Positions 1 through 64,000 of a stretch of 64,000 bases of DNA are shown piece by piece (position 1 is the first letter of the stretch; each line of letters begins with the position of its first letter). Made by a program: the position numbers and the translations under genes. The DNA comes from Candidatus Methylomirabilis sp. (lineage in GTDB: Bacteria; Muiribacteriota; Ozemobacteria; Ozemobacterales; Ozemobacteraceae), in the NCBI GenBank assembly GCA_020722725.1, contig DYKG01000001.1, positions 62,001 through 126,000 of the forward strand. Direction: 5' to 3'. The notes under the pieces were generated by a model that was not told the DNA's origin, did no database searches, and was given only the letters and a program-made list of their open reading frames with translations.

Positions 1-1350
1 CTTGCCGGCGATGAATCGGGCGGCTTCCCGCCAGCCAAGAACCTGCTGTTCGCCGCTTGTCAGATTCTTGATGCTGATTTGCCGGCTGGCGGCCTCTGCC
101 GCGCCGAGAATGGCCACCCATCTTGCTCCCACTGATTCGGCGTAGGATATCTGTTTGCCGAGTTTGGGAGTTTCAGGGTAAATTTCGGTTTTGATGCCCT
201 GGTCGCGAAAAGCTTTTGCTGCTGCAACGACTTCGGGGTCAGCAACGTCGTCAAAATGGCAGAGCATCAGATCGGGGCCGGCAATCTTTTTGTTGAGCAG
301 TCCGCGTTCTTCAAGAATGAGAACCAGGCGCTCGAAACCGATTGAAAATCCTACGGCAGGCAGGTCTTTGCCCCTGAACATGCCGATCAGGCCATCGTAA
401 CGTCCACCACCACCGATGCTGCCGCTGAATTCGGGTGAGCGGATTTCGAAAATGGGGCCGGTGTAGTAACCAAGACCACGGGCCAGCGAGGTGTCGATGC
501 AATAGCGCCCGGCCGCTGCGGTCTGGTCCAGCAGACTGGTCAGAGACAGCAGTTCATCGATGAATGTCGCTGCTTCGGGAACTTCTTTGAGCAGGTTGCG
601 AAGCCTTTCGAGCTCCTGCTTTTCATCGAGATTTTCAGGTCTGATAATCAGGCCGAGCAATTTATCAACCTGTTGATCTTCGATGCCGCGTTCGTTAAGT
701 TCTTTTTTGACGCCGGCCACTTCAATTTTGTCGAGCTTATCGACGGCAACCAGCGTGGTGCTTTCTTTTTCAATCTCGATTCCGGCAGCTTTGATCAAAC
801 ATTTGAGCAGCTGACGATGGTTAAGATGAATTTTGAAATTGGTGAATCCGAGCTGGCAGAAAACTTCTGCCACCGCCGAACAGACTTCGGCTTCGGCAAT
901 CAGTGATTTGGTGCCGGTAATATCCACATCGCACTGTAAAAATTCGCGGAATCTGCCTTTGCCGGGGCGGTCAGCACGCCAGACCGGCTGAATCTGGCAG
1001 CGTTTGAAAAAGCGCGGCAGATCGGGATAATTGGCTATAACTCTTGCCAGGGGAACGGTCAGATCATAACGCAGGCCAAGGTCACCAAGGTCTTTTTCTT
1101 CGACCTGGTCGTTTTCGAGGGCGCGGGCAAGCTTGTCGCGGCGGTGCAGAATTCTGAAAAGCAGCTGATCGCCTTCGTCGCCGTACTTTCCCAGCAGTGT
1201 AGACAGGTTTTCAATCGATGGGGTTTCAATCTGCACGAAACCATATTTTTCATAAACCTGGGCGATGGTGGCGGCGACAAATTTGCGATGTGCCAGCTCT
1301 TCCGGCATGAAATCGCGCATTCCACTCGGCGGCCTGGTTGAAATAGCCAT
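1..1350 (-). CDS. hisS: Histidyl-tRNA synthetase (3' end cut by window)
   Basis: Charges tRNA-His with histidine in the cytoplasm; class II aminoacyl-tRNA synthetase. The reading frame begins MAISTRPPSGMRDFMPEE and stays open for 450 codons to the window edge. Visible family motifs are the motif-2 loop around GKGRFREFLQCDVD, the histidine-binding segment LARGLGYYTG, the glycine-rich SIGGGGRYDGL, motif 3 as SIGFERLVLILEE, and the C-terminal anticodon-binding domain reaching LTSGEQQVLGWREAARF. Length is at the upper end for the family, so only a few C-terminal residues should be missing. The histidine A motif has Gly where RGLDYY is most common; this is a substitution, not a break. The start is supported by GAGGAAG 7 nt upstream. 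A 44-codon ORF ends 2 nt before this start and may be cotranscribed. Identification is very secure. Confidence 0.97.
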   Translation of the reverse strand, partial: MAISTRPPSGMRDFMPEELAHRKFVAATIAQVYEKYGFVQIETPSIENLSTLLGKYGDEGDQLLFRILHRRDKLARALENDQVEEKDLGDLGLRYDLTVPLARVIANYPDLPRFFKRCQIQPVWRADRPGKGRFREFLQCDVDITGTKSLIAEAEVCSAVAEVFCQLGFTNFKIHLNHRQLLKCLIKAAGIEIEKESTTLVAVDKLDKIEVAGVKKELNERGIEDQQVDKLLGLIIRPENLDEKQELERLRNLLKEVPEAATFIDELLSLTSLLDQTAAAGRYCIDTSLARGLGYYTGPIFEIRSPEFSGSIGGGGRYDGLIGMFRGKDLPAVGFSIGFERLVLILEERGLLNKKIAGPDLMLCHFDDVADPEVVAAAKAFRDQGIKTEIYPETPKLGKQISYAESVGARWVAILGAAEAASRQISIKNLTSGEQQVLGWREAARFIAGK

Positions 1351-1352
1351 TA

Positions 1353-1487
1353 TTATCTTCCTCGGATTAGATGTGCTCCTTTACAACTTCTGAAGCCATT
1401 TGTTGATAACAGAGGCGCGGGCATCTTGTCAATGCTGCGATAAGAGCCATCGAGATCGATACTGAACTGGCCGGGGCTGGTATTCAT
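1353..1487 (-). CDS. Short ORF (44 aa) immediately upstream of hisS
   Basis: A 44-codon ORF starting MNTSPGQFSIDLDGSYRS has a good AGGAGA ribosome-binding site and stops 2 nt before the hisS ATG. I recognise no family. It contains one Cys and no run of His codons, so it is not a classical histidine attenuation leader. It could be a translationally coupled leader peptide, a small protein, or a chance ORF inside a long leader. Only the spacing and Shine-Dalgarno support it. Confidence 0.35.
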   Translation of the reverse strand: MNTSPGQFSIDLDGSYRSIDKMPAPLLSTNGFRSCKGAHLIRGR

Positions 1488-1546
1488 ATTTTTTCTCCTG
1501 ATTACAGTTGATAATACCAGTCACATTTGATTTATTCGCAAATACC

Positions 1547-1598
1547 ATTTAAAGCAAGCCGGCGCGGTGGCCGACCCCTGCAAATAAATTTCTGTGAC
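1547..1598 (-). repeat. R1 dispersed palindromic repeat, copy 1
   Basis: Read on the minus strand this contains TCACAGAAATTTATTTGCAG followed by GGGTCGGCCACCGCGCCGGC and ends GCTTTAAAT. It aligns along its whole length with the copy at 61168-61220. The core can fold as a GC-rich hairpin. It is intergenic, between hisS and the PP2C-like gene. Confidence 0.75.
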
Positions 1599-1687
1599 TC
1601 GCACAATTCTTATATCGGTAAATCGGCAGAGTTTTTCGAGAGGTAATACCGATCATTAAAATTTGTTCGTTTTATTTGTTGCACCGG

Positions 1688-1743
1688 GCGCTTCGACTCT
1701 GCTTCGCTGAAGCTGCGCAGCTCAGCGACCGTAAAAGACGGCT
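1688..1743 (+). repeat. R2 dispersed repeat, copy 1 (divergent)
   Basis: GCGCTTCGACTCTGCTTCGC, then GCAGCTCAGCGACCGTAAAAGACGG by position, resembles the other R2 copies (TTCGAC...GGCTCAG...GTAAAAGACGG). It touches the stop codon of the PP2C-like gene at 1742. Elements of the CATTGAGCTTGTCGAAATG type are widespread in bacterial intergenic DNA; the function here is unknown. Confidence 0.55.
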
Positions 1744-2545
1744 ATTTCAGGTTTTCTTCGGCCAGCTTTTTTAACTGGGCGAAAATAGAATTTTCTTTCA
1801 GGCTCAAATAGACTTTTCGCAGCAACCACAACCCGGTCATGCTGAAAATTGCGCCCAGAGAAGCAGGCAGCCATAGGGGAATGCTGAATTGCCGGTCGAA
1901 ATCAGTGAAAAGTTCTAATTCTTTGGGGCAGCCCAGGCTTCGGTCAGTTGATTCAATCTCGATCAGCAGCATAGTGCGGTCATCGCCGTCATAATCTCTT
2001 TCCAGTTCACTCCAGAAAAATTCCAGTTTTTCACCGACCGGTTCACGGCAAAGATCATGGGTCAGCCCGGCAAAATATTGATTTTTCAGAGCCAGGGCCA
2101 CCCCTTCGCTGCTTAGCATGAATGCTGCACTCGGCTCGACAGGCAGACTGACCAGACGAATGTTTGGTATTCGGTCGGCGATTTTTCCACAGAAGCGGGC
2201 AGCTGATTCTACCCGGCACGAACCGGACCACACCAGAGAAATTTGCTGCCGATGTATCCACAGTGCGGCAAAGCCTTTTATCGAGTCGATCAAGTGTGCG
2301 CCATTGCGCTTCTGCGTATCGGCAAAAGCCTCTGCCAATTTTTGCGGTGCTTCTTCAGCTGAAAAAACATGAGCGTTTTCCAGCACCAGGTCTGAAGAAA
2401 GTTGGAGCAGTTCTTTGGCGGCCAGTGCTCCTTCCGGCCCGGTGCCGTCGGCAATCATGGCCAGACCGCCCCTTTCATTGATTAGCCAGAAATCCTGATT
2501 GTGATCTCTGATTGCCCCGGTCGCAGTACGCAACTGGCATTTCAT
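1742..2545 (-). CDS. PP2C-family protein phosphatase-like protein with C-terminal membrane segment
   Basis: 267 aa. Features typical of PPM/PP2C metal-dependent Ser/Thr phosphatases are the N-terminal G-AIRDHNQDFW, then GGLAMIADGTGPEG (the usual DG metal motif) and, near residue 190, DYDGDDRTMLLIEIE, matching the terminal D-N/D-x-T motif. The middle of the domain is shortened and poorly conserved, so activity is uncertain although the main metal-binding Asp positions are present. A hydrophobic helix near residues 228-247 (PLWLPASLGAIFSMTGLWLL) suggests membrane tethering with the phosphatase domain in the cytoplasm. It starts 2 nt after the stop of the secretion ATPase gene, so the two are almost certainly cotranscribed. 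That context suggests dephosphorylation linked to the secretion or pilus machine, which is inference. Confidence 0.75.
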   Translation of the reverse strand: MKCQLRTATGAIRDHNQDFWLINERGGLAMIADGTGPEGALAAKELLQLSSDLVLENAHVFSAEEAPQKLAEAFADTQKRNGAHLIDSIKGFAALWIHRQQISLVWSGSCRVESAARFCGKIADRIPNIRLVSLPVEPSAAFMLSSEGVALALKNQYFAGLTHDLCREPVGEKLEFFWSELERDYDGDDRTMLLIEIESTDRSLGCPKELELFTDFDRQFSIPLWLPASLGAIFSMTGLWLLRKVYLSLKENSIFAQLKKLAEENLK

Positions 2546-2547
2546 GC

Positions 2548-5500
2548 TCAGATTCCTGCCGGGGCTTTGTGGTCAAGCAGTCGGTTGTGCCCGTTTACCA
2601 GCTGCTGAACTTTTTCTACCACATCAAGCAGACCTTTTGAGCGCAGACCTCCAACCAGCGAGTCAACAAACACCAGTTTGACCTTCGGGTGCATCGGCTC
2701 AACGTAGCCAGTGCTGCGGTCGTCGCCGAGAATCCAGTAGGTAAGACGGTCACAGTAGGGAACCCAGTGGGAAAAATCGCTGAAATCTGCATAAGCATTG
2801 AGCTTTGGAATAACGATCTGCGGCACGTATTCGATCTGGTTGGCGGCGTTGATGTAAATGCGCTCATTTTCTGGAACAATTGGTGCAATTTTCAGATTGG
2901 GCAGCGTCACTTTGAATCTTGCCTTGCCAAAATGATTCAGCGCGATTTTTTCGGCCATCGCTTCCCATTTCAAGTTGATGTCGCGAATTTCCTGGGAATA
3001 GGTGAATAGGGCTTTCTGAAATATTTCATTGCTCTTGAGCGCTTCAATGGCATTTTCCAGGGCAAGAAAATGGGAGTGATTGAACAGGGTGCCGAGCATG
3101 AAGCCCAGGCCATTATTGAGGAAATGTCGGCGCGAGATGTGCTGCGCCGCTTTGGCTTCTTCAATGTGCAGACGGTCACGAATCAGCCAGATGGTTGCCT
3201 GGCGAGCGGTTTCCAGGGCATCCGGCGCTTTCCACAGGTCTGACTGTTCGTTGAACTGCCATGGCTTGAATTTTTGCGGGTAAGCATTTTCGACAACCTG
3301 GTACAGGTTCTGGTTGAACAGGTCGAGCAGTTTTGACAGCCCATTCATGTGGAATTCCCTGATTGAAATACGTTTTGGAATATCTTCCACCGGAATGCCG
3401 AGTCGTTCTTCAATCAGCCAGCGGGTGGCTTTTTGCGCGGTGTCAAAGCGGTCTTCCTGGAACCAGATCAGTGGTTCTTCTTCGATGAACTGCCATTGCT
3501 TGAAGACATTTGGAAAAACGGTATTGACCAGTTTGTAGCAGGAGTCATCAAAAAGTTCGAGTAGTTTGCCAAGACCGTTATCCTTGAAAATGTGACGATT
3601 CATCATGGCGGGCAGATCACCCCGGCTGCAGCCAAGTTTCTCGGTCATCAGCCATTCAAGAGCTTCACGGGCACAGAAATTTTTGTCGTTGCTTTCAAGC
3701 CAGGGTTCAATTTCGCCAAACTGCCACGGACGATATTCGCCGGGCATAACCATTTCAATTAACCTGAAGCGCTTTTGCCCAACCCACAGCCATATCTGCT
3801 CTAATCCGGCATCAATCAATAGTTTCTCAGTGAAAAATTCAGGAAGCTCTTCAGGCTTTTGCACGCGTGGTTTGATTTTATCAATTAAAAGTTTAATTGA
3901 AATGGTTGCCCATTTTTCAGCAATTGTCTCATCGCTGAAAATGAATTCGGGCAACTGCCCTCCTTTATCCTGAATCATGCGAATAATTTCGGCTATGTCT
4001 GAATCCAGCATTTGTTCAGGATAAGAACCGAAGAATTTATAAAATCCTTCTTTGTCGCGTTTCAGAGACTGCATCTGCATAAGCTCTTTTACCTGAAGAA
4101 CCGGCAGATGAAGCTTTTCTGCCAGCTTTTCATTGCTGAAAAACATGTATTCTTTTTCGAGTGATGCAATGATGGCTTTTAAAATCGGGTTGTCAGGGTC
4201 GATGACCGGCGCCTGTCTTTGCGGTTGTTGCTTAATCGGCGAATCAGCCTGCGGCAGAGTGGTGCCCATGGCCGCAGATTGTGGCATCATCACCGGCAGG
4301 ATCATTCCTGCTTGAGCAGGCATTATTCCTGAAAAAGGAATTCGTTTTTCTTCTTCATCAGAAGGAGTTACATATACGACTTCTTCCAGTGTCGATTCAC
4401 CGACAAGGGCTCTTTCAATCGCCATTTCGCGCAGAGTTCGCATTCCTTCAAGGCGGGCGATGCGCTTGATTGCCATTTCGGTTCCGCCTTCCATAATTAC
4501 ATCTTTCATCGAGGAGGTCATGACCATGGTTTCGTAAACTCCGGTTCGGCCATAGGTGCCGGTCTGATTGCATTCTTTGCATCCGGTGCCTTTGTAGAAT
4601 TTATGTCCGATTACCTTGCCCGGGGTCAGGCCAAGGCGCTGAATGATGGTCTGGCTGGGCCTGTATTCGGCTTTGCAGCTGGGGCAGATGCGGTGCAGAA
4701 GTTTCTGGGCGACGACGACGCGAACTGCAGCGGTGACCAGATACGCGGGAACACCCATGTTGATCAGACGGTTAATACTTGCCGGGGCATTGTTTGTGTG
4801 CAGGGTTGAAAGAACCTTGTGCCCGGTAAGCGAGGCTCTGAACGCAATTTCAGCCGTTTCAAGATCGCGGATTTCGCCGACGAGGATGATGTCAGGGTCT
4901 TGTCTTAGGGCGGTTCGCAGGCCGCTGGCAAAGTTCAGACCAATTTTGTCATTGATCTGAACCTGGGTAATCCCGCTGATTCTGTATTCTACAGGGTTTT
5001 CAATGGTAAAAATATTGATTTCGGTGCTGTTGAAATATTTCAGCATTCCGAACAGGGTGGTTGTTTTACCCGCGCCCGTGGGACCGGTTACCAGAATGAG
5101 ACCGTAAGGTTCATCAAGAGCTGCTTTCAGCCTGGCAAGGTCGTCGTTGAAAAAGCCGAGATTATCGAGGTCGAATTTCGATTCGCGTTGCAGAATTCTC
5201 AGAACCGCCTTTTCGCCGAGCAGGCTGGGAACGGTGCTGACGCGGAAATCGATCTCCTTGTCCTGCATTTTGACTTTCAGGCGGCCGTCCTGTGGCAGGC
5301 GGCGCTCGGCAATATCGAGATGCGAAAGAATTTTTATGCGGCTGATCAGCGGTGGGAGAAGGCTGATCGGGCCGGTCATCGCATCGTGCAGTATGCCGTC
5401 AACGCGAAATCTGACTAGAAGTATTTCTTCTCTTGGTTCTACATGAATGTCAGAGGCGCGTTTTAAAATCGCCTGTTTAAAAATTGCATTTAAAAATTGA

Positions 5501-6045
5501 ACGACCGCGCCCTGCTCTGAGGTTTTGCGAACCACTTCAACGCCGGTATCGCCCGTTTCGCTGATTTCTTCTTTGCTGCCATCTCCGCTGATCGAAAAAC
5601 CTTCCCAGGAATAGAGCTGGCGAACTGCAAGCTCTATCTGATTTTTCGGAGCAATCAGGACTTCTAGTTTGCATTGGGTCAAAAAGGCAATCATGTCGGT
5701 TGCCATTATATCGAAAGGATCTGCCATGGCGACGGTCAGTCGATTGCCTTCACGCTTGATCGGAATCATTTTGTATTGCTTCGCCTGATATTCAGGTATA
5801 AGCGAAAGAATTTTGGCATCGACCTTGATATTGGTCAGATCGATGACAGAAACACCGAGAAACTCGGCCCAGAGGTCAAGAACCTGCTTCTCAGACATGA
5901 AACCAAGTCTGACAATAATATTTTCAAGCCTTTCAAGGGTCTGAGCCTGAATGTTTCTCGCTTTTTCAAGCTGATCTTCACTGAGCAGGCCTTTCTGCAG
6001 CATCAGGCTTTCAACTGTCTGTTTGGTTCCCTGAATGTTATTCAT
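2548..6045 (-). CDS. GspE/PilB-type secretion or pilus assembly ATPase with PWQF-repeat C-terminal extension
   Basis: 1165 aa, about twice the usual 550-600 of GspE/PilB. Residues 1-150 are an MshEN/T2SSE N-terminal domain. Residues 185-560 are the hexameric ATPase: Walker A GPTGAGKTTT at 321-330, Walker B region DPDIILVGEIRD, His-box segment GHKVLSTLHTNNA, and a zinc tetra-cysteine motif (Cys 454, 457, 489, 492). A Pro/Gln/Met-rich linker (560-615) follows. A helical, winged-helix-like stretch spans about 618-720. Three repeats of about 78 residues lie at 745-1000, each with P/KxWQF, WLI/M-x-x+LG/H and NGL-x-x-L/M-L. A unique 135-residue tail ends the protein. The ATPase should power type II secretion or type IV pilus assembly at the inner membrane. 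The repeats resemble a family I recall from hypothetical Firmicutes proteins, but I cannot name it. The start has GGAGGAA just upstream. It lies 17 nt after the BsuPI-domain gene and 2 nt before the PP2C gene. Confidence 0.9.
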   Translation of the reverse strand: MNNIQGTKQTVESLMLQKGLLSEDQLEKARNIQAQTLERLENIIVRLGFMSEKQVLDLWAEFLGVSVIDLTNIKVDAKILSLIPEYQAKQYKMIPIKREGNRLTVAMADPFDIMATDMIAFLTQCKLEVLIAPKNQIELAVRQLYSWEGFSISGDGSKEEISETGDTGVEVVRKTSEQGAVVQFLNAIFKQAILKRASDIHVEPREEILLVRFRVDGILHDAMTGPISLLPPLISRIKILSHLDIAERRLPQDGRLKVKMQDKEIDFRVSTVPSLLGEKAVLRILQRESKFDLDNLGFFNDDLARLKAALDEPYGLILVTGPTGAGKTTTLFGMLKYFNSTEINIFTIENPVEYRISGITQVQINDKIGLNFASGLRTALRQDPDIILVGEIRDLETAEIAFRASLTGHKVLSTLHTNNAPASINRLINMGVPAYLVTAAVRVVVAQKLLHRICPSCKAEYRPSQTIIQRLGLTPGKVIGHKFYKGTGCKECNQTGTYGRTGVYETMVMTSSMKDVIMEGGTEMAIKRIARLEGMRTLREMAIERALVGESTLEEVVYVTPSDEEEKRIPFSGIMPAQAGMILPVMMPQSAAMGTTLPQADSPIKQQPQRQAPVIDPDNPILKAIIASLEKEYMFFSNEKLAEKLHLPVLQVKELMQMQSLKRDKEGFYKFFGSYPEQMLDSDIAEIIRMIQDKGGQLPEFIFSDETIAEKWATISIKLLIDKIKPRVQKPEELPEFFTEKLLIDAGLEQIWLWVGQKRFRLIEMVMPGEYRPWQFGEIEPWLESNDKNFCAREALEWLMTEKLGCSRGDLPAMMNRHIFKDNGLGKLLELFDDSCYKLVNTVFPNVFKQWQFIEEEPLIWFQEDRFDTAQKATRWLIEERLGIPVEDIPKRISIREFHMNGLSKLLDLFNQNLYQVVENAYPQKFKPWQFNEQSDLWKAPDALETARQATIWLIRDRLHIEEAKAAQHISRRHFLNNGLGFMLGTLFNHSHFLALENAIEALKSNEIFQKALFTYSQEIRDINLKWEAMAEKIALNHFGKARFKVTLPNLKIAPIVPENERIYINAANQIEYVPQIVIPKLNAYADFSDFSHWVPYCDRLTYWILGDDRSTGYVEPMHPKVKLVFVDSLVGGLRSKGLLDVVEKVQQLVNGHNRLLDHKAPAGI

Positions 6046-6062
6046 TCTTTCCTCCGGTGCTT

Positions 6063-6815
6063 TTATTTGACCTCGATGCGGTATGAGCGGCGTTCAAGTG
6101 ACTCGCTGAATAATCTGGTGTCATGTCTTCCATAGAGATGAAAATTAACATGCCCGGTGCGCTTGGCTTTAAACACGATAGTCAGATCTTTGTCGCGTTT
6201 GATCAGTTCATGAACTGCTATACGGTTGTCGTTATACTCATAGGCAATCTGCCATTCGACTTCCTGCTTGCCTGAATAGCGCGGCACTACGATTTCAAAA
6301 AAGCTGTTGAGCTTGACTTCGATTACTTCAGTCTTTTTAATTTCATCAGGCAGAAGGCGAATCGAAAATGTATTGGTAACCAGGGGTCGGGGGCTGATCA
6401 TCGCCATTGCATAGATTTTGTAAACCCCCTGTGGAAGCGGCTGATTATTGCGGTCGCGTGACTGCCATGACATTTGAAAGGTCATGGGCTCTCCGCGTTT
6501 TAGCGGAATTGAATGGGGTGAATCAGCCCGGCTAAGCCCCTGCGACCAGCGATAAATCTGCAGGCCTTCGTGAAAAACCGCGTAATCCCAGTGCTGGCCG
6601 GTTGGGTAGTGAATCTGCACGGTTTTGTCGGTGCGATTGCGTATCTGAATTGTGAAAGTGGCCGTGTTGCCGGCAATGATTTCTGTTTTTTCGGGCCAGG
6701 CCTTAACTTCCAGGTCTGCCGGGTTGACGAATTCCCAGGGCCGCATCGCGGCTTGCAATGTGCCAGTTGCCAGTAACAGAAATATTATGAAAAGACCGGC
6801 GAATTTTTTTATCAT
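6063..6815 (-). CDS. Secreted protein with BsuPI-like domain and chagasin-like C-terminus
   Basis: 250 aa from MIKKFAGLFIIFLLLATGTLQA, a clear signal peptide. Residues about 30-145 match the BsuPI (intracellular proteinase inhibitor) Ig-like fold: N-R-T-D-K, then HYPTGQHWDYAVFHEG, IYRWSQGL and PLPQGVYKIYA follow the family's order. Residues about 160-250 form a second beta-rich unit ending HLYGRHDTRLFSES...YRIEVK, which recalls chagasin-type inhibitors (GxxxxxFxYxR), but this second assignment is weak. It likely acts in the periplasm or outside the cell. The longer upstream frame lacks a signal sequence, so this start is preferred. No Shine-Dalgarno is seen; TATCAT lies 6 nt before the ATG, suggesting a leaderless mRNA. 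First gene of the unit with the secretion ATPase and PP2C-like protein. Confidence 0.75.
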   Translation of the reverse strand: MIKKFAGLFIIFLLLATGTLQAAMRPWEFVNPADLEVKAWPEKTEIIAGNTATFTIQIRNRTDKTVQIHYPTGQHWDYAVFHEGLQIYRWSQGLSRADSPHSIPLKRGEPMTFQMSWQSRDRNNQPLPQGVYKIYAMAMISPRPLVTNTFSIRLLPDEIKKTEVIEVKLNSFFEIVVPRYSGKQEVEWQIAYEYNDNRIAVHELIKRDKDLTIVFKAKRTGHVNFHLYGRHDTRLFSESLERRSYRIEVK

Positions 6816-6821
6816 GCCAGA

Positions 6822-6850
6822 ATGATACAACACCCCAACCGGTGTGAAAA
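6822..6850 (-). promoter_or_regulatory. Possible promoter giving a leaderless transcript for the BsuPI-domain gene
   Basis: On the minus strand TTTTCA (6850-6845), 17-nt spacer, TATCAT (6827-6822), then 6 nt to the ATG at 6815. Four or five of six matches per hexamer. No Shine-Dalgarno lies in the interval. Confidence 0.35.
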
Positions 6851-6892
6851 GAAAATGCCAGAAATTTTGGTCAAGAATCTTGGAAAAAGTAT

Positions 6893-7726
6893 TCAGCGAC
6901 CTGCGTAGCAGTAGAGGCACCCATGTTTGCAGGTGTCGTAAGCCCCGATGTCTTTCGAAACAACGCACTGGCAACCAGGGCGCTGGCCTTTATGTTTTGG
7001 GAGTTTAACCGGGTACCCGGTGATTTTTTGCAGCCATTCAGGATTGATACAGCCGGTATTCGAAATGCCGGCCCGGGAAAATGCCTGATCGGTTTCGCAG
7101 CAGCTGCCGAGCTTTATGCCCTGAGCGCCTGCAGCAGCTTGCAGATTGCTGAGAAAACCGCCAAAATCAGGCAGCGTTTCGGGGTGCTCATTGAAGCTGA
7201 TTGGAAGTTTTGCCAGGTTTCGCCTTGTTTTTCGGTAATAATCGATCAGGCTGATGATACAGCCATTCACCTTGCCGTTGAGTCTGGCTGCCAGTTGCGA
7301 AAATTTGCGCAGGTGCCAGGCAAAATCTGTAAAATTGGAAATTATGATCGGGTCATAACGCCAGATGATTTTTTCCGGGCCGATTGTTTGTGCGAGCATT
7401 TCAGCAGAAGCCACCGCTGCTTGCCAATCGGGAACCATTGGTTCGATCTCTTTCCCGTAACCGTTGATGGTCAGCATGAAACCGAAAGGAACTTTTTGTT
7501 TGAGAAGCAGTTCGATTGCCGGCCAGAAGGGGCTTGGGTTGCGGGTCCAGAATATAAAAGCGGTAACATGCTCGGGTTTGAGAGAGATTCTTGAAATCTG
7601 CCGGGGATTGAATGGGTTGGTAACTTCACAGAAACCGGCCTCATAGCTTTCGAGAAACCATTCTGTCTGAAAAGCGGGAATATCACAGCGCCTCGAAGCG
7701 CTTATCACGTTCTTTTCATTTGCCAT
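6893..7726 (-). CDS. DUF1848 family protein with C-terminal Cys cluster
   Basis: 277 aa. Begins MANEKNVISASRRCDIPAFQ, the characteristic opening of DUF1848 (I-S-A-S-R-R-x-D-I-P-A). It continues with NPFNPRQISRISL, FIFWTRNP, TINGYG-KEIEPMVP, KIIWRYDPI and the C-terminal QRPGCQCVVSKDIGAYDTC followed by KHGCLYCYA. The terminal C-x3-C-x2-C is like a radical-SAM or spore-photoproduct-lyase-type Fe-S ligand set, but the biochemical role of the family is not established. Length is normal. The longer frame upstream to 7834 gives no family similarity. TATAAT lies 6 nt before this ATG and no Shine-Dalgarno is present, which fits a leaderless transcript. It is read divergently from the secreted protein gene at 7924. 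Confidence 0.88.
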   Translation of the reverse strand: MANEKNVISASRRCDIPAFQTEWFLESYEAGFCEVTNPFNPRQISRISLKPEHVTAFIFWTRNPSPFWPAIELLLKQKVPFGFMLTINGYGKEIEPMVPDWQAAVASAEMLAQTIGPEKIIWRYDPIIISNFTDFAWHLRKFSQLAARLNGKVNGCIISLIDYYRKTRRNLAKLPISFNEHPETLPDFGGFLSNLQAAAGAQGIKLGSCCETDQAFSRAGISNTGCINPEWLQKITGYPVKLPKHKGQRPGCQCVVSKDIGAYDTCKHGCLYCYAGR

Positions 7727-7732
7727 GGCACA

Positions 7733-7762
7733 ATTATAAAGCCTTATCTCAATTGTGAGCAA
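7733..7762 (-). promoter_or_regulatory. Predicted promoter for DUF1848 gene (leaderless)
   Basis: Minus strand TTGCTC (7762-7757), 18-nt spacer, perfect TATAAT (7738-7733). The start codon is 6 nt downstream, where transcription would be expected to begin. Confidence 0.6.
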
Positions 7763-7833
7763 TTGCCAATTTTCAATGCCCTTTTGCATAGTGGTTTGCG
7801 AGAAAGACGGAATTTTGTTTCTGCAGCGTATCA

Positions 7834-7862
7834 TTGACAGGCGGGCGAATGATTCTTATAAT
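7834..7862 (+). promoter_or_regulatory. Consensus sigma-70 type promoter
   Basis: TTGACA at 7834-7839, exactly 17 nt, TATAAT at 7857-7862. Both hexamers and the spacer match consensus. It should drive the secreted protein gene at 7924 with a leader of about 54 nt. It lies back to back with the DUF1848 promoter. Confidence 0.85.
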
Positions 7863-7923
7863 TGGATGAAATTGTACACACCTGAATGGAAAAGCCTCTT
7901 AAAACGAGAGCGGAGGGAATAAT

Positions 7924-9489
7924 ATGAAACTGTTTTCAAAGGCTCTGGTCAGAAGAATCTCGTTGCTAACGGTTATCTTCTTCGTTCTTTCAACCTTCAC
8001 AGCCCAGGCTCAGACAAGCCAGGTCAGTATTCCGGTAAATGCCGGTCAGCCTGTCGATATTTCGATTCTGAATACCGTTCTGCCCGAACTCAATGGTCTG
8101 CAGGCAAATCTGAGAACAACTCAGAATACTATTGCCACCATTGAAAAAATTTCTACTCCGCTTTATAACCAGGTTGTCCCCACCGGAATGGAAACCATGA
8201 GCATTGCCCAACGGGTAAAGGCAATTCTTGGCAACGCGAAAAATCTTCTTGCGGGAACGATTAAAACCTCCAGCGCCGCCGCTTCCCAGAACCTGCAGGC
8301 CGGTGCCACGCCCGGCACTCTGCCGATTGACCAGCAGCTTGCCTATAGTGTTGAACAGCTGGGCATTCAGGCTTCTAAAATTCAGACCAATCCGCAGGCA
8401 GCCGGTGCAATTGATAAGCTCAAATCAATTCTTGCCGTAGTCAAAGACAAACTGCAGGCAATCGTCAATGTTATTCGTGCCAGGATTTTTGCGGTTGGCC
8501 AGAAAGTTGGACTGATCAGCAAAGACAAGCGTTTTGAAGACGGCAGGGTTGTCGATAATAAAGGCACCATCAATGCTGCCGCTGATTTTCAGTATTCTGA
8601 CAGTTTTTCCGGAAAACTTTCGAAGGGCGTGAATGAGGGCGTTCAGAATGCCAGGACTTCGCTGAAAAATAGCTTTTCGTTCACCAATCTTGCTCTGACC
8701 ACTACGGTTGCCGTGGGCACCAATCTGGCAATCGACATGATTCATGGTGAAAAACCCTCATTTAAAAAAGCCGTAAAAACCGTTGCTTCGCTTGAATTCG
8801 CCGGCAGCGTGGCGGGCTCTGCTCTGGGTGCCGCCGGCGGTCAGTTTACCGCTTCTCTGGTTAAATCTTTTATTCCAGGCCCGATTGGCGCAATGGTCGG
8901 TTCCGTGATTCCGGTGATGTTTGCATCAGCAACCGGGCAGATGGGCTCTGGCCTGCTTGCTGGTTTAAAAAATGGTGAATTTTCAATTGCCAGGGCCTGG
9001 AAACAGGTTGACAAGGTTGATTTGGTGGGTTCTTCAATCGGCTCAACCATAGGCATGGCACTGGGTGCTCCGATTCCGGTTGTTGGCCCGATTATCGGCG
9101 GTATCGTCGGTGGTCTTCTCGGCAGCAAAGTTGCCAAATGGATTTCTTCTTTTGCCGGTGGCAAAAAGATTTCATTCTTTGGCAGAGGCTCAGAAATCGA
9201 ACCCTCGCAGATGCCCCGCAAAACTGGCGGTTTTCCGGTCGGTATTGGCAATATTGCCGGCGGCGGAACATCGGGCCCGGTTGTCATGGGTTCTCGGGAA
9301 GCTTCGATTTCGGGCAATGTCAGTGCTTCTTCTGATCAGCTCAAAGCTGCTGAAAAGAAATACTACGATGCATATCTGCAGTATAACCGCATGGTTGAGA
9401 CCGGTGATTCTGCCGGCGCCAAAAAGGTTTTCGAACAGCTTAAGGTATATTCAGACCAGTACAACAATCTGAAAAAACAGGTCAAATAA
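7924..9489 (+). CDS. Secreted protein of unknown function with glycine-rich hydrophobic core
   Basis: 521 aa. I do not recognise a family. Signal peptide at 1-30 (ends STFTAQAQ). Residues 45-200 are helical and coiled-coil-like (LPELNGLQANLRTTQNTIAT). Residues about 285-415 are a run of small-residue hydrophobic segments (GSVAGSALGAAGGQFTAS, IGAMVGSVIPVMFASATG, VVGPIIGGIVGGLLGSKVA) like glycine-zipper membrane segments. A Gly/Ser/Pro linker follows, then a C-terminal charged helix pair (KKYYDAYLQYNRM...VFEQLKVYSDQYNNL). That tail resembles the ends of two other secreted proteins in this window (11065-13311, 38955-39707). GGAGGG lies just upstream of the ATG. The consensus promoter implies strong constitutive expression. 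Possibly an envelope or membrane-inserting protein. Confidence 0.8.
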   Translation: MKLFSKALVRRISLLTVIFFVLSTFTAQAQTSQVSIPVNAGQPVDISILNTVLPELNGLQANLRTTQNTIATIEKISTPLYNQVVPTGMETMSIAQRVKAILGNAKNLLAGTIKTSSAAASQNLQAGATPGTLPIDQQLAYSVEQLGIQASKIQTNPQAAGAIDKLKSILAVVKDKLQAIVNVIRARIFAVGQKVGLISKDKRFEDGRVVDNKGTINAAADFQYSDSFSGKLSKGVNEGVQNARTSLKNSFSFTNLALTTTVAVGTNLAIDMIHGEKPSFKKAVKTVASLEFAGSVAGSALGAAGGQFTASLVKSFIPGPIGAMVGSVIPVMFASATGQMGSGLLAGLKNGEFSIARAWKQVDKVDLVGSSIGSTIGMALGAPIPVVGPIIGGIVGGLLGSKVAKWISSFAGGKKISFFGRGSEIEPSQMPRKTGGFPVGIGNIAGGGTSGPVVMGSREASISGNVSASSDQLKAAEKKYYDAYLQYNRMVETGDSAGAKKVFEQLKVYSDQYNNLKKQVK

Positions 9490-9542
9490 ACATTTTAAAT
9501 GTAAAAAAGGTCTGTTCCATAGGCTTGTTTTCGCTTAATGTC

Positions 9543-9582
9543 ATCGCCCGACCTGCTTTTCTCCTGCAGTTAATCGGGCGAT
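9543..9582 (+). terminator. Inverted repeat downstream of the 7924 gene
   Basis: ATCGCCCGA (9543-9551) pairs with TCGGGCGAT (9574-9582) across a 22-nt loop and is followed by CCTTATTTC. The weak U-tract makes it a poor intrinsic terminator but a plausible 3' stabilising hairpin. Confidence 0.45.
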
Positions 9583-9686
9583 CCTTATTTCAGGCCGATC
9601 TTGCAATGCACCGATCACCCACCGGATAAAAGCAAGTCGGGGCATGACAAATTGTGGATGATTTACGAAATTTGTCGATGCAGGTC

Positions 9687-9715
9687 TTGACGAAAATCTT
9701 GATAGATAGTAATAT
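9687..9715 (+). promoter_or_regulatory. Predicted promoter for purD
   Basis: TTGACG (9687-9692), 17-nt spacer, TAATAT (9710-9715), about 40 nt before the purD GTG. Confidence 0.55.
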
Positions 9716-9756
9716 TTCGCGGCAACGTACGCTGATGAGTTAGCTGGAGAATTTTA

Positions 9757-10998
9757 GTGAACATTCTTGTGCTCGGTTCCGGGGCCAGAGAGCATTCTAT
9801 TGTCCATTCCCTGTCAAAATCTCCTTCGGTACATAAGATCATTGCCTGTCCGGGAAATATGGGAATGGCTGACATTGCTCTGTGTAAGCGCCTGCCATTT
9901 AAAGATAATCTCGATTTGATCAGGCATTGCCGTGACAAGATTGAACTGGCAGTGGTTGGATCCTCAAAATTCGTAGAAGAGGGAACTGTTGACGCTTTGG
10001 TGCTGGCTGGTATTCCTGTGATTGGCCCGGCGGAAGATGCAGGAAAAATCGAAACAAGCAAGGCTTTTGCTGCCAAATTTATTGCCCGCCACAAAATTCC
10101 TGCCCCTTTAACCACGATTGTGGTGAATGAGAAAGAGATCGATGAGGCCTTTAACCACAATCCCGGCATTAGAGTGGCTAAATGTGACGGATTTTCCAGG
10201 GGGGCTGGGGTTTTAATCAGTGACAATGCTGACCAGGCAAAAGAAGCAGCCAAAAGATTGCTGCGGGAAAATGGCGCACCGGTGATTCTGCAGGAAATTC
10301 TCTACGGCGTGGAGTGCTCATATTCGATTCTTACCGATGGCCAGCAATGGATTTCTTTCAGTTCGAGCCGTGATTATAAGCGTGCCCGTGACAATGAAAC
10401 CGGCCCAACTACCGGTGGGATGGGTTCGGTTAGCCCTTCTCCTGACCTTACTCCTGAACTTGAAAATCGAATAATCGAAGAAATCGTTCAGCCGGTAGTG
10501 AATGGAATGAAGCATGATAACCTGCTTTATCGTGGTTTCCTTTCAATTCAGCTGATGCTGACGTCAAATGGCCCTCGAGTTCTGGAATTCAATGCCAGAC
10601 TTGGTGATCCTGAAACTCAGAGTATTCTTACCCGGTTTCGCGGAGACCTGGCCTGTCTGTTAAAAGATTGCGCGATGGGGTGCCTGACTTCAGTTGGGTC
10701 AGAGGTCGCTTTTGGCAAGCACTCGGCAGTTTCAGTGGTGCTTGCCCGTGAGGGCTATCCTGAGTCTGAGATCGCCGACCCGATAATTGAAAAGCTTGAA
10801 AACATAAAAGAATCTTACGTTTATTATTCGAGCTGTAAAAAATCAGAAGATTCAAATCGCATGAAATTCAGGAGCGGCCGCCTGATCAGCATTACAGCCA
10901 TTGGTGAAACCACTGAACTGGCAAGGGCAAAATGTTATCAGGATATTTCAGGTCTGGTTCTCGATAAGGTTCATTATCGCCGTGATATTGGCGCTTGA
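9757..10998 (+). CDS. purD: Phosphoribosylamine-glycine ligase (GAR synthetase)
   Basis: Joins glycine to 5-phosphoribosylamine with ATP, the second step of purine synthesis, in the cytoplasm. 413 aa, normal length. N-terminal MNILVLGSGAREHSI is the PurD signature. The ATP-grasp domain shows GFSRGAGVLI, DYKRARDNETGPTTGGMGS and EFNARLGDPETQ, the metal-binding signature (usually NVRFGDPETQ). The segment normally reading GPEAPL is VVGSSKFVEEGTVDAL here, a noticeable divergence near the substrate site, so a paralogous ligase cannot be fully excluded. GTG start preceded by TGGAGA. Monocistronic, with its own predicted promoter and a terminator shared with the convergent PLD gene. No other pur genes are nearby. 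Confidence 0.92.
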   Translation: MNILVLGSGAREHSIVHSLSKSPSVHKIIACPGNMGMADIALCKRLPFKDNLDLIRHCRDKIELAVVGSSKFVEEGTVDALVLAGIPVIGPAEDAGKIETSKAFAAKFIARHKIPAPLTTIVVNEKEIDEAFNHNPGIRVAKCDGFSRGAGVLISDNADQAKEAAKRLLRENGAPVILQEILYGVECSYSILTDGQQWISFSSSRDYKRARDNETGPTTGGMGSVSPSPDLTPELENRIIEEIVQPVVNGMKHDNLLYRGFLSIQLMLTSNGPRVLEFNARLGDPETQSILTRFRGDLACLLKDCAMGCLTSVGSEVAFGKHSAVSVVLAREGYPESEIADPIIEKLENIKESYVYYSSCKKSEDSNRMKFRSGRLISITAIGETTELARAKCYQDISGLVLDKVHYRRDIGA

Positions 10999-11010
10999 TT
11001 GTTGAATAAT

Positions 11011-11054
11011 AAAAACGCCCGGCGGCCTTTTAAAAAGGCGTGCCGGACGTTTTT
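11011..11054. terminator. Bidirectional terminator between purD and the PLD gene
   Basis: AAAAACGCCCGGC pairs with GCCGGACGTTTTT around an inner GGCCTTTTAAAAAGGC palindrome. A-tract on the left and T-tract on the right let it act on both strands between the two convergent genes. Confidence 0.85.
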
Positions 11055-11064
11055 AAAAAAACGA

Positions 11065-13311
11065 TTAAATCAATTTTTTAAACATGGTAAATTTCGACAG
11101 GGTTTTGAGTAACCAGAAATTCCTGCCCTGAACGTCATCGGGGCCAAACATTGATTTAACCTTGCCTTCTGAGTCAATGGAGACTTTGTATTCTTTGCAG
11201 TTGCTTATATCTTTGTAGATTTCACTGCGCAGTTCTTTGGCAAATTCATCTGATTTAACCGAAGCGACAACTTCAGAGTTGATCTGTTCACTTATGTAGT
11301 CAAGGTTATAAGTGCCGACAACCCCAATTTTTGCGTCGAAAACCCAAGTCTTGGCGTGCAGTTTCTGTTTGCCGTAATAGACGAAAATCCGGGCATTGGG
11401 AATCTGCGAAAGAATCCGTTTCCAGTCAGCATAAAACATTGCCTGAGTTGCCAGACTGTCGGTAGAATAAGGGCTGTTGGTAAGAATTTTTACGCCGACG
11501 CCACGTCTGCCGGCGCGTTGCAGGGCCGCAAAAATTCTTTCGGTTAATACTACGTAAGGATTCTGAATCAGCACTTCTTTGCGGCAGCCATCGATGAATT
11601 TAACCATCTGGTCGGTAATGTCGTTGCGCGGCCCGCCGAGAGAATGCTTGTCGATTATCTTGGCCTCGGCTTCAACAGAATTACTGAATGGATCGAAGCC
11701 GGCGTAGCTTCTCATGTTTTTATATTGCGCCAGTTCGGTCAGCGATTCTTTTGCACTTTCAAGGTATTTTTTATCAACATTGGGAGTAACCGTAAAACGT
11801 TCGTTTAAAATGTGGCTGAACATTGTATCTCTGGCGGCCATGAGGTGTGGACCCATAATGTCGATGTTACCCCAGAGTTCGTCACCGATTTTGAAAGTTT
11901 TTAGTTTGGCAAATTCTTCATCAAAAGCGAAATCAAGCTGTTTTGCAATTTCCGGGCAGCGGATAATCACATCGCAATCCCGGTAACATTCAGGGTGATC
12001 GATGGCATCAACAAAATAATCTTTTGAAATGTTGCGGCCACCGATAACTGCGTATTCATCGTCGATAACCAGAATCTTGTCATGGTTTGAGGCCATTGCC
12101 TTGCGAATGTCGGTAAACATGGTAACCAGATTGGTGTGAACCGGGTTAAACACCTTAACTTCACAATTTGGCAGTTCGGTAAGTTCCTGCAGGAAATCCT
12201 GGCCAAGAAGTTTGCGGGTAAGTTGCTTTGTTCCGCGGGCATCGAGCATCAATCTTATTTTCACGCCTTCACGGGCTTTTTTCAGCAGCATTCCCAGCAT
12301 TGACATGCCAAAAATGTCCTTATCCATGATGAAATACTGTACGTCGATGCTTTGTCTGGCTTCGTTCATCAGTTTCCAGCGTGAATACCAGGCTTCGCTG
12401 TTAGTGTATCTGAGACTTACTTCAGATGTAGATCTTGAAAGCCCGGTGGCGGGTACGAACTTGTCGAAAGTAATGTCAACCGGTGGGGCAAACTGGGCAC
12501 CAAGGTTTTCATAAGCAAGCTGAAATTTTTCAAACTTATCCTGGTTGCTGTTGAATTTAAGCAGTTTGCTTACGTAACCAACCCAGCGCGTAGCTTTAAC
12601 CGGGAATGCAAGCCAGGAAGTATCAAGGTATTTACTGTAACTTTGATGAGAAGCGGCATAAGAATCGTTGAGAATCTGTTTCCACTTCAGGTGGCTCTTG
12701 CTGGCCTGATAGTAAGAAATATGCTGACTGGCAAGCCCGGCGTATTTTGAGTTCGGACGATTCTTAACTATTTCGTTAAGGATGGCCGCAGATGTTTTCT
12801 GATCGTCTTTGAGCAGGTCATAAGCTTTTGCCAGCTCATATCTGGCCATATCAACAAACCTGGAGCCCGGGTTGCTTTTGATGAAGGCGGTTAAAAGTTT
12901 CATCATCGCATCGGGCGTTTTGCGCCCTTTTTCTGACCAGAGCTGGTCGAGAATGCGTTTCAGGCCTTCCGGTATCTGCTCAATGGATCGGGTCGCAGTG
13001 GCCCCGAAGTTGTCAACTCCTGCCAGGTCAACGTCACCGGTGTCATTATCGACCGCATTGCCTGTTGTTCCATCAAGAACTTCGTCTTTCGAACGTTCAA
13101 GATTTCCTTCATAAGCCTTTTTGGCATCTAGATACGTGTTAAGAAGGCTCTTGATTTCTGCATCGGATTTCTTTTCGAGAACCGCATTACGGTATGCATT
13201 GTATGTTGAAACATAGCGTTCGTAATCGGCTCGGGGATCAGCTGAAACAACTGATGATACCGCTGCGAACATTAATACCAGCAGCAGAACAAAAGACAAA
13301 TTTTTCTTCAT
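11065..13311 (-). CDS. Secreted phospholipase D-like protein (two HKD motifs)
   Basis: 748 aa from MKKNLSFVLLLVLMFAAVSS, a signal peptide. Residues 28-75 are a charged helical hairpin (DYERYVSTYNAYRN...), residues about 110-230 a helical, TPR-like region. Two PLDc domains follow, with catalytic motifs HDKILVIDD (His410) and HAKTWVFDA (His652), each fitting H-x-K-x4-D, plus trailing GGRNIS and GTYNLD elements. The family includes cardiolipin synthases, phospholipases D and nucleases; a secreted, soluble form with an N-terminal extension fits a periplasmic phosphodiesterase or phosphatidyltransferase. The start is fixed by GGAGG followed by CGGTATT and ATG; the frame is open 8 codons further but lacks a signal there. 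A TATAAT lies at 13350-13345 upstream. It is convergent with purD and shares its terminator. Confidence 0.88.
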   Translation of the reverse strand: MKKNLSFVLLLVLMFAAVSSVVSADPRADYERYVSTYNAYRNAVLEKKSDAEIKSLLNTYLDAKKAYEGNLERSKDEVLDGTTGNAVDNDTGDVDLAGVDNFGATATRSIEQIPEGLKRILDQLWSEKGRKTPDAMMKLLTAFIKSNPGSRFVDMARYELAKAYDLLKDDQKTSAAILNEIVKNRPNSKYAGLASQHISYYQASKSHLKWKQILNDSYAASHQSYSKYLDTSWLAFPVKATRWVGYVSKLLKFNSNQDKFEKFQLAYENLGAQFAPPVDITFDKFVPATGLSRSTSEVSLRYTNSEAWYSRWKLMNEARQSIDVQYFIMDKDIFGMSMLGMLLKKAREGVKIRLMLDARGTKQLTRKLLGQDFLQELTELPNCEVKVFNPVHTNLVTMFTDIRKAMASNHDKILVIDDEYAVIGGRNISKDYFVDAIDHPECYRDCDVIIRCPEIAKQLDFAFDEEFAKLKTFKIGDELWGNIDIMGPHLMAARDTMFSHILNERFTVTPNVDKKYLESAKESLTELAQYKNMRSYAGFDPFSNSVEAEAKIIDKHSLGGPRNDITDQMVKFIDGCRKEVLIQNPYVVLTERIFAALQRAGRRGVGVKILTNSPYSTDSLATQAMFYADWKRILSQIPNARIFVYYGKQKLHAKTWVFDAKIGVVGTYNLDYISEQINSEVVASVKSDEFAKELRSEIYKDISNCKEYKVSIDSEGKVKSMFGPDDVQGRNFWLLKTLSKFTMFKKLI

Positions 13312-13495
13312 AATACCGCCTCCGAGTTTGAGCATAACAAAATTATTATACTACTATCCGAGAAATTCGAAAGGGTACCGACCAACGTTTTTTGAGTGTT
13401 GTTAAAAGAACCTGTATTTGCCCGAATCGCTGCGAGTCAACCTGCATTTCGCGGCGATTTTGAACAGGCTTATTTGTAAGGTGGAAAAAAACGGC

Positions 13496-13714
13496 TCAGC
13501 CTTTGGCAATGATTGTTTTCGCCTGCTCTACCATGTTTGGGTAAAGGTTTGCGGGAACTTTTGCCTTGCCCAGGGCTTTGAATACCATGTGTCTTGCGCA
13601 TTTTTCGAATTCGCCCTGGCAGTATTTCTTTTTGTAAATTGCCCCCATGCCTTCGGTATCAGGCATTTTGTCGTTAAAAAAAGGACACCCGGGCAGGCAT
13701 ACGCAATCTGGCAT
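13496..13714 (-). CDS. Small conserved Cys-containing protein
   Basis: 72 aa. Starts MPDCVCLPGCPFFNDKMPD and continues IYKKKYCQGEFEKCARHMVF, ending in a helical VPANLYPNMVEQAKTIIA. The five Cys (C-x-C-x3-C, later C-x6-C) suggest a metal or Fe-S site. I recall similar short proteins in Desulfuromonas- or Geobacter-like genomes (CPFFND...YC-G-x-x-x-x-CAR), without a known function. AGGAGAG lies 6 nt before the ATG, so the start is secure. No signal peptide, so cytoplasmic. Confidence 0.75.
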   Translation of the reverse strand: MPDCVCLPGCPFFNDKMPDTEGMGAIYKKKYCQGEFEKCARHMVFKALGKAKVPANLYPNMVEQAKTIIAKG

Positions 13715-13781
13715 AAAACTCTCCTGTAAAATCGGAAATAATACAAAAAACCTTTGGCTATCCTATCATACCTGGGAATCA

Positions 13782-14318
13782 TTATTCAAGTTTCTGGTCG
13801 GGGCCGATCGTCAGCACAATAACCATAAGAAAAAATGCGGAAATTGCCGGCAGCATCATCATTCTTAGCCAAAAAGGGCCCTGATAGAAAAAAACTTTGG
13901 CTTTGCCCGGTGAATTCTGGGTTAGTCTTAAAATGAAACTGCCCTTTTGACGAGCCGGTGCATAAAAGGTTTGCCAGCGGGATGGGTTCGGTATAAATGA
14001 TTGTGGGTAATAACGCAAAGCAAAGTTGCCAGTCAATACCATATTTCCTGCCGGATCGATAACTTCAATTGTTCCGGAAAAGTCGCCTTCTGCTGATTTC
14101 AGATCGATTTGCAGCGGGTCGATTCCATCGGCAGTAACTTCAATTTCACTGGTGGCCGGCATGCTGTATCCATCTGCCGCCAGCAGACCCAACTCGCCTT
14201 CGCCGAGTGGGTTCTGGAAATAGGCCGGATCTATGAGATGCCCGCCAATCGCCATTGCGATGGTCAGCAGGACAATGGAAAAGAACCGCCCGGACCAGGT
14301 TTTCAGCAAGAATCTCAT
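13782..14318 (-). CDS. Envelope protein with N- and C-terminal membrane helices, unknown function
   Basis: 178 aa from MRFLLKTWSGRFFSIVLL. The N-terminal helix (FFSIVLLTIAMAIGGHL) is a signal anchor. Residues 45-150 are predicted beta-rich extracytoplasmic sequence (GTIEVIDPAGNMVLTGNF, GSFILRLTQNSPGKAKVFFY). The last 30 residues form a second membrane helix (MMMLPAISAFFLMVIVLTI) and a short charged tail. I do not recognise the family. The only Shine-Dalgarno candidate is a run of ten G immediately before AATG, an unusual and potentially slippage-prone ribosome-binding site. It lies downstream of clpB on the same strand with an R1 repeat between them. Confidence 0.7.
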   Translation of the reverse strand: MRFLLKTWSGRFFSIVLLTIAMAIGGHLIDPAYFQNPLGEGELGLLAADGYSMPATSEIEVTADGIDPLQIDLKSAEGDFSGTIEVIDPAGNMVLTGNFALRYYPQSFIPNPSRWQTFYAPARQKGSFILRLTQNSPGKAKVFFYQGPFWLRMMMLPAISAFFLMVIVLTIGPDQKLE

Positions 14319-14319
14319 T

Positions 14320-14329
14320 CCCCCCCCCC
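14320..14329 (-). promoter_or_regulatory. Ten-G homopolymer serving as ribosome-binding region
   Basis: On the plus strand ten C in a row; on the minus strand A, ten G, A, then the ATG of the 13782-14318 gene. Homopolymers of this length slip during replication and can change Shine-Dalgarno spacing. Confidence 0.6.
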
Positions 14330-14361
14330 TGTTTGTGATCAGGTTTGCAGAGTTATTCCGA

Positions 14362-14447
14362 TCACAGAAAATAAATTGGCAGGGGCCGGCCACTGTTCCG
14401 GCCCGCTTCAGATAGTTAAAATACGTTTGTTTCTCAAGGGAACGGTA
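14362..14447 (+). repeat. R1 dispersed palindromic repeat, copy 2 (long form)
   Basis: TCACAGAAAATAAATTGGCA, then GGGGCCGGCCACTGTTCCGG and CCCGCTTCAGATAGTTAAAA, then TTTCTCAAGGGAACGGT. GGGCCGG and CCGGCCC form a hairpin. The 3' half beyond GCTTCAGATA is shared only with copy 3 at 32828. It sits 7 nt beyond the clpB stop and could serve as a transcript-end hairpin. Confidence 0.75.
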
Positions 14448-14453
14448 TTGCGA

Positions 14454-17060
14454 TCATTTTGACAATACCACCGGGTGGTCATCTTTGATGCTGATTTTGA
14501 CATGACTGCCGTCAGTAATGTTCCCGACAAGGATTGCTCTTGCTATAAGTGTTTCAATTTCTTTTTGCAGCAGACGTTTAAGCGGTCTGGCGCCATAAAC
14601 CGGGCTGTATCCCCGGTGAATCAGCCAGTCCCGGGATTCCCTGTCGAGTTCGAGGGTGATTCTTCTTTCTTCGAGTCTTTTACCAATGCTGGCAAGCTGC
14701 AGGTCGATAATTTTTTCGAGTTCGCCACGCAACAGCGGAGCGAAAAGAATTGTATCGTCGACCCGGTTAAAAAACTCTGGTTTGAAGAATGCTTTAACTT
14801 CATTCATAACCGAACTGCGGGTTTTTTCAGAAATTTCGCCCTGGTCGCCGATTTCATTGATCAGGGTTTGGGCTCCAAGATTGCTGGTCATAATAACAAC
14901 GACATTGCGAAAATCTACGGTTCGGCCGCGGGAATCGGTCAGTCGGCCATCGTCGAGAATCTGTAGAAGAACGTTGAAAACTTCTGAATGGGCCTTTTCT
15001 ATTTCATCGAACAGCAAGACTGAATAGGGTTTTCGCCGAACCGCTTCGGTGAGTTGTCCGCCATCGTCATGACCAATGTAACCCGGAGGGGCTCCGATAA
15101 GGCGCGATACCGAGTGCTTTTCCATGTACTCACTCATGTCAATTCTGACCATATTTTCTTCGCTGTCGAATAAGGCCTCTGCCAAGGCTTTTGCCAGTTC
15201 GGTTTTACCAACTCCGGTCGGGCCAAGGAAGATAAAAGAGCCAATCGGGCGTTTCGGATCTTTAATGCCTGCTCTTGAACGTATTACCGCATCAGTGACC
15301 AGTTGAACTGCTTCATGCTGCCCGATAACTCGGCGATGCAGTTGTTCGTCGAGATGCAGAAGCTTTTCCTTTTCGCCTTCCATGAGTCGGGTAACCGGAA
15401 TACCGGTCCAACGGCTGACAATGTTGGCAATTTCCTCTTCGGTAACTTCTTCTCTAACCAGTTTTCCGGTACTTTGTTTCTGTTTGAGTTCATCTTCAAG
15501 ATTTTTCAGCTGCCGCTGGGCTTCAGGAAGTTTGCCATGTTTGAGTTCTGCTGCGAGATTGAGGTTGTAAGCACGCTCAGCTTCACCAATTTCCTGATTG
15601 AGCTTTTCAATCGATTCTCGTTGTGCCTGTACTTTTCTGATGACACCTCTTTCGCTTTCCCATTGTGCTTTCATCGAATCTCCACGATTTTTCAAGTCGG
15701 CGAGCTCTTTTTTCAAGGTTTCGAGACGCTTTCTGCTGGCGTCATCTTTTTCTTTGATCAGCGCGGCTTCTTCAATTTCAAGCTGCATGATGCGCCGAGT
15801 CACTTCGTCAAGCTCCGCCGGCATCGATTCAATATCGGTTCTGATCATGGCACAAGCTTCATCGACGAGGTCGATTGCCTTGTCAGGAAGAAACCGGTCT
15901 GATATATAGCGATGCGAGAGAACAGCCGCCGCGACCAGAGAGCGATCCTGGATTTTTACGCCGTGGAAAACTTCAAATCTTTCTTTGAGACCGCGCAAAA
16001 TTGAAATGGTGTCAGAAACATCGGGCTGATCGACCATTACAGGCTGGAAGCGGCGTTCGAGGGCGGCGTCTTTTTCAACATACTTGCGATATTCATCGAG
16101 GGTGGTTGCCCCGATGCAATGCAGTTCGCCGCGTGCCAGCATGGGTTTGAGCATGTTTCCGGCATCCATTGAGCCTTCGGCTTTGCCAGCACCGACAATG
16201 GTGTGAAGCTCGTCGATAAAAAGAATTATACGGCCGTTGCTGGTTTTGATTTCATTTAGAACGGCTTTAAGGCGTTCTTCGAATTCGCCGCGAAATTTTG
16301 CGCCGGCAATGAGAGCGCCCATATCAAGGGCAAAAATGGTTTTTTCGCGAAGGCTTTCGGGAACGTCGCCATGCAGAATTCTCTGGGCCAAACCTTCTGC
16401 AATGGCAGTTTTCCCGACCCCGGGTTCACCTATCAGAACAGGATTATTTTTTGTTTTACGGGTCAGAATTCGCACAACCCGGCGAATTTCCGTGTCGCGC
16501 CCGATAACCGGATCCAGTTTGCCTGATTTTGCCATGGCAACAAGGTCACGACCATATTTTTCCAATGCTTCATAGGTCTGCTCAGGGTTTGCGGAGGTGA
16601 TTCTCTGGTTGCCCCGCACCGAGGTAAGAGCCTGCAAAAACTGGTTGCGGTCAACATTCAGTTCCTTGAAAATTTTGCCGACAGCGGTTGCCGCGCCAGA
16701 TTCTATCATTGCCAGCACTAAATGCTCTACCGACAGGTATTCATCTTTAAGAGCTTTCATTTCTTCTTCTGCTTTAACCAGAAGCTGTGATAGCTCGCGA
16801 TTAACGTAGAATTTATCTGGTGTCATTCCGGGCCCGGAAATTCTCGGAAGGCGCGAAATTGCACGCTGAGACTTTTCTTTCAGTAGCGTCAGCGGCACAT
16901 TGATGTTATTCATCAATCTTGGTATCAGTTCGGTTTCGTTTTCAATCAGGGCTTCAAGCAGGTGTTCAGGGGCAATTTCCTGGTGCCCGTATTGAATGGC
17001 AATGTTTTGCGCCCGCTGCAGCGCGTCTTGTGATTTTTGCGTCATTTTGTTGATATCCAT
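14454..17060 (-). CDS. clpB: ATP-dependent disaggregase ClpB
   Basis: 868 aa, the normal length. Hexameric cytoplasmic AAA+ chaperone that threads aggregated proteins with DnaK's help. In order: an N-terminal Clp_N repeat domain ([18 protein letters not shown]...), NBD1 with Walker [19 protein letters not shown] near 205, a long middle coiled coil (about 410-530, [20 protein letters not shown]), NBD2 with [19 protein letters not shown] near 605, Walker [11 protein letters not shown], and the C-terminal small domain with [15 protein letters not shown]. The middle domain separates it from ClpA/C. GAGGGAT precedes the ATG. I see no CIRCE element upstream; a 12-bp palindrome TGCAACGTTGCA lies at 17188-17199. 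Confidence 0.98.
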
Positions 17061-17470
17061 AGCTATCCCTCAAATTAATATTTTTCAGGATAACATAAAG
17101 CAATGCGCGTGCCATTTGATTCAAAAGGTTCTTGCAGCTGCAATCGCGGGAATGACGAACAAATAATGATGTCGCAGCAAGACGCAGTGCAACGTTGCAT
17201 TGTCCATTGATGCGTCAGGTTTGTCGTTTATTTTGCCTTGGTTGTGATCTATTTGATAGTTGAAGTGGGTTCCTGAGGTATTTCATTTTTTCTTTTTCAG
17301 CCATTTTGTTGTTCGTTTTAAGAAACAAAACGGTTGTTGTTTTGATCGGATGTGGAATTTCGACTAAGACAACGGATACGCTAATAGAACGGTGTTATCA
17401 GGAAAAATCAAAACTTACGAAACACAAATCAATCCCCATATGGGCTACAACTGCCCGGCCTTTAAGGTAC
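17061..17470. other. Intergenic region between clpB and aclB
   Basis: About 480 nt with no convincing gene in total. It holds the palindrome TGCAACGTTGCA (17188-17199), an AT-rich inverted repeat TTTTGTT/AACAAAA (17304-17330), and the aclB promoter. A 60-codon plus-strand ORF at 17306-17488 has no ribosome-binding site or family similarity and is not called. Confidence 0.5.
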
Positions 17471-17499
17471 TTGACACACGAAGAGTAACGATATATACC
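17471..17499 (+). promoter_or_regulatory. Predicted promoter of aclBA
   Basis: TTGACA (17471-17476), 17-nt spacer, TATACC (17494-17499), leader of about 40 nt to aclB. Confidence 0.6.
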
Positions 17500-17545
17500 C
17501 TTTAGATCCAGTCTTATTTTCAATCTTTACAGGAGATATCAGAAC

Positions 17546-18817
17546 ATGGCACAGCGAGGAATTCGGGAATACCATGGCAAAAAGATGCTGGCGCGGCATC
17601 TTGACGCTTATCTTGAAGACAGCATCGGCTACCAGGGAAAAATCGTGCTGGTTGATAAAGACACCAACTGGAACCAAATGCTCAAAGAAAATTCCTGGTT
17701 GAAGACCGACAAGCTGGTTGCCAAGCCAGATCAGCTTTTTGGCAAACGCGGGAAGCATGGGCTGGTTCTGGTGAACAAGAGTTTTGAAGAAACCAGATCC
17801 TGGATCAACGAAAGAATGGGGAAAAAGCAGACAGTTAACGGAATTGAAGGCACTCTGACCCATTTTATCATTGAGCCCTGCATTGCCCACGAAGTTGAAT
17901 ATTACGTGGCAATTAAATCAGCTGCTGCCGGCGATACCATTTATTTTTCGCTTGAAGGCGGCATCAACGTCGAAGAAAATTGGGACAAGGTAATTTCGAT
18001 TCCGGTTCCGATTCTCGAAGGAATCGATGCGGTAAACATTGCAGCAGCACTTCCTGATTCGCTTGCTGAAAAGAAAAAGCTGGTAGCCATGTTTTTGAAA
18101 GGTCTATACAAGCTGTTTGCCGAACTCAATTTTGCTTACCTGGAAATAAACCCGTTCGCCATTTCCGGCAACCGTATCATACCACTCGATCTGGTGGCAA
18201 AACTCGATGACACTGCTGAATATCTGTGTGCCCGTCAGTGGGGCGAAGATATTGAATTTCCGGCAGCATTTGGCCAGAATCTCAGCCCCGAAGAAATCAA
18301 AATTCGCGAACTCGACGCCCTTTCGGGCGCATCACTCAAACTCACCCTGCTCAATCCTGATGGTATGATCTGGAACATGGTAGCCGGCGGCGGCGCTTCG
18401 GTTATTTATGCCGACACCGTCTGCGATCTGGGCTATTCAAAAGAGCTGGCCATGTATGGCGAGTATTCGGGAAACCCCAGCACCAGCCTTACTTACGAAT
18501 ATGCCAAGGTCGTGCTCGATCTGATGACCCGGAAAAAAGACCCGCAGGGTCGACCCAAAACCCTGATACTTGGCGGCGGTATCGCTAATTTTACCGATGT
18601 TGCCAAAACCTTCACCGGAATCATCAAAGCTCTGCATGAATTTGGCGATCGCCTGAAATCGGTTAACGCCCGCATTTTCGTGCGCCGTGGCGGCCCCAAT
18701 TATCAGGAAGGTCTGGCCAACCTGAAGGCTGCTGCTGAAAAAATCGGGGTGCCCATCGAGTTGCATGGACCAGAATACCACATGACCCGCGTTGTTTCAG
18801 ACGCGCTCAAGGCTTGA
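17546..18817 (+). CDS. aclB: ATP-citrate lyase, ATP-grasp (citrate-activating) subunit
   Basis: With AclA it cleaves citrate and CoA, using ATP, to acetyl-CoA and oxaloacetate in the cytoplasm: the key reaction of the reductive TCA cycle or a source of acetyl-CoA from citrate. 423 aa, matching the small-subunit length. It has the N-terminal IREYHGKKML, KPDQLFGKRGKHGLV (ATP-grasp), EYYVAIKSAAAGDTIYFS, GGINVEENWDKV, ELNFAYLEINPF and the citrate-binding region NMVAGGGASVIYADT...EYSGNPS...GGGIANFTDVAKTF. These align closely, from memory, with plant and animal ATP-citrate lyase as well as the Chlorobium enzyme. AGGAGAT precedes the ATG. Naming follows Chlorobium (aclB first); plants use the opposite letters. 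aclA follows after 21 nt. Confidence 0.95.
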   Translation: MAQRGIREYHGKKMLARHLDAYLEDSIGYQGKIVLVDKDTNWNQMLKENSWLKTDKLVAKPDQLFGKRGKHGLVLVNKSFEETRSWINERMGKKQTVNGIEGTLTHFIIEPCIAHEVEYYVAIKSAAAGDTIYFSLEGGINVEENWDKVISIPVPILEGIDAVNIAAALPDSLAEKKKLVAMFLKGLYKLFAELNFAYLEINPFAISGNRIIPLDLVAKLDDTAEYLCARQWGEDIEFPAAFGQNLSPEEIKIRELDALSGASLKLTLLNPDGMIWNMVAGGGASVIYADTVCDLGYSKELAMYGEYSGNPSTSLTYEYAKVVLDLMTRKKDPQGRPKTLILGGGIANFTDVAKTFTGIIKALHEFGDRLKSVNARIFVRRGGPNYQEGLANLKAAAEKIGVPIELHGPEYHMTRVVSDALKA

Positions 18818-18838
18818 GGAAAGGAAGCAACCGCACAA

Positions 18839-20680
18839 ATGAGCAGACCAGATTATTTGCTTTTCGATAAAAACACCACTTCAGTTATTTACGGCATGCA
18901 GACCAAAGCGGTTCAGCGCATGCTCGATTTCGATTATTGCTGCCGTCGTGCCATTCCTTCGGTAGGGGCGATGATCGACCCGGGAAAAAGCGGAACGGAA
19001 AAAGTTTTCTGGGGCAAAAAAGAGATTTTCATACCGGTATACCCCGATGTGAAGACTGCTTTGCAGAAACACCCCGATATTGACGTTATGATTAACTTTG
19101 CCTCGTTCAGAAGTGCTTACGACACAACCATGGAAGGGCTGAATGAACCTAAGCTTCGCACTATCGTGGTAATTGCCGAAGGTATTCCCGAACGCCTGGC
19201 CAGGCACTTGCGCGAAGTTGCGGTTAAGAAAAACAAAATCATCATTGGCCCGGCAACTGTTGGCGGAATTGCTGCCGGCGCTTTCAAGGTTGCCAATACC
19301 GGCGGAACAATTGAAAGTATTATTGAATCTAAATTACATCGACCGGGTTCGGTTGGTTTTGTCAGCAAGTCGGGCGGCATGTCGAATGAAGCATACAACA
19401 TCATCGCGCTCAATACCGACGGTCTTTATGAAGGTATCGCGATCGGTGGTGACGCGTATCCCGGCTCTTCGCTGCTCGAACATCTGCTGCGCTTCGAAGC
19501 CAATCCGGCAATCAAAATGCTGGTAAGTCTTGGCGAAGTGGGCGGCGAAGAAGAATGGAAAATCGTTGAAGCGGTTAAGACCGGCAAAATTAAAAAGCCT
19601 CTGGTTATGTGGGTTACCGGAACTTCGATCAAATACATGCCCAGGGGCATTCAGTTCGGTCACGCCGGTGCCAGGGCCGATGCTACCAGAGAAACCGCCG
19701 AAGCAAAAAATGCCGCTCTCAAAGAAGCCGGAGTTGTAGTGCCGGAATCATTTGATGATTATGATAAGGCAATCAAACAGACATATGAAAAACTGGTGGC
19801 TAAGGGTGTAATTAAGCCTGCGCCTGAAGTTGAGCCCCCAGTCATTCCCATGGATTATGCCGAAGCGGTTGCCCGCAACATGGTTCGCAAGCCGACCAGT
19901 TTCACTTGTACCATTTCCGATGATTCGAAAGACGAGCTGCTTTATGCCGGTCATAAAATCAGCAAAGTCATTGGTGAAAACTACTCGATCGGTGAAACTA
20001 TCGGGCTATTGTGGTTCAAGGAACGGCTGCCCAAGTGGGCTGCCGAATTTATGGAAATAGTCATCAAGCTCTGTGCTGACCATGGTCCGGCAGTTTCTGG
20101 TGCTCATAACACCATCGTTACTGCCCGTGCCGGTCGCGACCTGATGAGCGCTGTGGCTTCAGGAATGCTGACTATTGGCCCACGATTTGGCGGGGCGGTT
20201 GCCGGTGCTGCTCTGATGTTCAAAGATGCACAGGATCGCGGATTGAGTGCAGATGCATTCATTGCCGAGCTTAAAAAGAAGAATATCAAGATTCAGGGTA
20301 TCGGTCATCGCATTAAAAGCTTGAAAAACCCGGATATGCGCGTAGTTCTTCTCAAAGACTATGCAGCCAGGAATTTCCCCGGAACCCGTCTGCTTAACTA
20401 TGCTCTTGAAGTGGAAAAGCTGACTACTGCCAAGAAAGATACGCTGATTCTCAATGTCGACGGTTGCATAGGCGTGCTTTCTGTCGATATGATGTATGGC
20501 CTCGGCTGGTCTGAAGAACGAATTCAGCAGGTGGTTGACGGCGGTGGTCTCAATGGCATGTTCCTGCTTGGCCGCACCATCGGCATGATCGGTCATTACA
20601 TGGATCAGAGCAGGCAAAAAGCCGAACTCTACCGACATCCCTGGGATGACATTCTTTACGATCTGCCCGCCGGCGAATAA
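18839..20680 (+). CDS. aclA: ATP-citrate lyase, CoA-binding/citrate-synthase-fold subunit
   Basis: 613 aa. The N-terminal CoA-binding and ligase domains carry the phosphorylated histidine in RGIQFGHAGARADA (His275). The C-terminal citrate-synthase-like lyase domain (about 355-613) shows DHGPAVSGAHNTIVTARAG, GPRFGGAVAGAA and QGIGHRIKS, with a closing DGCIGVLSVDMMYGLGWS. All catalytic elements expected for citryl-CoA formation and cleavage are present, so the complex should be functional. GAGGAAAGGAAG lies upstream of ATG. It is cotranscribed with aclB and followed by a strong terminator. No other reductive TCA genes (2-oxoglutarate ferredoxin oxidoreductase, fumarate reductase) are in the window, so autotrophy cannot be inferred from this alone. 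Confidence 0.96.
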   Translation: MSRPDYLLFDKNTTSVIYGMQTKAVQRMLDFDYCCRRAIPSVGAMIDPGKSGTEKVFWGKKEIFIPVYPDVKTALQKHPDIDVMINFASFRSAYDTTMEGLNEPKLRTIVVIAEGIPERLARHLREVAVKKNKIIIGPATVGGIAAGAFKVANTGGTIESIIESKLHRPGSVGFVSKSGGMSNEAYNIIALNTDGLYEGIAIGGDAYPGSSLLEHLLRFEANPAIKMLVSLGEVGGEEEWKIVEAVKTGKIKKPLVMWVTGTSIKYMPRGIQFGHAGARADATRETAEAKNAALKEAGVVVPESFDDYDKAIKQTYEKLVAKGVIKPAPEVEPPVIPMDYAEAVARNMVRKPTSFTCTISDDSKDELLYAGHKISKVIGENYSIGETIGLLWFKERLPKWAAEFMEIVIKLCADHGPAVSGAHNTIVTARAGRDLMSAVASGMLTIGPRFGGAVAGAALMFKDAQDRGLSADAFIAELKKKNIKIQGIGHRIKSLKNPDMRVVLLKDYAARNFPGTRLLNYALEVEKLTTAKKDTLILNVDGCIGVLSVDMMYGLGWSEERIQQVVDGGGLNGMFLLGRTIGMIGHYMDQSRQKAELYRHPWDDILYDLPAGE

Positions 20681-20714
20681 TTTCAAGCAGAAAATTGTTT
20701 GAAAAAATTTGCGG

Positions 20715-20762
20715 ACATGGCTGCCGATAACTCCGGCAGCCATGTTTTATTTTTCTTTTTTT
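20715..20762 (+). terminator. Strong intrinsic terminator of aclBA
   Basis: ACATGGCTGCCG (20715-20726) pairs perfectly with CGGCAGCCATGT (20734-20745) over a 7-nt loop, followed by TTTATTTTTCTTTTTTT. The T-tract overlaps the last codons and stop of the convergent methyltransferase gene. Confidence 0.93.
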
Positions 20763-21508
20763 AAACCGGCGGTAAAGAGATGTTTCATTTCATCGCTGAA
20801 ACTGCCGTCGGCCATGTGAATCGTTATACTGGGCATTGGTTCGTGTTTGCCATTGAAAAAGCGCTCGGCTTCGATCAGAGAGAGATGTGATTTCTCGCCC
20901 TCTTTGGGAATTATGAACTGTAGTCTTTTCAGCCCCATGTTTCCCGCTTTGAGATATTCTACAACCTCATAAAAACGTGAGCTGGGAATGATCAGGCAAA
21001 ATTTTCCACCATAGGCGAGAAGATAGGTGGCTGCTTCAACAAAGTCTTTCAGGGTGCCGTTAAGCTCGTGGCGGGCCATGGCACGACCAGGGCGCTGAGG
21101 CAGTCTGCCGTTGCCCATCTGAAAATATGGCGGGTTGGAAACGACAAGATCGAAAGACTCTGGCAGCAAACGGGCAGGAACATCCCTGACATCGAGATGC
21201 TCGAAAGCGATATCGGAAAACTTGCGGTTCAGCTCGAGGTTGCGCTGCGAAAGCTCGTGAAAGGTTTCCTGCACCTCAAGTCCGGTGACCTGAAGTCGAG
21301 GATTTCGATATTTGACCAGAAAAGACAGAATTCCGCTGCCAGAACCGAGGTCGGCGGCGAAATTCATGTCTTTATTGAATCTGACAAAGTTGGCGAGCAA
21401 CAGTGTGTCGATGGCAAAAGCGGTGCCGTCGATTTTCTGTATCAGGCTCAGGTCGGTTCCGGGAACCGTATCGAGCCGTTCGTCGGTGTCTATGAATATA
21501 TCTTTCAT
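20747..21508 (-). CDS. N6-adenine methyltransferase, TrmN6 (tRNA1Val) family
   Basis: 253 aa. SAM-dependent methyltransferase: motif I AADLGSGSGILSFLV (about 52-66), an acidic GLEVQ after strand 2, and the N6-adenine catalytic motif DLVVSNPPYF (about 121-130). The lead-in TDLSLIQKIDGTAFAIDTLLLANFV matches the family that methylates A37 of tRNA1(Val); the exact tRNA target is inferred. The last residues (LKKEK) are encoded by the T-tract of the aclA terminator on the other strand. No Shine-Dalgarno is visible; TATAAG lies 11 nt upstream of the ATG. Cytoplasmic, probably monocistronic. Confidence 0.88.
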   Translation of the reverse strand: MKDIFIDTDERLDTVPGTDLSLIQKIDGTAFAIDTLLLANFVRFNKDMNFAADLGSGSGILSFLVKYRNPRLQVTGLEVQETFHELSQRNLELNRKFSDIAFEHLDVRDVPARLLPESFDLVVSNPPYFQMGNGRLPQRPGRAMARHELNGTLKDFVEAATYLLAYGGKFCLIIPSSRFYEVVEYLKAGNMGLKRLQFIIPKEGEKSHLSLIEAERFFNGKHEPMPSITIHMADGSFSDEMKHLFTAGLKKEK

Positions 21509-21596
21509 CGTGGCGAAAGCTTATAACAGACCTGATTTTTACGCAACCCCGGACAAAAGAATGTTAAAATGAATTAAGAAAATCTGGGGGAATTGA

Positions 21597-21653
21597 ATGA
21601 AAAGATTGAAAACCATTCTGGTGGTTTCGAGATTCTTTAAAAAGATTGTTTGA
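21597..21653 (+). CDS. Very short ORF (18 aa) with a ribosome-binding site
   Basis: MKRLKTILVVSRFFKKIV preceded by GGGGGAATTGA. It looks like the first residues of a signal sequence that has lost its gene, or a small basic membrane peptide. There is no other support. Confidence 0.2.
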   Translation: MKRLKTILVVSRFFKKIV

Positions 21654-21700
21654 AAATAGGGTAACTGCGATGATAAAATTATTGGGATATTGATGGCTTT

Positions 21701-22819
21701 TTAAAACTGCCAGGTTGCTGAACAGCTGTAACGCCTGTCTTCATCGTCGCCGGGATTCTGTCCCAACTCTTCGCTGTAGGTGCTGGCTTGAAAGCGCCAG
21801 TCGTTCCAAACTATTCCGGCTCCACCAGTAAAATAGCCACTTCTGATGCCGGCCTGCAAATAAAAGTGTCGTGAAAGCTTCATTTCAGCACCCATTCTGA
21901 CTTTGGTCAGAGTCGATCCATCTTCACCGGTTTCCCAGTAATCGACGGCGAGCAGAAGTTTCTCGTTGCGTTCTTCGGGGCCGGTCAGCGGCCTGAAAGA
22001 AGCTCCAAAGGCAAACTGTCTTTTCAGGGTGCCGATGTCGGCAGAGAATTCTGAACTCAACAGATTGCCCGCAAATACACCGACGGTTGGTTTCCAGGAA
22101 TTGTTCAGCTGCCAGAGCGCTCCGATGTCAAAATCCATGGTGGCACCCGAACGGTCAGTATCTTTGAGAATATCTTCGTTGAGGGCGGCAAAATCGCGGG
22201 CATAAAAAATTTTATCAGATGCGCGGCGGGAAACGAATTTCATCGTTGCGCCCCACCAGCCCATGGCCCGGTCTTTGAACAGGTTTTGTGCTTCGTTGAA
22301 AGATCGGGCGATCGAACCTGAAAGAACCGCATCTTTCTCAACTTTGGCACTTATCGACGGGTTGACCGGGTTGTTGACCGCAAAACTTTCCGATTCGCGA
22401 TAGTAACCGGCAATGCCAAATCCGGTTCCGCCGATGTAATATGCAAGGTTGGAAAATGCCTGCCAGCCCTGCTTGCCCATAATTTCAATCAGATTATTGA
22501 AATTGCTGGTGCGTGCGCCGGCGGTGTCGCCACTGTTCAATGCGGCAATATGATTGTCAACATCATCATAATCGATGTTGCGTTCAAAATGTCCATTTAA
22601 GAAGGAATAAGAAGACTTGTTCTGCAGGCCGAGTCCGGCAGGGTTACAGAAAAGAGCCTGATGGTCATCTGCAACTGCCACACAAGCTCCACCCATTCCC
22701 ATTGCCCGTGATGATTCGTAAACCACCGGGGTTGCTGCATGTGACGGTGTGCATAAACCTGCCGCCAGAAGGCAGATGAACCAGATTTTTTCAAGCATCG
22801 CTTTGAATTCTGTTTTCAT
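21701..22819 (-). CDS. Outer-membrane beta-barrel protein (FadL/PorV/TraF-like)
   Basis: 372 aa. Signal peptide 1-28 (LLAAGLCTPSHA). The mature start YESSRAMGMGGACVAVADD and QALFCNPAGLGLQ is the hallmark of the FadL/PorV/conjugal-TraF-like barrel group (N-terminal gate with NPAGL). The rest alternates polar and aromatic residues as in transmembrane beta strands and ends CSATWQF, with the terminal Phe used for BAM-mediated insertion. This supports an outer membrane in the host. The ligand is unknown. Its ATG overlaps the stop of the upstream lipoprotein gene by 4 nt (ATGA), so the pair is translationally coupled and likely works together. Confidence 0.82.
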   Translation of the reverse strand: MKTEFKAMLEKIWFICLLAAGLCTPSHAATPVVYESSRAMGMGGACVAVADDHQALFCNPAGLGLQNKSSYSFLNGHFERNIDYDDVDNHIAALNSGDTAGARTSNFNNLIEIMGKQGWQAFSNLAYYIGGTGFGIAGYYRESESFAVNNPVNPSISAKVEKDAVLSGSIARSFNEAQNLFKDRAMGWWGATMKFVSRRASDKIFYARDFAALNEDILKDTDRSGATMDFDIGALWQLNNSWKPTVGVFAGNLLSSEFSADIGTLKRQFAFGASFRPLTGPEERNEKLLLAVDYWETGEDGSTLTKVRMGAEMKLSRHFYLQAGIRSGYFTGGAGIVWNDWRFQASTYSEELGQNPGDDEDRRYSCSATWQF

Positions 22820-23652
22820 TCGCTGCCGTCCAGATTTACCAGGGTTTGCTTGAACAGTGCTTCAGAATTATTGAAATAAACCTGCGCAGCTTCAAGACTG
22901 TCGGTAAGGTTGCCGATGGCAATAACGGTCTGTCGGTTGGCTGCGGTGAAATTTCCTTCGAAGCGTGAGCCCTGAACCGGCGAAATGAGAACCCAGTCGT
23001 CGCCGCGCCCGTCAAAAGCCTGGGCAAGATCATAATAGGCCAGCTCCAGCGAATAATGAGAAGTCAGCGAAATCAGGTCGTTGTAAATGGCTGCCCACAG
23101 AGCCGCTTTGTCGTCGCGGGTATCGAAGTCAATCTGGTCATTTTTATCGAGGCGGCCATTGAAATTGGTGTCGTATTTATCTACCAGCAATTTTGCCTGA
23201 TAAACACCAACCAGCAGCCCGCGCATAAGACGGTCCCGGGCGGTTGGCAAAGAAAGGCGCCAAAGGTCGTCGATTGCCTGTTTGATCAGATCTTTGTCTT
23301 TAACATAAGAAGCGGCCTGAAAGATTACCGCCGGCGAATCACCCGGGGTTACGCCGTTCTGCATGGTCTGAAGTGATTTGAACATGTTGAACCGGGCAAT
23401 TCCGGCGCGGGAGCTGGCAAGTCCGCGTCTTACCTCGTCAGTGGCCGAGCCCTGCACGGCAGCCCGCTCGAAAAGCTCGAGTGCGTCGGCAAAGCGACCT
23501 TCATCGATGGCTATTTTCCCGCGACTGATAAGAGAAGCCTGATCTGTGCCGGTTAAGCTCTGGTTAAATGCTTCGAAGCTGTTGCATCCACTGCCGATCA
23601 GCATCAGCAAGGTTAAGGCCAGAGCTATTGCGGTTCGATGACGCGAAGCCAT
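22816..23652 (-). CDS. Lipoprotein with TPR-like N-terminus and an EF-hand-like loop
   Basis: 278 aa from MASRHRTAIALALTLLMLIGSGC, a type II signal peptide with lipobox LIGSGC. Residues 45-90 fit a TPR-type helix pair (RGKIAIDEGRFADALELFERAAVQG). A calcium-binding-like loop, DTNFNGRLDKND, lies near residue 165 and matches the D-x-N-x-N-G-x-L-D spacing of EF-hand and dockerin loops. I know no named family. The start is chosen at the ATG after GGGAGGAAAT; the ATG four codons earlier lies inside that Shine-Dalgarno. First gene of a two-gene unit with the outer-membrane barrel, so a periplasmic accessory role is plausible. Confidence 0.8.
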   Translation of the reverse strand: MASRHRTAIALALTLLMLIGSGCNSFEAFNQSLTGTDQASLISRGKIAIDEGRFADALELFERAAVQGSATDEVRRGLASSRAGIARFNMFKSLQTMQNGVTPGDSPAVIFQAASYVKDKDLIKQAIDDLWRLSLPTARDRLMRGLLVGVYQAKLLVDKYDTNFNGRLDKNDQIDFDTRDDKAALWAAIYNDLISLTSHYSLELAYYDLAQAFDGRGDDWVLISPVQGSRFEGNFTAANRQTVIAIGNLTDSLEAAQVYFNNSEALFKQTLVNLDGSE

Positions 23653-23807
23653 ATTTCCTCCCATCCTGGTTTCCTGACAATAATCGGCAGCTTTGCGGGA
23701 AAAATGAATTTTTAGGAGAAAAATTTTTGGCAGGGTTGCAGGCGCGGAAATTTATCGGACAAGTTCTGGTAAGGGCGTTGATTTCGCGGTCTCAAATTGA
23801 CAGTTTT

Positions 23808-24062
23808 TTAAAGTGTGATTGCCATGAGAATAATACCCAGGGTGACCGCCAGAGAGAATTCGCACTTGTCGTATTCTAAAGCCATGGTGGTCATGGTGCG
23901 GGTAAGCCCCTTGATATTGCCGCCAAGTATGCCGGGTAAAGCGGCACAAAACGTTGAAATTATGCTGATTTTCAGAGAAAACCAGACAATTGTCAGCAAT
24001 TCAGGGTTGGCTTCGATGATCAATCTGAAGGCAGCCTGCAGACTTTCTAAAAGAAAAGACAT
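23808..24062 (-). pseudogene. Shortened TupB-like (tungstate ABC permease) ORF, central part missing
   Basis: 84 aa where the family has about 230. Residues 1-45 (FLLESLQAAFRLIIEANPEL, then LTIVWFSLKISIISTF) match the N-terminus of TupB permeases. Residues 46-84 (LGGNIKGLTRTMTTMALE, then FSLAVTLGIILMAITL) match its extreme C-terminus. The junction is in frame, so a central deletion of about 130-150 residues is inferred, removing the inner-membrane pore and ATPase-coupling loop. The ATG directly abuts the stop of the upstream 45-aa ORF. No tupC ATPase follows. It should be non-functional as a transporter; a small membrane protein cannot be excluded. Confidence 0.65.
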
Positions 24063-24200
24063 TCAGGGTTTGGGCAGCGTGAAAAATACCTGCTGACCGG
24101 CAATTCTGAAGTTGTTAATCATTTTCATATCCTGCGCAAAGAGCGGGGCAATTGCCAGCGCAATCATAAAAGTGATCAAGAGAATTGGTTTCAGGCTCAT
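24063..24200 (-). pseudogene. Shortened TupA-like (periplasmic binding protein) ORF
   Basis: 45 aa: a full signal peptide (MSLKPILLITFMIALAIAPL, then FAQD) followed by about 20 residues, INNFRIAGQQVFFTLPKP, resembling the end of a TupA-type tungstate-binding protein (typical ending: I-x-D/N-F...G-x-x-L/V-F-F). That would be an in-frame loss of nearly the whole mature domain. GGAGATATAAAG and a promoter-like sequence remain upstream. The TupA link rests mainly on the TupB-like neighbour. Confidence 0.45.
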
Positions 24201-24228
24201 TCTTTATATCTCCGAATTTATTTGCAGA

Positions 24229-24258
24229 AGTATAACAGTATAAGCTGAAAGTTGTCAC
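24229..24258 (-). promoter_or_regulatory. Predicted promoter of the tup-like remnant
   Basis: Minus strand GTGACA (24258-24253), 18-nt spacer, TATACT (24234-24229). Confidence 0.45.
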
Positions 24259-24361
24259 AGCCTGCTTTGCATTGAATGCTGGATCGGTATAAATTTTTTT
24301 GATGTTCTATAACGTTTTGAAGTGCTAGAATCAGATTTGAAAATCACACTGGAGAGTTGAT

Positions 24362-25156
24362 ATGAAGGCAGGTTTTGTGCAGTTTGCCCCGGAATTCTGT
24401 AATTATGATCGAAATTTGGTGCTGGTCGAAGACATTCTAGATGCGAGCGATCAGGTCGATCTACTGGTTTTGCCGGAACTGGCCAATTCAGGCTATAACT
24501 TTGCCAGTCGCGAACAGGCTTTTGCCAATGCAGAAGAAGTTAATGACAGTCGTTTTATCAAAGTTCTTCATGAATACTGCCGGCGGCGAAAATCTTATGT
24601 GGCCTCGGGTTTCAACGAAAGGGTTGGCGATCAGCTTTTCAATTCAGCGATTCTGGTTGGCCCCGATGGCTTGATCGGCAAATATCAGAAAATTCACCTG
24701 TTTTTGAACGAAAAAGATATTTTTACCCCCGGAGAAGCAGGCCTGCCGGTTTTCGCAACACCCATCGGTCGCCTGGGTCTGCTGGTATGCTTTGACTGGA
24801 TATTCCCGGAAGTATGGCGAATCCTTGCGTTAAAGGGCGCTGATATAATTTGTCATTGTTCTAATCTGGTTCTGCCGGGCTTTGCCCAGCGTTCGGTGCC
24901 AATTCACGCGTTGATCAACCACTTTTATGTCATAACCGCCAACCGCATTGGCAGTGAGGGATCTCTAACCTTTACCGGCATGTCAACGATTGCCGATCCC
25001 AGGGGAAACGTGCTTTATCAGGCCGGACCCGACACGATGGAGTTGCGTTTTTTCAATTTTGACCTGGAAAAGGCAAGAAATAAGCAGATGACGCCGCGCA
25101 ACGATCTTTTTGCCGATCGCCGCCCTGAAATGTATCAGGAGCTTTTGAAACTGTAG
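24362..25156 (+). CDS. Carbon-nitrogen hydrolase (nitrilase superfamily)
   Basis: 264 aa, a single CN-hydrolase domain of normal length. The catalytic triad is in place: Glu39 in VLPELANSGYNF, Lys110 in YQKIHLFLNEKD, Cys143 in LLVCFDWIFPEVWR. The family hydrolyses amides or nitriles (omega-amidase, N-carbamoylputrescine amidase, formamidase and others); the substrate cannot be assigned here. TGGAGA precedes the ATG. No signal peptide, so cytoplasmic. It begins a tightly spaced unit with a solute-binding lipoprotein (13-nt gap) and a diguanylate cyclase (4-nt overlap), which hints that the ligand sensed outside may be related to its substrate. Confidence 0.9.
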   Translation: MKAGFVQFAPEFCNYDRNLVLVEDILDASDQVDLLVLPELANSGYNFASREQAFANAEEVNDSRFIKVLHEYCRRRKSYVASGFNERVGDQLFNSAILVGPDGLIGKYQKIHLFLNEKDIFTPGEAGLPVFATPIGRLGLLVCFDWIFPEVWRILALKGADIICHCSNLVLPGFAQRSVPIHALINHFYVITANRIGSEGSLTFTGMSTIADPRGNVLYQAGPDTMELRFFNFDLEKARNKQMTPRNDLFADRRPEMYQELLKL

Positions 25157-25169
25157 AAGGGGAAAAGTT

Positions 25170-26348
25170 TTGCGAATCTGGTTGCCCGGGCTTGTTTTTC
25201 TGCTGATTATGATGGCTGGTTGCGAAAACCATGATTATACCACCCGCAGCCACGATAAGATTGAAGTGTGGCTCGATGCCGGGCCGGAATTGCTGACCAT
25301 GCTGCGCGACGAGGTAAAAAATCGGCAGAATGACTATCCCGGCCTGAAGGTCAATTTCAGGGTTTTTCGCTTTGAAGATTTAAAACCGGCCATTCTTGGC
25401 AGTATTTCGGCGGTAGAAAAGCCAGATATTTTTATGTTTTCATCGGACTGGCTGGGCGAAATTGTGCAGGCCGGCCTGATCGCTTCAGTTTCATTGCCGG
25501 CTCAAGAATACCTTTCGGTAGCGTCAGAAGCCATGTTTTTTAACGGTTCATACTGGGGCTGCCCATGGAGTCTCGATACCATTGCATTGATAATCAATCG
25601 CGATCTGGTAAAGATTGTTCCAGAAAATCTACAGCAAATGATTGATTTAAAAAATAATTTGCCAAATGGAGTTTACCCTCTTCTCTACGACAACAAGAAT
25701 TTTTACTACCATGCCCCCTGGTTTCACGCTTTCGGAGCCTCTGTCTTTGACGAAAAAGGCTTCTCGGTCGACGGTCCAGAGTCAGCAGCAGCGCTTGACT
25801 TCGCTTATGAACTTGAAACCCTGCACGAACTGGTCCCCGGAAAGGCCAATCAGGCTGCAGCCATTAACCTATTCTGCGCCGGAAAACTGGCAATGACGAT
25901 CAATGGTCCATGGGCAATACCCGAATTTATCAAAAACCGGGTTAATTTTTCAGTGGTTCCAATTCCGGGGCCTGATTCGCAGAAAGTGTCCCGACCACTG
26001 GTTGGCATCAAGGGGTTGGCCATCGCCAGCCAATCTGCAGCAAAACCAGGTGCTGAAAAAGTAATGAGTCTGATTGCCGGACAAAGCTTTCTGCAGCGTG
26101 CAGCAGAAAAATCAATGTTCATACCCTGTTTGAAGAGTTCGGGTCAGAATGACCTGGTCAAAGGTTTTGTCGAGCAGGCGCAAAATGGCGTTCTTATGCC
26201 ATCCAGACCAGAAATGAGATATGTCTGGTCTGAAATGAATCGGGCATTGCGGCTGAAATTTTCAGAAAAACGCTCGTCTGCCGAAATTCTTTTTGAGGCT
26301 CGTAATCGGCTCGATTCTGCTGTAAAAAAGGCAGGTAGAGAACAATGA
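25170..26348 (+). CDS. Extracellular solute-binding lipoprotein (ABC type 1, sugar-binding-like)
   Basis: 392 aa. TTG start giving MRIWLPGLVFLLIMMAGC; the lipobox MAGC places Cys18 as the lipidated residue, and no later in-frame ATG would keep the signal. The mature protein has the type 1 solute-binding-protein fold: IEVWLDAGPELLTMLRDEV, PDIFMFSSDWLGEIVQAGL, GSYWGCPWSLDTIALIINRD, AINLFCAGKLAMTINGPWA. The ligand is probably a carbohydrate or related polar molecule. No ABC permease or ATPase genes lie beside it. Instead its stop overlaps the start of a membrane diguanylate cyclase, suggesting it serves as a ligand-loaded sensor partner. Confidence 0.88.
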   Translation: MRIWLPGLVFLLIMMAGCENHDYTTRSHDKIEVWLDAGPELLTMLRDEVKNRQNDYPGLKVNFRVFRFEDLKPAILGSISAVEKPDIFMFSSDWLGEIVQAGLIASVSLPAQEYLSVASEAMFFNGSYWGCPWSLDTIALIINRDLVKIVPENLQQMIDLKNNLPNGVYPLLYDNKNFYYHAPWFHAFGASVFDEKGFSVDGPESAAALDFAYELETLHELVPGKANQAAAINLFCAGKLAMTINGPWAIPEFIKNRVNFSVVPIPGPDSQKVSRPLVGIKGLAIASQSAAKPGAEKVMSLIAGQSFLQRAAEKSMFIPCLKSSGQNDLVKGFVEQAQNGVLMPSRPEMRYVWSEMNRALRLKFSEKRSSAEILFEARNRLDSAVKKAGREQ

Positions 26349-28402
26349 AAAAGATCATGATTGTATTGTTCATTTTAATTGTCTGTTTGCCGATGCTGCT
26401 TGCGTTTTATTGGGCATCTGCCTTTGCCTCGCAGAAAATTGAAGCAATGATGCGGGAAAGAGCCGAAAACAGATTTCGGGTTGCCGAAGCTCTTTTAATG
26501 CAGAAAATTGGGGAAGTTCGGCTGAAAGCCGGGATAATAACTCAGCAGCGCAATATTCGAACCGCTGTTGAGACCGGCGATCTGATCGAGTTGATTGATT
26601 TGCTGAATTCCATGCTTAAAGATCTTGGCCTGAGCACTCTTGCAGCAGGAGCTGAAATTTATGCTGCTGACCAACAATTGCTGGTGGCTGAACCGAGAAA
26701 TCCATCACTGACTGCTGATATTGGTTTGATTAAATCGGGGTTGGGCGGCAATCTGGCCGAAAAAATCTATTTCAAAGACCAGCGCCTGATCTTTGGCGCT
26801 GCGGTTCCCATCTATTGTCAGAACAACTCTAACCCTGCTGCAACTTTGATTTTGTATCTGGTGGTTGATGAAAATATGGTCGATTCGATCAGAGCGGTGG
26901 TAGATGCCGAAATAGTCCTGTTTTCACAGATCAACAATACGGTTAATCTTTTGACCTCGACCCTGGTAGACAATAATCGGCGGGTTTTTCCGGTTATAAC
27001 TGATCCGGGCAGCGGTATCGGTGAAGTCGGCGCCGCCGGGCGGCGTTTCATGGTTCGATCAGGAAGTTTTCTCTGTGAAAATGGTCGTTTTACCCTTACA
27101 GTGGCCCTGGAAAAGCGCGAGTTGACCGAAATTCTCAATTCGTTGCGCGATGTGTTTTTCAAAACCGGTCTAGTGGCAATTCTTTTTGCATTGCTGGTAG
27201 CGATAGCTTTTTCAGGAATTCTCATCCGACCGGTGCAATCACTCGTTGATGTCGCCCGAAATTTTGGTGCCGGCAATCTTGAAGCTTCGGCTGATGTTTC
27301 AAGCTTTGTGCCTGAGCTGCAGTTTCTTGGTGAGACTTTTTCCAGTATGACCAGGCAGATCAGGAATAAGATCGATGAAATTGAAGCAGCGCGGCAGGCA
27401 CTCGACAAGAAAGTTTTCGACCTTTCGGTGCGCAATCTTATCAATCAGGCAATAATAAACAAAAGCGAAGACTCGGTTCTGAAAGAACTGCTTGAAATAG
27501 TTTCAGAAATGATGAGAACCAGGCGCAGTTCAATGCTTCTGTTGAACGAAGTTACCGGTGAATTGTCTCTCAAACTGGCAGTGATTAAAGATGAACATGG
27601 CAAGCGCATCGAACAGGATGATAGTCACACAACTTTCGCGCCCGGCGAAGGCCTGGCCGGGTGCGCCGCCCGCCAGGGTCGCGGAATTTTTTCAAATGAT
27701 CCTTTTAATGACCCGAGGTTCAAGCAATCAGGTCGGGTGATCAGAAATCTGGTGGCCGTGCCTTTATTCGACGAAGGCAGGGTGATCGGGGTAATCAATG
27801 TTTCTGACCGAGCCGAAGACTTCACCGAAGAAGATACCCAGTTACTACAGGGAGTTGCAGACCAGATAGCAATTGCTCTACAGAAAACGCGACTGTATGA
27901 GCTTGCTATCACCGATGGTCTGACCGGGTTGTTCATTCATCGCTATTTTCAGATGCGTCTCGAGTCGGAAATTGCAAGAGCCAACCGCAGCAGTGAAAAG
28001 CTGGCTTTGATCATTTTCGATATCGATCATTTCAAAAAATTTAATGATACCTACGGGCATCAGGTCGGAGACCGGGTTATCCGGCTGGTTGCCGATCGGG
28101 TGCGAAAGAATATTCGTGAAGGTATCGATATTGCTGCCCGATACGGTGGCGAAGAATTTACCGTAATCATGCCTGATACCGATTTGAAGGGCGCTCTGGC
28201 TTTTGCTGAGCGCCTGCGGCAATCGATCGAGCAAAGCAGTATCGATCATGATGGCAGCCAGCTCAGGGTGACTGTCAGTCTCGGCTGCGCCATTTTCCCT
28301 GATCATGCACAGACGCGGGAAACCCTGATCTGCAATTCTGACAGCGCACTTTATAAATCAAAAGAGAATGGGCGAAATCGTTCGACACCATTTGAAAAAT
28401 AA
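26345..28402 (+). CDS. Membrane diguanylate cyclase: sensor-HAMP-GAF-GGDEF
   Basis: 685 aa. Makes cyclic di-GMP. Transmembrane helix 1 at about 4-24, a periplasmic Cache-like sensor to about 270, helix 2 at about 273-296, HAMP to about 345, a coiled coil, a GAF domain (about 370-525, ending VADQIAIALQKTRLYELA), and GGDEF with active site RYGGEEF (first Gly 601). FDIDHFKKFNDTYGHQVGD carries the metal and guanine contacts, so it should be active. The product-inhibition I-site position (RxxD, five residues before GGEEF) reads E-G-I-D, so feedback inhibition is probably weak or absent. The ATG overlaps the stop of the binding lipoprotein gene, a coupling that suggests direct functional pairing. 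Confidence 0.93.
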   Translation: MKKIMIVLFILIVCLPMLLAFYWASAFASQKIEAMMRERAENRFRVAEALLMQKIGEVRLKAGIITQQRNIRTAVETGDLIELIDLLNSMLKDLGLSTLAAGAEIYAADQQLLVAEPRNPSLTADIGLIKSGLGGNLAEKIYFKDQRLIFGAAVPIYCQNNSNPAATLILYLVVDENMVDSIRAVVDAEIVLFSQINNTVNLLTSTLVDNNRRVFPVITDPGSGIGEVGAAGRRFMVRSGSFLCENGRFTLTVALEKRELTEILNSLRDVFFKTGLVAILFALLVAIAFSGILIRPVQSLVDVARNFGAGNLEASADVSSFVPELQFLGETFSSMTRQIRNKIDEIEAARQALDKKVFDLSVRNLINQAIINKSEDSVLKELLEIVSEMMRTRRSSMLLLNEVTGELSLKLAVIKDEHGKRIEQDDSHTTFAPGEGLAGCAARQGRGIFSNDPFNDPRFKQSGRVIRNLVAVPLFDEGRVIGVINVSDRAEDFTEEDTQLLQGVADQIAIALQKTRLYELAITDGLTGLFIHRYFQMRLESEIARANRSSEKLALIIFDIDHFKKFNDTYGHQVGDRVIRLVADRVRKNIREGIDIAARYGGEEFTVIMPDTDLKGALAFAERLRQSIEQSSIDHDGSQLRVTVSLGCAIFPDHAQTRETLICNSDSALYKSKENGRNRSTPFEK

Positions 28403-28495
28403 ATCAGAAATTGTTATATAAGTAGTGCCGTTTCAATCTAAATCGGTTAACTTATTATCAGTTATCTTAACTTTATTGCAGGAGGCATGATATCA

Positions 28496-29020
28496 ATGCT
28501 GAAGCTAAAAAAAATCGTTACTCTTATGGTCATTTTCTGTTTTGCTCTGGTTATGCCCGGATGTGCCCAGGGTGAAGTCAAGGTTGCTCCTGAGATTACC
28601 GCAGGAAAATGGATAAATGCTGACAGCTTTTCGCTTGCCAGTAACAAGGATAAAATTGTTGTCGTTGAATTCTGGGCAACCTGGTGCCCGCCCTGTCGTC
28701 AGAGCATTCCTCACCTCAAAGAACTTTATGAAACCTACAAAGATAAGGGCGTAGTTGTGGTTTCTCTTTCTAACGAACCGGCGGAAACCGTTGAAAGTTT
28801 CATGGCCAAAGCTGAAATGCCCTGGATTATCGGCGCTGAAAGCAATTCCGGCGGCGACTACGGTGTTTCTGGAATTCCCAGTGCTTTCATCATAGTTGAT
28901 GGCAAAATCGTGTGGAACGGTCACCCCATGGGCGGTCTCGATGAAGAGCTCAAAAAAGCCGTTGAAGCAAAGGGTTCAGCAGCGGTTCCGGCTACTTCTG
29001 GCGCCCCGGCGGCAAACTGA
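28496..29020 (+). CDS. TlpA/ResA-like thioredoxin-fold lipoprotein
   Basis: 174 aa from MLKLKKIVTLMVIF. Type II signal peptide with lipobox VMPGC. The thioredoxin fold contains the redox motif WATWCPPCRQS and cis-Pro loop VSGIPSAFIIVDG, followed by a low-complexity Ala/Pro tail (SAAVPATSGAPAAN). It acts as a periplasmic thiol-disulfide reductant or oxidoreductase, for example in cytochrome c maturation or envelope thiol repair. An ATG three codons earlier lies only 1 nt from GGAGG; the second ATG is 10 nt away and is preferred. The peroxiredoxin gene follows after 6 nt. Confidence 0.92.
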   Translation: MLKLKKIVTLMVIFCFALVMPGCAQGEVKVAPEITAGKWINADSFSLASNKDKIVVVEFWATWCPPCRQSIPHLKELYETYKDKGVVVVSLSNEPAETVESFMAKAEMPWIIGAESNSGGDYGVSGIPSAFIIVDGKIVWNGHPMGGLDEELKKAVEAKGSAAVPATSGAPAAN

Positions 29021-29026
29021 ACGTTA

Positions 29027-29509
29027 ATGGCCAGGAACGCTGAAAAGAAATTGAAAGCCGGCGATAAAGCGCCGGCTTTTTTCCTGAAAGACCAGAATGG
29101 AAATGTTTTTGCCAGTGAAAATCTGGCCGGCAGCAGATTTCTGGTCTATTTTTATCCGCGGGCATCGACACCGGGCTGCACAGTTCAGGCCTGTTCAGTC
29201 AGAGACTCGCTGCCAGATTTTAAGCGTTTGGGGTTGAAGGTGCTGGCAATTAGCCCTGATCAGCCTGAAAAGCTGAAAAAATTTGATGAAAAGCAGGGGC
29301 TTGGCTTCACTCTGCTTTCAGACCCCGATATGTCGATTGCCATGGCTTTCGGCGTCGTCGGTGAAAAGACCAGTTTTGGCAAAACCAGCATTGGAATTAT
29401 CCGCTCGTCGTTTCTCATCGATGAAAAGGGGCGGGTAATCGAGGCCTGGTACAAGGTTAAGCCGGAAGAAACCGTGCCGCTGGCTCTTGAAAAAAACGGT
29501 GCTGAATAA
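29027..29509 (+). CDS. bcp: Thioredoxin-dependent peroxiredoxin, Bcp/PrxQ type
   Basis: 160 aa. Reduces hydrogen peroxide and organic hydroperoxides in the cytoplasm. Shows KAGDKAPAFFLKDQNGNVF, the peroxidatic motif YPRASTPGCTVQACSVRD (peroxidatic Cys in PGCT and the PrxQ resolving Cys five residues later), and the family's SFLIDEKGRVIEAW. Length is typical. It lies 6 nt behind the TlpA-like gene and overlaps the start of the DnaJ-related gene, forming a small redox and protein-quality unit. Confidence 0.94.
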   Translation: MARNAEKKLKAGDKAPAFFLKDQNGNVFASENLAGSRFLVYFYPRASTPGCTVQACSVRDSLPDFKRLGLKVLAISPDQPEKLKKFDEKQGLGFTLLSDPDMSIAMAFGVVGEKTSFGKTSIGIIRSSFLIDEKGRVIEAWYKVKPEETVPLALEKNGAE

Positions 29510-30173
29510 TTATTTACAGCAGATCGACCTTCTCAGGCTGGAAAGCTTTCTTACTGGCCAGCCTGAGCCTGTTTATGAGAGCATTTTGCTTGGCGAGTTC
29601 TGCCCGCAGCTCAATCAGATCAACGGGGCGGCCATCGAACTCTATCGCTGGCATTTCGCACTTTTTCACCAGCTTTATCGGTTAAAAGACAGAATTGTGG
29701 CTTCAAATCAATATTTGCATATTCATTTCATGGGAATTCATCTCACCGCATATCCTCAGGCCGGCGAATGCAGGCATTATGAAGACAGCTGTTTCTGCCG
29801 GGCAAGAATCGAAGAAGACGGTGAAATGCTGTGTGAATTTCATCGTGGAAAGTGCGAAGAATCTGCTTTGGCAGAACTTTCTGATCGCTACTTTTACCTC
29901 GACCATGAGAACTTTTTTGCCTTGACTGAAGAAAACGCCGAGGCCTTTATCGCCGGTGCCTGGAACCTCCTGGTGAATTACGATGAGGTTCAAGAGTGCT
30001 ATAAAACCCTTGGATTGCCGGAAGGAACGGAGTTGCGGCTTATCAAAAGACACTTTCGTGAACTGGCAAGGCTGCATCACCCTGATCTGAAGCCAGAATC
30101 TGGCCGGCGTTTTGCTGAAATCAATTCGGCTTATCGTCGGCTGCTTGGCTACCTTTCGACGCCAAAGCTTTGA
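29487..30173 (+). CDS. DnaJ-related protein (DNAJ_related N-domain plus C-terminal J domain)
   Basis: 228 aa. Residues about 20-165 match the DNAJ_related N-terminal domain: YRWHFALFHQLYRLKDRI, a Cys-rich insertion (CRHYEDSCFCRARIEE...CEFHRGKC), then YFYLDHENFFALTEENAEAF. The C-terminal 55 residues are a J domain, CYKTLGLPEGTELRLIKRHF, then the HPD tripeptide in LHHPDLKPESG and INSAYRRLL. It should stimulate DnaK-type ATPases for an unknown client. The start is uncertain: TTG at 29487 or GTG at 29499, both overlapping the peroxiredoxin gene with no clear Shine-Dalgarno, which implies translational coupling. The CxC and CxxxxC cysteines may bind metal. Confidence 0.83.
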   Translation: MKKTVLNNYLQQIDLLRLESFLTGQPEPVYESILLGEFCPQLNQINGAAIELYRWHFALFHQLYRLKDRIVASNQYLHIHFMGIHLTAYPQAGECRHYEDSCFCRARIEEDGEMLCEFHRGKCEESALAELSDRYFYLDHENFFALTEENAEAFIAGAWNLLVNYDEVQECYKTLGLPEGTELRLIKRHFRELARLHHPDLKPESGRRFAEINSAYRRLLGYLSTPKL

Positions 30174-30236
30174 TTTGCCCTTGCGGCGATTTTGTTCGAT
30201 AATATTATCAGCGATACAATACTGAAAGAAGGCGGA

Positions 30237-31244
30237 ATGAAAAAGCAGGAAATCGAATTCAAGGTGCTCGATATCATCGAACGACTGGAAAAAGGCCAGC
30301 CCATCGAAGACGATACGGTTGAACTGAAATCGGAATGGCCGAAAGATCATTTCAGGGCCGCCCGGCGCATCGCAGCCCATGCCAATTCTGCCCGCGGCGA
30401 GCCCATTTTGTGGCTGGTCGGTATCGATGAAAAAACCGGAGTCGTGGGAGCTGATTTTGAAGAGCTTTCCATCTGGTTCGCGAAAATTCGCTCACGCTTC
30501 GATCAACTGCTGGTGCCAAACTTAATTAGCCTTTCGGTGCCTTATAACGGAAAAACCGTGGTCGCTCTGCTGTTTGAAACTGATCGTGCACCATTTGTCA
30601 TAAGGAGCCCTGATTCAAATGGTATTGTTACCCATGAGGTGCCATGGCGGGAGGCCAACTCAACCAGGTCGGCGCGGCGCTCAGACCTGATCAAGCTTCT
30701 ATACCCGATTCAGAAAAAGCCCCGTATCGAGATTCTCGACGGCAAAATCGAGTTGCAGAAAGCGATTGCCGGCTTCAATCAGGCCGGTGAATTTCAGTGG
30801 AACCTGAACATGAAGCTGTATTTCATTACTTTCTCCACCGATACGGTAGTTATACCATTTCATCGGTGTGAGCTGGTTTTCAGGCCCGAAGGTCGCCCTG
30901 ACGAAAAGCGCTTTGAAAACATTAGAATTACTCCACCCACTTCCTATTCTACCCGGGGTTTGAAAGAGCAATCCCAATCTTTGACGGTTAACAGCACCGA
31001 ACACGAGGTTCTGATCGAAACCGCCGGCATGGCTTACCTGACCGGAGAAATTTCGTCAGCCGAGAAGCCCGGTCCTAAGCTTTTCGAAGAAATTATGGTT
31101 AAAGCCTGGCTGCGCCCCCATAATTCCGAAGATCCGGTTAACTTTGATGCGGTTTTCAAGCTGCATGCCCGTAATCGTTCTGAAAATGAATCCGACCGGA
31201 CCCTGGGTGAGTGGCGTTACGAAAAGAAAGAGAGCGAGCTCTGA
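30237..31244 (+). CDS. AlbA_2 (Schlafen-like, AAA_4) domain protein
   Basis: 335 aa from MKKQEIEFKVLDIIERLEKG, preceded by GAAGGCGGA. Residues about 30-165 match the AlbA_2 putative DNA- or nucleic-acid-binding domain: E-LKSEWPKDHFRAARRIAAH, ANSARGEPILWLVGIDEKTG, VPYNGKTVVALLFE, APFVIRS. Residues 180-330 are a beta-rich region without a family I recognise (LNMKLYFITFSTDTVVIPFH). It lacks the usual C-terminal HTH of transcriptional regulators. Members occur in regulators and in phage-defence proteins; neither role is shown by its neighbours here. Confidence 0.8.
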   Translation: MKKQEIEFKVLDIIERLEKGQPIEDDTVELKSEWPKDHFRAARRIAAHANSARGEPILWLVGIDEKTGVVGADFEELSIWFAKIRSRFDQLLVPNLISLSVPYNGKTVVALLFETDRAPFVIRSPDSNGIVTHEVPWREANSTRSARRSDLIKLLYPIQKKPRIEILDGKIELQKAIAGFNQAGEFQWNLNMKLYFITFSTDTVVIPFHRCELVFRPEGRPDEKRFENIRITPPTSYSTRGLKEQSQSLTVNSTEHEVLIETAGMAYLTGEISSAEKPGPKLFEEIMVKAWLRPHNSEDPVNFDAVFKLHARNRSENESDRTLGEWRYEKKESEL

Positions 31245-31292
31245 TTGCACCGGCAAACCAGGCAGTGGATTGATCGTTATCGGCTTAAACGC

Positions 31293-31313
31293 CACCCCGA
31301 GGGTGGTTATTAT
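31293..31313 (+). terminator. Weak hairpin after the AlbA_2 gene
   Basis: CCACCC (31293-31298), loop CGA, GGGTGG (31302-31307), followed by TTATTATT. A short stem, so only a possible terminator. Confidence 0.4.
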
Positions 31314-31420
31314 TCTGAAATCTATCGATCAATCAGTTAACCTGATTTTCAGAATTTTCCCCATAACATGGTAGATTCTGGTATCATTAAAGATGTATGA
31401 TATTAGTTACTGGAGCGTTT

Positions 31421-32749
31421 ATGACATCAAGACCACAGAGAAGCATATTAATAGCGTTTTTGCTTGTCCTTGGACTGTTCAATAACGTTAGCTGGGCTGA
31501 TCCTTCGGCGAAGATTGCATCAAGCGTCATGATTCAAGGCTTTGGCTGGAACAGTCAGGCGCGAGGTACACCCAGTAAATGGTACAGCCTGATCGGCCAG
31601 CGTGCCGAAAGTTTGCAGAGGCTTGGCGTTGATATGATCTGGTTTCCTCCGGTATCCAGATCGGTAAGCCCGCAGGGCTATTTACCCGGCGATTATTATG
31701 ACGTTGGAAGTAAAGATTCACCCACCTTTTATGGTGATCGGGAATCTTTGGTAAAAGCACTTGCCACTCTTAACGCCGCTGGAATCATGCCGGTCGCCGA
31801 CATTGTGGTCAACCACCGCTGTGCCGGCAAACAGGATAGCAACGGCATCTGGAATATTTATCATTTTGCTTCCGGCAAAGCCTCATGGGAACAATGGGCA
31901 ATCTGTCGCGGTGAATACGGTGGAACCGGCGGAGCTGATACCGGTGAAAACTTTGCAGCCGCACCAGATGTCGATCATACCAACCCCAAAGTCAGAGAAG
32001 ATATAATAGAATGGCTTAAATGGCTGAAAAAACTGGGCTTCAAAGCCTGGCGTTACGATTTTTCCAAAGGTTATGCGGCAAAATATGCCGGTATTTACGA
32101 TCAGGCCACTGCTGTTCCTTTCTCGGTCGGCGAAATCTGGGCCAACATGGCTTTTCAGGGCTCATACCTGCAGCCGAACCAGAATGCTCACCGCCAGATC
32201 CTTTGCGACTGGGTCGACGCTGCGAAATCAGAAGTGGGCTGTGTTTTCGACTTCACTACCAAAGGCATTCTCCAGGTTGCGGTTAATGGCGAATATTGGC
32301 GACTGAAAGACAGTGAAGGAAAACCATCGGGGCTGATCGGCTGGTGGCCGACCCGCGCCGTAACCTTCCTCGACAATCACGATACCGGCTCTCAGCAGAG
32401 TCACTGGCCTTTCCCCGACAAAAAAGTCATGCAGGGTTATGCTTATATACTGACCCATCCCGGCATTCCGTGCGTATTCTGGGAGCACGTCTACGACTGG
32501 AAACTATTTGAGCCAATTCACAAACTGATCGCCATTCGCAAGCAGTTTAAGCTTAACAGCGCCAGCAAGGTTAAAATTGAAAAAGCCGAGCAGGGAATTT
32601 ATGCCGCTGTTATCGATGGCAAAATTGCCGTTAAACTTGGTTGGGTTGACTGGACCCCCGGCGAAGGCTTCAAGCTTCTGGTCAGCGGCGACCACTATGC
32701 CGTCTGGGGAAAAACTGCTACCCGCACTTCTTCTTCTTCAAGACGCTGA
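31421..32749 (+). CDS. Secreted alpha-amylase, GH13
   Basis: 442 aa from MTSRPQRSILIAFLLVLGLF, a signal peptide ending NNVSWA. Hydrolyses internal alpha-1,4-glucosidic bonds of starch or glycogen outside the cytoplasm. The four GH13 signature regions are present: DIVVNH, GFKAWRYDF (nucleophile Asp213), VGEIW (acid/base Glu238) and FLDNHDTGS (Asp321). Features such as VMIQGFGWNSQ and the compact C-terminal beta domain are closest in my memory to the plant/archaeal GH13_6-7 type. A Ser-rich tail (TRTSSSSRR) ends the protein. TGGAG precedes the chosen ATG. It has its own strong terminator, so it appears monocistronic. Confidence 0.94.
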   Translation: MTSRPQRSILIAFLLVLGLFNNVSWADPSAKIASSVMIQGFGWNSQARGTPSKWYSLIGQRAESLQRLGVDMIWFPPVSRSVSPQGYLPGDYYDVGSKDSPTFYGDRESLVKALATLNAAGIMPVADIVVNHRCAGKQDSNGIWNIYHFASGKASWEQWAICRGEYGGTGGADTGENFAAAPDVDHTNPKVREDIIEWLKWLKKLGFKAWRYDFSKGYAAKYAGIYDQATAVPFSVGEIWANMAFQGSYLQPNQNAHRQILCDWVDAAKSEVGCVFDFTTKGILQVAVNGEYWRLKDSEGKPSGLIGWWPTRAVTFLDNHDTGSQQSHWPFPDKKVMQGYAYILTHPGIPCVFWEHVYDWKLFEPIHKLIAIRKQFKLNSASKVKIEKAEQGIYAAVIDGKIAVKLGWVDWTPGEGFKLLVSGDHYAVWGKTATRTSSSSRR

Positions 32750-32782
32750 AACCAAAAAAATTCAAATATCTATTTGAACCAC

Positions 32783-32812
32783 AAAATGGCCTGCTGTGCA
32801 GGCCATTTTTTG
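32783..32812 (+). terminator. Intrinsic terminator of the amylase gene
   Basis: AAAATGGCCTGC (32783-32794) pairs with GCAGGCCATTTT across loop TGT, followed by TTTTT. Confidence 0.92.
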
Positions 32813-32827
32813 ATTTGCTTATACGGT

Positions 32828-32901
32828 TCACAGAAGAAATATTCGCAGGGGCCGGCCCGCTTCAGATATTTATAAATACATTTTTTTCTCATGGGAACGG
32901 T
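32828..32901 (+). repeat. R1 dispersed repeat, copy 3
   Basis: TTCACAGAAGAAATATTCGC, then AGGGGCCGGCCCGCTTCAGA, then TTTTTCTCATGGGAACGG. Compared with copy 2 it lacks the CCACTGTTCCGG arm, so one hairpin arm has been lost while both flanks are kept. Confidence 0.75.
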
Positions 32902-32955
32902 TGCTACTTATCTGAATTCTTATTGAGTCTGTCTAATGGTTCGGTGATGCTCTGG

Positions 32956-33026
32956 TCACTTCGACCCGCGTTGCGGGCTCAGTGAACGCCGTAAACCGGT
33001 CATTGAGCCTGTCGAAATGACCGGAT
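32956..33026 (+). repeat. R2 dispersed repeat, copy 2
   Basis: TCACTTCGACCCGCGTTGCG, GGCTCAGTGAACGCCGTAAA and GGTCATTGAGCCTGTCGAAA, then TGACCGG. The CATTGAGC-TGTCGAAATG core is shared with copy 3. The gap between the amylase and the HEAT-repeat gene (32750-33066) holds only a terminator and these two repeats. Confidence 0.75.
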
Positions 33027-33066
33027 ATAACACCGAACATAAATTCCTGAATGTAAAAATAAGCCT

Positions 33067-34695
33067 TTATGGCAGCAGCATTTTGATCATCTGCAGCCCG
33101 TTTTCCATGCGGTTCATCTTGAAATGCAGATTAACCCCGAAAACATGCGATAGATTGATCAATAAAATTATGCCAAGGCAGATGACAGTGGCAATGGTGA
33201 GTCTTCTTAGCGGATTGGCAGGAGGCTGCCCAGGCAATGGTTTTGGCGGAAACCACTCATTCATTTTCATGATGATGGCAGTCATTACCGTTACCATAAT
33301 AAAAGTTGTGAGCTCAAACCGACTTTGCCGTTCAACCACATCAACGATTGGCTGGGCAACTTTGTGTGAGGCTTCAACCAGTTTCTGCGCCAGATTCATT
33401 ATCAGTGAAAGCTCATTTTGAATCAGCTGGGTAATTATTATTGCGCCCATGGCGAAAAACCAGGCAAAAATGCTTTCCGGTTTCGCCTTTTCAAGACGAC
33501 CGGCTTTGTTGACATGGTTGCCTGTCCAGGTCAGCCAAAGACCCATCAAAGCTGGCAAAACCAGCAATCTGGTGTTGCCCCATGCAAGTGAACTTATGAA
33601 ACCCATTGAAACTGCCATCTTTTGAACGCTGGTTCTGGTTTTTTCATGCAAAGCCATAATCGCAATGGCGATACCAAGAAAGGCAATCGATAGCATATGC
33701 TTGTTGCTGGTTTCTGAAACCAGCATCATAAAAGCGCCGACAATCAGAAAAATTTCCATCAGGAAAAAATCCCGGGTTGGATTGGGTGGTTCAAGGTCTT
33801 CTGCTTTTTTCAGCTTGTTTATTTCATGCTCTTCACTGCTTGGCGGTGAAATGTCGAGTGCATTTATTCTAACTGTGGCAAATCTTGACTGATGAGCGAT
33901 TTCAAGCAGTTCTGACAGATTGGTGGGGCGAAGAGTTTTCAGCAGATAGACTCCCGAAGCCTGCAAAGCAATATTGTTGCTTTGCACCATTTCGGCGATA
34001 TGTTTTTCAGCCATTGGCTGGTCGTATTTGAAAAGGCCAATGATTGCGTTGGCCCTGATGCGGTTGTCGGCAGAGAGAGCGAACTCACTCAATCGATCAA
34101 GGTTTTCCGGTATGTCGAATTGAACCAGGCTTTCAAGGGCGTTGGCCACGATTCTCGGGTCTTCGTGATCAAGGTATTTCTCTAAAAATTCCGGGATTCT
34201 CGGGTCGTCGAGGCGCCCGAGAACTTTCAGGGCATATGAAATTTTGTACTCATCCTTTTCCTTTTCGAGAAATTCAAGAAGTGGCGTGGTGACTGAGATA
34301 TCACCGCTCTCGGTAAGACGCTCGAGTGCTTCGAAAACTACGTAGCGGCTACCGAGCTGAAGTTTGTGCAATAAAATCTGCCGGGCGGTCAGTGCTTTAC
34401 CATCTTCGATTTTCAACGGTAATGCCTGGTTCTGCGGCTTTTCCGGCTCAAGATCAGGGAAGCAGTCAAGCAGATGATTTCTCGCCTTGCGGGCAAAAAA
34501 GCGCACCTGGGTATCGGGGTCAAGAACGCTGTCTTTTACCAGTTGGAAAATGCTGGAACAAAAATCTCTGCTCAGCGAACTCTGCTGACTTAAAAAATCC
34601 AGAGCGTAGGTTTTATCATTACTGACACTGCTTTTCAGCGATTGGCAGATCAGAGATTTCCAATCTTCTGAAAAAGACCTGTTGTGATTTTCCAT
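33067..34695 (-). CDS. HEAT-repeat protein with C-terminal membrane region
   Basis: 542 aa, no family name recognised. Residues 1-290 are HEAT-like helical repeats (DPDTQVRFFARKARNHLLDC, LDDPRIPEFLEKYLDHEDPR, IVANALESLVQFDIPENLD, RIRANAIIGLFKY). Residues about 300-540 contain several hydrophobic helices (FFLMEIFLIVGAFMMLV, HMLSIAFLGIAIAIMAL, LLVLPALMGLWLTWTG, FAWFFAMGAIIITQLI, TTFIMVTVMTAIIMKM, LTIATVICLGIILLINL). No signal peptide, so the repeats probably face the cytoplasm as a protein-binding scaffold at the inner membrane. AGGAAG precedes the ATG and a promoter lies between it and the upstream Cache-HAMP gene, so it can be expressed alone. Confidence 0.8.
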   Translation of the reverse strand: MENHNRSFSEDWKSLICQSLKSSVSNDKTYALDFLSQQSSLSRDFCSSIFQLVKDSVLDPDTQVRFFARKARNHLLDCFPDLEPEKPQNQALPLKIEDGKALTARQILLHKLQLGSRYVVFEALERLTESGDISVTTPLLEFLEKEKDEYKISYALKVLGRLDDPRIPEFLEKYLDHEDPRIVANALESLVQFDIPENLDRLSEFALSADNRIRANAIIGLFKYDQPMAEKHIAEMVQSNNIALQASGVYLLKTLRPTNLSELLEIAHQSRFATVRINALDISPPSSEEHEINKLKKAEDLEPPNPTRDFFLMEIFLIVGAFMMLVSETSNKHMLSIAFLGIAIAIMALHEKTRTSVQKMAVSMGFISSLAWGNTRLLVLPALMGLWLTWTGNHVNKAGRLEKAKPESIFAWFFAMGAIIITQLIQNELSLIMNLAQKLVEASHKVAQPIVDVVERQSRFELTTFIMVTVMTAIIMKMNEWFPPKPLPGQPPANPLRRLTIATVICLGIILLINLSHVFGVNLHFKMNRMENGLQMIKMLLP

Positions 34696-34712
34696 GTTGT
34701 CTTCCTGCTGGC

Positions 34713-34741
34713 ATTATAGACTGCCGCAATTAAAAAGGCAA
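34713..34741 (-). promoter_or_regulatory. Predicted promoter of the HEAT-repeat gene
   Basis: Minus strand TTGCCT (34741-34736), 17-nt spacer, perfect TATAAT (34718-34713), 18 nt before the ATG. Confidence 0.65.
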
Positions 34742-34750
34742 AGCAACCTT

Positions 34751-35863
34751 TCAGGAATCATTCTCAGATTTAGACCAGAGCCTGATCAATTCCGGGTGTC
34801 TTCTGATTCGGTCTGAAATCTCATTGAAGCAGTTTATGGCTTCGGCCACCTCACCAGATGCCATGCGGTTGATGCGGGTACCGGCGTTGCCTTCATTCAG
34901 TTTGCGCAGACCGCAAACCAGGTCTTTCATCGGTGAAATAAGAATGTAAGCGGCTATTAACCCGAGAATAGAGGCTATCAGGCTTCCAAATGCTGTTAAA
35001 TGAATGGTTTTGGTGCGCAGGCTCTGTAGAAGCTCGGTAACCGCGGTTTCTGGCAGGCCGATGCAGATTCCCAGTTCGGTTTTTGGTAGATTGAAAATTG
35101 AAAGCATGTAGCCATTTTCGCTGAATGCTTTCTGATCCGACGATTTCCAGGACCGGTCGTTTTCGAGGCCTTCTGGAATATTTCCTGAATGCAGCAGGAA
35201 CTTGCCTTCGCGGCCTACAATTGCGACAAATCCCTGCTCGTGGGGCTTGAGCCTTTCGAGAAGATCAAGAAGCTTTGATGTCTTGTCAAGCACGATGCCG
35301 CAGCTCAGCAGGCCCACAACCCTATCTTCGGCCACGACCGGAACGATGAAAGAGTTCATCAGCCGCCCGGTATGCGATTGAAAGAATGCTGAAAAAACGG
35401 GGGTTCTGGTCTCAAGGGCTCTGATCAGGTCGAGATAAACATCCCTGGTTTTTTCATTTTCAGCGTATTTGTTAAAATTTTCATTCGCATACTTGCTTAA
35501 ATCTCGGCCATCAGCATACGCAGCAGCTTTCAGCTCACCGGTCGGCTGAAAAAAATAAATGTTGTTGAAAACCGAAGAAGAATCGACGGCGGTCTGCAGG
35601 AAAAGCTGTATCTTTGCCGCATCTTCCGATAAAAGAATTGGATTGCCGCTGATTCGCATTATTGCTTCTGAGGCAGCATCGGTGCGACTGGTCAGGCCGG
35701 CACCTGCAGTTGCTGTGATATCCTGCATCGAGCGGTGAAATTGATCGATAATCAGCCGGCGACTTTCCAGGTAATTCAGGGTACCCGATCCGACCGCGGT
35801 GAAAATGCTGATGAGCACGAACATTACTGTGACTTGAAAATATAAGCTGCTGGAAAACTTCAT
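34751..35863 (-). CDS. Membrane sensor: double Cache plus HAMP, no output domain
   Basis: 370 aa. Helix 1 at about 9-29, a periplasmic dCache-type ligand domain (about 35-285; IYFFQPTGELKAAAYADGRD, VPVVAEDRVVGLLSCGIVLD, EQGFVAIVGREGKFLLHSGN), helix 2 at about 290-312 (LTAFGSLIASILGLIAAYIL), and a HAMP domain (ISPMKDLVCGLRKLNEGNA...ASGEVAEAINCFNEIS). It ends about 20 residues after HAMP with no kinase, GGDEF or chemoreceptor signalling domain. It is either truncated or signals through a partner via HAMP helices. GGAGCC precedes the ATG; a good promoter lies upstream. The downstream HEAT-repeat membrane protein is a candidate partner by position only. Confidence 0.83.
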   Translation of the reverse strand: MKFSSSLYFQVTVMFVLISIFTAVGSGTLNYLESRRLIIDQFHRSMQDITATAGAGLTSRTDAASEAIMRISGNPILLSEDAAKIQLFLQTAVDSSSVFNNIYFFQPTGELKAAAYADGRDLSKYANENFNKYAENEKTRDVYLDLIRALETRTPVFSAFFQSHTGRLMNSFIVPVVAEDRVVGLLSCGIVLDKTSKLLDLLERLKPHEQGFVAIVGREGKFLLHSGNIPEGLENDRSWKSSDQKAFSENGYMLSIFNLPKTELGICIGLPETAVTELLQSLRTKTIHLTAFGSLIASILGLIAAYILISPMKDLVCGLRKLNEGNAGTRINRMASGEVAEAINCFNEISDRIRRHPELIRLWSKSENDS

Positions 35864-35954
35864 TGATGGCTCCAGGTGCAGTGCGCCTTTAATCGATTTT
35901 TATCAGGAAAAAAGGCGATCTGCCCGCGAATAATGGGTATGATTCGAACGCATT

Positions 35955-35983
35955 ATTATACTCATGCCGATTAAAAGCCGCAA
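35955..35983 (-). promoter_or_regulatory. Predicted promoter of the Cache-HAMP gene
   Basis: Minus strand TTGCGG (35983-35978), 17-nt spacer, TATAAT (35960-35955); leader of about 85 nt. Confidence 0.6.
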
Positions 35984-36029
35984 TGACAAGTTGAATTAAT
36001 TATTGATTTAATAGATCAATAACCGGCAA

Positions 36030-36059
36030 AAGAAAAACCCCTGACCATCGGTCAGGGGT
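36030..36059 (-). terminator. Intrinsic terminator of the subtilase gene
   Basis: ACCCCTGACC and GGTCAGGGGT pair perfectly over a 3-nt loop, followed on the minus strand by TTTTCTTTT. Confidence 0.92.
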
Positions 36060-36080
36060 CTGTGAGTGGCAATGAATGAA

Positions 36081-37535
36081 TTATTTGATAATCGAGAAAT
36101 AAAGCTTTTTGACCATCGGGTCTTTGAGGTTGGGGCGGGTTTTGTGCGGTGCGCGGGTGGTTTTGTCGGGCACGGTTTCAAGGGCCATTTTGATGGCTTC
36201 GTCAAGAGATTTGCCTGCCTTGATCTGGTCGGCGGCAAACATGGCGCGGGTAACGTTGATTACACCGCCTGATTTGACTTTGTCGGCCAGCCAGGCTTTC
36301 TTGTCAACGGTTCCCATAAGGATTTTCCTGAGCTGAACCGGGGTCAGATCGGGGTTGATATAAAGAACCCGAGCGCCGTAGTTAACCGCCAGCGGGCATG
36401 CCATTGAGGTGCCTGACATGTAGCCCATTTGCTGATTTGGATAGGTTGAGTAAATGTTAACCCCAGGAACCGCCACATCAACTTTATTCTTGCCGTAGCA
36501 TGAAAAGGGTGCAATTTTCTGGTCAGCATCTGTTGCGGCAACAACAAGTCTGTTTTCGATAGGCACTTCATTGGGCGAGGTCACGAGCTGGTCCAGGTCC
36601 TCAGATGAGTTGCCGGCGGCTATTACAACCAGGGCATTGGTGGCTTTGGCAAACATTGCCTTATCGCGGGGCAGGAGGGCGTTTTTAACGAACATGTTGA
36701 CTACTTCCTGAACCTGTTCATCGGTTGGGTCAACAAAACCCCACGACTGAACCATGTTTTGTTTCATAACCTCTTTCATGGTGCTGTTTTCAGTACCGAA
36801 AGAACAGTTGATCAGGCGGGGGTTCAGTGAACCAATATAATCAGCCTTGGCCTGAACCTGGGCAATATACTGCTGGCCGAGCTCAATAAAGGCTTTTTCC
36901 AGTTCTTCGAGGGGTACCTGTTTGGTTTCGGTGTCGGCGCGACTGCTTCTGGAAGGGCGCCGATGAGCGAATTTATGTTTCAGGATGTTGAGTGCCTTCA
37001 CCATTTCTTCTGCCGGGCCATGGCCGGTAGGAATATGCTTGATTGCATTGAGCGATACATTCTGGTTTTGGGTTGATACGATGCCGGCGCAGTGAGTGCC
37101 GTGTGCCCAGCCACCGGTGAATTCAACCCAGGGCCAGAATTTCTTATCGTTGTAATGACTGACCAGATACTGAAATTCTTCGGGCTTGAGGGCTTCTTTG
37201 CCGTATGCCTGTAGAATACCGATCAACTGCATGCAGCGCAGAACTTCGTCATAAGCAGGCGGGGTGTCTTTTAAATTTACCAGAGTGGCATGATTTTCAA
37301 CAAAATTCCAGCCATATACGTCATCGACATAGCCGTTGTCATCGTCGTCAACACCGGTTTTGCCGTTCAATTCTTCCGGGTTGGCAGATGCAAGAGGCTT
37401 CAGAGATTCATGAGTAAAATCACTGCCCGAATCGAGAACCAGAACCCTGACATTTTCTTCAGCCGTGACCGGTGAAAGAGCCAGACCCATCGAAACAGCC
37501 ATAGCTGCCAGAATCTTTGTAGATTTAAATTTCAT
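36081..37535 (-). CDS. Secreted subtilisin-family serine protease (S8)
   Basis: 484 aa. Signal peptide 1-25 (AMAVSMGLALSPVTAEE). The catalytic triad is complete: Asp35 in VRVLVLDSGSDFTHES, His145 in GWAHGTHCAGIVS, Ser377 in MSGTSMACPLAVNYGARVL; the oxyanion Asn is in VVIAAGNSSEDL. The enzyme begins directly with strand 1 of the catalytic domain, so there is no N-terminal propeptide, unlike classical secreted subtilisins. An insertion of about 90 residues after the His (AEEMVKALNILKHKF...SRADTETKQ) is helical and charged. The C-terminus (about 425-484) is a short basic tail. It acts in the periplasm or outside. GGAGGT precedes ATG. Monocistronic with its own terminator. Confidence 0.93.
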   Translation of the reverse strand: MKFKSTKILAAMAVSMGLALSPVTAEENVRVLVLDSGSDFTHESLKPLASANPEELNGKTGVDDDDNGYVDDVYGWNFVENHATLVNLKDTPPAYDEVLRCMQLIGILQAYGKEALKPEEFQYLVSHYNDKKFWPWVEFTGGWAHGTHCAGIVSTQNQNVSLNAIKHIPTGHGPAEEMVKALNILKHKFAHRRPSRSSRADTETKQVPLEELEKAFIELGQQYIAQVQAKADYIGSLNPRLINCSFGTENSTMKEVMKQNMVQSWGFVDPTDEQVQEVVNMFVKNALLPRDKAMFAKATNALVVIAAGNSSEDLDQLVTSPNEVPIENRLVVAATDADQKIAPFSCYGKNKVDVAVPGVNIYSTYPNQQMGYMSGTSMACPLAVNYGARVLYINPDLTPVQLRKILMGTVDKKAWLADKVKSGGVINVTRAMFAADQIKAGKSLDEAIKMALETVPDKTTRAPHKTRPNLKDPMVKKLYFSIIK

Positions 37536-37609
37536 TGTGCCACCTCCATATATGTTTTTTCATTTTACGGATTTTTCGGGTATGTGTAAAGAATACTTTG
37601 GCTTTTTTT

Positions 37610-37789
37610 TCATCCGGTCCAACCGTAGGCAGTTGCCCCGGCCAGCGCATTTTTCCGCTGAACGATCTGATTCGCATGGACTTCAAACTGCTGAGCGAGT
37701 TCTGAAAGAGTTTTATCTCCTTTAATAGCTTCTAATGCAACTTTGGCCTTAAATGCGGGGCCGTGATTTCTTCTTGGTCGTCTTGTCAT
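37610..37789 (-). pseudogene. IS3-family transposase OrfA remnant
   Basis: 59 aa: MTRRPRRNHGPAFKAKVALE, then AIKGDKTLSELAQQFEVHAN and QIVQRKNALAGATAYGWTG. The first 45 residues are the HTH-containing N-terminus of IS3/IS911-type OrfA (F-K-A-K-V-A-L-E-A-I-K-G-x-K-T-L-x-E-L-A). Family OrfA proteins are about 90-120 aa and continue into OrfB; here the reading stops early, Q-W-K has become Q-R-K, and no orfB or terminal repeats are seen. Eight A follow the stop, possibly the old frameshift site. A degraded insertion sequence upstream of kdsD. Confidence 0.8.
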
Positions 37790-37870
37790 GATAAAAATCC
37801 TTTTCTAATAATTTTTGGTGTTTTATCACTTATCGGCTTGACCAATTTTCTCGAACCACCACTGTTAAGC

Positions 37871-37899
37871 TTGCGGTTGGGTGCTCTAAGTGATATTTT
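37871..37899 (+). promoter_or_regulatory. Possible promoter of kdsD
   Basis: TTGCGG (37871-37876), 17-nt spacer, TATTTT (37894-37899), 25 nt before ATG. Confidence 0.45.
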
Positions 37900-37924
37900 G
37901 TTGCAAACACAAGTTGAGGCAAAA

Positions 37925-38890
37925 ATGAGTAACAGCATTCTTGAATCGGCTAGAACTGCCCTGGATATTGAAATTGAGGCTTTGCGGCACAGTCGTTCAC
38001 GGCTTGGTGAAGAGTTTGTCAGTGCCGTCGACCTTATTCTTACCGGCTCAGGCCGTCTGGTGGTCTGTGGCATGGGCAAGTCGGGACTGGTGGGCAAAAA
38101 AATCTCAGCAACTCTTTCGAGCACCGGAACCCCTTCATTTTTTCTTCACCCTGCCGAGGCTCTGCACGGCGACCTGGGCATGGTGACCGACAAGGATGTG
38201 GTTTTGTTGCTGTCAAACTCTGGAGAGACTGAAGAAATCGTCAGACTGGTGCCTTTTCTTCGCAGGGTTGGAGCAAGACTTATTGCCATGGTCGGCAATT
38301 CCTGGTCTTCGCTGGCAAAAATGGCAGATGTTGTTATAAATTCCGGGGTTGAAAAAGAAGCATGCCCCATGAATCTTGCGCCAACAAGTTCTACTACTGT
38401 TACCATGGCGCTTGGTGATGCGATTGCCGTTGCCCTTATCGAAGCCCGAGGATTCAAAGAAAAGGATTTTGCCCGACTTCACCCCTCAGGAAGCCTTGGC
38501 CGAAGATTTTTGACGGTTGCCGATCTCATGCATTCCGGTTCGGAAATCCCGCTGGTTGCTCCCAATGTGGGGCTACGCCAGGCTGTGGTTCAAATGTCCC
38601 GTGGTGGTTTTGGTGCTCTTGTGGTTTCCGACCCGCAAAAGAACCTGTTGGGGGTTTTCACCGATGGCGATCTTCGCCGCTTTTTCGAGCGCACCACCGA
38701 AATAAACCTCGATGTGCCAATCAGCCAGGTTATGACCGCCAATCCTCGCCGCACTTCACCCGATCGCCTCGCCATGGAAGCTTTAAAACTCATGGAAGAC
38801 AAATCGATCACTTCGCTGCCGGTTGCCGATAACGAAAAAGTGGTTGGATTCCTGCACCTGCACGATATTCTTCGCGCCCGCCTGGTCTGA
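37925..38890 (+). CDS. kdsD: Arabinose-5-phosphate isomerase (KpsF/KdsD/GutQ family)
   Basis: 321 aa. Interconverts ribulose-5-phosphate and arabinose-5-phosphate, the first step of KDO synthesis for LPS inner core, in the cytoplasm. The SIS domain (about 35-175) has VVCGMGKSGLVGKKISATLS, STGTPSFFLHPAEALHGDLG and LLLSNSGETEEI; APTSSTTVTMALGDA closes it. RLHPSGSLGRR links to two CBS domains (about 200-321) with GVFTDGDLRRFFER and VVGFLHLHDILRA. Length matches the family. ATG is preceded by GAGG; a longer frame upstream lacks similarity. It supports an LPS-bearing outer membrane. An IS3 relic lies just upstream in the opposite direction. Confidence 0.95.
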   Translation: MSNSILESARTALDIEIEALRHSRSRLGEEFVSAVDLILTGSGRLVVCGMGKSGLVGKKISATLSSTGTPSFFLHPAEALHGDLGMVTDKDVVLLLSNSGETEEIVRLVPFLRRVGARLIAMVGNSWSSLAKMADVVINSGVEKEACPMNLAPTSSTTVTMALGDAIAVALIEARGFKEKDFARLHPSGSLGRRFLTVADLMHSGSEIPLVAPNVGLRQAVVQMSRGGFGALVVSDPQKNLLGVFTDGDLRRFFERTTEINLDVPISQVMTANPRRTSPDRLAMEALKLMEDKSITSLPVADNEKVVGFLHLHDILRARLV

Positions 38891-38941
38891 ACTGAATCGA
38901 ATGCCGGAAATTCTGCCTCTGGCGATTTTGAATTTTCTCAG

Positions 38942-38947
38942 TATAAT
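38942..38947 (+). promoter_or_regulatory. TATAAT 7 nt before an ATG (possible leaderless start)
   Basis: A perfect -10 hexamer, 7 nt, then the ATG of the 38955 gene; no Shine-Dalgarno and no good -35 hexamer. Confidence 0.4.
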
Positions 38948-38954
38948 TACGTAC

Positions 38955-39707
38955 ATGATTAAACGAATTCAGCCCTTATTTCTGCTTGTTCTGATGCTTT
39001 TGAGCCTGCCGATACAGTCGGCTGAGGCTTCGGTTTTCTCTGATGCACTTGCAAAGGCGCGCAAGGCAATGCAGGGTGCTTTTCAGATGACCTGGTTGCC
39101 AGGCGTGCCCGTGGTTTTTTACAAAGAAAGTTTCAAGCAGATGTTTGATCATACCCGGAAAAGCATTGATAACATAAGCATGCAGCACGATGGACAGACA
39201 ATTACCCGCGATAAATTTCAGGATGATAAGGCTCTGCATATCAAAAAATCTGCCGAACTTGCTTTGCATGTTAAAAGCCTTATTGGCTCCGCCCACCTTG
39301 CCTATGGAATAACCATGGCCATCGGCCTGATTAAAGAAGCAATTGATGGCTCATTTCTCAACCCCAATGGCTCGCGCAGCAAAGAAGACGTGGTTGCCGA
39401 TCATGTTGGCGCCATGGCGGTTTTCGGTGAGAAAAAATTTGATTCTTCTTTGCAGAAAAACCTTGGAACATTTGTGAGGCCATCGTCGTCTGGTTCTGCA
39501 TTGGCCCCTGCTGCCGAGTGGCAACCGGTTGAACCGGAGCTGGTCCCTAATCCTTTTGCCGGAGAATCGATAAATCTGACTGGCCCGAACTCAAACAACT
39601 CGCAATTGCGTCAGCAGCTTTTGAAAAAATATTACGAAGCTGCCGAGAAAGCCGATCAGACTGAAATGCAGCGCCTTGCCGCCGAATTGCAGAAACTCCA
39701 GCCCTGA
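38955..39707 (+). CDS. Secreted helical protein of unknown function
   Basis: 250 aa from MIKRIQPLFLLVLMLLSLPI, a signal peptide ending QSAEA. The mature part is mostly helical (DALAKARKAMQGAFQMTWLP; FKQMFDHTRKSIDNISMQHD; AHLAYGITMAIGLIKEAIDG), with a Ser/Pro/Ala-rich linker near 185-210 and a C-terminal charged helix pair (LRQQLLKKYYEAAEKADQTE, MQRLAAELQKLQ). The tail resembles that of the 7924-9489 protein, suggesting a shared envelope family. No known domain. No ribosome-binding site; TATAAT lies 7 nt upstream. An alternative ATG at 38901 would place the signal peptide internally, so it is less likely. Confidence 0.7.
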   Translation: MIKRIQPLFLLVLMLLSLPIQSAEASVFSDALAKARKAMQGAFQMTWLPGVPVVFYKESFKQMFDHTRKSIDNISMQHDGQTITRDKFQDDKALHIKKSAELALHVKSLIGSAHLAYGITMAIGLIKEAIDGSFLNPNGSRSKEDVVADHVGAMAVFGEKKFDSSLQKNLGTFVRPSSSGSALAPAAEWQPVEPELVPNPFAGESINLTGPNSNNSQLRQQLLKKYYEAAEKADQTEMQRLAAELQKLQP

Positions 39708-39723
39708 TTTTCCGGGGCACCAA

Positions 39724-40389
39724 TCAGAATAATTGCCAGAAATCCACGACTTTTTGCCCGGTTTCCTGCGCGGATTTCTCGCTGGTGTCGATTATCAGCT
39801 TTTCCAGTTGTGACTTGTCAGCCAGGTTCAACAACTGGTTCTGCTGCTTTATGAAATGATCCACAACCTCTTTTCTGGTGCTGCCAAAACGAGAAATATA
39901 ATTCAGCCATGAAGAGTCGCGACCGTTATAGATGCGGCTTTCGATTGCTGACTCATCGATGGTTAACAGGCACAGGCGACAATTCAGCCCGACAAGACGC
40001 CGGTCGCAGTCTTCAATGTCTTCCCATTTCAGATGCTGGTAATGGTAAGCATGGGTCAGATGAAAACGCTCGAGAATAAAAGGCATTCTCATTGCTTTAC
40101 TCGCCGGGTTGCACCATTTCATCTTTTCGAGTCTTTCTTTTACCTGTTCTATGAATGTCAGATGCTGATTAAGCAGGTTCACGTTGTCTGCGATGCTTAA
40201 GCCTTCTTCTCTTTCTTTGCGCTCAAGAACCCGCTGCGTCTGATGCTCGGTCAGAACCAGCGAAGACATAAATGGGCGGCGCAAAAATCTTTCAGAACCA
40301 AGAACTTCTGAAAGAACGGCAGTTTTGCCGCTGCCGCTGATTCCTTCAAGCAGCAGTCCCGAAACATTCCAGTTGTCAGTCAAATCCAT
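39724..40389 (-). CDS. P-loop nucleotide kinase-like protein
   Basis: 221 aa from MDLTDNWNVSGLLLEGISGS. Walker A GISGSGKT at about 16-23, strand FILERFHLTHAYHY resembling the ER-F/H-S-x-x-A-Y segment of thymidylate-kinase-like proteins (D-R-x-x-x-S-x-x-A-Y), and LCLLTIDESAIESRIYNGRD resembling the base-binding LID approach. It probably phosphorylates a small molecule in the cytoplasm; the substrate is unknown. The longer frame to 40446 runs through the argF terminator, so this ATG is preferred, although no clear Shine-Dalgarno is present. It lies downstream of argF on the same strand but beyond its terminator. Confidence 0.72.
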   Translation of the reverse strand: MDLTDNWNVSGLLLEGISGSGKTAVLSEVLGSERFLRRPFMSSLVLTEHQTQRVLERKEREEGLSIADNVNLLNQHLTFIEQVKERLEKMKWCNPASKAMRMPFILERFHLTHAYHYQHLKWEDIEDCDRRLVGLNCRLCLLTIDESAIESRIYNGRDSSWLNYISRFGSTRKEVVDHFIKQQNQLLNLADKSQLEKLIIDTSEKSAQETGQKVVDFWQLF

Positions 40390-40408
40390 AAAATTTAAAT
40401 ATTTAAAT

Positions 40409-40443
40409 GAAAAACCGCCCCGTCGATAAGGCCGGGGCGGTTT
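40409..40443 (-). terminator. Intrinsic terminator of argF
   Basis: Minus strand AAACCGCCCCG pairs with CGGGGCGGTTT over a 10-nt loop, followed by TTCATTT. Confidence 0.9.
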
Positions 40444-40454
40444 CAAACAAACGA

Positions 40455-41435
40455 TTATTTGGGGCCGAGAGTTGCAACCATGACGGCTTTGATCGTATGC
40501 AGACGATTTTCAGCCTGATCGAACACTCTTGAAAATTTGCTTTCAAATACTTCTTCAGTAACTTCCATGGCACCCGTTTCTTTTGAAACGATGGTGTCAT
40601 TGTTGTGGAATGCCGGCAGACAATGCAGAAACAGGGGTTTTTCCCTGCCGGTCATTTGGAGCATCTTCATATTGACCTGATAGGGAGTCAGCAGTTTGAT
40701 GCGGGCTGCCATCTGGGCTTCTTCACCCATGCTGGCCCATACATCGGTGTAAAGAACGTCAGCGCCTTTAACACCCCTGGCAACATCGTCGGTGATCGTA
40801 AGTTTTCCACCGGTTTCTTTGGCAATCGCTTCTACTTCTTTTACCAGATCCTTTTCGGGAAACAGTGATTTCGGAGCAACGATGCGGCAGTCCATACCCA
40901 TTTTTGCACAACCGATCATCAGAGAATTGGCCATGTTGTTGCGGCCATCACCGACGTAAGCAAAACTGATGCCCTTGAGGGTGCCGAAATATTCTTCGAT
41001 GGTCAGCAGGTCGGCCAGAATCTGGGTCGGGTGATATTTGTCGGTAAGACCGTTCCAGACCGGAACGCCAGCGTATTTTGCCAGTTCTTCAACGGTTTCG
41101 TGTTTGAAGCCACGGAACTGAATAGCGTCGAACATGCGACCGAGAACGCGGGCTGTGTCTTTTACCGTTTCTTTTTTGCCAAGCTGAATGTCGTCTTTTC
41201 CAAGATATTCGGGGTGAGCGCCTTCATCAATGCACGCAACGACGAATGCACAGCGGGTTCGGGTCGAAGGTTTTTCAAAAATCAGGGCAATGTTTTTGCC
41301 TTCAAGGTTGCGCGGCTTGATGCCGGCATATTTGAGTTTTTTCAGGTCTGCTGAAAGGTTGAGCAGATAGCGGATTTCTTCAGGAGTAAAATCTTTGAGA
41401 GTTAGAAGATGACGACCAACAAGATTAAAAGCCAT
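40455..41435 (-). CDS. argF: Ornithine carbamoyltransferase
   Basis: Transfers carbamoyl phosphate to ornithine to give citrulline, in arginine synthesis; cytoplasmic trimer. 326 aa. Carbamoyl-phosphate site [15 protein letters not shown], the [12 protein letters not shown] segment, the [20 protein letters not shown] loop, and the ornithine-binding HCLPAFHN (about 268-275). N-terminal [20 protein letters not shown] is typical. Length is slightly long but normal for the catabolic/anabolic ArgF type. AGGAAT precedes the ATG. No other arg genes flank it, so regulation is not evident. It has its own terminator. A small inverted repeat ACCTC/GAGGT lies in its leader. Confidence 0.97.
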
Positions 41436-41511
41436 TGATATCTATTCCTTTCCCATTGTTTAATTGAACCGGGCACCTCTGTGAGGTAAATAAAAAATAG
41501 CATTGACGCGC

Positions 41512-44500
41512 TTATAATGCAACTATCTCTTTGTTTTTGCCATGGCAGAGCACAACAAAGCCACAATCAGCGCAGGCACTTTCTTCACCCGGGTTCCAGC
41601 TGCAATCGCCGCGAATTTTTCCGACAGTTGCCGCCGCCTGCTGCTCAAAACCGATCAGATCAGGCTCCAGTTCAACCAGTTTCAAGGCTGTGCCGCCGGC
41701 ATAAGCAATGAAGGATCTGGCAAAACTCAGGCAACCCGCCTCACCTAGAACCCCGCGGGCCGCAGCGATCATGTAAAGAGCCAGTTGGTCGGAATAGGCC
41801 GCATGCTTTTCTGCTTCATAATGGCCGGTCTTGAAATCGATTATGCGTATTTCTGCGCCATCACGATCGACCCGGTCGGCAAAACCCCGCAAAAAGAACG
41901 ACCCCGATTCGCAGGAAAATTTTACATTTACTTCCGCTTCCATCACCCAGGGTTTGATTTCTGCCAGGCCTGATTCAGCGTAATTTCTGAACATTCTTTG
42001 CACTTTGGGCCGGGCTTCTTCACCGATTGGGGAAAAAAGCGGCGCAAGGTCACCGAGGATTACATCTGAAAGCCTGATTTTTTCAGCAATTCCCGGCAGG
42101 TTGTGACCGCCGCGGGCATGAAAAATCCTGACCGTTTCATGAAACATTGTGCCTGCAATGGTTGCCGGTGAAATTTCACGATCATTGAACGAGGCGATAT
42201 GATGACGGGTAAAAAAGTAGCGGCGCGGGCATTGCCGATAAAGCTGAAGATCGGCCAGCGAGAAAATTTCTTCCTGCGTCAGCTCCGCATTTGCAAGGGT
42301 TTTCCGGCTGAAAAAAATCGCCAGGTTTTCCAGATTCTTAAGCAACTCGATTGATTGATCTGGTGGGGTTGGGGCATTAACCTGCGCTTCTTCCACGCTT
42401 CCCGCATCGGCAAGCCATTTTTGCAGCACGTCTGGCCATTCTTCAAGGCCAAAATTTTTACCAATTGCCGGATTGGCATCGAGTATGGCATGAATCTGCG
42501 CCAATGGTTCGGTTTCTTTTTCGAGCCGGTGCCGGTCACCGCAAATTACCAGCAGATCTTCAGCGCGTGTGAAGGCGACATACAATTTTCGCCTGTCTTC
42601 GCCTTCGGCAGCAGCTTTATCAGTATCGACAAACGTATTAAGCAAATCGGAAAACCCTTTTCTCGCAGGCTGGTCAGGGTCTGCCACCATCAGACCATGT
42701 TTTCGGTCAAAATAAATTTTGCCTTCGGCCCGATAGGTGCGGCCTTTGATGAATGGGCAGAACACCACCGGAAACTCAAGCCCTTTGGCTTTATGGATCG
42801 TCATTATTTTCAGGGCTTCGCCCTCTTCAAGGCCAAGGCCAGCCTCTTCTTCATCGATGCCTGAAAGCATGATGCGCTCAATAAATTTCAGGAAATCACG
42901 CAGCGAAGTAAAAATGCCGCGCTGCTCAAAATTTCTGACGATGGCGAGAAATTTATTGAGATTATTTTCCATTCGCCTTCTTTTCAGATCTGATTCCTGG
43001 GTGGCGGCAAATTCCCTGAAACCAGCCTGTTCGATAATGCTGTGACAAAGCTCGATTAAGCCCGGGCGGTTGCTGCGGTTTTTCAGAAATACATATAACT
43101 GCCTGAATTCACGCACTTTTTGCGGCAGCCTTTCCTCAGGCTGAGCCAGCAGGTGTGGCAGCAGAGCACTCTTCTCGCTGCGCCCGGCCATGGCAATTGC
43201 GGCGATTTCCGAATCTTTCAGGCCATACAGGGGGCCGGTAAGAATTTTTACCGTTGCATAATCATTTTCCGGCTGAATCAAAAGCTTCAGAAAGGCGAGA
43301 ATTTCCTCGATTTCGCTGCGGGCATAAAAACTGAAGCCACCCGACATCAGATAGGGTATCTGTCTGGCGGCAAGGCAGTCTTCAAATTCAGAAGGCAGCG
43401 CTTTCACGCTGTTAACAATTATTGCAATGTCGCCATAGCGGCAACGTCTCTTGTTGCCGGTTTTTTTGTCAGAAATGGCCAGTCCGCTGCCGACAAGAGC
43501 CTGAATGAAATCGGCGAGCTGCTCGCAAGTCTTCGCCGGGCCTGAATTCGAATCGGCAGAAAGACAGATAACTGCTGGTTGAACCGGTGACGAACCTCGT
43601 TGTGCCGTTTGCGGCCGGGAAAGGGGGCCGTCGTCACCGCCCATTTGCAGAAATCGGTCAGCCAGTTCGATTATTTCGCGATACGAGCGGAAGTTTTCGC
43701 GCAGAATAATGTCGGTATTGCTGTTGAACTGCCTGAAAGTTTCAATATCGGCGCCCTGAAAGCGATAAATGCTCTGTTTTTCGTCGCCGACCACGGTAAT
43801 GTGACCTTCGTTGTTGCGGCAGAATAGATTGATGATTTCGAGTTGATCTGGATTGTTGTCCTGAAATTCATCGATCAGAAAAACCCGGCGCCGGCTCTTC
43901 TCTCCTGCCTGGGACTGTTCCTTGACCAGGTCGCGACCCCGCAGAAGAATTTCGTCAAAATCCAGTAGATTGCGGTTTTGCAACTCTTCGATGTAATAAG
44001 TGTAAAAACGAAACAGCCATTCGAGGCAGTTTTTTTCAAGCGGACTGGTTTCACGTTTTTTAGCGATAGAGCGCGAAAGATTGTAAAAATCGGCAGGCTT
44101 GAGAAGAAAGCGGCGAATGCTGCTCAATGCTGCAGGAAATTCACCGATAAGTTTTGCGGCAATTGTTGTACCAAGTTTTTCGGGGCCGGAGATTATTTCT
44201 TCGCCGTGCAGTTCGGCAAATTTTTCTTTGAGCTCGGCCAGAATGAGCTGTCGGTCATTTTCAGACACAACGGTATCTGATCGGTCAATTCCAGCGCCAA
44301 ACGGATCCTGCTTCAAAAAGTCACCGATAAATGCGTGAAAAGTCGAGACTTTCATGTCGCGCAGCATCCATACCGGCAGTTTTCGCCGCTCGATGAGGCG
44401 GGCTTTCATCTCCGCCGCGGCCTTCTGGGTGTAGGTGATGGCAACCAGCTCATCGGGCCCGATTTCACCAGCCAGCATTGCCGCAATCCTTCTGGTGAGA

Positions 44501-44619
44501 ACTTCAGTTTTGCCAGAACCGGCTCCGGCGGCAATTCTTATGCGGCCATGCGGCGGCATTTCGACCGCCTGTTTCTGATCGAGGGTCAGCCCTTCAATTA
44601 ACTGTTTTAAATTATTCAT
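41512..44619 (-). CDS. UvrD-like helicase fused to a RecB-family nuclease (AdnAB/AddA-like subunit)
   Basis: 1035 aa. Likely one subunit of an ATP-dependent exonuclease that resects double-strand breaks. Superfamily 1A motor with motif I IAAGAGSGKTEVL (Lys37), motif Ia ITYTQKAAAEM, motif II FLIDEFQDNN, motif III GDEKQSIYRFQGAD, motif V IMTIHKAKGLEFP and motif VI KLYVAFTRAED. The C-terminal RecB-type nuclease (about 790-1035) has GFADRVDRDG...IIDFKTGHYE. Fe-S ligand cysteines occur as in AddB/Cas4: one in YRQCPRRYFF and three in ESACADCGFVVLC. Both motor and nuclease appear intact. Its ATG lies 8 nt inside the end of the upstream paralogue, so the two are coupled. Downstream is argF. Confidence 0.9.
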   Translation of the reverse strand: MNNLKQLIEGLTLDQKQAVEMPPHGRIRIAAGAGSGKTEVLTRRIAAMLAGEIGPDELVAITYTQKAAAEMKARLIERRKLPVWMLRDMKVSTFHAFIGDFLKQDPFGAGIDRSDTVVSENDRQLILAELKEKFAELHGEEIISGPEKLGTTIAAKLIGEFPAALSSIRRFLLKPADFYNLSRSIAKKRETSPLEKNCLEWLFRFYTYYIEELQNRNLLDFDEILLRGRDLVKEQSQAGEKSRRRVFLIDEFQDNNPDQLEIINLFCRNNEGHITVVGDEKQSIYRFQGADIETFRQFNSNTDIILRENFRSYREIIELADRFLQMGGDDGPLSRPQTAQRGSSPVQPAVICLSADSNSGPAKTCEQLADFIQALVGSGLAISDKKTGNKRRCRYGDIAIIVNSVKALPSEFEDCLAARQIPYLMSGGFSFYARSEIEEILAFLKLLIQPENDYATVKILTGPLYGLKDSEIAAIAMAGRSEKSALLPHLLAQPEERLPQKVREFRQLYVFLKNRSNRPGLIELCHSIIEQAGFREFAATQESDLKRRRMENNLNKFLAIVRNFEQRGIFTSLRDFLKFIERIMLSGIDEEEAGLGLEEGEALKIMTIHKAKGLEFPVVFCPFIKGRTYRAEGKIYFDRKHGLMVADPDQPARKGFSDLLNTFVDTDKAAAEGEDRRKLYVAFTRAEDLLVICGDRHRLEKETEPLAQIHAILDANPAIGKNFGLEEWPDVLQKWLADAGSVEEAQVNAPTPPDQSIELLKNLENLAIFFSRKTLANAELTQEEIFSLADLQLYRQCPRRYFFTRHHIASFNDREISPATIAGTMFHETVRIFHARGGHNLPGIAEKIRLSDVILGDLAPLFSPIGEEARPKVQRMFRNYAESGLAEIKPWVMEAEVNVKFSCESGSFFLRGFADRVDRDGAEIRIIDFKTGHYEAEKHAAYSDQLALYMIAAARGVLGEAGCLSFARSFIAYAGGTALKLVELEPDLIGFEQQAAATVGKIRGDCSWNPGEESACADCGFVVLCHGKNKEIVAL

Positions 44620-47600
44620 TGAACGGCCTTTCGATTCTTAACTGCTCGAGTCTTTCCTGGCAGAAAGAAATGAATTCGCATTTAGGCCGGCGCTGCTGGT
44701 CAAAATTCAGGCAGGATCTGGCTTCAGGATTTTTAGACGGTCGGCAGTCAAATTTTCGATTGACCATTATCTCGTCAAGAATCCGCTGAAGATTGTCGGT
44801 AAATCGGTTGAAAATGCTTTCATCAACCTCCATGCCAAATCCAGGTCCACCACCGAGATTCAATGCTCCCGCCCGCAGAAATCCCGCCTGCAGGTTGCCG
44901 GTGCGGCGCTGGTAAAGCCCTTGTCTTATATAAAGCATGGTAGCCGAAGCTTTTTTATATCCCTCGGCCCGGCAGGCCAACAGATAAAGGGGCATTTGAA
45001 TTTCATCGGGCCAGCCCTGTTCTGGAAAAGCCTGGGAAAATATTTTCTCTGATTTTTTTGCCCCGAGAGTTGTGGTCTTATAGTCGATGATGAAGATTTC
45101 ATCTTCATGGCAGACGGCCCGGTCAAACCGCCCGCGAAATCTGCATTTATGAAAGGTGAAATTGAAATCTTTTTCGACTCCGAGCGTCGATCGAGGTGGT
45201 ATCTGAAAGTTCTGATAAACGGCAGCGAGATAGTCTGGCAGAGTCTGCCTGATGCTCTCAATTTCCTGGTGTCGTTGAAAAAAGTCGAGTTCTTCAAGAA
45301 CCGGCAGAGCTTTTTCTTCGATCAGTCGTTCGATATCTTCAGGACTCGGCAATTTTCCCTGTTCCCAGATGCTGCCGGGTCGGTGCAGTTCTTCAAGAAC
45401 CGCATGATAGGCGTTACCGGTCTGAAACCATGATTGTTTCTCAAGCAGCGGATCTTTTATTTTTATGATGTTGAGAAAGAAAAACCGCCGGGGGCAGTCG
45501 AGATAATTTTTCAACGAGCTGGCAGAAAAAACAAAACCGGAGGGCAGGCTCACTTCGTCGAGTTCGCCTGCATTGAAACTGCGTGGCCTGATGCCATAGA
45601 CCGAATTTTCATCTTTGATTCTCTTTTCAAATTCTTCGATCCTGGGCTTAAGCTCAAGCAGTTTTTTGCTGCCAAGTGCCGCCAGTCTGGTACGAAATTC
45701 ACTTAAGTTCAGGGGGCGGCTTTCGCTCTCCTCGTTTGCTGCAGATATTCCGATTTCTTTCAGATATGGCGCGGGAATTGCCGGATCAGTGCCGACCCAC
45801 AGAGGATAAGACAATAGCAGGCCCTCTTTAGCTCTGGTCAGGGCCACGAAAAAAAGTCGCCTTTCCTCTTCCAGGTGGTCTTCATGCGAAGTGGGATATG
45901 GGTTGAAAAAGCTGATCGGACGCTGTTGCCGGTTGAATCGGGTTTTGATTGTTTCTATGGTATTGGTGCTGATCAGCAGGTTTTCCCGTAATTTTACTGG
46001 AAATTGGCCTTCGGCAAGACCCGGAACCACAACCACCGGAAATTCAAGGCCTTTTGACTGATGAACCGTCATGATTCTTACCCCGGTATTTCCACAGGTC
46101 TGGTCCTGTTCAAGGGTAGAAGCATAATAAGTCAGCCACTCATCAAAATCGCAGATAAGGTCTGATACCAGAGCCGCCCGTTGATGCTGGCGCTCAAACA
46201 GTTCGCAGAAATCGGCTATCATATTGCGAAAATGCAGGGTATTTCTTGCAGACAGCGATTCGGGTTCATTCATCAGACTCGGCAATGAAAGAAGGAGTCT
46301 GGCGAAGACCGCATTCAGCGCCTGATCGTGACACTGTTCAAGCAGCAGAATCGTTTCGGCAAAGAAGCCTGCCGCAGTCAGAGTCGCTTCATCGGCTTCA
46401 GGAAACTGATCGTTCTGCTGGTCACGAATTGCCGACAGAAAAGTGGATAGAGGTTTCCCCGGTGCGATTGCTGCAATAACCGCCTGAACCCACAGCGGAT
46501 TTATGCCAAAAAGCGGCGAAACGAATGCTCTTTGCAGCGCAATTTCACGTTCATTGCCTTCAAGGGCCGCTATTTTCAGCAGCGCGGCAAGAACGATGAC
46601 CTCTTCTGATCTGAAAAATTTCATATCGCCGGCAATTTCAAAGGGTATGTGAAGGGCCTGTAAATTCTCGGCCAGCAGGTCGATCTGATAATTGTTGCGA
46701 ACCAGAATGGCGACTTCTGAGGGGTGATAGGTGCGCTTTTCCCCATAAATAAGAAGAGAAGCAATTTTTCGTGTGATAAACCTTGCTTCTTCAAGCTCGT
46801 CTCTTGCACTGAAAAGTTTAACAAAGCCAATTTCATCGCTTTTCGGTTCCAGATCAAGATCGTCTTTGCACTTTTCTTTCCATGCAAGTCTGGAAGCGAC
46901 CGCCACAATTTCGCGGGCGCATCGGTAGTTTATCTGCAATGGGAAAATGCGGGCGTTAAATTCTTTTTTGAATGGCCCGTTTCGTGTCATCATGCCCGGG
47001 TCAGCGCCGCGAAAGCGATAAATGCTCTGATGCGGGTCGCCGATTACCGCAATTCTTGAATCATTCTGATCACCGCACATCAGCTTCAACAATAGATATT
47101 GAGCCGGGTCAGTGTCTTGAAACTCGTCTACCAGAATAACTTTGAACTTTTCACGGTATTGCGCCGCTACTTCTGGAATCTGCAGAACCCGGATACTTAA
47201 AAAAATCAGGTCGCGAAAATCAAGATATCCGGTTTTTTTTCTTTCAGTCTCATAAAATCGGTAAAGACAGGCAATTTCTTTGAGCCGGTTCAGCGTTCGA
47301 GCCGATACCTCAGGCATGTTTTCAATCAGCGATGAAAAATCCTCATGACTGACCAGATTTGATTTAAGCAGCGATATGAAGGTTAAAATTTCCTGTTGAA
47401 ATCCACGTTTGAAAATTACTTTGCCAAATTCGGGAAAAGCATCTGGAGACTGGCGTCGGCAGATGCCTGACATCAGCAGTGCTTCTTTAAATCCAGTTAA
47501 CAGTTTGAAATCCGGCTGAATGAAAAGCCGATAATACTGCTCGCGCAGCATGCGGGCACAGAATGAATGAAAAGTTGATATCCAGCACTGGTCAAAGCTT

Positions 47601-47836
47601 TGTGGATAATATTCAAGAACCCTTTCACGCAGTTCGCCGGCAGCCTTGTCAGAGAAAGTAAGGGCCAGAATTTCCTTAAGTCTTACCCCCTGTCGCAGCA
47701 GATTACCGATCAGAACCGCGACGGTTCTGGTTTTTCCCGTGCCGGGGCCGGCAACGATAAGGGATGGGCGGCTGAATTTTTTGACGATTTCAGCCTGTTG
47801 CTGGTTCAGCCGTTGAATGTCTTCCTGTAAAGTCAT
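44612..47836 (-). CDS. UvrD-like helicase fused to a RecB-family nuclease (AdnAB-like partner subunit)
   Basis: 1074 aa. Same architecture as its downstream partner: motif I LIVAGPGTGKTRT (Lys35), LALTFSDKAAGEL, motif II ILVDEFQDTD, motif III IGDPHQSIYRFRGAD, motif V IMTVHQSKGLEFP, motif VI RLFFVALTRAKE. The C-terminal nuclease has RFRGRFDRAVCHED...FIIDYKTTTLG and Fe-S-type cysteines in YLDCPRRFFF and in SCLNFDQQRRPKCEFISFC. Unlike AddB, whose motor is degenerate, both proteins here keep a complete P-loop. Two motors and two nucleases of about 1000-1100 aa each is the organisation described for mycobacterial AdnAB. The start codon is the first ATG of the frame; ribosome-binding sequence is weak (GATATCAA upstream). 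An inverted repeat lies 66-151 nt upstream. Confidence 0.9.
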   Translation of the reverse strand: MTLQEDIQRLNQQQAEIVKKFSRPSLIVAGPGTGKTRTVAVLIGNLLRQGVRLKEILALTFSDKAAGELRERVLEYYPQSFDQCWISTFHSFCARMLREQYYRLFIQPDFKLLTGFKEALLMSGICRRQSPDAFPEFGKVIFKRGFQQEILTFISLLKSNLVSHEDFSSLIENMPEVSARTLNRLKEIACLYRFYETERKKTGYLDFRDLIFLSIRVLQIPEVAAQYREKFKVILVDEFQDTDPAQYLLLKLMCGDQNDSRIAVIGDPHQSIYRFRGADPGMMTRNGPFKKEFNARIFPLQINYRCAREIVAVASRLAWKEKCKDDLDLEPKSDEIGFVKLFSARDELEEARFITRKIASLLIYGEKRTYHPSEVAILVRNNYQIDLLAENLQALHIPFEIAGDMKFFRSEEVIVLAALLKIAALEGNEREIALQRAFVSPLFGINPLWVQAVIAAIAPGKPLSTFLSAIRDQQNDQFPEADEATLTAAGFFAETILLLEQCHDQALNAVFARLLLSLPSLMNEPESLSARNTLHFRNMIADFCELFERQHQRAALVSDLICDFDEWLTYYASTLEQDQTCGNTGVRIMTVHQSKGLEFPVVVVPGLAEGQFPVKLRENLLISTNTIETIKTRFNRQQRPISFFNPYPTSHEDHLEEERRLFFVALTRAKEGLLLSYPLWVGTDPAIPAPYLKEIGISAANEESESRPLNLSEFRTRLAALGSKKLLELKPRIEEFEKRIKDENSVYGIRPRSFNAGELDEVSLPSGFVFSASSLKNYLDCPRRFFFLNIIKIKDPLLEKQSWFQTGNAYHAVLEELHRPGSIWEQGKLPSPEDIERLIEEKALPVLEELDFFQRHQEIESIRQTLPDYLAAVYQNFQIPPRSTLGVEKDFNFTFHKCRFRGRFDRAVCHEDEIFIIDYKTTTLGAKKSEKIFSQAFPEQGWPDEIQMPLYLLACRAEGYKKASATMLYIRQGLYQRRTGNLQAGFLRAGALNLGGGPGFGMEVDESIFNRFTDNLQRILDEIMVNRKFDCRPSKNPEARSCLNFDQQRRPKCEFISFCQERLEQLRIERPFNE

Positions 47837-47901
47837 TTGATATCCTGATATACCAGATCCAGGTCAGCTGATCCGGTTACAAAATGCGGTGCACATCTTT
47901 A

Positions 47902-47987
47902 TTGCACTGGAGCTGATATGGATTACGGTTATGCTTTCGCCCATGATATTTTTTCTTTTACTGCATACCATGCAGCTCCAGGTGCAA
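47902..47987. repeat. Imperfect inverted repeat upstream of the helicase-nuclease pair
   Basis: TTGCACTGGAGCTG (47902-47915) and CAGCTCCAGGTGCAA (47973-47987) are inverted copies with a single-base insertion, 57 nt apart. Could be a regulatory loop or the ends of a small relic element; no ORF lies between them. Confidence 0.45.
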
Positions 47988-48032
47988 CTGCGTCATCGCC
48001 GAGCTGCGAAGTAATAATTTTACGCCTTCTTC

Positions 48033-48299
48033 TCAAACGGCCACCGAATGTTTTTTGATCATCTCTTCGATCGTTTTGATCATCAGGTCACCAAATTCTT
48101 CAATTAAATCGCCACCATAAATTAGTGCTTCCACTCCAATAAGGTTGATGATATTGGCCCCGGTAATTCCAGGGGCGGCAGCTGCACGGCTTATGGCCTT
48201 AACTACCAGTTCATCATTTTTGAGACAGCATTCCTTCAAAGCCGACGAACCGACAATGGTGCGCCCATCGGGTGAAATCTCATCCAGGAGCGTTTTCAT
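48033..48299 (-). pseudogene. ROK-family protein fragment
   Basis: 88 aa from MKTLLDEISPDGRTIVGSSA. The segment from LKNDELVVKAISRAAAAPGI through ANIINLIGVEALIYGGDLIE and FGDLMIKTIEEMIKKH matches the C-terminal third of ROK (repressor/ORF/kinase) proteins, where I-I-x-L-x-x-P-E-x-I-x-x-G-G is conserved. The N-terminal ATP/sugar-binding part (about 250 residues) and the last strand are absent. A GGAG lies 9 nt before the ATG, so it may still be translated. Most likely a decayed regulator or sugar kinase gene. Confidence 0.6.
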
Positions 48300-48334
48300 G
48301 CCATTTTTCTCCTTTTGTTTCTGAATGTATTTTA

Positions 48335-48459
48335 TTATTCCCGCTTTGCCGGCAATTGCTTCCGGACAGCCTTGTCTTTCTTGCTCTTCTTGCAACTACC
48401 ATCGCATTTGTCAGATTTGCTTTTGCCGCATTTGCATTTTCCCTTTTTTTGCTCCTTGC
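48335..48459 (-). pseudogene. Cys/Lys-rich small ORF relic with CDGSH-like motif, needs a frameshift
   Basis: One minus-strand frame reads GKCKCGKSKSDKCDGSCKKS then KKDKAVRKQLPAKRE and stop, resembling a CDGSH iron-sulfur motif (C-x-C-x2-S...C-D-G-S-H) with Cys in place of His. It has no start codon in its own frame. The only ATG (MQGAKK...) is in another frame, and removing one A from an A7 tract joins the two. Either a relic or a frameshift site. Confidence 0.35.
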
Positions 48460-48570
48460 ATTAATTTTTTCTTCTAACTCGTTATTTATTTACCATAATA
48501 AATCAAATTATCAGGGACAGGTCTAATTTTTTTTAAGACGAATGAAAAACTAAAAAATAAATTTGACCGG

Positions 48571-49497
48571 TCAGGGTTCTTGCTTCAGCCAACCATAGAT
48601 GCCGATTGACATCAGAATCAGAGTCCCGCCAAAGCAAGCCAGTGTTGATGGCATTTCGCCATTGAACAGAGCTACCCACAGAGGGTTTAAAACCGCTTCG
48701 GTCATGGCAAGAATCATTGCCTCAACGGCTCCAAGCTTTGCTATGCCGAGAGTAAAAAGAATGTAAGGCAGACCAAGTTGAATAAATCCAAGAAAGACCA
48801 GTATTCCCCAGTGGCTCCTGGTTAAATGAGTGGAATCGAGCATCCAGGGCAGGCAAATAAGCACCGTAAGAAGGTTGCCTGTTATTACTGCTGGAAAAGC
48901 CAGCGAGACTTTCTGCGGCGTATCGGGTGCAAAAGCGCCTTTGCCGGTTACTTTCGAGAGCGAGCGCATGAATATTGTATTAAGTGCGCAGGCAACTCCG
49001 GAAAGAACAGCAAGAACATTTCCCCACATGCCCTGTGCCGAAAGCTTTTCACCGAAAAACATCAGAACGCCGGCCAGGCAGCCGCCAAGGGTCAGCCATT
49101 CCCTGGGTTGTACCCGCTCGCCAAGCATTGAAAACGAAAGCAGTGCAACATAAAGCGGCGCAGAATACTGCAGCAGAATTGCATTGGCTGCCGTGGTATA
49201 ACTGGTTGCCGAAATGAACATAACCAGCATCAAAGCGTAGCAGAAAGCCGAACCCCATGCCCGCTTGAAACTCATTGCCTGAAGGCCGGTGGTAACGGCG
49301 GGTTTAACTCCTCCGCAGGCTAAAATGAAGTAGCCAGGCATCAGAATAAAGGTGAAGACGCTGCGGTAGCCGGTTATCATGAGAGGGCTTATGCCCGGCA
49401 TCGATTTTACTGAAATTCCTGAAAAACTCCAGAAAACCGCCGCAGAAAGAACCAGTAAAACGCCTGTTCCCCTTTCGGTAAAGCTGCTACTGTTCAT
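48571..49497 (-). CDS. EamA-family (drug/metabolite transporter) permease
   Basis: 308 aa from MNSSSFTERGTGVLLVLSAA. Ten predicted membrane helices in two EamA repeats: the first starts VLLVLSAAVFWSFSGISVKS, the second GNVLAVLSGVACALNTIFMR. The second-repeat end AVEAMILAMTEAVLNPLWVA, LFNGEMPSTLACFGGTLILM is the conserved E-P/A-x-x-x-P-L-W-V-A-L-F-x-G-E signature. Inner-membrane exporter or importer of metabolites; substrate unknown. GGAGT lies 11 nt before the chosen ATG; the upstream frame extension is not membrane-like. Monocistronic. Confidence 0.9.
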   Translation of the reverse strand: MNSSSFTERGTGVLLVLSAAVFWSFSGISVKSMPGISPLMITGYRSVFTFILMPGYFILACGGVKPAVTTGLQAMSFKRAWGSAFCYALMLVMFISATSYTTAANAILLQYSAPLYVALLSFSMLGERVQPREWLTLGGCLAGVLMFFGEKLSAQGMWGNVLAVLSGVACALNTIFMRSLSKVTGKGAFAPDTPQKVSLAFPAVITGNLLTVLICLPWMLDSTHLTRSHWGILVFLGFIQLGLPYILFTLGIAKLGAVEAMILAMTEAVLNPLWVALFNGEMPSTLACFGGTLILMSIGIYGWLKQEP

Positions 49498-49601
49498 GAT
49501 CGTGTGACTCCGGGATCCAATTAGATAAAAACCGATTCGACTTTTTCCGTCTGATTTATAAGAGTGCGTTGAATTCTTTCGATTGTTCCTGGCCGCTTTG
49601 A

Positions 49602-49690
49602 TGGTTCGACGTGGCTCACAACCGCCCGCCAAGCAGGCTTGGCAACCGATAAAAGACGGTCATTGAGCTTGTCGAAATGCCCGTCTTTGA
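49602..49690 (+). repeat. R2 dispersed repeat, copy 3
   Basis: GGTTCGACGTGGCTCACAAC, then AAGCAGGCTTGGCAACCGAT, then AAAAGACGGTCATTGAGCTT and GTCGAAATGCCCGTCTTTGA. The ends AAAGACGG...CCGTCTTT form an inverted repeat around CATTGAGCTTGTCGAAATG. The rest of the 49498-49861 gap shows no gene. Confidence 0.8.
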
Positions 49691-49861
49691 TATAAAAACC
49701 AATGCGTCTCCATATAACTGCTGTAGAGTAGCAGTTTCGCGTGCGACTGGCAACCTTTTCCATTATTGATAATGACGATATAACGGTTGATTTTTGCGTT
49801 TACTCTATCAATGTAAACTGTGGTAGAATCTTAGCCAGCCAGAGTTAAGGGGAGAGGCCTG

Positions 49862-51598
49862 ATGCGGGAAATCAAGCCGAGAGGCTGGACAATTATTGGC
49901 TTTACCGGGCTTTCATGCCTGGCTGCAATTATGCTTGGCTTTTTTTTACCGGAAAAGATGCAGATGGAGCAATGGTACCGCAGCACCACTTTCTATTTCA
50001 TTTGGTTCAACTGCATTGCCTGGTTAATATGCCTGGCCGAGGGCTTGGCTGAAAATTCCGGCCGGTTTATTGCCTGGGTTAAACTGCATTATCCGGCACT
50101 GGCTGGGTGTGCCCTGCTGATTTTCGTTGCCTCAATCGCTGTTCCCGGTGAATTTCGTATTCTTGCCGATGAAACCAATTTACTGGGAACTTCAATGTCG
50201 ATGTACGATTCGCATGAATGCTGTAACCCAACTGCTGTTCTAAATTATTTCCACGGCATGAAACGAACGCTGGAGAGCGTAGTAGACATGCGTCCAGCTT
50301 TCTTCCCTTTTCATCTTTACGTATTTCACAGCCTGTTTGGTTATGACCCGGCGAATGGTTTCAGAGTTAATCTGCTTGCCGCTTTTTTGATTTTTGCAGT
50401 TTTTTATGCCCTGATTGAGCCTGAATTAGGTAAAATTTCGGCTTTTCTTGGAATTCTTGTTTTATCTTCCTTCCCTCTGCTGATTCTTTACTTCAGATCC
50501 TGTGGATTTGAGACTGTCAATCTGCTGTGGCTGATGATTCTTGTGTTTTTCTGTCGCATGTTTCTTCAGAACCCGCAGGCATCCGGTATTGAAATGATTT
50601 TTCTGACGCTTCCACTTCTTGCGCAAACCAGGTATGAGTCTGCACTGGCCGTTTTCTGCGTGGTGCCGGTGCTTCTTTATAAAATGCCGGTTGCGCAATA
50701 TAATTTTCTTTCATGGAAAACGGTAGTCGCCCCGCTTTTGTTTCTGCCTGCCGCCTGGTTGAGAATCGTGACCTTCAGTACTCAGGCATTTCAGGTTAAT
50801 TCAATTGAAGAAGCATTCAGTCTGAATCTGGTTGAGAAAAACCTTGGACAATTTGTAAGGTTTATTTTTGGTGATCAGCGTAAATACGGCATGGTAAGCA
50901 TTCTCGGGTTTCTGGCACTAGCAGGATTAATTAAGTATTTGATTGACCTATTCGTAAATTTCAAAGGACGCGAAAGAAAAAGTCGAGCTTTTCTGCTGAT
51001 AGTCTGCGGCCTTGCAATTGTTCATCTTCTGGCACGCATGACGTATTTCTGGGGTGACCTGACTCTGCAGTATACATCAAGACTTGGGCTGGTTTTTCTG
51101 CCACTGCTGTCTTTTCTGGTGGTGTACTTGTTACACAGTCTTTCTTTATGGCAGAACCATTTGCGTTATTTATGGTTTGCCGGAGTTCTTGCTCTGATGA
51201 TCCATGGATGGCCGGTTGCCGGGCAGAATCTCGGGGTGCGTGAAATTTTCTTTTACCGTGAATTCAGAACGGTTAAGCAGTATCTGGATCGCAATTTCCC
51301 CGCCAGGGATGAATACTTTCTAATTTCAGACCTGGCCAATCTTTATGTGCCATTTGGGTTCAGCGCAATTTACACGGGTTACGCACGCAGTAATCCTGAA
51401 GATATAATGGCGCAGTTGCAGCGCCGAACTTACAGGCATGCGCTGGTAATTCAAAAAATTAATTTAAATGATGGCAAACCTGAAGAGAACTCTTATCTGG
51501 GTGAAAACTTCAAACTCGAAACCTTATATGAAAATCAGTTGCATGCCGGGGCTTTTATAAGAATTTCCCGTTTAAGTGCCGCTTTTGAGGAGAAATGA
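49862..51598 (+). CDS. GT-C-type membrane glycosyltransferase-like protein 1
   Basis: 578 aa, polytopic (about ten hydrophobic helices) with a C-terminal soluble domain from about residue 450. The first extracytoplasmic loop has EFRILADETNLLGTSMSMYD, where adjacent Asp-Glu resembles the catalytic acidic pair of GT-C/PMT enzymes that use lipid-linked sugars, followed by MRPAFFPFHLYVFHSLFGYD and PANGFRVN. RYESALAVFCVVP and ARMTYFWGD are shared with the next gene. It would transfer a sugar from a polyprenyl donor to an envelope acceptor; donor and acceptor are unknown. AAGGGGAGAGG precedes ATG. Its stop is 1 nt before the start of a paralogue of the same size, so they are an operon. Confidence 0.78.
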   Translation: MREIKPRGWTIIGFTGLSCLAAIMLGFFLPEKMQMEQWYRSTTFYFIWFNCIAWLICLAEGLAENSGRFIAWVKLHYPALAGCALLIFVASIAVPGEFRILADETNLLGTSMSMYDSHECCNPTAVLNYFHGMKRTLESVVDMRPAFFPFHLYVFHSLFGYDPANGFRVNLLAAFLIFAVFYALIEPELGKISAFLGILVLSSFPLLILYFRSCGFETVNLLWLMILVFFCRMFLQNPQASGIEMIFLTLPLLAQTRYESALAVFCVVPVLLYKMPVAQYNFLSWKTVVAPLLFLPAAWLRIVTFSTQAFQVNSIEEAFSLNLVEKNLGQFVRFIFGDQRKYGMVSILGFLALAGLIKYLIDLFVNFKGRERKSRAFLLIVCGLAIVHLLARMTYFWGDLTLQYTSRLGLVFLPLLSFLVVYLLHSLSLWQNHLRYLWFAGVLALMIHGWPVAGQNLGVREIFFYREFRTVKQYLDRNFPARDEYFLISDLANLYVPFGFSAIYTGYARSNPEDIMAQLQRRTYRHALVIQKINLNDGKPEENSYLGENFKLETLYENQLHAGAFIRISRLSAAFEEK

Positions 51599-51599
51599 C

Positions 51600-53294
51600 A
51601 TGAAAAAATCTCTGATAATTCTTGTGATTAGTTCTGTTGTGGCTCTTGGCCTCGTCTTTCTTCCCGAAGAAAGCTTCAGGGAGAGCGCTTACCAGAATTC
51701 AGCGTGGTATTTCATGTTCATCGCCTTTCTCATGCTGGTTTTCTCAATTTACAATTCTGAACATTCTCTATGCCTGGTCGAATCTTGTCGCGCAAATGCA
51801 AGGGCGGCAGGTTTTGCCGCAATTATAGTGGTTGCGGGGTTCTTTCTTTCTCCCCCTGATTTCAGAATTCTTGCTGATGAAACAAATCTGCTGGGCGTTT
51901 CAATGGAAATGAATGATACCACCAGATGTGTGTTGCCGGTTGAAAGCCTTTATTACTATCATGGCATGCGTACCGTTATTACTGAAAAAACAGAAATGCG
52001 CCCGCCCGCTTACCCCTTTGTTCTCTCTCTGCTGCATGGAATAAGCGGTTATCGCCCTGCCAATGCGTTCATTCTCAACGCCATATCTGCCTGGTTGGCA
52101 CTTTTTTTGTTGTTTCTAATGGTTACCCGCCGCGAAGGTGGCTTGTGGGGATACGTTGCAATGGTCGCCATGGCTTCGTATCCGGTCTTTGTGCAGTATT
52201 TCACTTCAGCCGGATTCGAGACTTTCAATCTTGCTCTTCTTATACTCTGTTTCTTTCTGCTCGACCGATTCCTCGAAACCCGCAATTTATGGATCTCAGT
52301 GGGGGTTGTCGCTTCATTGGTCCTGCTTGCCCACTCCCGCTACGAATCAATTACAACCGTGCTTTGCATTTTGCCTCTTCTGCTGAACTTTCTTCCGGAA
52401 AATGCCCGCGATGACTGGCGGGAAAAGCTGATTTTCGCTTCTCCGATTTTTCTGCTGCCGGCTTTGTGGCTGCGAACTACCACCTGGAATGCATTGCGGT
52501 TTCAGGTCGAGACGGTCGACAGGGCTTTCGGTCTGGAATATCTCTGGCCTAATTTCAAGGGGATGGTAATGTTTTTTCTTTCAGGCCGCAGTCAGCGCTT
52601 TGCCGGGCCGATTTTAACGGTATTGGCCTGCGTGGGTCTGATTCTGCTGCTGGAAAAATGGTTCAATCACAAACTGGTTAAAGAACAACGCTGGTTCAAT
52701 GCTGCGCTGGCGGCAAATACTGTTTTTCATCTTATTGCAAGGTTACTCTATGTTAATGGAGATCTGGCTCAGCCGCACACTGCCAGACTTGCGATTGTCT
52801 TTCTTCCACTTATTGCTGCTCTTGCGGTTAGCGGGCTGCGTCGCATCGAAACATTCAAAAGCCCGGTAAACATTGCCCCGGGAATTCTTCTGCTGATGTT
52901 CGCACTTTTGATTTCATGCTGGCCGGTTGCCGCCGCCAATGACGGAGCAGGCAGACTTCTTGAATATCGCGAATTCAAATGGGCAAGGGAAGTATTTGAA
53001 CGTCATCAGGTCGGAGAAGAAAGTATCCTGATTGTTAACCGGCCAAATTTATATGTTCCTTTCAAGAAGAGTGCCATTACTTTTTCAACTGCATATCTGA
53101 TGCAGGAAAGACTGGAAAAAATGTTGTATAACCATTCATACTCGCGTCTGATTATTTTACAGCATATTAATTATCGCAATGGTGAGGCCGAAGAAGACCT
53201 GCCTATAAACATTCAGCGCTTTAAATCGCGCATTTTATTTGAATCGCAGCTTAGCACGTTACATTATCTGCGCATCAGTGAAATTTCCTTGTGA
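51600..53294 (+). CDS. GT-C-type membrane glycosyltransferase-like protein 2
   Basis: 564 aa, paralogue of the preceding gene along its full length: FRILADETNLLGVSMEMND, YYYHGMRTVITEKTEMRPPA, GYRPANAFILNAISA, HSRYESITTVLCILP, ARLLYVNGDLAQPHTARLAI and a soluble C-terminal part with NRPNLYVPFKKSAITFSTAY. The acidic Asp-Glu pair is retained. Start ATG follows GAGGAG. A tandem pair of diverged paralogues suggests two related transfer steps or a heteromeric enzyme. Exact function unknown; a protein O-mannosyltransferase- or ArnT-like role is only a fold-level suggestion. Confidence 0.77.
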   Translation: MKKSLIILVISSVVALGLVFLPEESFRESAYQNSAWYFMFIAFLMLVFSIYNSEHSLCLVESCRANARAAGFAAIIVVAGFFLSPPDFRILADETNLLGVSMEMNDTTRCVLPVESLYYYHGMRTVITEKTEMRPPAYPFVLSLLHGISGYRPANAFILNAISAWLALFLLFLMVTRREGGLWGYVAMVAMASYPVFVQYFTSAGFETFNLALLILCFFLLDRFLETRNLWISVGVVASLVLLAHSRYESITTVLCILPLLLNFLPENARDDWREKLIFASPIFLLPALWLRTTTWNALRFQVETVDRAFGLEYLWPNFKGMVMFFLSGRSQRFAGPILTVLACVGLILLLEKWFNHKLVKEQRWFNAALAANTVFHLIARLLYVNGDLAQPHTARLAIVFLPLIAALAVSGLRRIETFKSPVNIAPGILLLMFALLISCWPVAAANDGAGRLLEYREFKWAREVFERHQVGEESILIVNRPNLYVPFKKSAITFSTAYLMQERLEKMLYNHSYSRLIILQHINYRNGEAEEDLPINIQRFKSRILFESQLSTLHYLRISEISL

Positions 53295-53326
53295 GGTTTC
53301 TGTAATCTCACGTGTGGCGATTAAGT

Positions 53327-53355
53327 TGTTGCATCATTTAACAATGTGATAAAAT
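53327..53355 (+). promoter_or_regulatory. Predicted promoter of the 53378 gene
   Basis: TTGTTG (53327-53332), 17-nt spacer, TAAAAT (53350-53355). Confidence 0.5.
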
Positions 53356-53377
53356 GATAAAAGTTGTGGGGGCACAC

Positions 53378-54124
53378 ATGAATAGAACCTGCCGTTTATT
53401 GCTGGTAATGTTTTTGATGCTGCATACCTGGTGTGGCGCCTGTGATACCAATCTTCTTTCACTGATTTCCGGCTCTGGTGCCGGCGATGCCTTCGTTGAA
53501 AAATCCTCGCAGCTTGTTGCGCTCTCGGTTAAGTTGGGCAGAAACATCCAATCTGTAGCTTCCGCAAAGCCGGTAATTCAGGAAATCATGAACGCCTGGA
53601 TCTCTTTCGACAACAATTACAGTCAGTTTCCTCCGGAATGGGCAAAAAAAGATGATAACTGGAAAAGCAAACTCAAAAAGCTTGCCGACCTTATTGGCCA
53701 GATCAATTTATCCATGAATAAAGGTGATCTGACCTCAGCTCATAATCTTGTTCTGGAATTTTCGAAAAAGCTTACAATTCTTTATGAATGTATGCCTAAG
53801 ACCAGGCTTGGTGAGCAACTGTATAAAATTTCAAGCAATATTTTAAAACTTAATGAACTGTTTGTTGCAAAAGATGTTGCGGGTTTTTCTTCGCTGATCG
53901 ACGACACGATGGTCTCGGTAATTGCTGTCGGTGGGGAGCTCGATGAAAATGCCCGCAAGAACACTGTCCCAATGCAGAAATATCTGGAAGAGCTGAAAAG
54001 CCGGGCCCCCAAAGATGAACAGGCTTTTAATTTTCAGGTAAAAATGATCATGATGACAATTGAAGACGCCTATGTCAAAATGAATGAACATTTGAACAGG
54101 CCATCATCCAGAGAAAATAAGTAA
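53378..54124 (+). CDS. Exported helical protein of unknown function
   Basis: 248 aa from MNRTCRLLLVMFLMLHTWCG, a signal peptide; ACDTN follows. A Cys near the cleavage site does not fit a standard lipobox. The mature part is almost entirely helical (VALSVKLGRNIQSVASAKPV, KLKKLADLIGQINLSMNKGD, AHNLVLEFSKKLTILYE), like a four-helix bundle. No heme-binding CxxCH and no recognised family. GTGGGGG precedes the ATG; an earlier ATG at 53354 overlaps the -10 hexamer. The FmdE-family gene follows after 14 nt, so the two are probably cotranscribed. Confidence 0.7.
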   Translation: MNRTCRLLLVMFLMLHTWCGACDTNLLSLISGSGAGDAFVEKSSQLVALSVKLGRNIQSVASAKPVIQEIMNAWISFDNNYSQFPPEWAKKDDNWKSKLKKLADLIGQINLSMNKGDLTSAHNLVLEFSKKLTILYECMPKTRLGEQLYKISSNILKLNELFVAKDVAGFSSLIDDTMVSVIAVGGELDENARKNTVPMQKYLEELKSRAPKDEQAFNFQVKMIMMTIEDAYVKMNEHLNRPSSRENK

Positions 54125-54138
54125 TTCAAGGAACCCAT

Positions 54139-54741
54139 ATGACCCCGGAAGAAAAAAAGTCGTTGCTTGAAAAACTCTTTGCTTTTCATACCAAACGGGC
54201 ACCCGGTCTGGCAATCGGAATTGATATGGTCGAACTGGCACTCGAAAAGCTTGGGCCGGTTAAAGACAGGATCAATGCTGTCTGTGAGGGGCAATCTTGT
54301 CTTGTTGACGTTCTTCAGAATATGACCGGGTGCACCTATGGAAACCGCTACCTCAGAGTGATTAATAATCTCGGGCGGTTTGCGTTTACCCTATATGACC
54401 GAGTCGATGGCCGTGGAATACGGGTTTTTATCGATGTTGACAAGATTGATCCTGTTGAAACCCCTGAAATTGCCAGGTTTTTCAGCCGCACCCGCAGTCC
54501 TGAAGTTAAAAAGGGTGGTCAGGCACGTGCCGATTCGGCAGAAAAAATCATGAGTGAATTTTCCAAAATCAGCCGGCGAATCATTGCCTGGTATCCAGTC
54601 AGGGTTTTGAAATTTGAAAAACCCGATGTTTACCCGGCTGCTTTTTGCCAGAAATGCCACGAATCTTTCCTGGTGACCGAATCTGAACAGAAAATCTGTG
54701 GAGCATGTACCGGTTCTGATCTATATTTCGAAAGAATATGA
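54139..54741 (+). CDS. FmdE-family protein with C-terminal zinc ribbon
   Basis: 200 aa. Residues 10-100 match the FmdE (formylmethanofuran dehydrogenase subunit E-like) domain: LFAFHTKRAPGLAIGIDMVE, then AVCEGQSCLVDVLQNMTGCT and YGNRYLRVINNLGRFAFTLY, with conserved His and Cys expected to bind metal. The C-terminal 40 residues are a four-Cys zinc ribbon (FCQKCHESFLV...KICGACTG). Cytoplasmic. The family is found near molybdenum or tungsten enzymes and transporters in anaerobes, but its reaction is not established. AAGGAA precedes the ATG. Together with a decayed tungstate transporter at 23.8-24.2 kb it hints at past or present Mo/W metabolism. Confidence 0.88.
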   Translation: MTPEEKKSLLEKLFAFHTKRAPGLAIGIDMVELALEKLGPVKDRINAVCEGQSCLVDVLQNMTGCTYGNRYLRVINNLGRFAFTLYDRVDGRGIRVFIDVDKIDPVETPEIARFFSRTRSPEVKKGGQARADSAEKIMSEFSKISRRIIAWYPVRVLKFEKPDVYPAAFCQKCHESFLVTESEQKICGACTGSDLYFERI

Positions 54742-55120
54742 GATTCAATAAATAAAGCAAATATTTGTTGGATATTTATGCCGAACAAAAGCTCGTTGTC
54801 TGCCTTTTGTTGGTTGCTGAGCCCGCCGAACCATCGAAGCGGCAGTGGAGAATCGAAAACATTCAATGGGCTTTTATATAGGACAACGAACCGTTGTTAT
54901 ACAAAGGCTCGTTGAAAAAATCAAATTTTTTACACCGCTTCGACCAGCTAAGCTGGCTCAGCAACCGGAAAAAGGCGGTCATTGAGCTTTTCGGACGCGC
55001 AGGACGCGCTAATGCAGAGTCGCCGCGGTATAGCGAGCGACGCGTAAAATGCCCGCCTTTGAAAAATAGTCAGTGAACTTTTGTATAAAATGGATTTCAA
55101 CTGATTATGAAACGCAATAA
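54742..55120. other. Gene-free interval with repeats
   Basis: About 430 nt between the FmdE-family and alpha-2-macroglobulin genes in total. It holds a direct repeat ACAAAAGCTCGTTG (near 54785) and ACAAAGGCTCGTTG (near 54900) and R2 copy 4. No convincing gene. Confidence 0.5.
54936..55065 (+). repeat. R2 dispersed repeat, copy 4 (extended)
   Basis: GCTTCGACCAGCTAAGCTGG, CTCAGCAACCGGAAAAAGGC and GGTCATTGAGCTTTTCGGAC, then a GC-rich insert (GCGCAGGACGCGCTAATGCA) and finally AAAATGCCCGCCTTTG. It has the same frame as copy 3 but with an extra 45-nt segment between the core and the closing arm. Confidence 0.65.
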
Positions 55121-55149
55121 TTGCACTTGCCGCTTACTAAAGTTAGAAT
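55121..55149 (+). promoter_or_regulatory. Predicted promoter of the alpha-2-macroglobulin gene
   Basis: TTGCAC (55121-55126), 17-nt spacer, TAGAAT (55144-55149), 30 nt before the ATG. Confidence 0.6.
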
Positions 55150-55179
55150 GTCGGCATACAGAAATAAGAGGTGCGGCAA

Positions 55180-58100
55180 ATGAATAAAAAGACCCTTTTC
55201 CGTTTGCTTTTTGCAAGTCTGTTGTTTGCGCTGATAATGCTCGCCCAGGCTTCGGCAAACGACCTTGCCCTGAAGTATCATCTTTCCGCAGAAGGTTCGT
55301 TGCAGCCGGCAAATTGGCAGCTGCGGCTTGAGTTCGATCAGCCGGTTTCGATACTCGAAGTTTCCAAAAGAGTGTCACTAAAATTCAAGAGCAAGAATGC
55401 CGAATTCAAGATTTGGAATGCAACCGAGTTGGGTGCGGCTGAAAACAGAAAGGCATTGCCACCTGAGCGCCAGATTTTTATTCTTCGCCCCTCACCCGTT
55501 CCCAGCGCCACCGGATCCTGCCGCATCGTTATCGACGGCAAACTGGCTTCGGCTAACAATAAAGCAAGACTTAACCGTCAGCGCGAGATAATTTTTGATA
55601 CCGCACTTGGCACAACTGTTCTTGGGGCCGAGCCATATTTTAATTCGCCGACCAACAAAGGGGTAAGAATCTATCTATCAGAGCTGGTTAAAGATTACCA
55701 GCTGAAAAAGAAGATCAGAATCTTTCCGCCGGTAGGCATGTTTTCTGTTGATCGCCAATATACTTATAACCGAAATGAATACCTGGTTTCTGGCAAATTC
55801 GTCACCGGGCGGAAATATCAGATTGAGATTCTCGGAGGTTCTACCGGTGAGAAAGAGCCGGTGCTTAATCCATACAAATTTGAATTTACTTCCTGTGGTC
55901 CCAAACCTGAAATCAGGTTTGCCACCGACCGCAACGTTCTTGAGCTCAAGAGCCGGCAGATGATTCCTTTGAGCTTTGCCAATGTGGGTAATTTCCGTTG
56001 TCAGTTCATGAAGATTCCCGCTTTCTTCGGCCCATGGTTCGACTCTCTCGCCGTTTTTCCCGATGTCGAAGAAAAACGCCCGACTGAAGTGACATCTTTT
56101 CGGCTCGGCGACAGTGAAAAGAAAATTCTCGAAGCCACTGCGGCCGACCTTGACAATATGATGCTGACCGGGGTTAATCGCCTGAACGCCCTTAAAGCCC
56201 TCGAAGGCGGCGACAAAATACCCGGCCTGGCCGATTTTCTTGCTCCAGAATTCGTTTCCAACAGTGAAGGATACATGGGATCAGATAACCCTGACCAGGA
56301 ATACTTCTTCTCTCTGCCTCTCGACTCAAGAGCCGAGCCGGAAAAGGGCGGCAGTGTGGTAATACGGGTCAACGAAGCTGATGTGGAAAACGGACAGCAG
56401 GCGACCCGCCTGTTTCAGCTTACCGACCTTTCAATTACTTATAAATTCAGCCGCAGCGAATTGCTGCTATGGGTAACTTCAATTCAGACGGGCAAACCAC
56501 TCGGAAATATTTCGGTAATGCTGGTTTTGAAAGATGATGTTTGCGTTTTCCCTGGAAAAACCGACCGCGACGGCTTGATAAGAATCAGTCAGGATAAAGA
56601 ATGTTCAGCAATCAAGTGGAACGGCAATCAGCCGGAAATTCACCTGGTAAAGCCGACTGTCGATTCGATGTTGATCGCTGCGGTAGCCAATGAAGCTGAC
56701 AGCAGTTTCGTCAGATTGAGCAGCAATCGGTTTCTGCCTTCATCGGTCAATTCTTCTTATATTGACCAGAAGGAAGAGCTTGGCGCAAAAGGTCATGTCT
56801 TTACTGAACGTGGTGTATACAAGCAGGGTGAAACCGTTTTCTGGAAAGCAACTCTGCGTGAATATATTGAAAAATCCATCAGACCCGTAACCGGCGAAGA
56901 GGTTTCGGTCAGGATTTCCAACCCCCGGGGTGAAGAAATTTTCGATGAAACACTTGCTCTCAGCGAATTCGGCACTGTGTCTGGAGAGTTGAAACTGGCT
57001 TCTTATGCTCCTCTTGGCCAGTATAATCTCAGGATCTACCGCCTGGTTGAAAATCAGGAAAAAACCCGAATGGGCCTCGAGCCTGCCTGGGATTTTCTGA
57101 TGAACCGTTCGCCGACTAAACCGGAAAATGTTAACACAGCCGGACAGAGCAGCGAAAAAATTGAAATTCTTTTAACTTCAACCGGCTTTCAGGTTCAGGA
57201 ATTCGAACCGCCCCGCCATTATGTGGAAATCTCGACCCGCCTCGATTCTCGAAAAGTTAAAGTAGTTGTCGGTCAGGAAACTGAACAGCCCTATCTTGAA
57301 TGCCGCATTAAAAGCCTTTATTACACCGGCGGACCCCTCAGACACGCGAAAGTGCAATGGACCGCCCATCTTGCCGAAAACGACTGCAGCGTAGGCGAAT
57401 ACCCTCTCTACCAATTTGGTCACAATGATCCATTCAAAGATTTGATTGAATCTGGTAACTCGGTGCTTGATAAAAACGGTGAACTGGTTGTTGCCCTCCC
57501 CGTGTCTCAGGAGGTGTTGAGCGGTTTGAACCGTATCGAAATTAGTGCAACCGTGCTTGATGTCGATGCAAGACCATCGACCGGCGTTGAAAATTTTTCG
57601 CACAAGCCCGAATACCGGGTCGGTATCGCAAAGCTACCTGGCGGACTCGCCCAGGAACAGGAATTTCCGGTTCAGATTCTGGTTCTTGATCAGAATGGCA
57701 AGCCGGTGACCAATGGACAGGTTCAACTTGAAATCATGCGAAAGCGCTGGTTCTACACGCAGAAGCGTGATGCCTCGGGTGGAATTTATTATAACTGGGC
57801 AAGCGGTTGGACCCGGAACCAGCGGTCAGTTTCGCAAATCAAAGGTGACTTTGCCGAATTTGACCTGATTCTGGCAGAAGGTGGCGATTACATGCTGCAG
57901 GCAACCTATCGTGTCGGTTCTGCAGAATATAAGGCGGCCTACAGTTTCCATGTTGATTATTCATATGCCAGCTTCGATGATTTGAACAGTATTTCAAGGG
58001 TTCGAAGCGAAAATGAAATAATTCTTTTGTCAGATAAGGCGGTTGCAGCAGTAAATGATAAGGTTAAAATCCGCTATTCTTTGCCTGCGGTTTGTGAATA

Positions 58101-60765
58101 TGCACTTATAACAACAGAGACCGATGCAATCCTGAGTGCACGGGTTGTCAGGCTTGAACGGTCGCAGGGTGAATTCATCGAAACCATTGGCGAAAATTGT
58201 CGGCCTAACGTGTTTGTCAGTCTTACCGCTCCGAATCATCGCAGCATTTTCCCGGTTTACACCAGTCAGATGGACAGTGATTATCCTCGCACTTACTTTG
58301 GTTTTGCCAACATCAAGGTGCAGAATACCGTCGATAAGTTGAACATTGAAATTGCCCCGGAAAAGGCTGCTGAACTTGTTGGTCGCCCCGGTGAAGATTT
58401 TGAGCTGAATTTGAAGGTTACCGATAAGAATGGGCGGCCGGTTGTTGCTGAAGTAGCTCTGTGTGTCGTCGATGAAGCGATTCTTTCGTTGACCGGCTAT
58501 GTAACTCCTGCGCTTGAAACACTTGCAGATTTTATGCTGCCGCTTAAGGTATTTACCGGTGATCTGCGAACCTCTTTGATCAGTCAGGAGCTGTTCAGGC
58601 TTATATCAACCAGGGCTCTGACCGGCGGTGACGGTGGAGTCGGCGCAATTGCTGCCGACCTTGATGTGAGAAAGGATTTTCGTCCGGTTGCTTACTGGAA
58701 CCCGGCATTGATACCAGATGATAAAGGTTTTATTAAAGTCAACTTCAAGTTGCCTGACAGCATGACTGCTTATCGTGTTTATGCAGTAGCAGTTGATAAG
58801 GGTGCGGCCTTTGTTTCGAAACAAAGAAACCTGAAAGTTACCAGGGAATTCTACATCGAACCCGGTCTGCCGCGCTTCCTGACTGCCGGCGATCAGGCGA
58901 TTTTCCCGCTGAATTTCAATAATAAAACAGATCAGCAGGGAAATGCCGAATATCAGGTTCTTCAGGCCGAAAACCTTACAATGTCGCCGATGAAAAGTGA
59001 AATTGCAATGACCGGTTTTTCCAATTCGGTTGCCAGACTTGAATTGAAGGCTGAAAATGGTGCCGGAAACGGAAAAATTCTGCTTTCAGCAAAATTCAAC
59101 GGGCTGAATGACGCAATCGAGAAAAGCCTGCCGATTAAACCTTCACAAACCATTATCAATCGATTGCTTTCAGGGCATTTCAAAGAATCAATTAAAATAA
59201 ATGCCGAAATTCCCGCATATGTTGCCGGCCTTGCACCATCGCAGAAGATTAATACTTTTTCAGCAAAACTGAATGTTTCTACCAGTCGCTGGTCGAGAAT
59301 AATTCCAACCCTGCATTACCTGCTTAAATATCCTTATGGATGTCTCGAACAGACAAGCTCTGCAATTATACCGCTGACCGCGATGCGAGATTTGATAAAA
59401 GATGGACGATTGCCTGGCATTAGTATCGATGAGATCGACGCATACATTAAGAGGGGAATCGACCGACTGCTCATTATGCAGCGTCCTTCCGGCGGTTTTT
59501 CTTACTGGCCCGGTGAATACCATGAAACATGGTGGGGAAGTCAGTATGCGGTTTTGGCTCTGACAATGGCTAAAAAATCTGGCATTGAAATCGACCAAAA
59601 CTGTCTGGACAAAGCGCTTTCAAGCGTAAAAACCGGCCTGTTTTCCCGAAATAATGACAGTTATTTTGAGCATGGTTTTTATGCCATGGCAGTGGTAAAC
59701 CTGGCGATGAATGATCAGCTGAAACCCGCTGATCTCGAAACTTTAAAAAATAAATTTAAAACAGTTGCTGGAGAAGCTTCACCGCTGATGCTTCTTGCCG
59801 AAGCTTTCTGCTCAGGATCAGATAAAAAAGCACTTGCCGCTAAACTGAAGCTGCTCAAGCCGGAAAAGAAATCAGTCGATCACAGCTGGTATTATTCTTC
59901 GGTTCGCCTGAACGCTTTTTCATTGATGGCCTTGATTGCCGGCAATGGTGATATGAAACAGGCTGATCAATTTGCCGGTGAATTGCTTGATCGCCTGAAT
60001 AATCGCAGTTACTGGAATTCAACTGCCGATACCGGCATTGCTCTTCTCGCTCTTTCCCAGTATTTCAGGCAGGAAGCTCTGGTGGAAAAAGAAAAAGTTG
60101 ATATTACCTTAAAATCAGCAACCGGCGAAAAAACAATCAATGTTGACAAATATGGGGCAACTATTGAATTGACCGAGTCTGAACTCATTGGTGCTGAAGG
60201 AATTGAATTGAAATGTGCGGATAAGGTTCTTCTGAACTGGACCCTGGATTATACTTATCCTGATCTTGAAGACCGAACCGAAGATCTGCAGAATGGTTTC
60301 ATCATCGAAAAGACGGTAAAAAATCTCAATGGCTCAGATGAAATAAGAGTCGGCGATCTTGTCAGGGTTGTTGTCGAGTTTGAAGACAAATTCCATCAGG
60401 ATGACAAACATCCGATTCTTAATTACATGGCCCTTGAAGACCCGATTCCAGCCGGTTTCATTGCCGTCAATTCCTCGCTGAAAAATGACAGTCTTCCCGC
60501 CTCAGAGCGTGAAAACGAGGAAGCATACTGCGGCTGGGAAAATGGAGCCTGGAATTTCTATGCTGACCACCAGGAAATTCAGAATGACCGCTTTCTGGCT
60601 TTTAAAAATCGCTTCTGGTCAGGAAAGTTCAGGGTGGTTTACTATTTGCGTGCAGTTTGCGAAGGTGACTTCAAAATGAAACCAACCCGCATTTCTCTGA
60701 TGTATGATCCGGAATTCTATGGCATGACAACCGCTTGCAGAGTGAAGATTCTACCGGTTAATTGA
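55180..60765 (+). CDS. Bacterial alpha-2-macroglobulin (YfhM type) with thioester motif
   Basis: 1861 aa. Traps foreign proteases in the periplasm by covalent thioester bonding. Signal peptide 1-27 (LLFASLLFALIMLAQASA). N-terminal macroglobulin domains lead to VFTERGVYKQGETVFWKATL (MG domain signature, usually T-D-R-x-x-Y-x-P-G) near 540. The A2M core shows ALCVVDEAILSLTGY and the VAYWNPALIPDDKGFIKVNF, KLPDSMTAYRVYAVAVD segment. The thioester motif PYGCLEQTSS has Cys1388 and Gln1391 intact; helical alpha-toroid repeats follow (LLIMQRPSGGFSYWPGEYHE). E. coli YfhM is a lipoprotein, but here the signal peptide has no lipobox, so it may be soluble. GAGGTG precedes the ATG. pbpC lies downstream, the usual A2M-PBP1C pairing, separated by a pseudogene. 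Confidence 0.95.
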   Translation: MNKKTLFRLLFASLLFALIMLAQASANDLALKYHLSAEGSLQPANWQLRLEFDQPVSILEVSKRVSLKFKSKNAEFKIWNATELGAAENRKALPPERQIFILRPSPVPSATGSCRIVIDGKLASANNKARLNRQREIIFDTALGTTVLGAEPYFNSPTNKGVRIYLSELVKDYQLKKKIRIFPPVGMFSVDRQYTYNRNEYLVSGKFVTGRKYQIEILGGSTGEKEPVLNPYKFEFTSCGPKPEIRFATDRNVLELKSRQMIPLSFANVGNFRCQFMKIPAFFGPWFDSLAVFPDVEEKRPTEVTSFRLGDSEKKILEATAADLDNMMLTGVNRLNALKALEGGDKIPGLADFLAPEFVSNSEGYMGSDNPDQEYFFSLPLDSRAEPEKGGSVVIRVNEADVENGQQATRLFQLTDLSITYKFSRSELLLWVTSIQTGKPLGNISVMLVLKDDVCVFPGKTDRDGLIRISQDKECSAIKWNGNQPEIHLVKPTVDSMLIAAVANEADSSFVRLSSNRFLPSSVNSSYIDQKEELGAKGHVFTERGVYKQGETVFWKATLREYIEKSIRPVTGEEVSVRISNPRGEEIFDETLALSEFGTVSGELKLASYAPLGQYNLRIYRLVENQEKTRMGLEPAWDFLMNRSPTKPENVNTAGQSSEKIEILLTSTGFQVQEFEPPRHYVEISTRLDSRKVKVVVGQETEQPYLECRIKSLYYTGGPLRHAKVQWTAHLAENDCSVGEYPLYQFGHNDPFKDLIESGNSVLDKNGELVVALPVSQEVLSGLNRIEISATVLDVDARPSTGVENFSHKPEYRVGIAKLPGGLAQEQEFPVQILVLDQNGKPVTNGQVQLEIMRKRWFYTQKRDASGGIYYNWASGWTRNQRSVSQIKGDFAEFDLILAEGGDYMLQATYRVGSAEYKAAYSFHVDYSYASFDDLNSISRVRSENEIILLSDKAVAAVNDKVKIRYSLPAVCEYALITTETDAILSARVVRLERSQGEFIETIGENCRPNVFVSLTAPNHRSIFPVYTSQMDSDYPRTYFGFANIKVQNTVDKLNIEIAPEKAAELVGRPGEDFELNLKVTDKNGRPVVAEVALCVVDEAILSLTGYVTPALETLADFMLPLKVFTGDLRTSLISQELFRLISTRALTGGDGGVGAIAADLDVRKDFRPVAYWNPALIPDDKGFIKVNFKLPDSMTAYRVYAVAVDKGAAFVSKQRNLKVTREFYIEPGLPRFLTAGDQAIFPLNFNNKTDQQGNAEYQVLQAENLTMSPMKSEIAMTGFSNSVARLELKAENGAGNGKILLSAKFNGLNDAIEKSLPIKPSQTIINRLLSGHFKESIKINAEIPAYVAGLAPSQKINTFSAKLNVSTSRWSRIIPTLHYLLKYPYGCLEQTSSAIIPLTAMRDLIKDGRLPGISIDEIDAYIKRGIDRLLIMQRPSGGFSYWPGEYHETWWGSQYAVLALTMAKKSGIEIDQNCLDKALSSVKTGLFSRNNDSYFEHGFYAMAVVNLAMNDQLKPADLETLKNKFKTVAGEASPLMLLAEAFCSGSDKKALAAKLKLLKPEKKSVDHSWYYSSVRLNAFSLMALIAGNGDMKQADQFAGELLDRLNNRSYWNSTADTGIALLALSQYFRQEALVEKEKVDITLKSATGEKTINVDKYGATIELTESELIGAEGIELKCADKVLLNWTLDYTYPDLEDRTEDLQNGFIIEKTVKNLNGSDEIRVGDLVRVVVEFEDKFHQDDKHPILNYMALEDPIPAGFIAVNSSLKNDSLPASERENEEAYCGWENGAWNFYADHQEIQNDRFLAFKNRFWSGKFRVVYYLRAVCEGDFKMKPTRISLMYDPEFYGMTTACRVKILPVN

Positions 60766-60852
60766 TCGTTTGAAAAAACTTTGAACCGATTGTCCGGCTT
60801 TAGGTATTAACTTACGGATCAACCTGAAGGATTTAAAAAACAGGAGTAGTTT

Positions 60853-61217
60853 ATGACTAGAAAAAGTGCGTTTATCGCAATGGTTCTTTTCGCCCTTTCA
60901 TTCGTTCCCGGTTTTGCTGTGGAACTCGAACCGATACCTTTGGGCGCAAACTTGGTGCAGCTGGTAAATAACTGAAGGTGTTGAACCTGCGGGTTTCATT
61001 GCTCAACTGCAAAGCAGTCGCATCAATGTAAAATTGAGCTATCGTCGCGGACAGCAGAACAATCAGGTGCTGGCCAGTCGAAATTGCTGACCTCAAACTG
61101 ACCATCGAAAAACTCTGCGGTGAATTGGTTAATGCTTTGGCAGAAGCTCCAAAATCTGTAATACGAATCACAGAAGAAATATTTGCAGGGGCCGGCCACC
61201 GTGTCGGCCAGCTTTAA
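60853..61217 (+). pseudogene. Frameshifted gene for a small secreted protein
   Basis: AGGAGTAGTTT, then an ORF with a good signal peptide (MTRKSAFIAMVLFALSFVPG, FAVELEPIPLGANLVQLVNN) that stops at 60975. The next frame continues TEGVEPAGFIAQLQSSRINV, KLSYRRGQQNNQVLASR. A second frame change gives EIADLKLTIEKLCGELVNAL, AEAPKSVIRITEEI, ending within the R1 repeat. Two frameshifts in about 120 codons indicate decay (or sequencing errors). The family is unknown. It interrupts the A2M-pbpC pair. Confidence 0.6.
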
Positions 61218-61220
61218 ATC
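61168..61220 (+). repeat. R1 dispersed palindromic repeat, copy 4
   Basis: TCACAGAAGAAATATTTGCA, GGGGCCGGCCACCGTGTCGG, CCAGCTTTAAATC. GGCCG and CGGCC can pair. It supplies the last residues and stop of the frameshifted gene upstream. Confidence 0.75.
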
Positions 61221-61251
61221 GTAGTGTCACGAATGAATTAAGTATAAATGG

Positions 61252-61257
61252 TATAAT
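61252..61257 (+). promoter_or_regulatory. TATAAT 8 nt before the pbpC ATG (possible leaderless start)
   Basis: GGTATAAT, 8 nt, ATG; no Shine-Dalgarno in between. A second AT-rich GTATAAA lies at about 61242. No good -35 hexamer is seen. Confidence 0.4.
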
Positions 61258-61265
61258 TTTACAGC

Positions 61266-63632
61266 ATGAGAAGAAAAGTTCCGGCCGCGCTGTTGATTCT
61301 TTTAATACTGGCGGGAAGTGCCTGGTTTTTGCGTGTTGTCTGGTTGCCATGGGTAAGTATCAGTCCTGAAAAATTACTGCAGACAAGATTTGTTTCCGGG
61401 GGAGCATGGCTTGACTCTGATTGTCGGCCGCTAAGACTCTTTCCTGATGACCAGGGAGATTTTCTCTGCTATACCCCGCTGGCCAGTCATTCAAAAAACA
61501 TTTTAAATGCTGTTTTAACTGCTGAAGATCGATCTTTTTTCAGTCACCCCGGTTTGGATGCGGCGGCGATTATGCGGGCCGCCTGGCAGAATCTGGCCAG
61601 TCGTCGCATTGTTTCAGGTGCTTCGACCATTTCTCAACAGCTTATCAGAATTCTCAAGCCGCGAAAGCGAACCTGGTCCGCCAAAATCTCAGAAGCTCTA
61701 ACTGCATTGTATCTTGAATGCCGTTATGACAAGAAGCGGATTCTTGAATTTTATCTTAACGCGGTGCCCATGTTCGGCAATGTCAGAGGCTTTTTTCTTG
61801 CCTCTCTGCTGCTGTTTAAAAAAACTCCCGACCTGCTTAATCTTGCCGAATCAGCCACACTGGCTGCTGTCGTGCAGTCGCCCGGTCGTCTTAACCCTTT
61901 TTCAGGCGCTGGCAACAAGCGGTTGCGCAAAAGACGTGACTGGTTAATCAGGGAAATGCTCAACGCAGGCCATTGCACTGCAAGAGAAGCGGAGTTGGCG
62001 TTTTCGGAAAACATTCCCGATTATCGCTCCCAGCTTCCTTTCAAGGCGCCGCATTTTTGTGATTATATTACTGCGGCACGTGGCGCTCCAAAGGGAAATC
62101 AGCGAACCACGATCTCTCAGGTGATGCAGGATATGTTGCAGAGTGCCATCAAATCACATCTGCCAAGACTGGCCAGATCAGGTGCCAGGCAGGTGTGCGG
62201 AATGATTGTTGAAGCCGGGAACATGAAGATCAGGGCAATGGTTGGTTCTGCCGAATTTGGCCCAATTGCCGCCGGGTTTAACAATGGCTGCATTGCCGGC
62301 CGCTCGGGTGGTTCGATTCTGAAGCCTTTTCTTTACGCTCTTGCTCTTGAAAAAGGCTTTTATCCTTCTTATGTAATTGCAGATACGATGCAGCCCTTCA
62401 AAACCCCTCAGGGCGAGTATCTTCCCTATAATGCCGACCGCAGGTCTTACGGCCCGGTAACTATCAGAAATGCCCTGGGAAACAGTCTCAACATATCAGC
62501 GGTAAAAATGCTCAACAAAATTGGTATTCGCGATTTTTTCGATTTTCTCGTCGAGTGTCAGCTTTTACAGGCTTTTACCGATGCAGCAAAATTTTATGGA
62601 CTGGGACTTGCTATTGGCAATCCTGAACTGCGTATGCTTGATGTTGTAAGGGCTTACGGAATTTTTGCCAATGAGGGGCGGTTGAAAAGCCTCAGTTATC
62701 AGCCTGAAGATGAAGTCACAGAAAAACAGGTGCTCAGTGCCGCAAATGCCTATCTGATTTTTGACATTCTTTCTGATCCGGCGGCAAGATTGCTGACTTT
62801 TGGCACTCCATCGTTTTTCAAATTTCGCAACCGCTGGGCATTAAAAACCGGAACCAGCACCAATTACCGTGATTGCTGGCTGGTCGCTTTCAACAAAAAA
62901 TTCATTCTGGCACTGTGGGTGGGAAATTTTGACGGTTCTCCGACCAGAAGCCTTTCTGGGGCCACGGCCTGCGGCCCTTTAGCCCGGAACGTCATCGATG
63001 AGCTCGATCGTTTGCCAGACCAGGAATTTTTTCAAATGCCTGCTGGAATAAAAAAAGTGTCGGTTTGTTCTGTATCCGGCCAAAGGCCCGGCCAAAACTG
63101 CAAATTGACTGGTAATGACCTTATTTTCGGCAATGAGAATGATCTTCCCGAATGCCAGTTTCATCGAGCCACCGGCGAGGTTCATGAATTGCCTGCCGAT
63201 TATGCCCGCTGGATTCAAGGACGATCAATGGTTAATGACGCTGACCCGTTCAGATTGTTTGGCAATCTAAGGATTTTTGACGCTTTTGAACTGATGGGAA
63301 TCGGGGAAACGGCAGGCGAACAGATAGCGGCAAGCGGCCCGCTGGTTGTGAGAGATAAAGCTTATGATGCCGATTGGAACAATATCAAAATCGTTTCACC
63401 CCACGAGGGTGACCGTTATATTCTTTCCAACGTTACCGAAAATTTTGTGCAATTTCGCGCTATACCTGAGAAGCCGGTTACTGAGATTGTCTGGCTGGTT
63501 AATGGTCGTGAATTCATCAGAACTCCACCTCCATACGAAGCTTACTGGCCAATGCGTGAAGGCGAATTCACCATTACGGCAATAACTGGCGGTGAAGCGG
63601 CGGCAGAAATTTCAATTACGGTAGAGCGCTAG
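61266..63632 (+). CDS. pbpC: Penicillin-binding protein 1C (transglycosylase/transpeptidase)
   Basis: 788 aa. Inner-membrane anchored (helix at about 8-28), periplasmic enzyme of peptidoglycan synthesis. The GT51 transglycosylase domain has LTAEDRSFFSHPGLDAAAIM (catalytic Glu87), IVSGASTISQQLIRILKPRK and LNAVPMFGNVRGF. The transpeptidase domain has the active-site GRSGGSILKPFLYALALEKG (Ser350, S-x-x-K), SLNISAVKML (S-x-N) and WALKTGTSTNYRDCW (KTGT). The C-terminus is the BiPBP_C domain (IVSPHEGDRYIL...IVWLVNGREFI...PMREGEFTITAITGG), found only in PBP1C. All catalytic residues are present. Pairs with the alpha-2-macroglobulin upstream, thought to guard the wall after protease breach. Its stop overlaps the convergent gene's stop. 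Confidence 0.96.
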   Translation: MRRKVPAALLILLILAGSAWFLRVVWLPWVSISPEKLLQTRFVSGGAWLDSDCRPLRLFPDDQGDFLCYTPLASHSKNILNAVLTAEDRSFFSHPGLDAAAIMRAAWQNLASRRIVSGASTISQQLIRILKPRKRTWSAKISEALTALYLECRYDKKRILEFYLNAVPMFGNVRGFFLASLLLFKKTPDLLNLAESATLAAVVQSPGRLNPFSGAGNKRLRKRRDWLIREMLNAGHCTAREAELAFSENIPDYRSQLPFKAPHFCDYITAARGAPKGNQRTTISQVMQDMLQSAIKSHLPRLARSGARQVCGMIVEAGNMKIRAMVGSAEFGPIAAGFNNGCIAGRSGGSILKPFLYALALEKGFYPSYVIADTMQPFKTPQGEYLPYNADRRSYGPVTIRNALGNSLNISAVKMLNKIGIRDFFDFLVECQLLQAFTDAAKFYGLGLAIGNPELRMLDVVRAYGIFANEGRLKSLSYQPEDEVTEKQVLSAANAYLIFDILSDPAARLLTFGTPSFFKFRNRWALKTGTSTNYRDCWLVAFNKKFILALWVGNFDGSPTRSLSGATACGPLARNVIDELDRLPDQEFFQMPAGIKKVSVCSVSGQRPGQNCKLTGNDLIFGNENDLPECQFHRATGEVHELPADYARWIQGRSMVNDADPFRLFGNLRIFDAFELMGIGETAGEQIAASGPLVVRDKAYDADWNNIKIVSPHEGDRYILSNVTENFVQFRAIPEKPVTEIVWLVNGREFIRTPPPYEAYWPMREGEFTITAITGGEAAAEISITVER

Positions 63633-64000
63633 TTTTCGAGGCCGTAGAGCTTTTTATATGATTTACGGTATTTGCTTTCCCTGCCCGCCATAATTTTCAG
63701 GCCGATTTCTTCAAGAGTCTCTGAAATGAGATTTTGAAATGTCTCCAGATCCTTGAAAAATGCTTCTATTATATGCTGCAGATGTTTCTTTTTTTCTACT
63801 TCAAAAGATTCCCGGAGTGATTTATTCAGAGTGGACTCAATATTTCTTTCAAACTCAAATTCCATTTCATAAAAGCAGCCGGCAGGCTTAATAGAATTTT
63901 TTAATCGCCGTTTTAATCTTTTACTATACGAATTATGGGCAAGAGCAAATCTGGAGTCGAAATACAAGTCAATAAAATCCGGTGAATACACTTCTGAGCG
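63629..64000 (-). CDS. Unknown protein, 5' part outside the window
   Basis: The frame is open from the window edge (R-S-E-V-Y-S-P-D-F) to a stop at 63629, at least 123 residues of the C-terminal end. It is helical and highly charged: YSKRLKRRLKNSIKPAG, YEMEFEFERNIESTLNKSLR, KKKHLQHIIEAFFKDLETFQ, KYRKSYKKLYGLEN. Coiled-coil character resembles the stalk of dynamin-like or SMC-type ATPases, but no catalytic part is visible. A GTG inside (63991) is not needed as a start. It converges on pbpC with a 4-nt overlap of the stop codons. Confidence 0.6.
   Translation of the reverse strand, partial: RSEVYSPDFIDLYFDSRFALAHNSYSKRLKRRLKNSIKPAGCFYEMEFEFERNIESTLNKSLRESFEVEKKKHLQHIIEAFFKDLETFQNLISETLEEIGLKIMAGRESKYRKSYKKLYGLEN

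Follow-up and report, generated by a model that had tools for sequence, protein, structure and literature searches.

A PilB/GspE-type motor ATPase fused to a conserved tail of DUF4046-type repeats in one family of Riflebacteria

The window, meaning the whole stretch of 64,000 nucleotides that was analysed, contains an open reading frame on the minus strand (2548..6045) that encodes a PilB/GspE-type ATPase of 1165 amino acids with an unusually long C-terminal tail. These coordinates had been placed correctly in an earlier reading made from the sequence alone; the strand, which that reading had not given, is minus (6045 -> 2548). Seventeen bases before the ATPase gene lies the gene for an exported BsuPI-domain protein (6063..6815, minus strand; PF12690, 47.2 bits), and this gene was adjacent upstream of the ATPase in 10/10 family genomes examined. 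A gene with weak similarity to PP2C phosphatases (1742..2545, minus strand) starts 2 bases past the ATPase stop codon. Its product matched the PADLOC model PDC-M21C at 1.5e-5 and a Stp1-like NCBIfam model at 0.0049, the latter far below the cut-off, gave no match to Pfam, and by eye has a likely C-terminal membrane helix; a gene similar to it follows the ATPase in 6/10 family genomes. In close relatives, hisS and other genes follow in the same region. Two further genes of this region encode exported or exported-looking proteins: a 4383-aa repeat-rich protein whose gene lies downstream of hisS, on the same strand and just outside the window (L033 596-13747, G000:C61), and, at 11065-13335 of the window, a 756-aa phospholipase D-like protein that carries two PLD motifs and whose synteny is conserved in three close relatives. 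A defence-system reading of the locus was rejected, the only match for the motor being one to its P-loop (mad8, 3.2e-4).

Profile matches and conserved motifs delimit a motor core of residues 1-560 (4366..6045, minus strand), which opens with an N-terminal MshE-like motif. The MshEN domain (PF05157) matched residues 63-146 with 68.5 bits, and the T2SSE domain (PF00437) matched residues 176-556 with 439.5 bits against a cut-off of 24.9, covering profile positions 3-368 of 370, such that the curated threshold for PF00437 membership is passed over the full length of the domain. The Walker A sequence GPTGAGKT occupies exactly residues 321-328 (5062-5085 of the window), as had been read from the sequence, the Walker B glutamate E391 and the His box H416 are both in place, and the zinc-binding Cys4 motif consists of C454, C457, C489, and C492. 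The glutamate, the histidine, and all four cysteines are invariant in 7 full-length orthologues. Among solved structures, the chains nearest to the core are PilB proteins of type IV pili (3jc8 and 5tsg, with E-values down to 9.5e-146). The description of the protein as a complete GspE/PilB motor is borne out by these results, which support a core that is both complete and under selection.

The core is followed by a tail of about 600 residues, which is an integral and conserved part of the protein. The tail begins with a variable linker (residues 561-615; 4201..4365, minus strand) that is among the least conserved parts in the orthologue comparison, and pLDDT values are below 50 for the 19 residues with which the modelled tail opens. 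A helix-turn-helix (HTH)-like segment (residues 616-680; 4006..4200) and a helical connector (residues 681-741; 3823..4005; pLDDT about 86-92) precede a repeat array that spans residues 742-1006 and comprises about 3.5 copies of a 77-78-residue unit. The array consists of a half repeat with a PWQF end (residues 742-776; 3718..3822), repeat 1 (residues 777-853; 3487..3717), repeat 2 (residues 854-931; 3253..3486), and repeat 3, which is without the WQF end (residues 932-1006; 3028..3252). The remaining residues, 1007-1165 (2551..3027), form a long helix (about 1007-1039) and a C-terminal domain, which is better conserved than the rest of the tail; all of these features lie on the minus strand. 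In an ungapped self-comparison with 40-residue segments and BLOSUM62, the repeats scored 104 (offset 78), 77 (offset 77), 71 (offset 155), and, for the half repeat, 58 (offset 77), while all other segment pairs scored 28 or less. The three repeats first proposed are therefore real and can be refined to a half repeat and three units. An AlphaFold2 model of the tail built with 21 sequences is all-helical and confident over roughly residues 25-430 of its 570 (pLDDT mostly 80-95), with the repeats forming a helical array at pLDDT values of about 80-95. The repeats are acidic overall (net -7).

Sequence searches with the tail alone gave no significant match in Pfam, PHROGs, NCBIfam, or the PDB. The modelled fold likewise had no significant match in the PDB and viral libraries, where the best E-values were 0.074 (designed PPR-type helical repeats) and 0.21 (unnamed proteins). 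The segment at residues 616-680 had been described as winged-helix-like, a proposal that finds weak support: the segment is helical in the model and a similar one is present in the sister motor described below (hmmsearch i-Evalue 2.7e-6, in a target set of two sequences), but it has no significant family match. A relationship to PDB entry 8vd6 was rejected, as this sole match below 0.01 sums five copies in a repeat protein and the single-copy matches have E-values above 80.

The tail is present in 21 of 24 sampled genomes of the window's family of uncultured Riflebacteria, with one copy in each, and the three family genomes that lack it are no more than 84% complete. Seven other families of the phylum, sampled with 16 genomes, yielded no tail in either a sequence search or a profile search, and no second copy of the repeats was found elsewhere in the phylum. 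These counts dispose of two explanations that the sequence-only reading had raised: an assembly error joining two ORFs is ruled out by the independence of the 21 genomes, and an ordinary phylum-wide extension is ruled out by its confinement to a single paralogue in one family, where it is near universal. In 19 further genomes the orthologous open frame is intact and encodes 1136-1239 aa; an additional copy is split over two contigs. This split copy, whose tail is 78% identical, comes from a public MAG titled 'Erysipelotrichia bacterium' (SABV01000115.1); the genome groups with Riflebacteria in the search tool's family assignment, and its title looks like a misclassification. The architecture of the tail is constant across the family. 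Among the 19 intact relatives, identity is 51-73% for the tail versus 74-89% for the core, and the mean column identity of the C-terminal domain is 80%, the highest in the tail; these values argue that the tail is under constraint.

In a phylogenetic tree with some long branches, in which other joins are unsure, the tailed motors form a clade (support 100/100) with a 715-aa motor from Riflebacteria family f6 (genome G031, L075 5965-8112). This sister motor shares 47% core identity with the tailed motor, and in both proteins an HTH-like segment follows the core, but the sister has neither the repeats nor the C-terminal domain. That it carries only the HTH-like segment suggests that the tail grew stepwise: this segment would be the oldest part, and the ancestor of the family would later have gained the repeats and the C-terminal domain. 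We conclude that the tailed motor is a genuine and conserved fusion that is specific to its lineage. Both the motor and the repeat family are of known kinds; their combination appears to be undescribed within the searches made, and the literature searched yielded no account of a tailed PilB and no detailed treatment of Riflebacteria motors. A scan of 84,980 species genomes covered patterns of close relatives only, and a T2SSE-DUF4046 fusion may exist elsewhere.

The sequence-only reading had described the tail as unique. The repeats are not confined to the tailed motor: they are homologous to DUF4046 (PF13255) proteins encoded on plasmids of Bacilli. A tblastn search of plasmids with the tail returned 53 records, 50 of which are from Priestia and several of which are annotated as DUF4046. 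The best plasmid match, from Alicyclobacillus fastidiosus (tblastn 6e-25), shares 30% identity with the tail over 257 residues and is itself recognised by PF13255 (1.7e-10). Alignment of the tail with DUF4046 by hhalign gave a probability of 99.9% and an E-value of 1.3e-33, and shuffled controls scored far lower. On the strength of this homology to a PF13255-recognised protein, the repeats of the Riflebacteria tail are of the DUF4046 type, although the curated model falls short of them: PF13255 (cut-off 22.8 bits) matched nothing in the window genome at an E-value as high as 10 and none of the 21 orthologous tails at an E-value of 5. Transfer from Bacilli is one possibility for how the repeats reached Riflebacteria. 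A phage origin was considered and rejected, no match having been found in phage records or viral contigs. DUF4046 genes adjoin ger spore-germination genes in 6/8 plasmid loci (five from Priestia and one from Alicyclobacillus), whereas no ger genes are near the loci of Pontibacillus and Aneurinibacillus. The genes beside ger receptor genes, which include those of Priestia megaterium, P. filamentosa, and Alicyclobacillus (L057, L058, L059, L093, L094, L095), occur in both orientations. It is possible that the DUF4046 protein is a regulator or accessory of germinant receptors; no mention of DUF4046 was found in the literature searched.

The C-terminal domain yielded no reliable model, either within the tail or by itself (pLDDT 27-43, with 43 for the domain alone), and no relative was found in Pfam, PDB, plasmid, or viral searches. 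Its PYCD motif hinted at a resemblance to MmcB-like DNA repair proteins (PF06319), for which a PD-(D/E)XK fold would be expected. An MmcB consensus sequence was used only to retrieve annotated MmcB genes. In the profile comparison, a short motif ending in PYCDxxxY/F aligned with the C-terminal domain. The hhalign score of 25.2 was above those of all controls (19.5 for the best of 150 column-shuffled profiles and 11.5 for the reversed profile), but it is marginal, corresponding to a probability of only 12.7%. Furthermore, the catalytic E-x-K motif of MmcB is not kept in the alignment, and a search of 40 genomes of the phylum with the curated PF06319 model came back empty. A weakly MmcB-like, catalytically dead domain is thus only a lead.

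The genome of the window, a Candidatus Riflebacteria MAG of 3.6 Mb, encodes about ten PilB/GspE-type motors besides those of the PilT and Tad types. The main PilB, encoded at C61:31k with PilT and a pilin-like gene as neighbours, scores 709.3 against the TIGR02538 equivalog cut-off of 675.65, whereas the tailed motor scores 603.8 and falls below it. This sub-threshold score, an identity of only about 45% to the main PilB, and the fully supported clade point to the tailed motor being, by homology, an accessory (second) PilB-type extension motor with a lineage of its own. The two paralogues also differ in their c-di-GMP motif. The c-di-GMP-binding MshE-type ATPase carries two motifs of the form RLGxx(L)(V/I)xxG...LxxxLxxQ (PMC5013675). 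The corresponding model, NF053729, scores 36.8 bits with the tailed motor (cut-off 38) and 72.8 with the main PilB; in the tailed motor, motif I has TVE in place of RLG and motif II has F in place of the final Q. Judged from these residues, the c-di-GMP motif is degenerate in the tailed motor and intact in the main PilB. Six PilC/GspF-type platform loci and two Tad loci were identified in the genome, none of them on C61, the contig of the tailed motor, and no pilin or platform gene was found near the tailed motor. Two of the six PilC/GspF-type loci are without an adjacent motor, and several motors, including the main PilB, are without an adjacent platform.

Other motors of these genomes also carry additional domains. 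At 7776-10844 of L035 (G000:C62), a 1022-aa PilB/GspE motor is fused to a C-terminal part that resembles a histidine kinase (HATPase_c, 5.6e-18; an AtoS-like match starts at residue 815), with homologues in L096, L099, L100, L101, and L102; long motors of 1067-1069 aa are also present in family f5. The phospho-accepting His of the H-box is Asn in 5/6 aligned homologues and the ATP-binding boxes are kept, so that this protein is a motor joined to an apparent pseudo-kinase. Two loci on G000:C71 encode a 764-aa GspE-type motor with an N-terminal GAF domain (L086 6691-8985) and a 933-aa PilT-type ATPase behind at least five HEAT repeats (L087 4573-7374).

By homology, the tailed motor would drive a pilus, and we place about even confidence in its being an alternative PilB that shares platforms with other motors and whose helical tail serves to position or switch it. 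The core would form the usual PilB hexamer and engage one of the platforms with genes in other parts of the genome, as the main PilB also has to do. Each subunit would then bear a helical repeat arm ending in the conserved globular domain. Our guess is that this arm docks another protein, perhaps one of the two operon products (BsuPI or PP2C-like) or else a pole or regulator protein, and that docking would decide when or where the tailed motor runs. A protein ligand is favoured over nucleic acid because the repeats are acidic. The degenerate c-di-GMP motif here and the intact one in the main PilB suggest that the C-terminal arm has taken over control from c-di-GMP and would stand in for an input apparently lost by the tailed paralogue. 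On this reading the tail would act as a built-in control module, as the sequence-only reading had proposed. PilZ control of PilB, by comparison, acts at the N-terminal domain (PMC8389850).

The main rival is a tail that binds nucleic acid. If the HTH-like segment, the DUF4046 repeats, and a decayed nuclease-like end all contacted DNA, the motor could be linked with the uptake of DNA or with the regulation of genes for its own system, a reading that we regard as unlikely. It draws on three weak hints: the HTH-like segment shared with the sister motor; the position of DUF4046 beside ger in all six Priestia and Alicyclobacillus loci, divergently in two, as regulators often are; and the MmcB score above its shuffled and reversed controls. 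Each of these is offset, as the HTH-like segment is without a credible PDB match, ger is not near in Pontibacillus and Aneurinibacillus, and the MmcB alignment has a low probability, lacks the catalytic motif, and finds no curated-model counterpart in the phylum; the acidity of the repeats also speaks against it. A more specific form, in which the same three parts couple filament assembly to DNA such that the motor handles DNA or reports its state to transcription, is improbable.

Two other readings give the tail or the motor a different role. As a structural adaptor, the tail would cap or stabilise the hexamer or bind the platform, conferring specificity for one PilC without a regulatory role. 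This genome has several motors and platforms without a paired counterpart, and specificity must arise somewhere, which together with the constant tail architecture fits such a role; however, the described partner surfaces of PilB/GspE (PilZ, PilM/GspL) lie in N-terminal domains (PMC8389850) that the tailed motor has kept, and no co-varying platform was identified, so that we consider this reading rather doubtful. It is very improbable that the tailed motor no longer drives a filament and instead acts in the cytoplasm, as a scaffold or a signalling ATPase recruited from the PilB family, together with the products of the BsuPI and PP2C-like genes. The absence of pilin and platform genes nearby and the conserved linkage with the genes for these two products would be explained, but all catalytic and zinc motifs are invariant, and the main PilB also has no adjacent platform, such that isolation from platform genes is normal here.

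Control of PilB/GspE motors normally comes from separate proteins or from c-di-GMP acting at the N-terminus. With about ten motors in a 3.6-Mb genome, several of them carrying different added domains (HATPase, GAF, HEAT), this lineage offers a natural set for studying how motors share platforms. The fusion also provides a functional context, a motor, for the DUF4046 repeats, which are uncharacterised and are found mostly beside germination genes on Bacilli plasmids.

Compared with known systems, the DUF4046 proteins of Priestia, Alicyclobacillus, Aneurinibacillus, and Pontibacillus contain the same repeat, A(T)xWLIEExL...NGL..L...YPxxFKPWQF. In Bacilli plasmids these are stand-alone proteins of 250-346 aa, whereas the Riflebacteria repeats are fused to a motor and are missed by the Pfam model. 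PilB, the extension ATPase of type IVa pili (TIGR02538; 3jc8, 5tsg, 5zfr), aligns with the whole core of the tailed motor (residues 13-560), and MshEN, Walker A, Walker B, and Cys4 are common to both. Known PilB proteins of this length class end at about residue 560-590, whereas the tailed motor continues into its tail, scores below the equivalog cut-off, and has a degenerate c-di-GMP motif. Thermus PilF (6f8l), which also powers type IV pili, has extra domains as well, but its extra part is N-terminal, the match spanning PilF residues 338-884 of 913, whereas that of the tailed motor is a C-terminal repeat tail.

Follow-up and report, generated by a model that had tools for sequence, protein, structure and literature searches.

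The window analyzed here is a stretch of 64,000 nucleotides from a Riflebacteria draft genome (3.6 Mb, 91.5% complete). Three open reading frames follow one another on its plus strand: a nitrilase-family hydrolase (Pfam CN_hydrolase, 264 residues, 24362–25156), a MalE-family (SBP_bac_1) solute-binding lipoprotein of 392 residues with a TTG start (25170–26348) and a transmembrane diguanylate cyclase of 685 residues (26345–28402). These positions and families agree with the original prediction, and the families are supported by Pfam matches to all three proteins. The nitrilase and lipoprotein genes are separated by 13 bp, and the lipoprotein stop and the cyclase start share the sequence ATGA, which is a 4-bp overlap. 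The right flank of the site is formed by a thioredoxin-like lipoprotein gene (28487–29020, plus strand), assigned from Pfam and gene order. A promoter and terminator scan around the locus returned signals at chance level only.

The cyclase can be subdivided into several regions, all on the plus strand. A first transmembrane candidate comprises residues 1–30 and the extracytoplasmic sensor spans residues 22–275 (26408–27169), for which a LuxQ-like dCache fold is predicted. This is followed by a second transmembrane candidate (residues 267–302; 27143–27250), a HAMP domain (27212–27364; Pfam 2.4e-6), a GAF domain (27461–27883; 4.5e-24) and the GGDEF domain (27905–28381; 2.9e-47), which has an intact GGEEF signature at residues 601–605. 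HAMP, GAF and GGDEF are the only domains that Pfam gives for this protein, and no EAL domain was found in it.

Recurrence of the pair and its neighbors

The lipoprotein and cyclase genes are found together in other genomes of the phylum and, as far as gene order and sequence comparison can tell, the pair is real and old. A contiguous, overlapping pair is present in the window genome (G000) and at G004:C46, G016:C5 and G026:C55. At G021:C149, the cyclase and the last residues of the lipoprotein lie at a contig edge, with the genes overlapping. The 4-bp overlap is also seen at G024:C99, where the cyclase is broken between the sensor and HAMP, and in G030 the two halves are on separate contigs, C407 ending in a truncated lipoprotein gene and C122 in the cyclase gene. 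The pair is therefore carried by 7 of the 39 phylum genomes, and the overlapping form extends to other Riflebacteria genera and families than that of the window. Its distribution is patchy, as it is missing from the remaining 32, including G001 from the same genus (84% complete). The proposal that lipoprotein and cyclase form a two-gene module is supported by the overlapping pairs in G004, G016, G026 and G021. The break in the G024:C99 cyclase (L109 8738–10699) reflects either decay or an error in the draft assembly.

Six of the pair binding proteins form a single clade with a support of 0.993 in a tree of 22 binding proteins. None of the 20 next-best SBP_bac_1 paralogues has a GGDEF gene nearby: permeases lie beside four of them, PTS and/or MalK genes were detected beside 15, and neither was detected at L303. 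A phylum-wide search with sensor plus HAMP gave a match in all 39 genomes, below 75 bits except in G000, G004, G016, G021, G026 and G030, and matches under 75 bits were not counted as pair members. When 381 genomes were searched with the sensor, 11 matched at E ≤ 1e-6, two of them outside the phylum at 32–37 bits. In one of these two (G298, 32 bits), the gene appears to overlap a binding-protein-like gene and to be followed by a response-regulator-like gene.

The three genes had been proposed to act as one unit, with the hydrolase acting on a compound related to the ligand, and this part of the original prediction was not supported. Relatives of the nitrilase with 66–70% identity are present in G004, G011, G016, G021, G022 and G023 at loci away from the pair, and in all six a thioredoxin-like lipoprotein gene follows. 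In G001, the thioredoxin-like gene comes directly after nitrilase residues 219–262 (57% identity), leaving no room for the pair. Three of these seven genomes (G004, G016 and G021) hold the pair elsewhere, while G011, G022 and G023 have the nitrilase and lack the pair. The nitrilase stands beside the pair in no genome examined other than that of the window. On gene order in the relatives, the trio as a unit was rejected and the nitrilase is judged a bystander. Since seven relatives have the nitrilase and thioredoxin-like genes side by side with nothing of the pair between them, the pair was most likely placed into the block in the window lineage; loss from all seven would be less economical.

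A role for the nitrilase in processing a compound related to the ligand would resemble the arrangement in Vibrio parahaemolyticus, where an enzyme gene stands before ScrB and ScrC. The short spacing, the common strand and the lack of a detected terminator between the nitrilase and lipoprotein genes are in its favor, but the occurrence of the nitrilase and thioredoxin-like genes without the pair in all seven relatives makes it very improbable.

The G004 block also includes two genes of window positions 21701–23664 and an alpha-amylase. A link between the pair and the window alpha-amylase (31397–32749) was considered and rejected, because in G004 (L189) the amylase belongs to the conserved block, which lacks the pair. 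Elsewhere to the left, the minus strand at 23808–24200 carries an ABC permease remnant, in which 84 residues align with TupB residues 136–215 of 230 (33.6 bits; cut-off 320), and beside it is a short piece that seems to resemble a binding-protein C-terminus. Positions 18839–20680 encode a protein of 613 residues whose CoA-binding, CoA-ligase and citrate-synthase domains are arranged as in an ATP-citrate lyase subunit.

The binding protein and the question of an importer

The lipoprotein matches Pfam SBP_bac_1 (1.1e-24) and also SBP_bac_8. The NCBIfam MalE model matches it at 1e-38 with 133.2 bits, which is under the cut-off of 291 bits. Its closest single-domain solved structures are Thermotoga maltose-binding proteins (T. 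maritima 2gha, 1.4e-36). The lipoprotein assignment made at the outset was confirmed by the lipobox, MAGC, at residues 15–18 (25212–25223, plus strand), where Gly17 and Cys18 are invariant in five of five aligned pair proteins. The importer-type relatives L104, L105 and L107 have no Cys at the aligned lipobox position. In E. coli, the residue following the lipoprotein Cys decides the membrane to which the protein is sorted. The pair proteins have E, Q, Q, G, N or Q at this place, for which the E. coli rule would predict sorting to the outer membrane and hence at a distance from the sensor.

The binding pocket was compared by eye, on the alignment with the solved maltose-binding proteins, using the ligand residues of E. 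coli MalE. The residues at W230, W340, Y155 and D65 are conserved, Asp stands in for E111, and W62, K15 and E153 differ. These residues weakly suggest a carbohydrate, and the ligand is probably an oligosaccharide. A predicted structure of the lipoprotein was set aside owing to its pLDDT of 54.

The protein has its family in common with MalE of the MalEFGK2 importers. The window pair differs from these in having neither permease nor ATPase, in having a lipobox and in missing the MalE cut-off. Judged by operon and by score, the lipoprotein is not a MalE importer component. As originally predicted, no ABC permease adjoins the pair, and none was found among the neighboring genes. The window genome has seven SBP_bac_1 matches and 11 BPD_transp_1 matches; the closer survey of the permeases took in those other than the match on C84. 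Sugar-type permeases are encoded at C55:84k, C47 and C73, each with its own binding protein in the operon, which at C73 is in one reading frame with the permease, and C10 encodes SBP_bac_11-type systems. The original prediction had raised an orphan permease elsewhere as the alternative user of the lipoprotein, and no orphan sugar-type permease pair was found in the genome. As this is 91.5% complete, a permease could be missing from the assembly. The one remaining candidate partner may be a lone permease domain at C61:177k, whose operon has no recognized binding protein.

These findings bear on the explanation in which the lipoprotein serves an ABC importer whose genes lie elsewhere and the cyclase is merely co-transcribed. 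Consistent with it are membership of the MalE family, the nearest Cloacimonadota and Schekmanbacteria relatives, which are followed by permease-type genes (domain confirmed for L104), the MalK-type ATPase at C55 and the incomplete assembly. We nevertheless regard it as unlikely, as each of the three sugar-type permeases at C55:84k, C47 and C73 comes with its own binding protein, and the genes next to the pair vary among genomes while the two genes themselves remain together.

The MalK-type ATPase on C55 (L037 6485–13107) lies with a MalE-like binding protein inside a PTS operon that includes IIB, a sorbose-type IIC, IID, HPr and EI; the Pfam scan of this operon covered the binding protein, the ATPase and IIC. 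No permease match was found near the MalE-like and MalK genes, and the ATPase could serve more than one system.

Sensor, output and the proposed receptor

The original prediction of a Cache-like sensor stands at the level of a predicted dCache fold, and not at that of Pfam, which gives no Cache domain in the window protein. Pfam dCache_3 is matched by one of five pair cyclases, at 0.0013, and a search of the sensor sequence against solved structures gave nothing better than E 0.071. A sensor model built from three sequences has a mean pLDDT of 80.6, and the other four of the five models have values of 32–45. Foldseek and VIA-align both return dCache folds for this model. With VIA-align, LuxQ aligns at Z 15.6–16.1 with an rmsd of 2.8–3.1 over 191–202 residues, and DctB at Z 15.5 with an rmsd of 4.5. 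These two are within 1 Z and therefore tied, with the LuxQ rmsd being the lowest among the full-length rows. Foldseek places PctA-type amino-acid sensors first by E-value. The model thus predicts that the sensor is a dCache domain whose nearest structures include LuxQ, the domain that is read by LuxP.

On the output side, the GGEEF signature is intact in all seven pair cyclases. The lack of the RxxD inhibitory-site Arg, which the original prediction pointed out, is seen in the window as EGID (28118–28129, plus strand), and Arg is absent from that position in seven of seven pair cyclases, all of which have an Arg one residue upstream. This shift is not special to the MalE-type pair, as the PhnD-paired cyclase described below has the identical one. 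With the RxxD Arg missing, classical I-site product inhibition is expected to be weak, so the output would follow the ligand. The window genome encodes two PilZ domains.

We consider it likely that the two proteins work as a c-di-GMP receptor gated by a binding protein, in which the lipoprotein, loaded with ligand, is the co-receptor that gates the cyclase. Here, the permease-less, MalE-type lipoprotein would catch its ligand outside the cytoplasmic membrane and close on it. In its open or closed form, it would dock on the dCache sensor of the cyclase, by analogy with LuxP on LuxQ. The second transmembrane helix and then HAMP would relay the signal, which a second input at GAF may join, and GGEEF output would change in a direction that may be either up or down. 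In favor of this reading are the recurrence of the pair amid changing neighbors, the single clade of its binding proteins, the own binding proteins of the sugar-type permeases, the LuxQ match, the conserved GGEEF, the PilZ domains and the two other binding-protein families paired with GGDEF proteins in the phylum. Against it stand the single confident sensor model with its tie between LuxQ and DctB, the outer-membrane sorting expected from the E. coli rule, the patchy distribution, the incomplete genome with its lone permease domain, and the C55 ATPase that may serve several systems.

Alternatively, the dCache sensor itself could bind a small ligand, with the lipoprotein serving only to buffer or scavenge that ligand. 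Many dCache domains do bind ligands directly, and PctA-type and DctB structures match the sensor model too. This explanation is doubtful, however, given that the overlap of the cyclase and lipoprotein genes is conserved and that LuxQ, which depends on a binding protein for its input, ranks with the best matches and has the lowest rmsd of the full-length rows.

The proposed receptor can be compared to several known systems. The likeness to LuxP–LuxQ (2hj9, 1zhh) lies in the modeled sensor fold and in the gating by a binding protein that is proposed here. In that system the output comes from a histidine kinase, LuxQ, and LuxP is of the ribose-binding type, whereas the output domain of the window protein is GGDEF. 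ScrB–ScrC of Vibrio parahaemolyticus, likened here by description, combines a binding protein with a membrane GGDEF protein; ScrC carries an EAL domain too, which the window cyclase lacks. This system was reportedly described by Trimble and McCarter in 2011. NspS–MbaA, known from Vibrio cholerae and Sinorhizobium meliloti (PMC8967002, PMC9993111), likewise has a GGDEF protein in the membrane on which a periplasmic binding protein acts. The gene arrangement is alike, the gene for a binding protein standing beside that for a transmembrane GGDEF protein. However, NspS is PotD-type and binds polyamines, whereas the window binding protein is MalE-type by its best named model and structures, and MbaA has GGDEF and EAL in place of GAF and GGDEF without EAL. 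On these domain assignments, the window pair is not NspS–MbaA proper.

A general binding-protein route to c-di-GMP enzymes is set out in excerpts of PMC9602780 and PMC11113362, which cite few enzymes gated in this way, namely those of Sobe 2017 (NspS–MbaA) and Trimble & McCarter 2011. According to PMC8846402, SBP_bac_3 is the only family within the periplasmic-binding-protein clan that had been studied in c-di-GMP networks. In the mostly open-access literature searched, no title or abstract opening describes a MalE-type protein paired with a cyclase or, for Riflebacteria, anything on these genes.

Other binding-protein and GGDEF pairs

The genome has 16 GGDEF loci, and by inspection three of them include an adjoining binding-protein gene: that of the window and those on C41 and C9. 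On C41 (L140 1926–4723), a PhnD-type lipoprotein (PF12974, 1.5e-66) is followed by a HAMP-GAF-GGDEF protein. A GGDEF gene lies no more than 60 bp away at 19 of the best 20 foreign matches to this PhnD-type lipoprotein, and the sole exception (L254) ends at a contig edge. On C9 (L121 4168–7253), a GGDEF-domain protein overlaps a TAXI-type binding protein (PF16868, 2.8e-58), for which a GGDEF gene is likewise found within that distance at 17 of the best 18 foreign matches. The TAXI-paired GGDEF signature is degenerate in several cases, the window genome among them, and intact in G002 and G026.

The role of the MalE-type pair is probably to sense a nutrient outside the cell. Tentatively, Riflebacteria may read several outside nutrients via dedicated gene pairs of GGDEF proteins with three unrelated binding-protein families (MalE-, PhnD- and TAXI-type), the MalE-type pair being a carbohydrate-gated diguanylate cyclase that senses the breakdown products of polysaccharides without importing them. 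If true, the MalE-type pair, alongside the two other pairs that are widespread in this phylum, would bring sugars and an uncultured phylum within the reach of binding-protein-gated c-di-GMP receptors and provide a small, testable set of genes.

Two further arrangements were seen in the genome. On C86 (L112 1355–5495), a 5′-nucleotidase-like membrane protein overlaps a GGDEF protein, and pairs of this type are present in L113–L120 by N-terminal sequence; the Pfam match is to the 5′-nucleotidase C-terminal domain only. On C78 (L149 1749–6235), the gene for a secreted protein of 319 residues without a Pfam match is followed by those for a dCache histidine kinase and a response-regulator-like protein; the secreted protein and the kinase are possibly another binding-protein pair.
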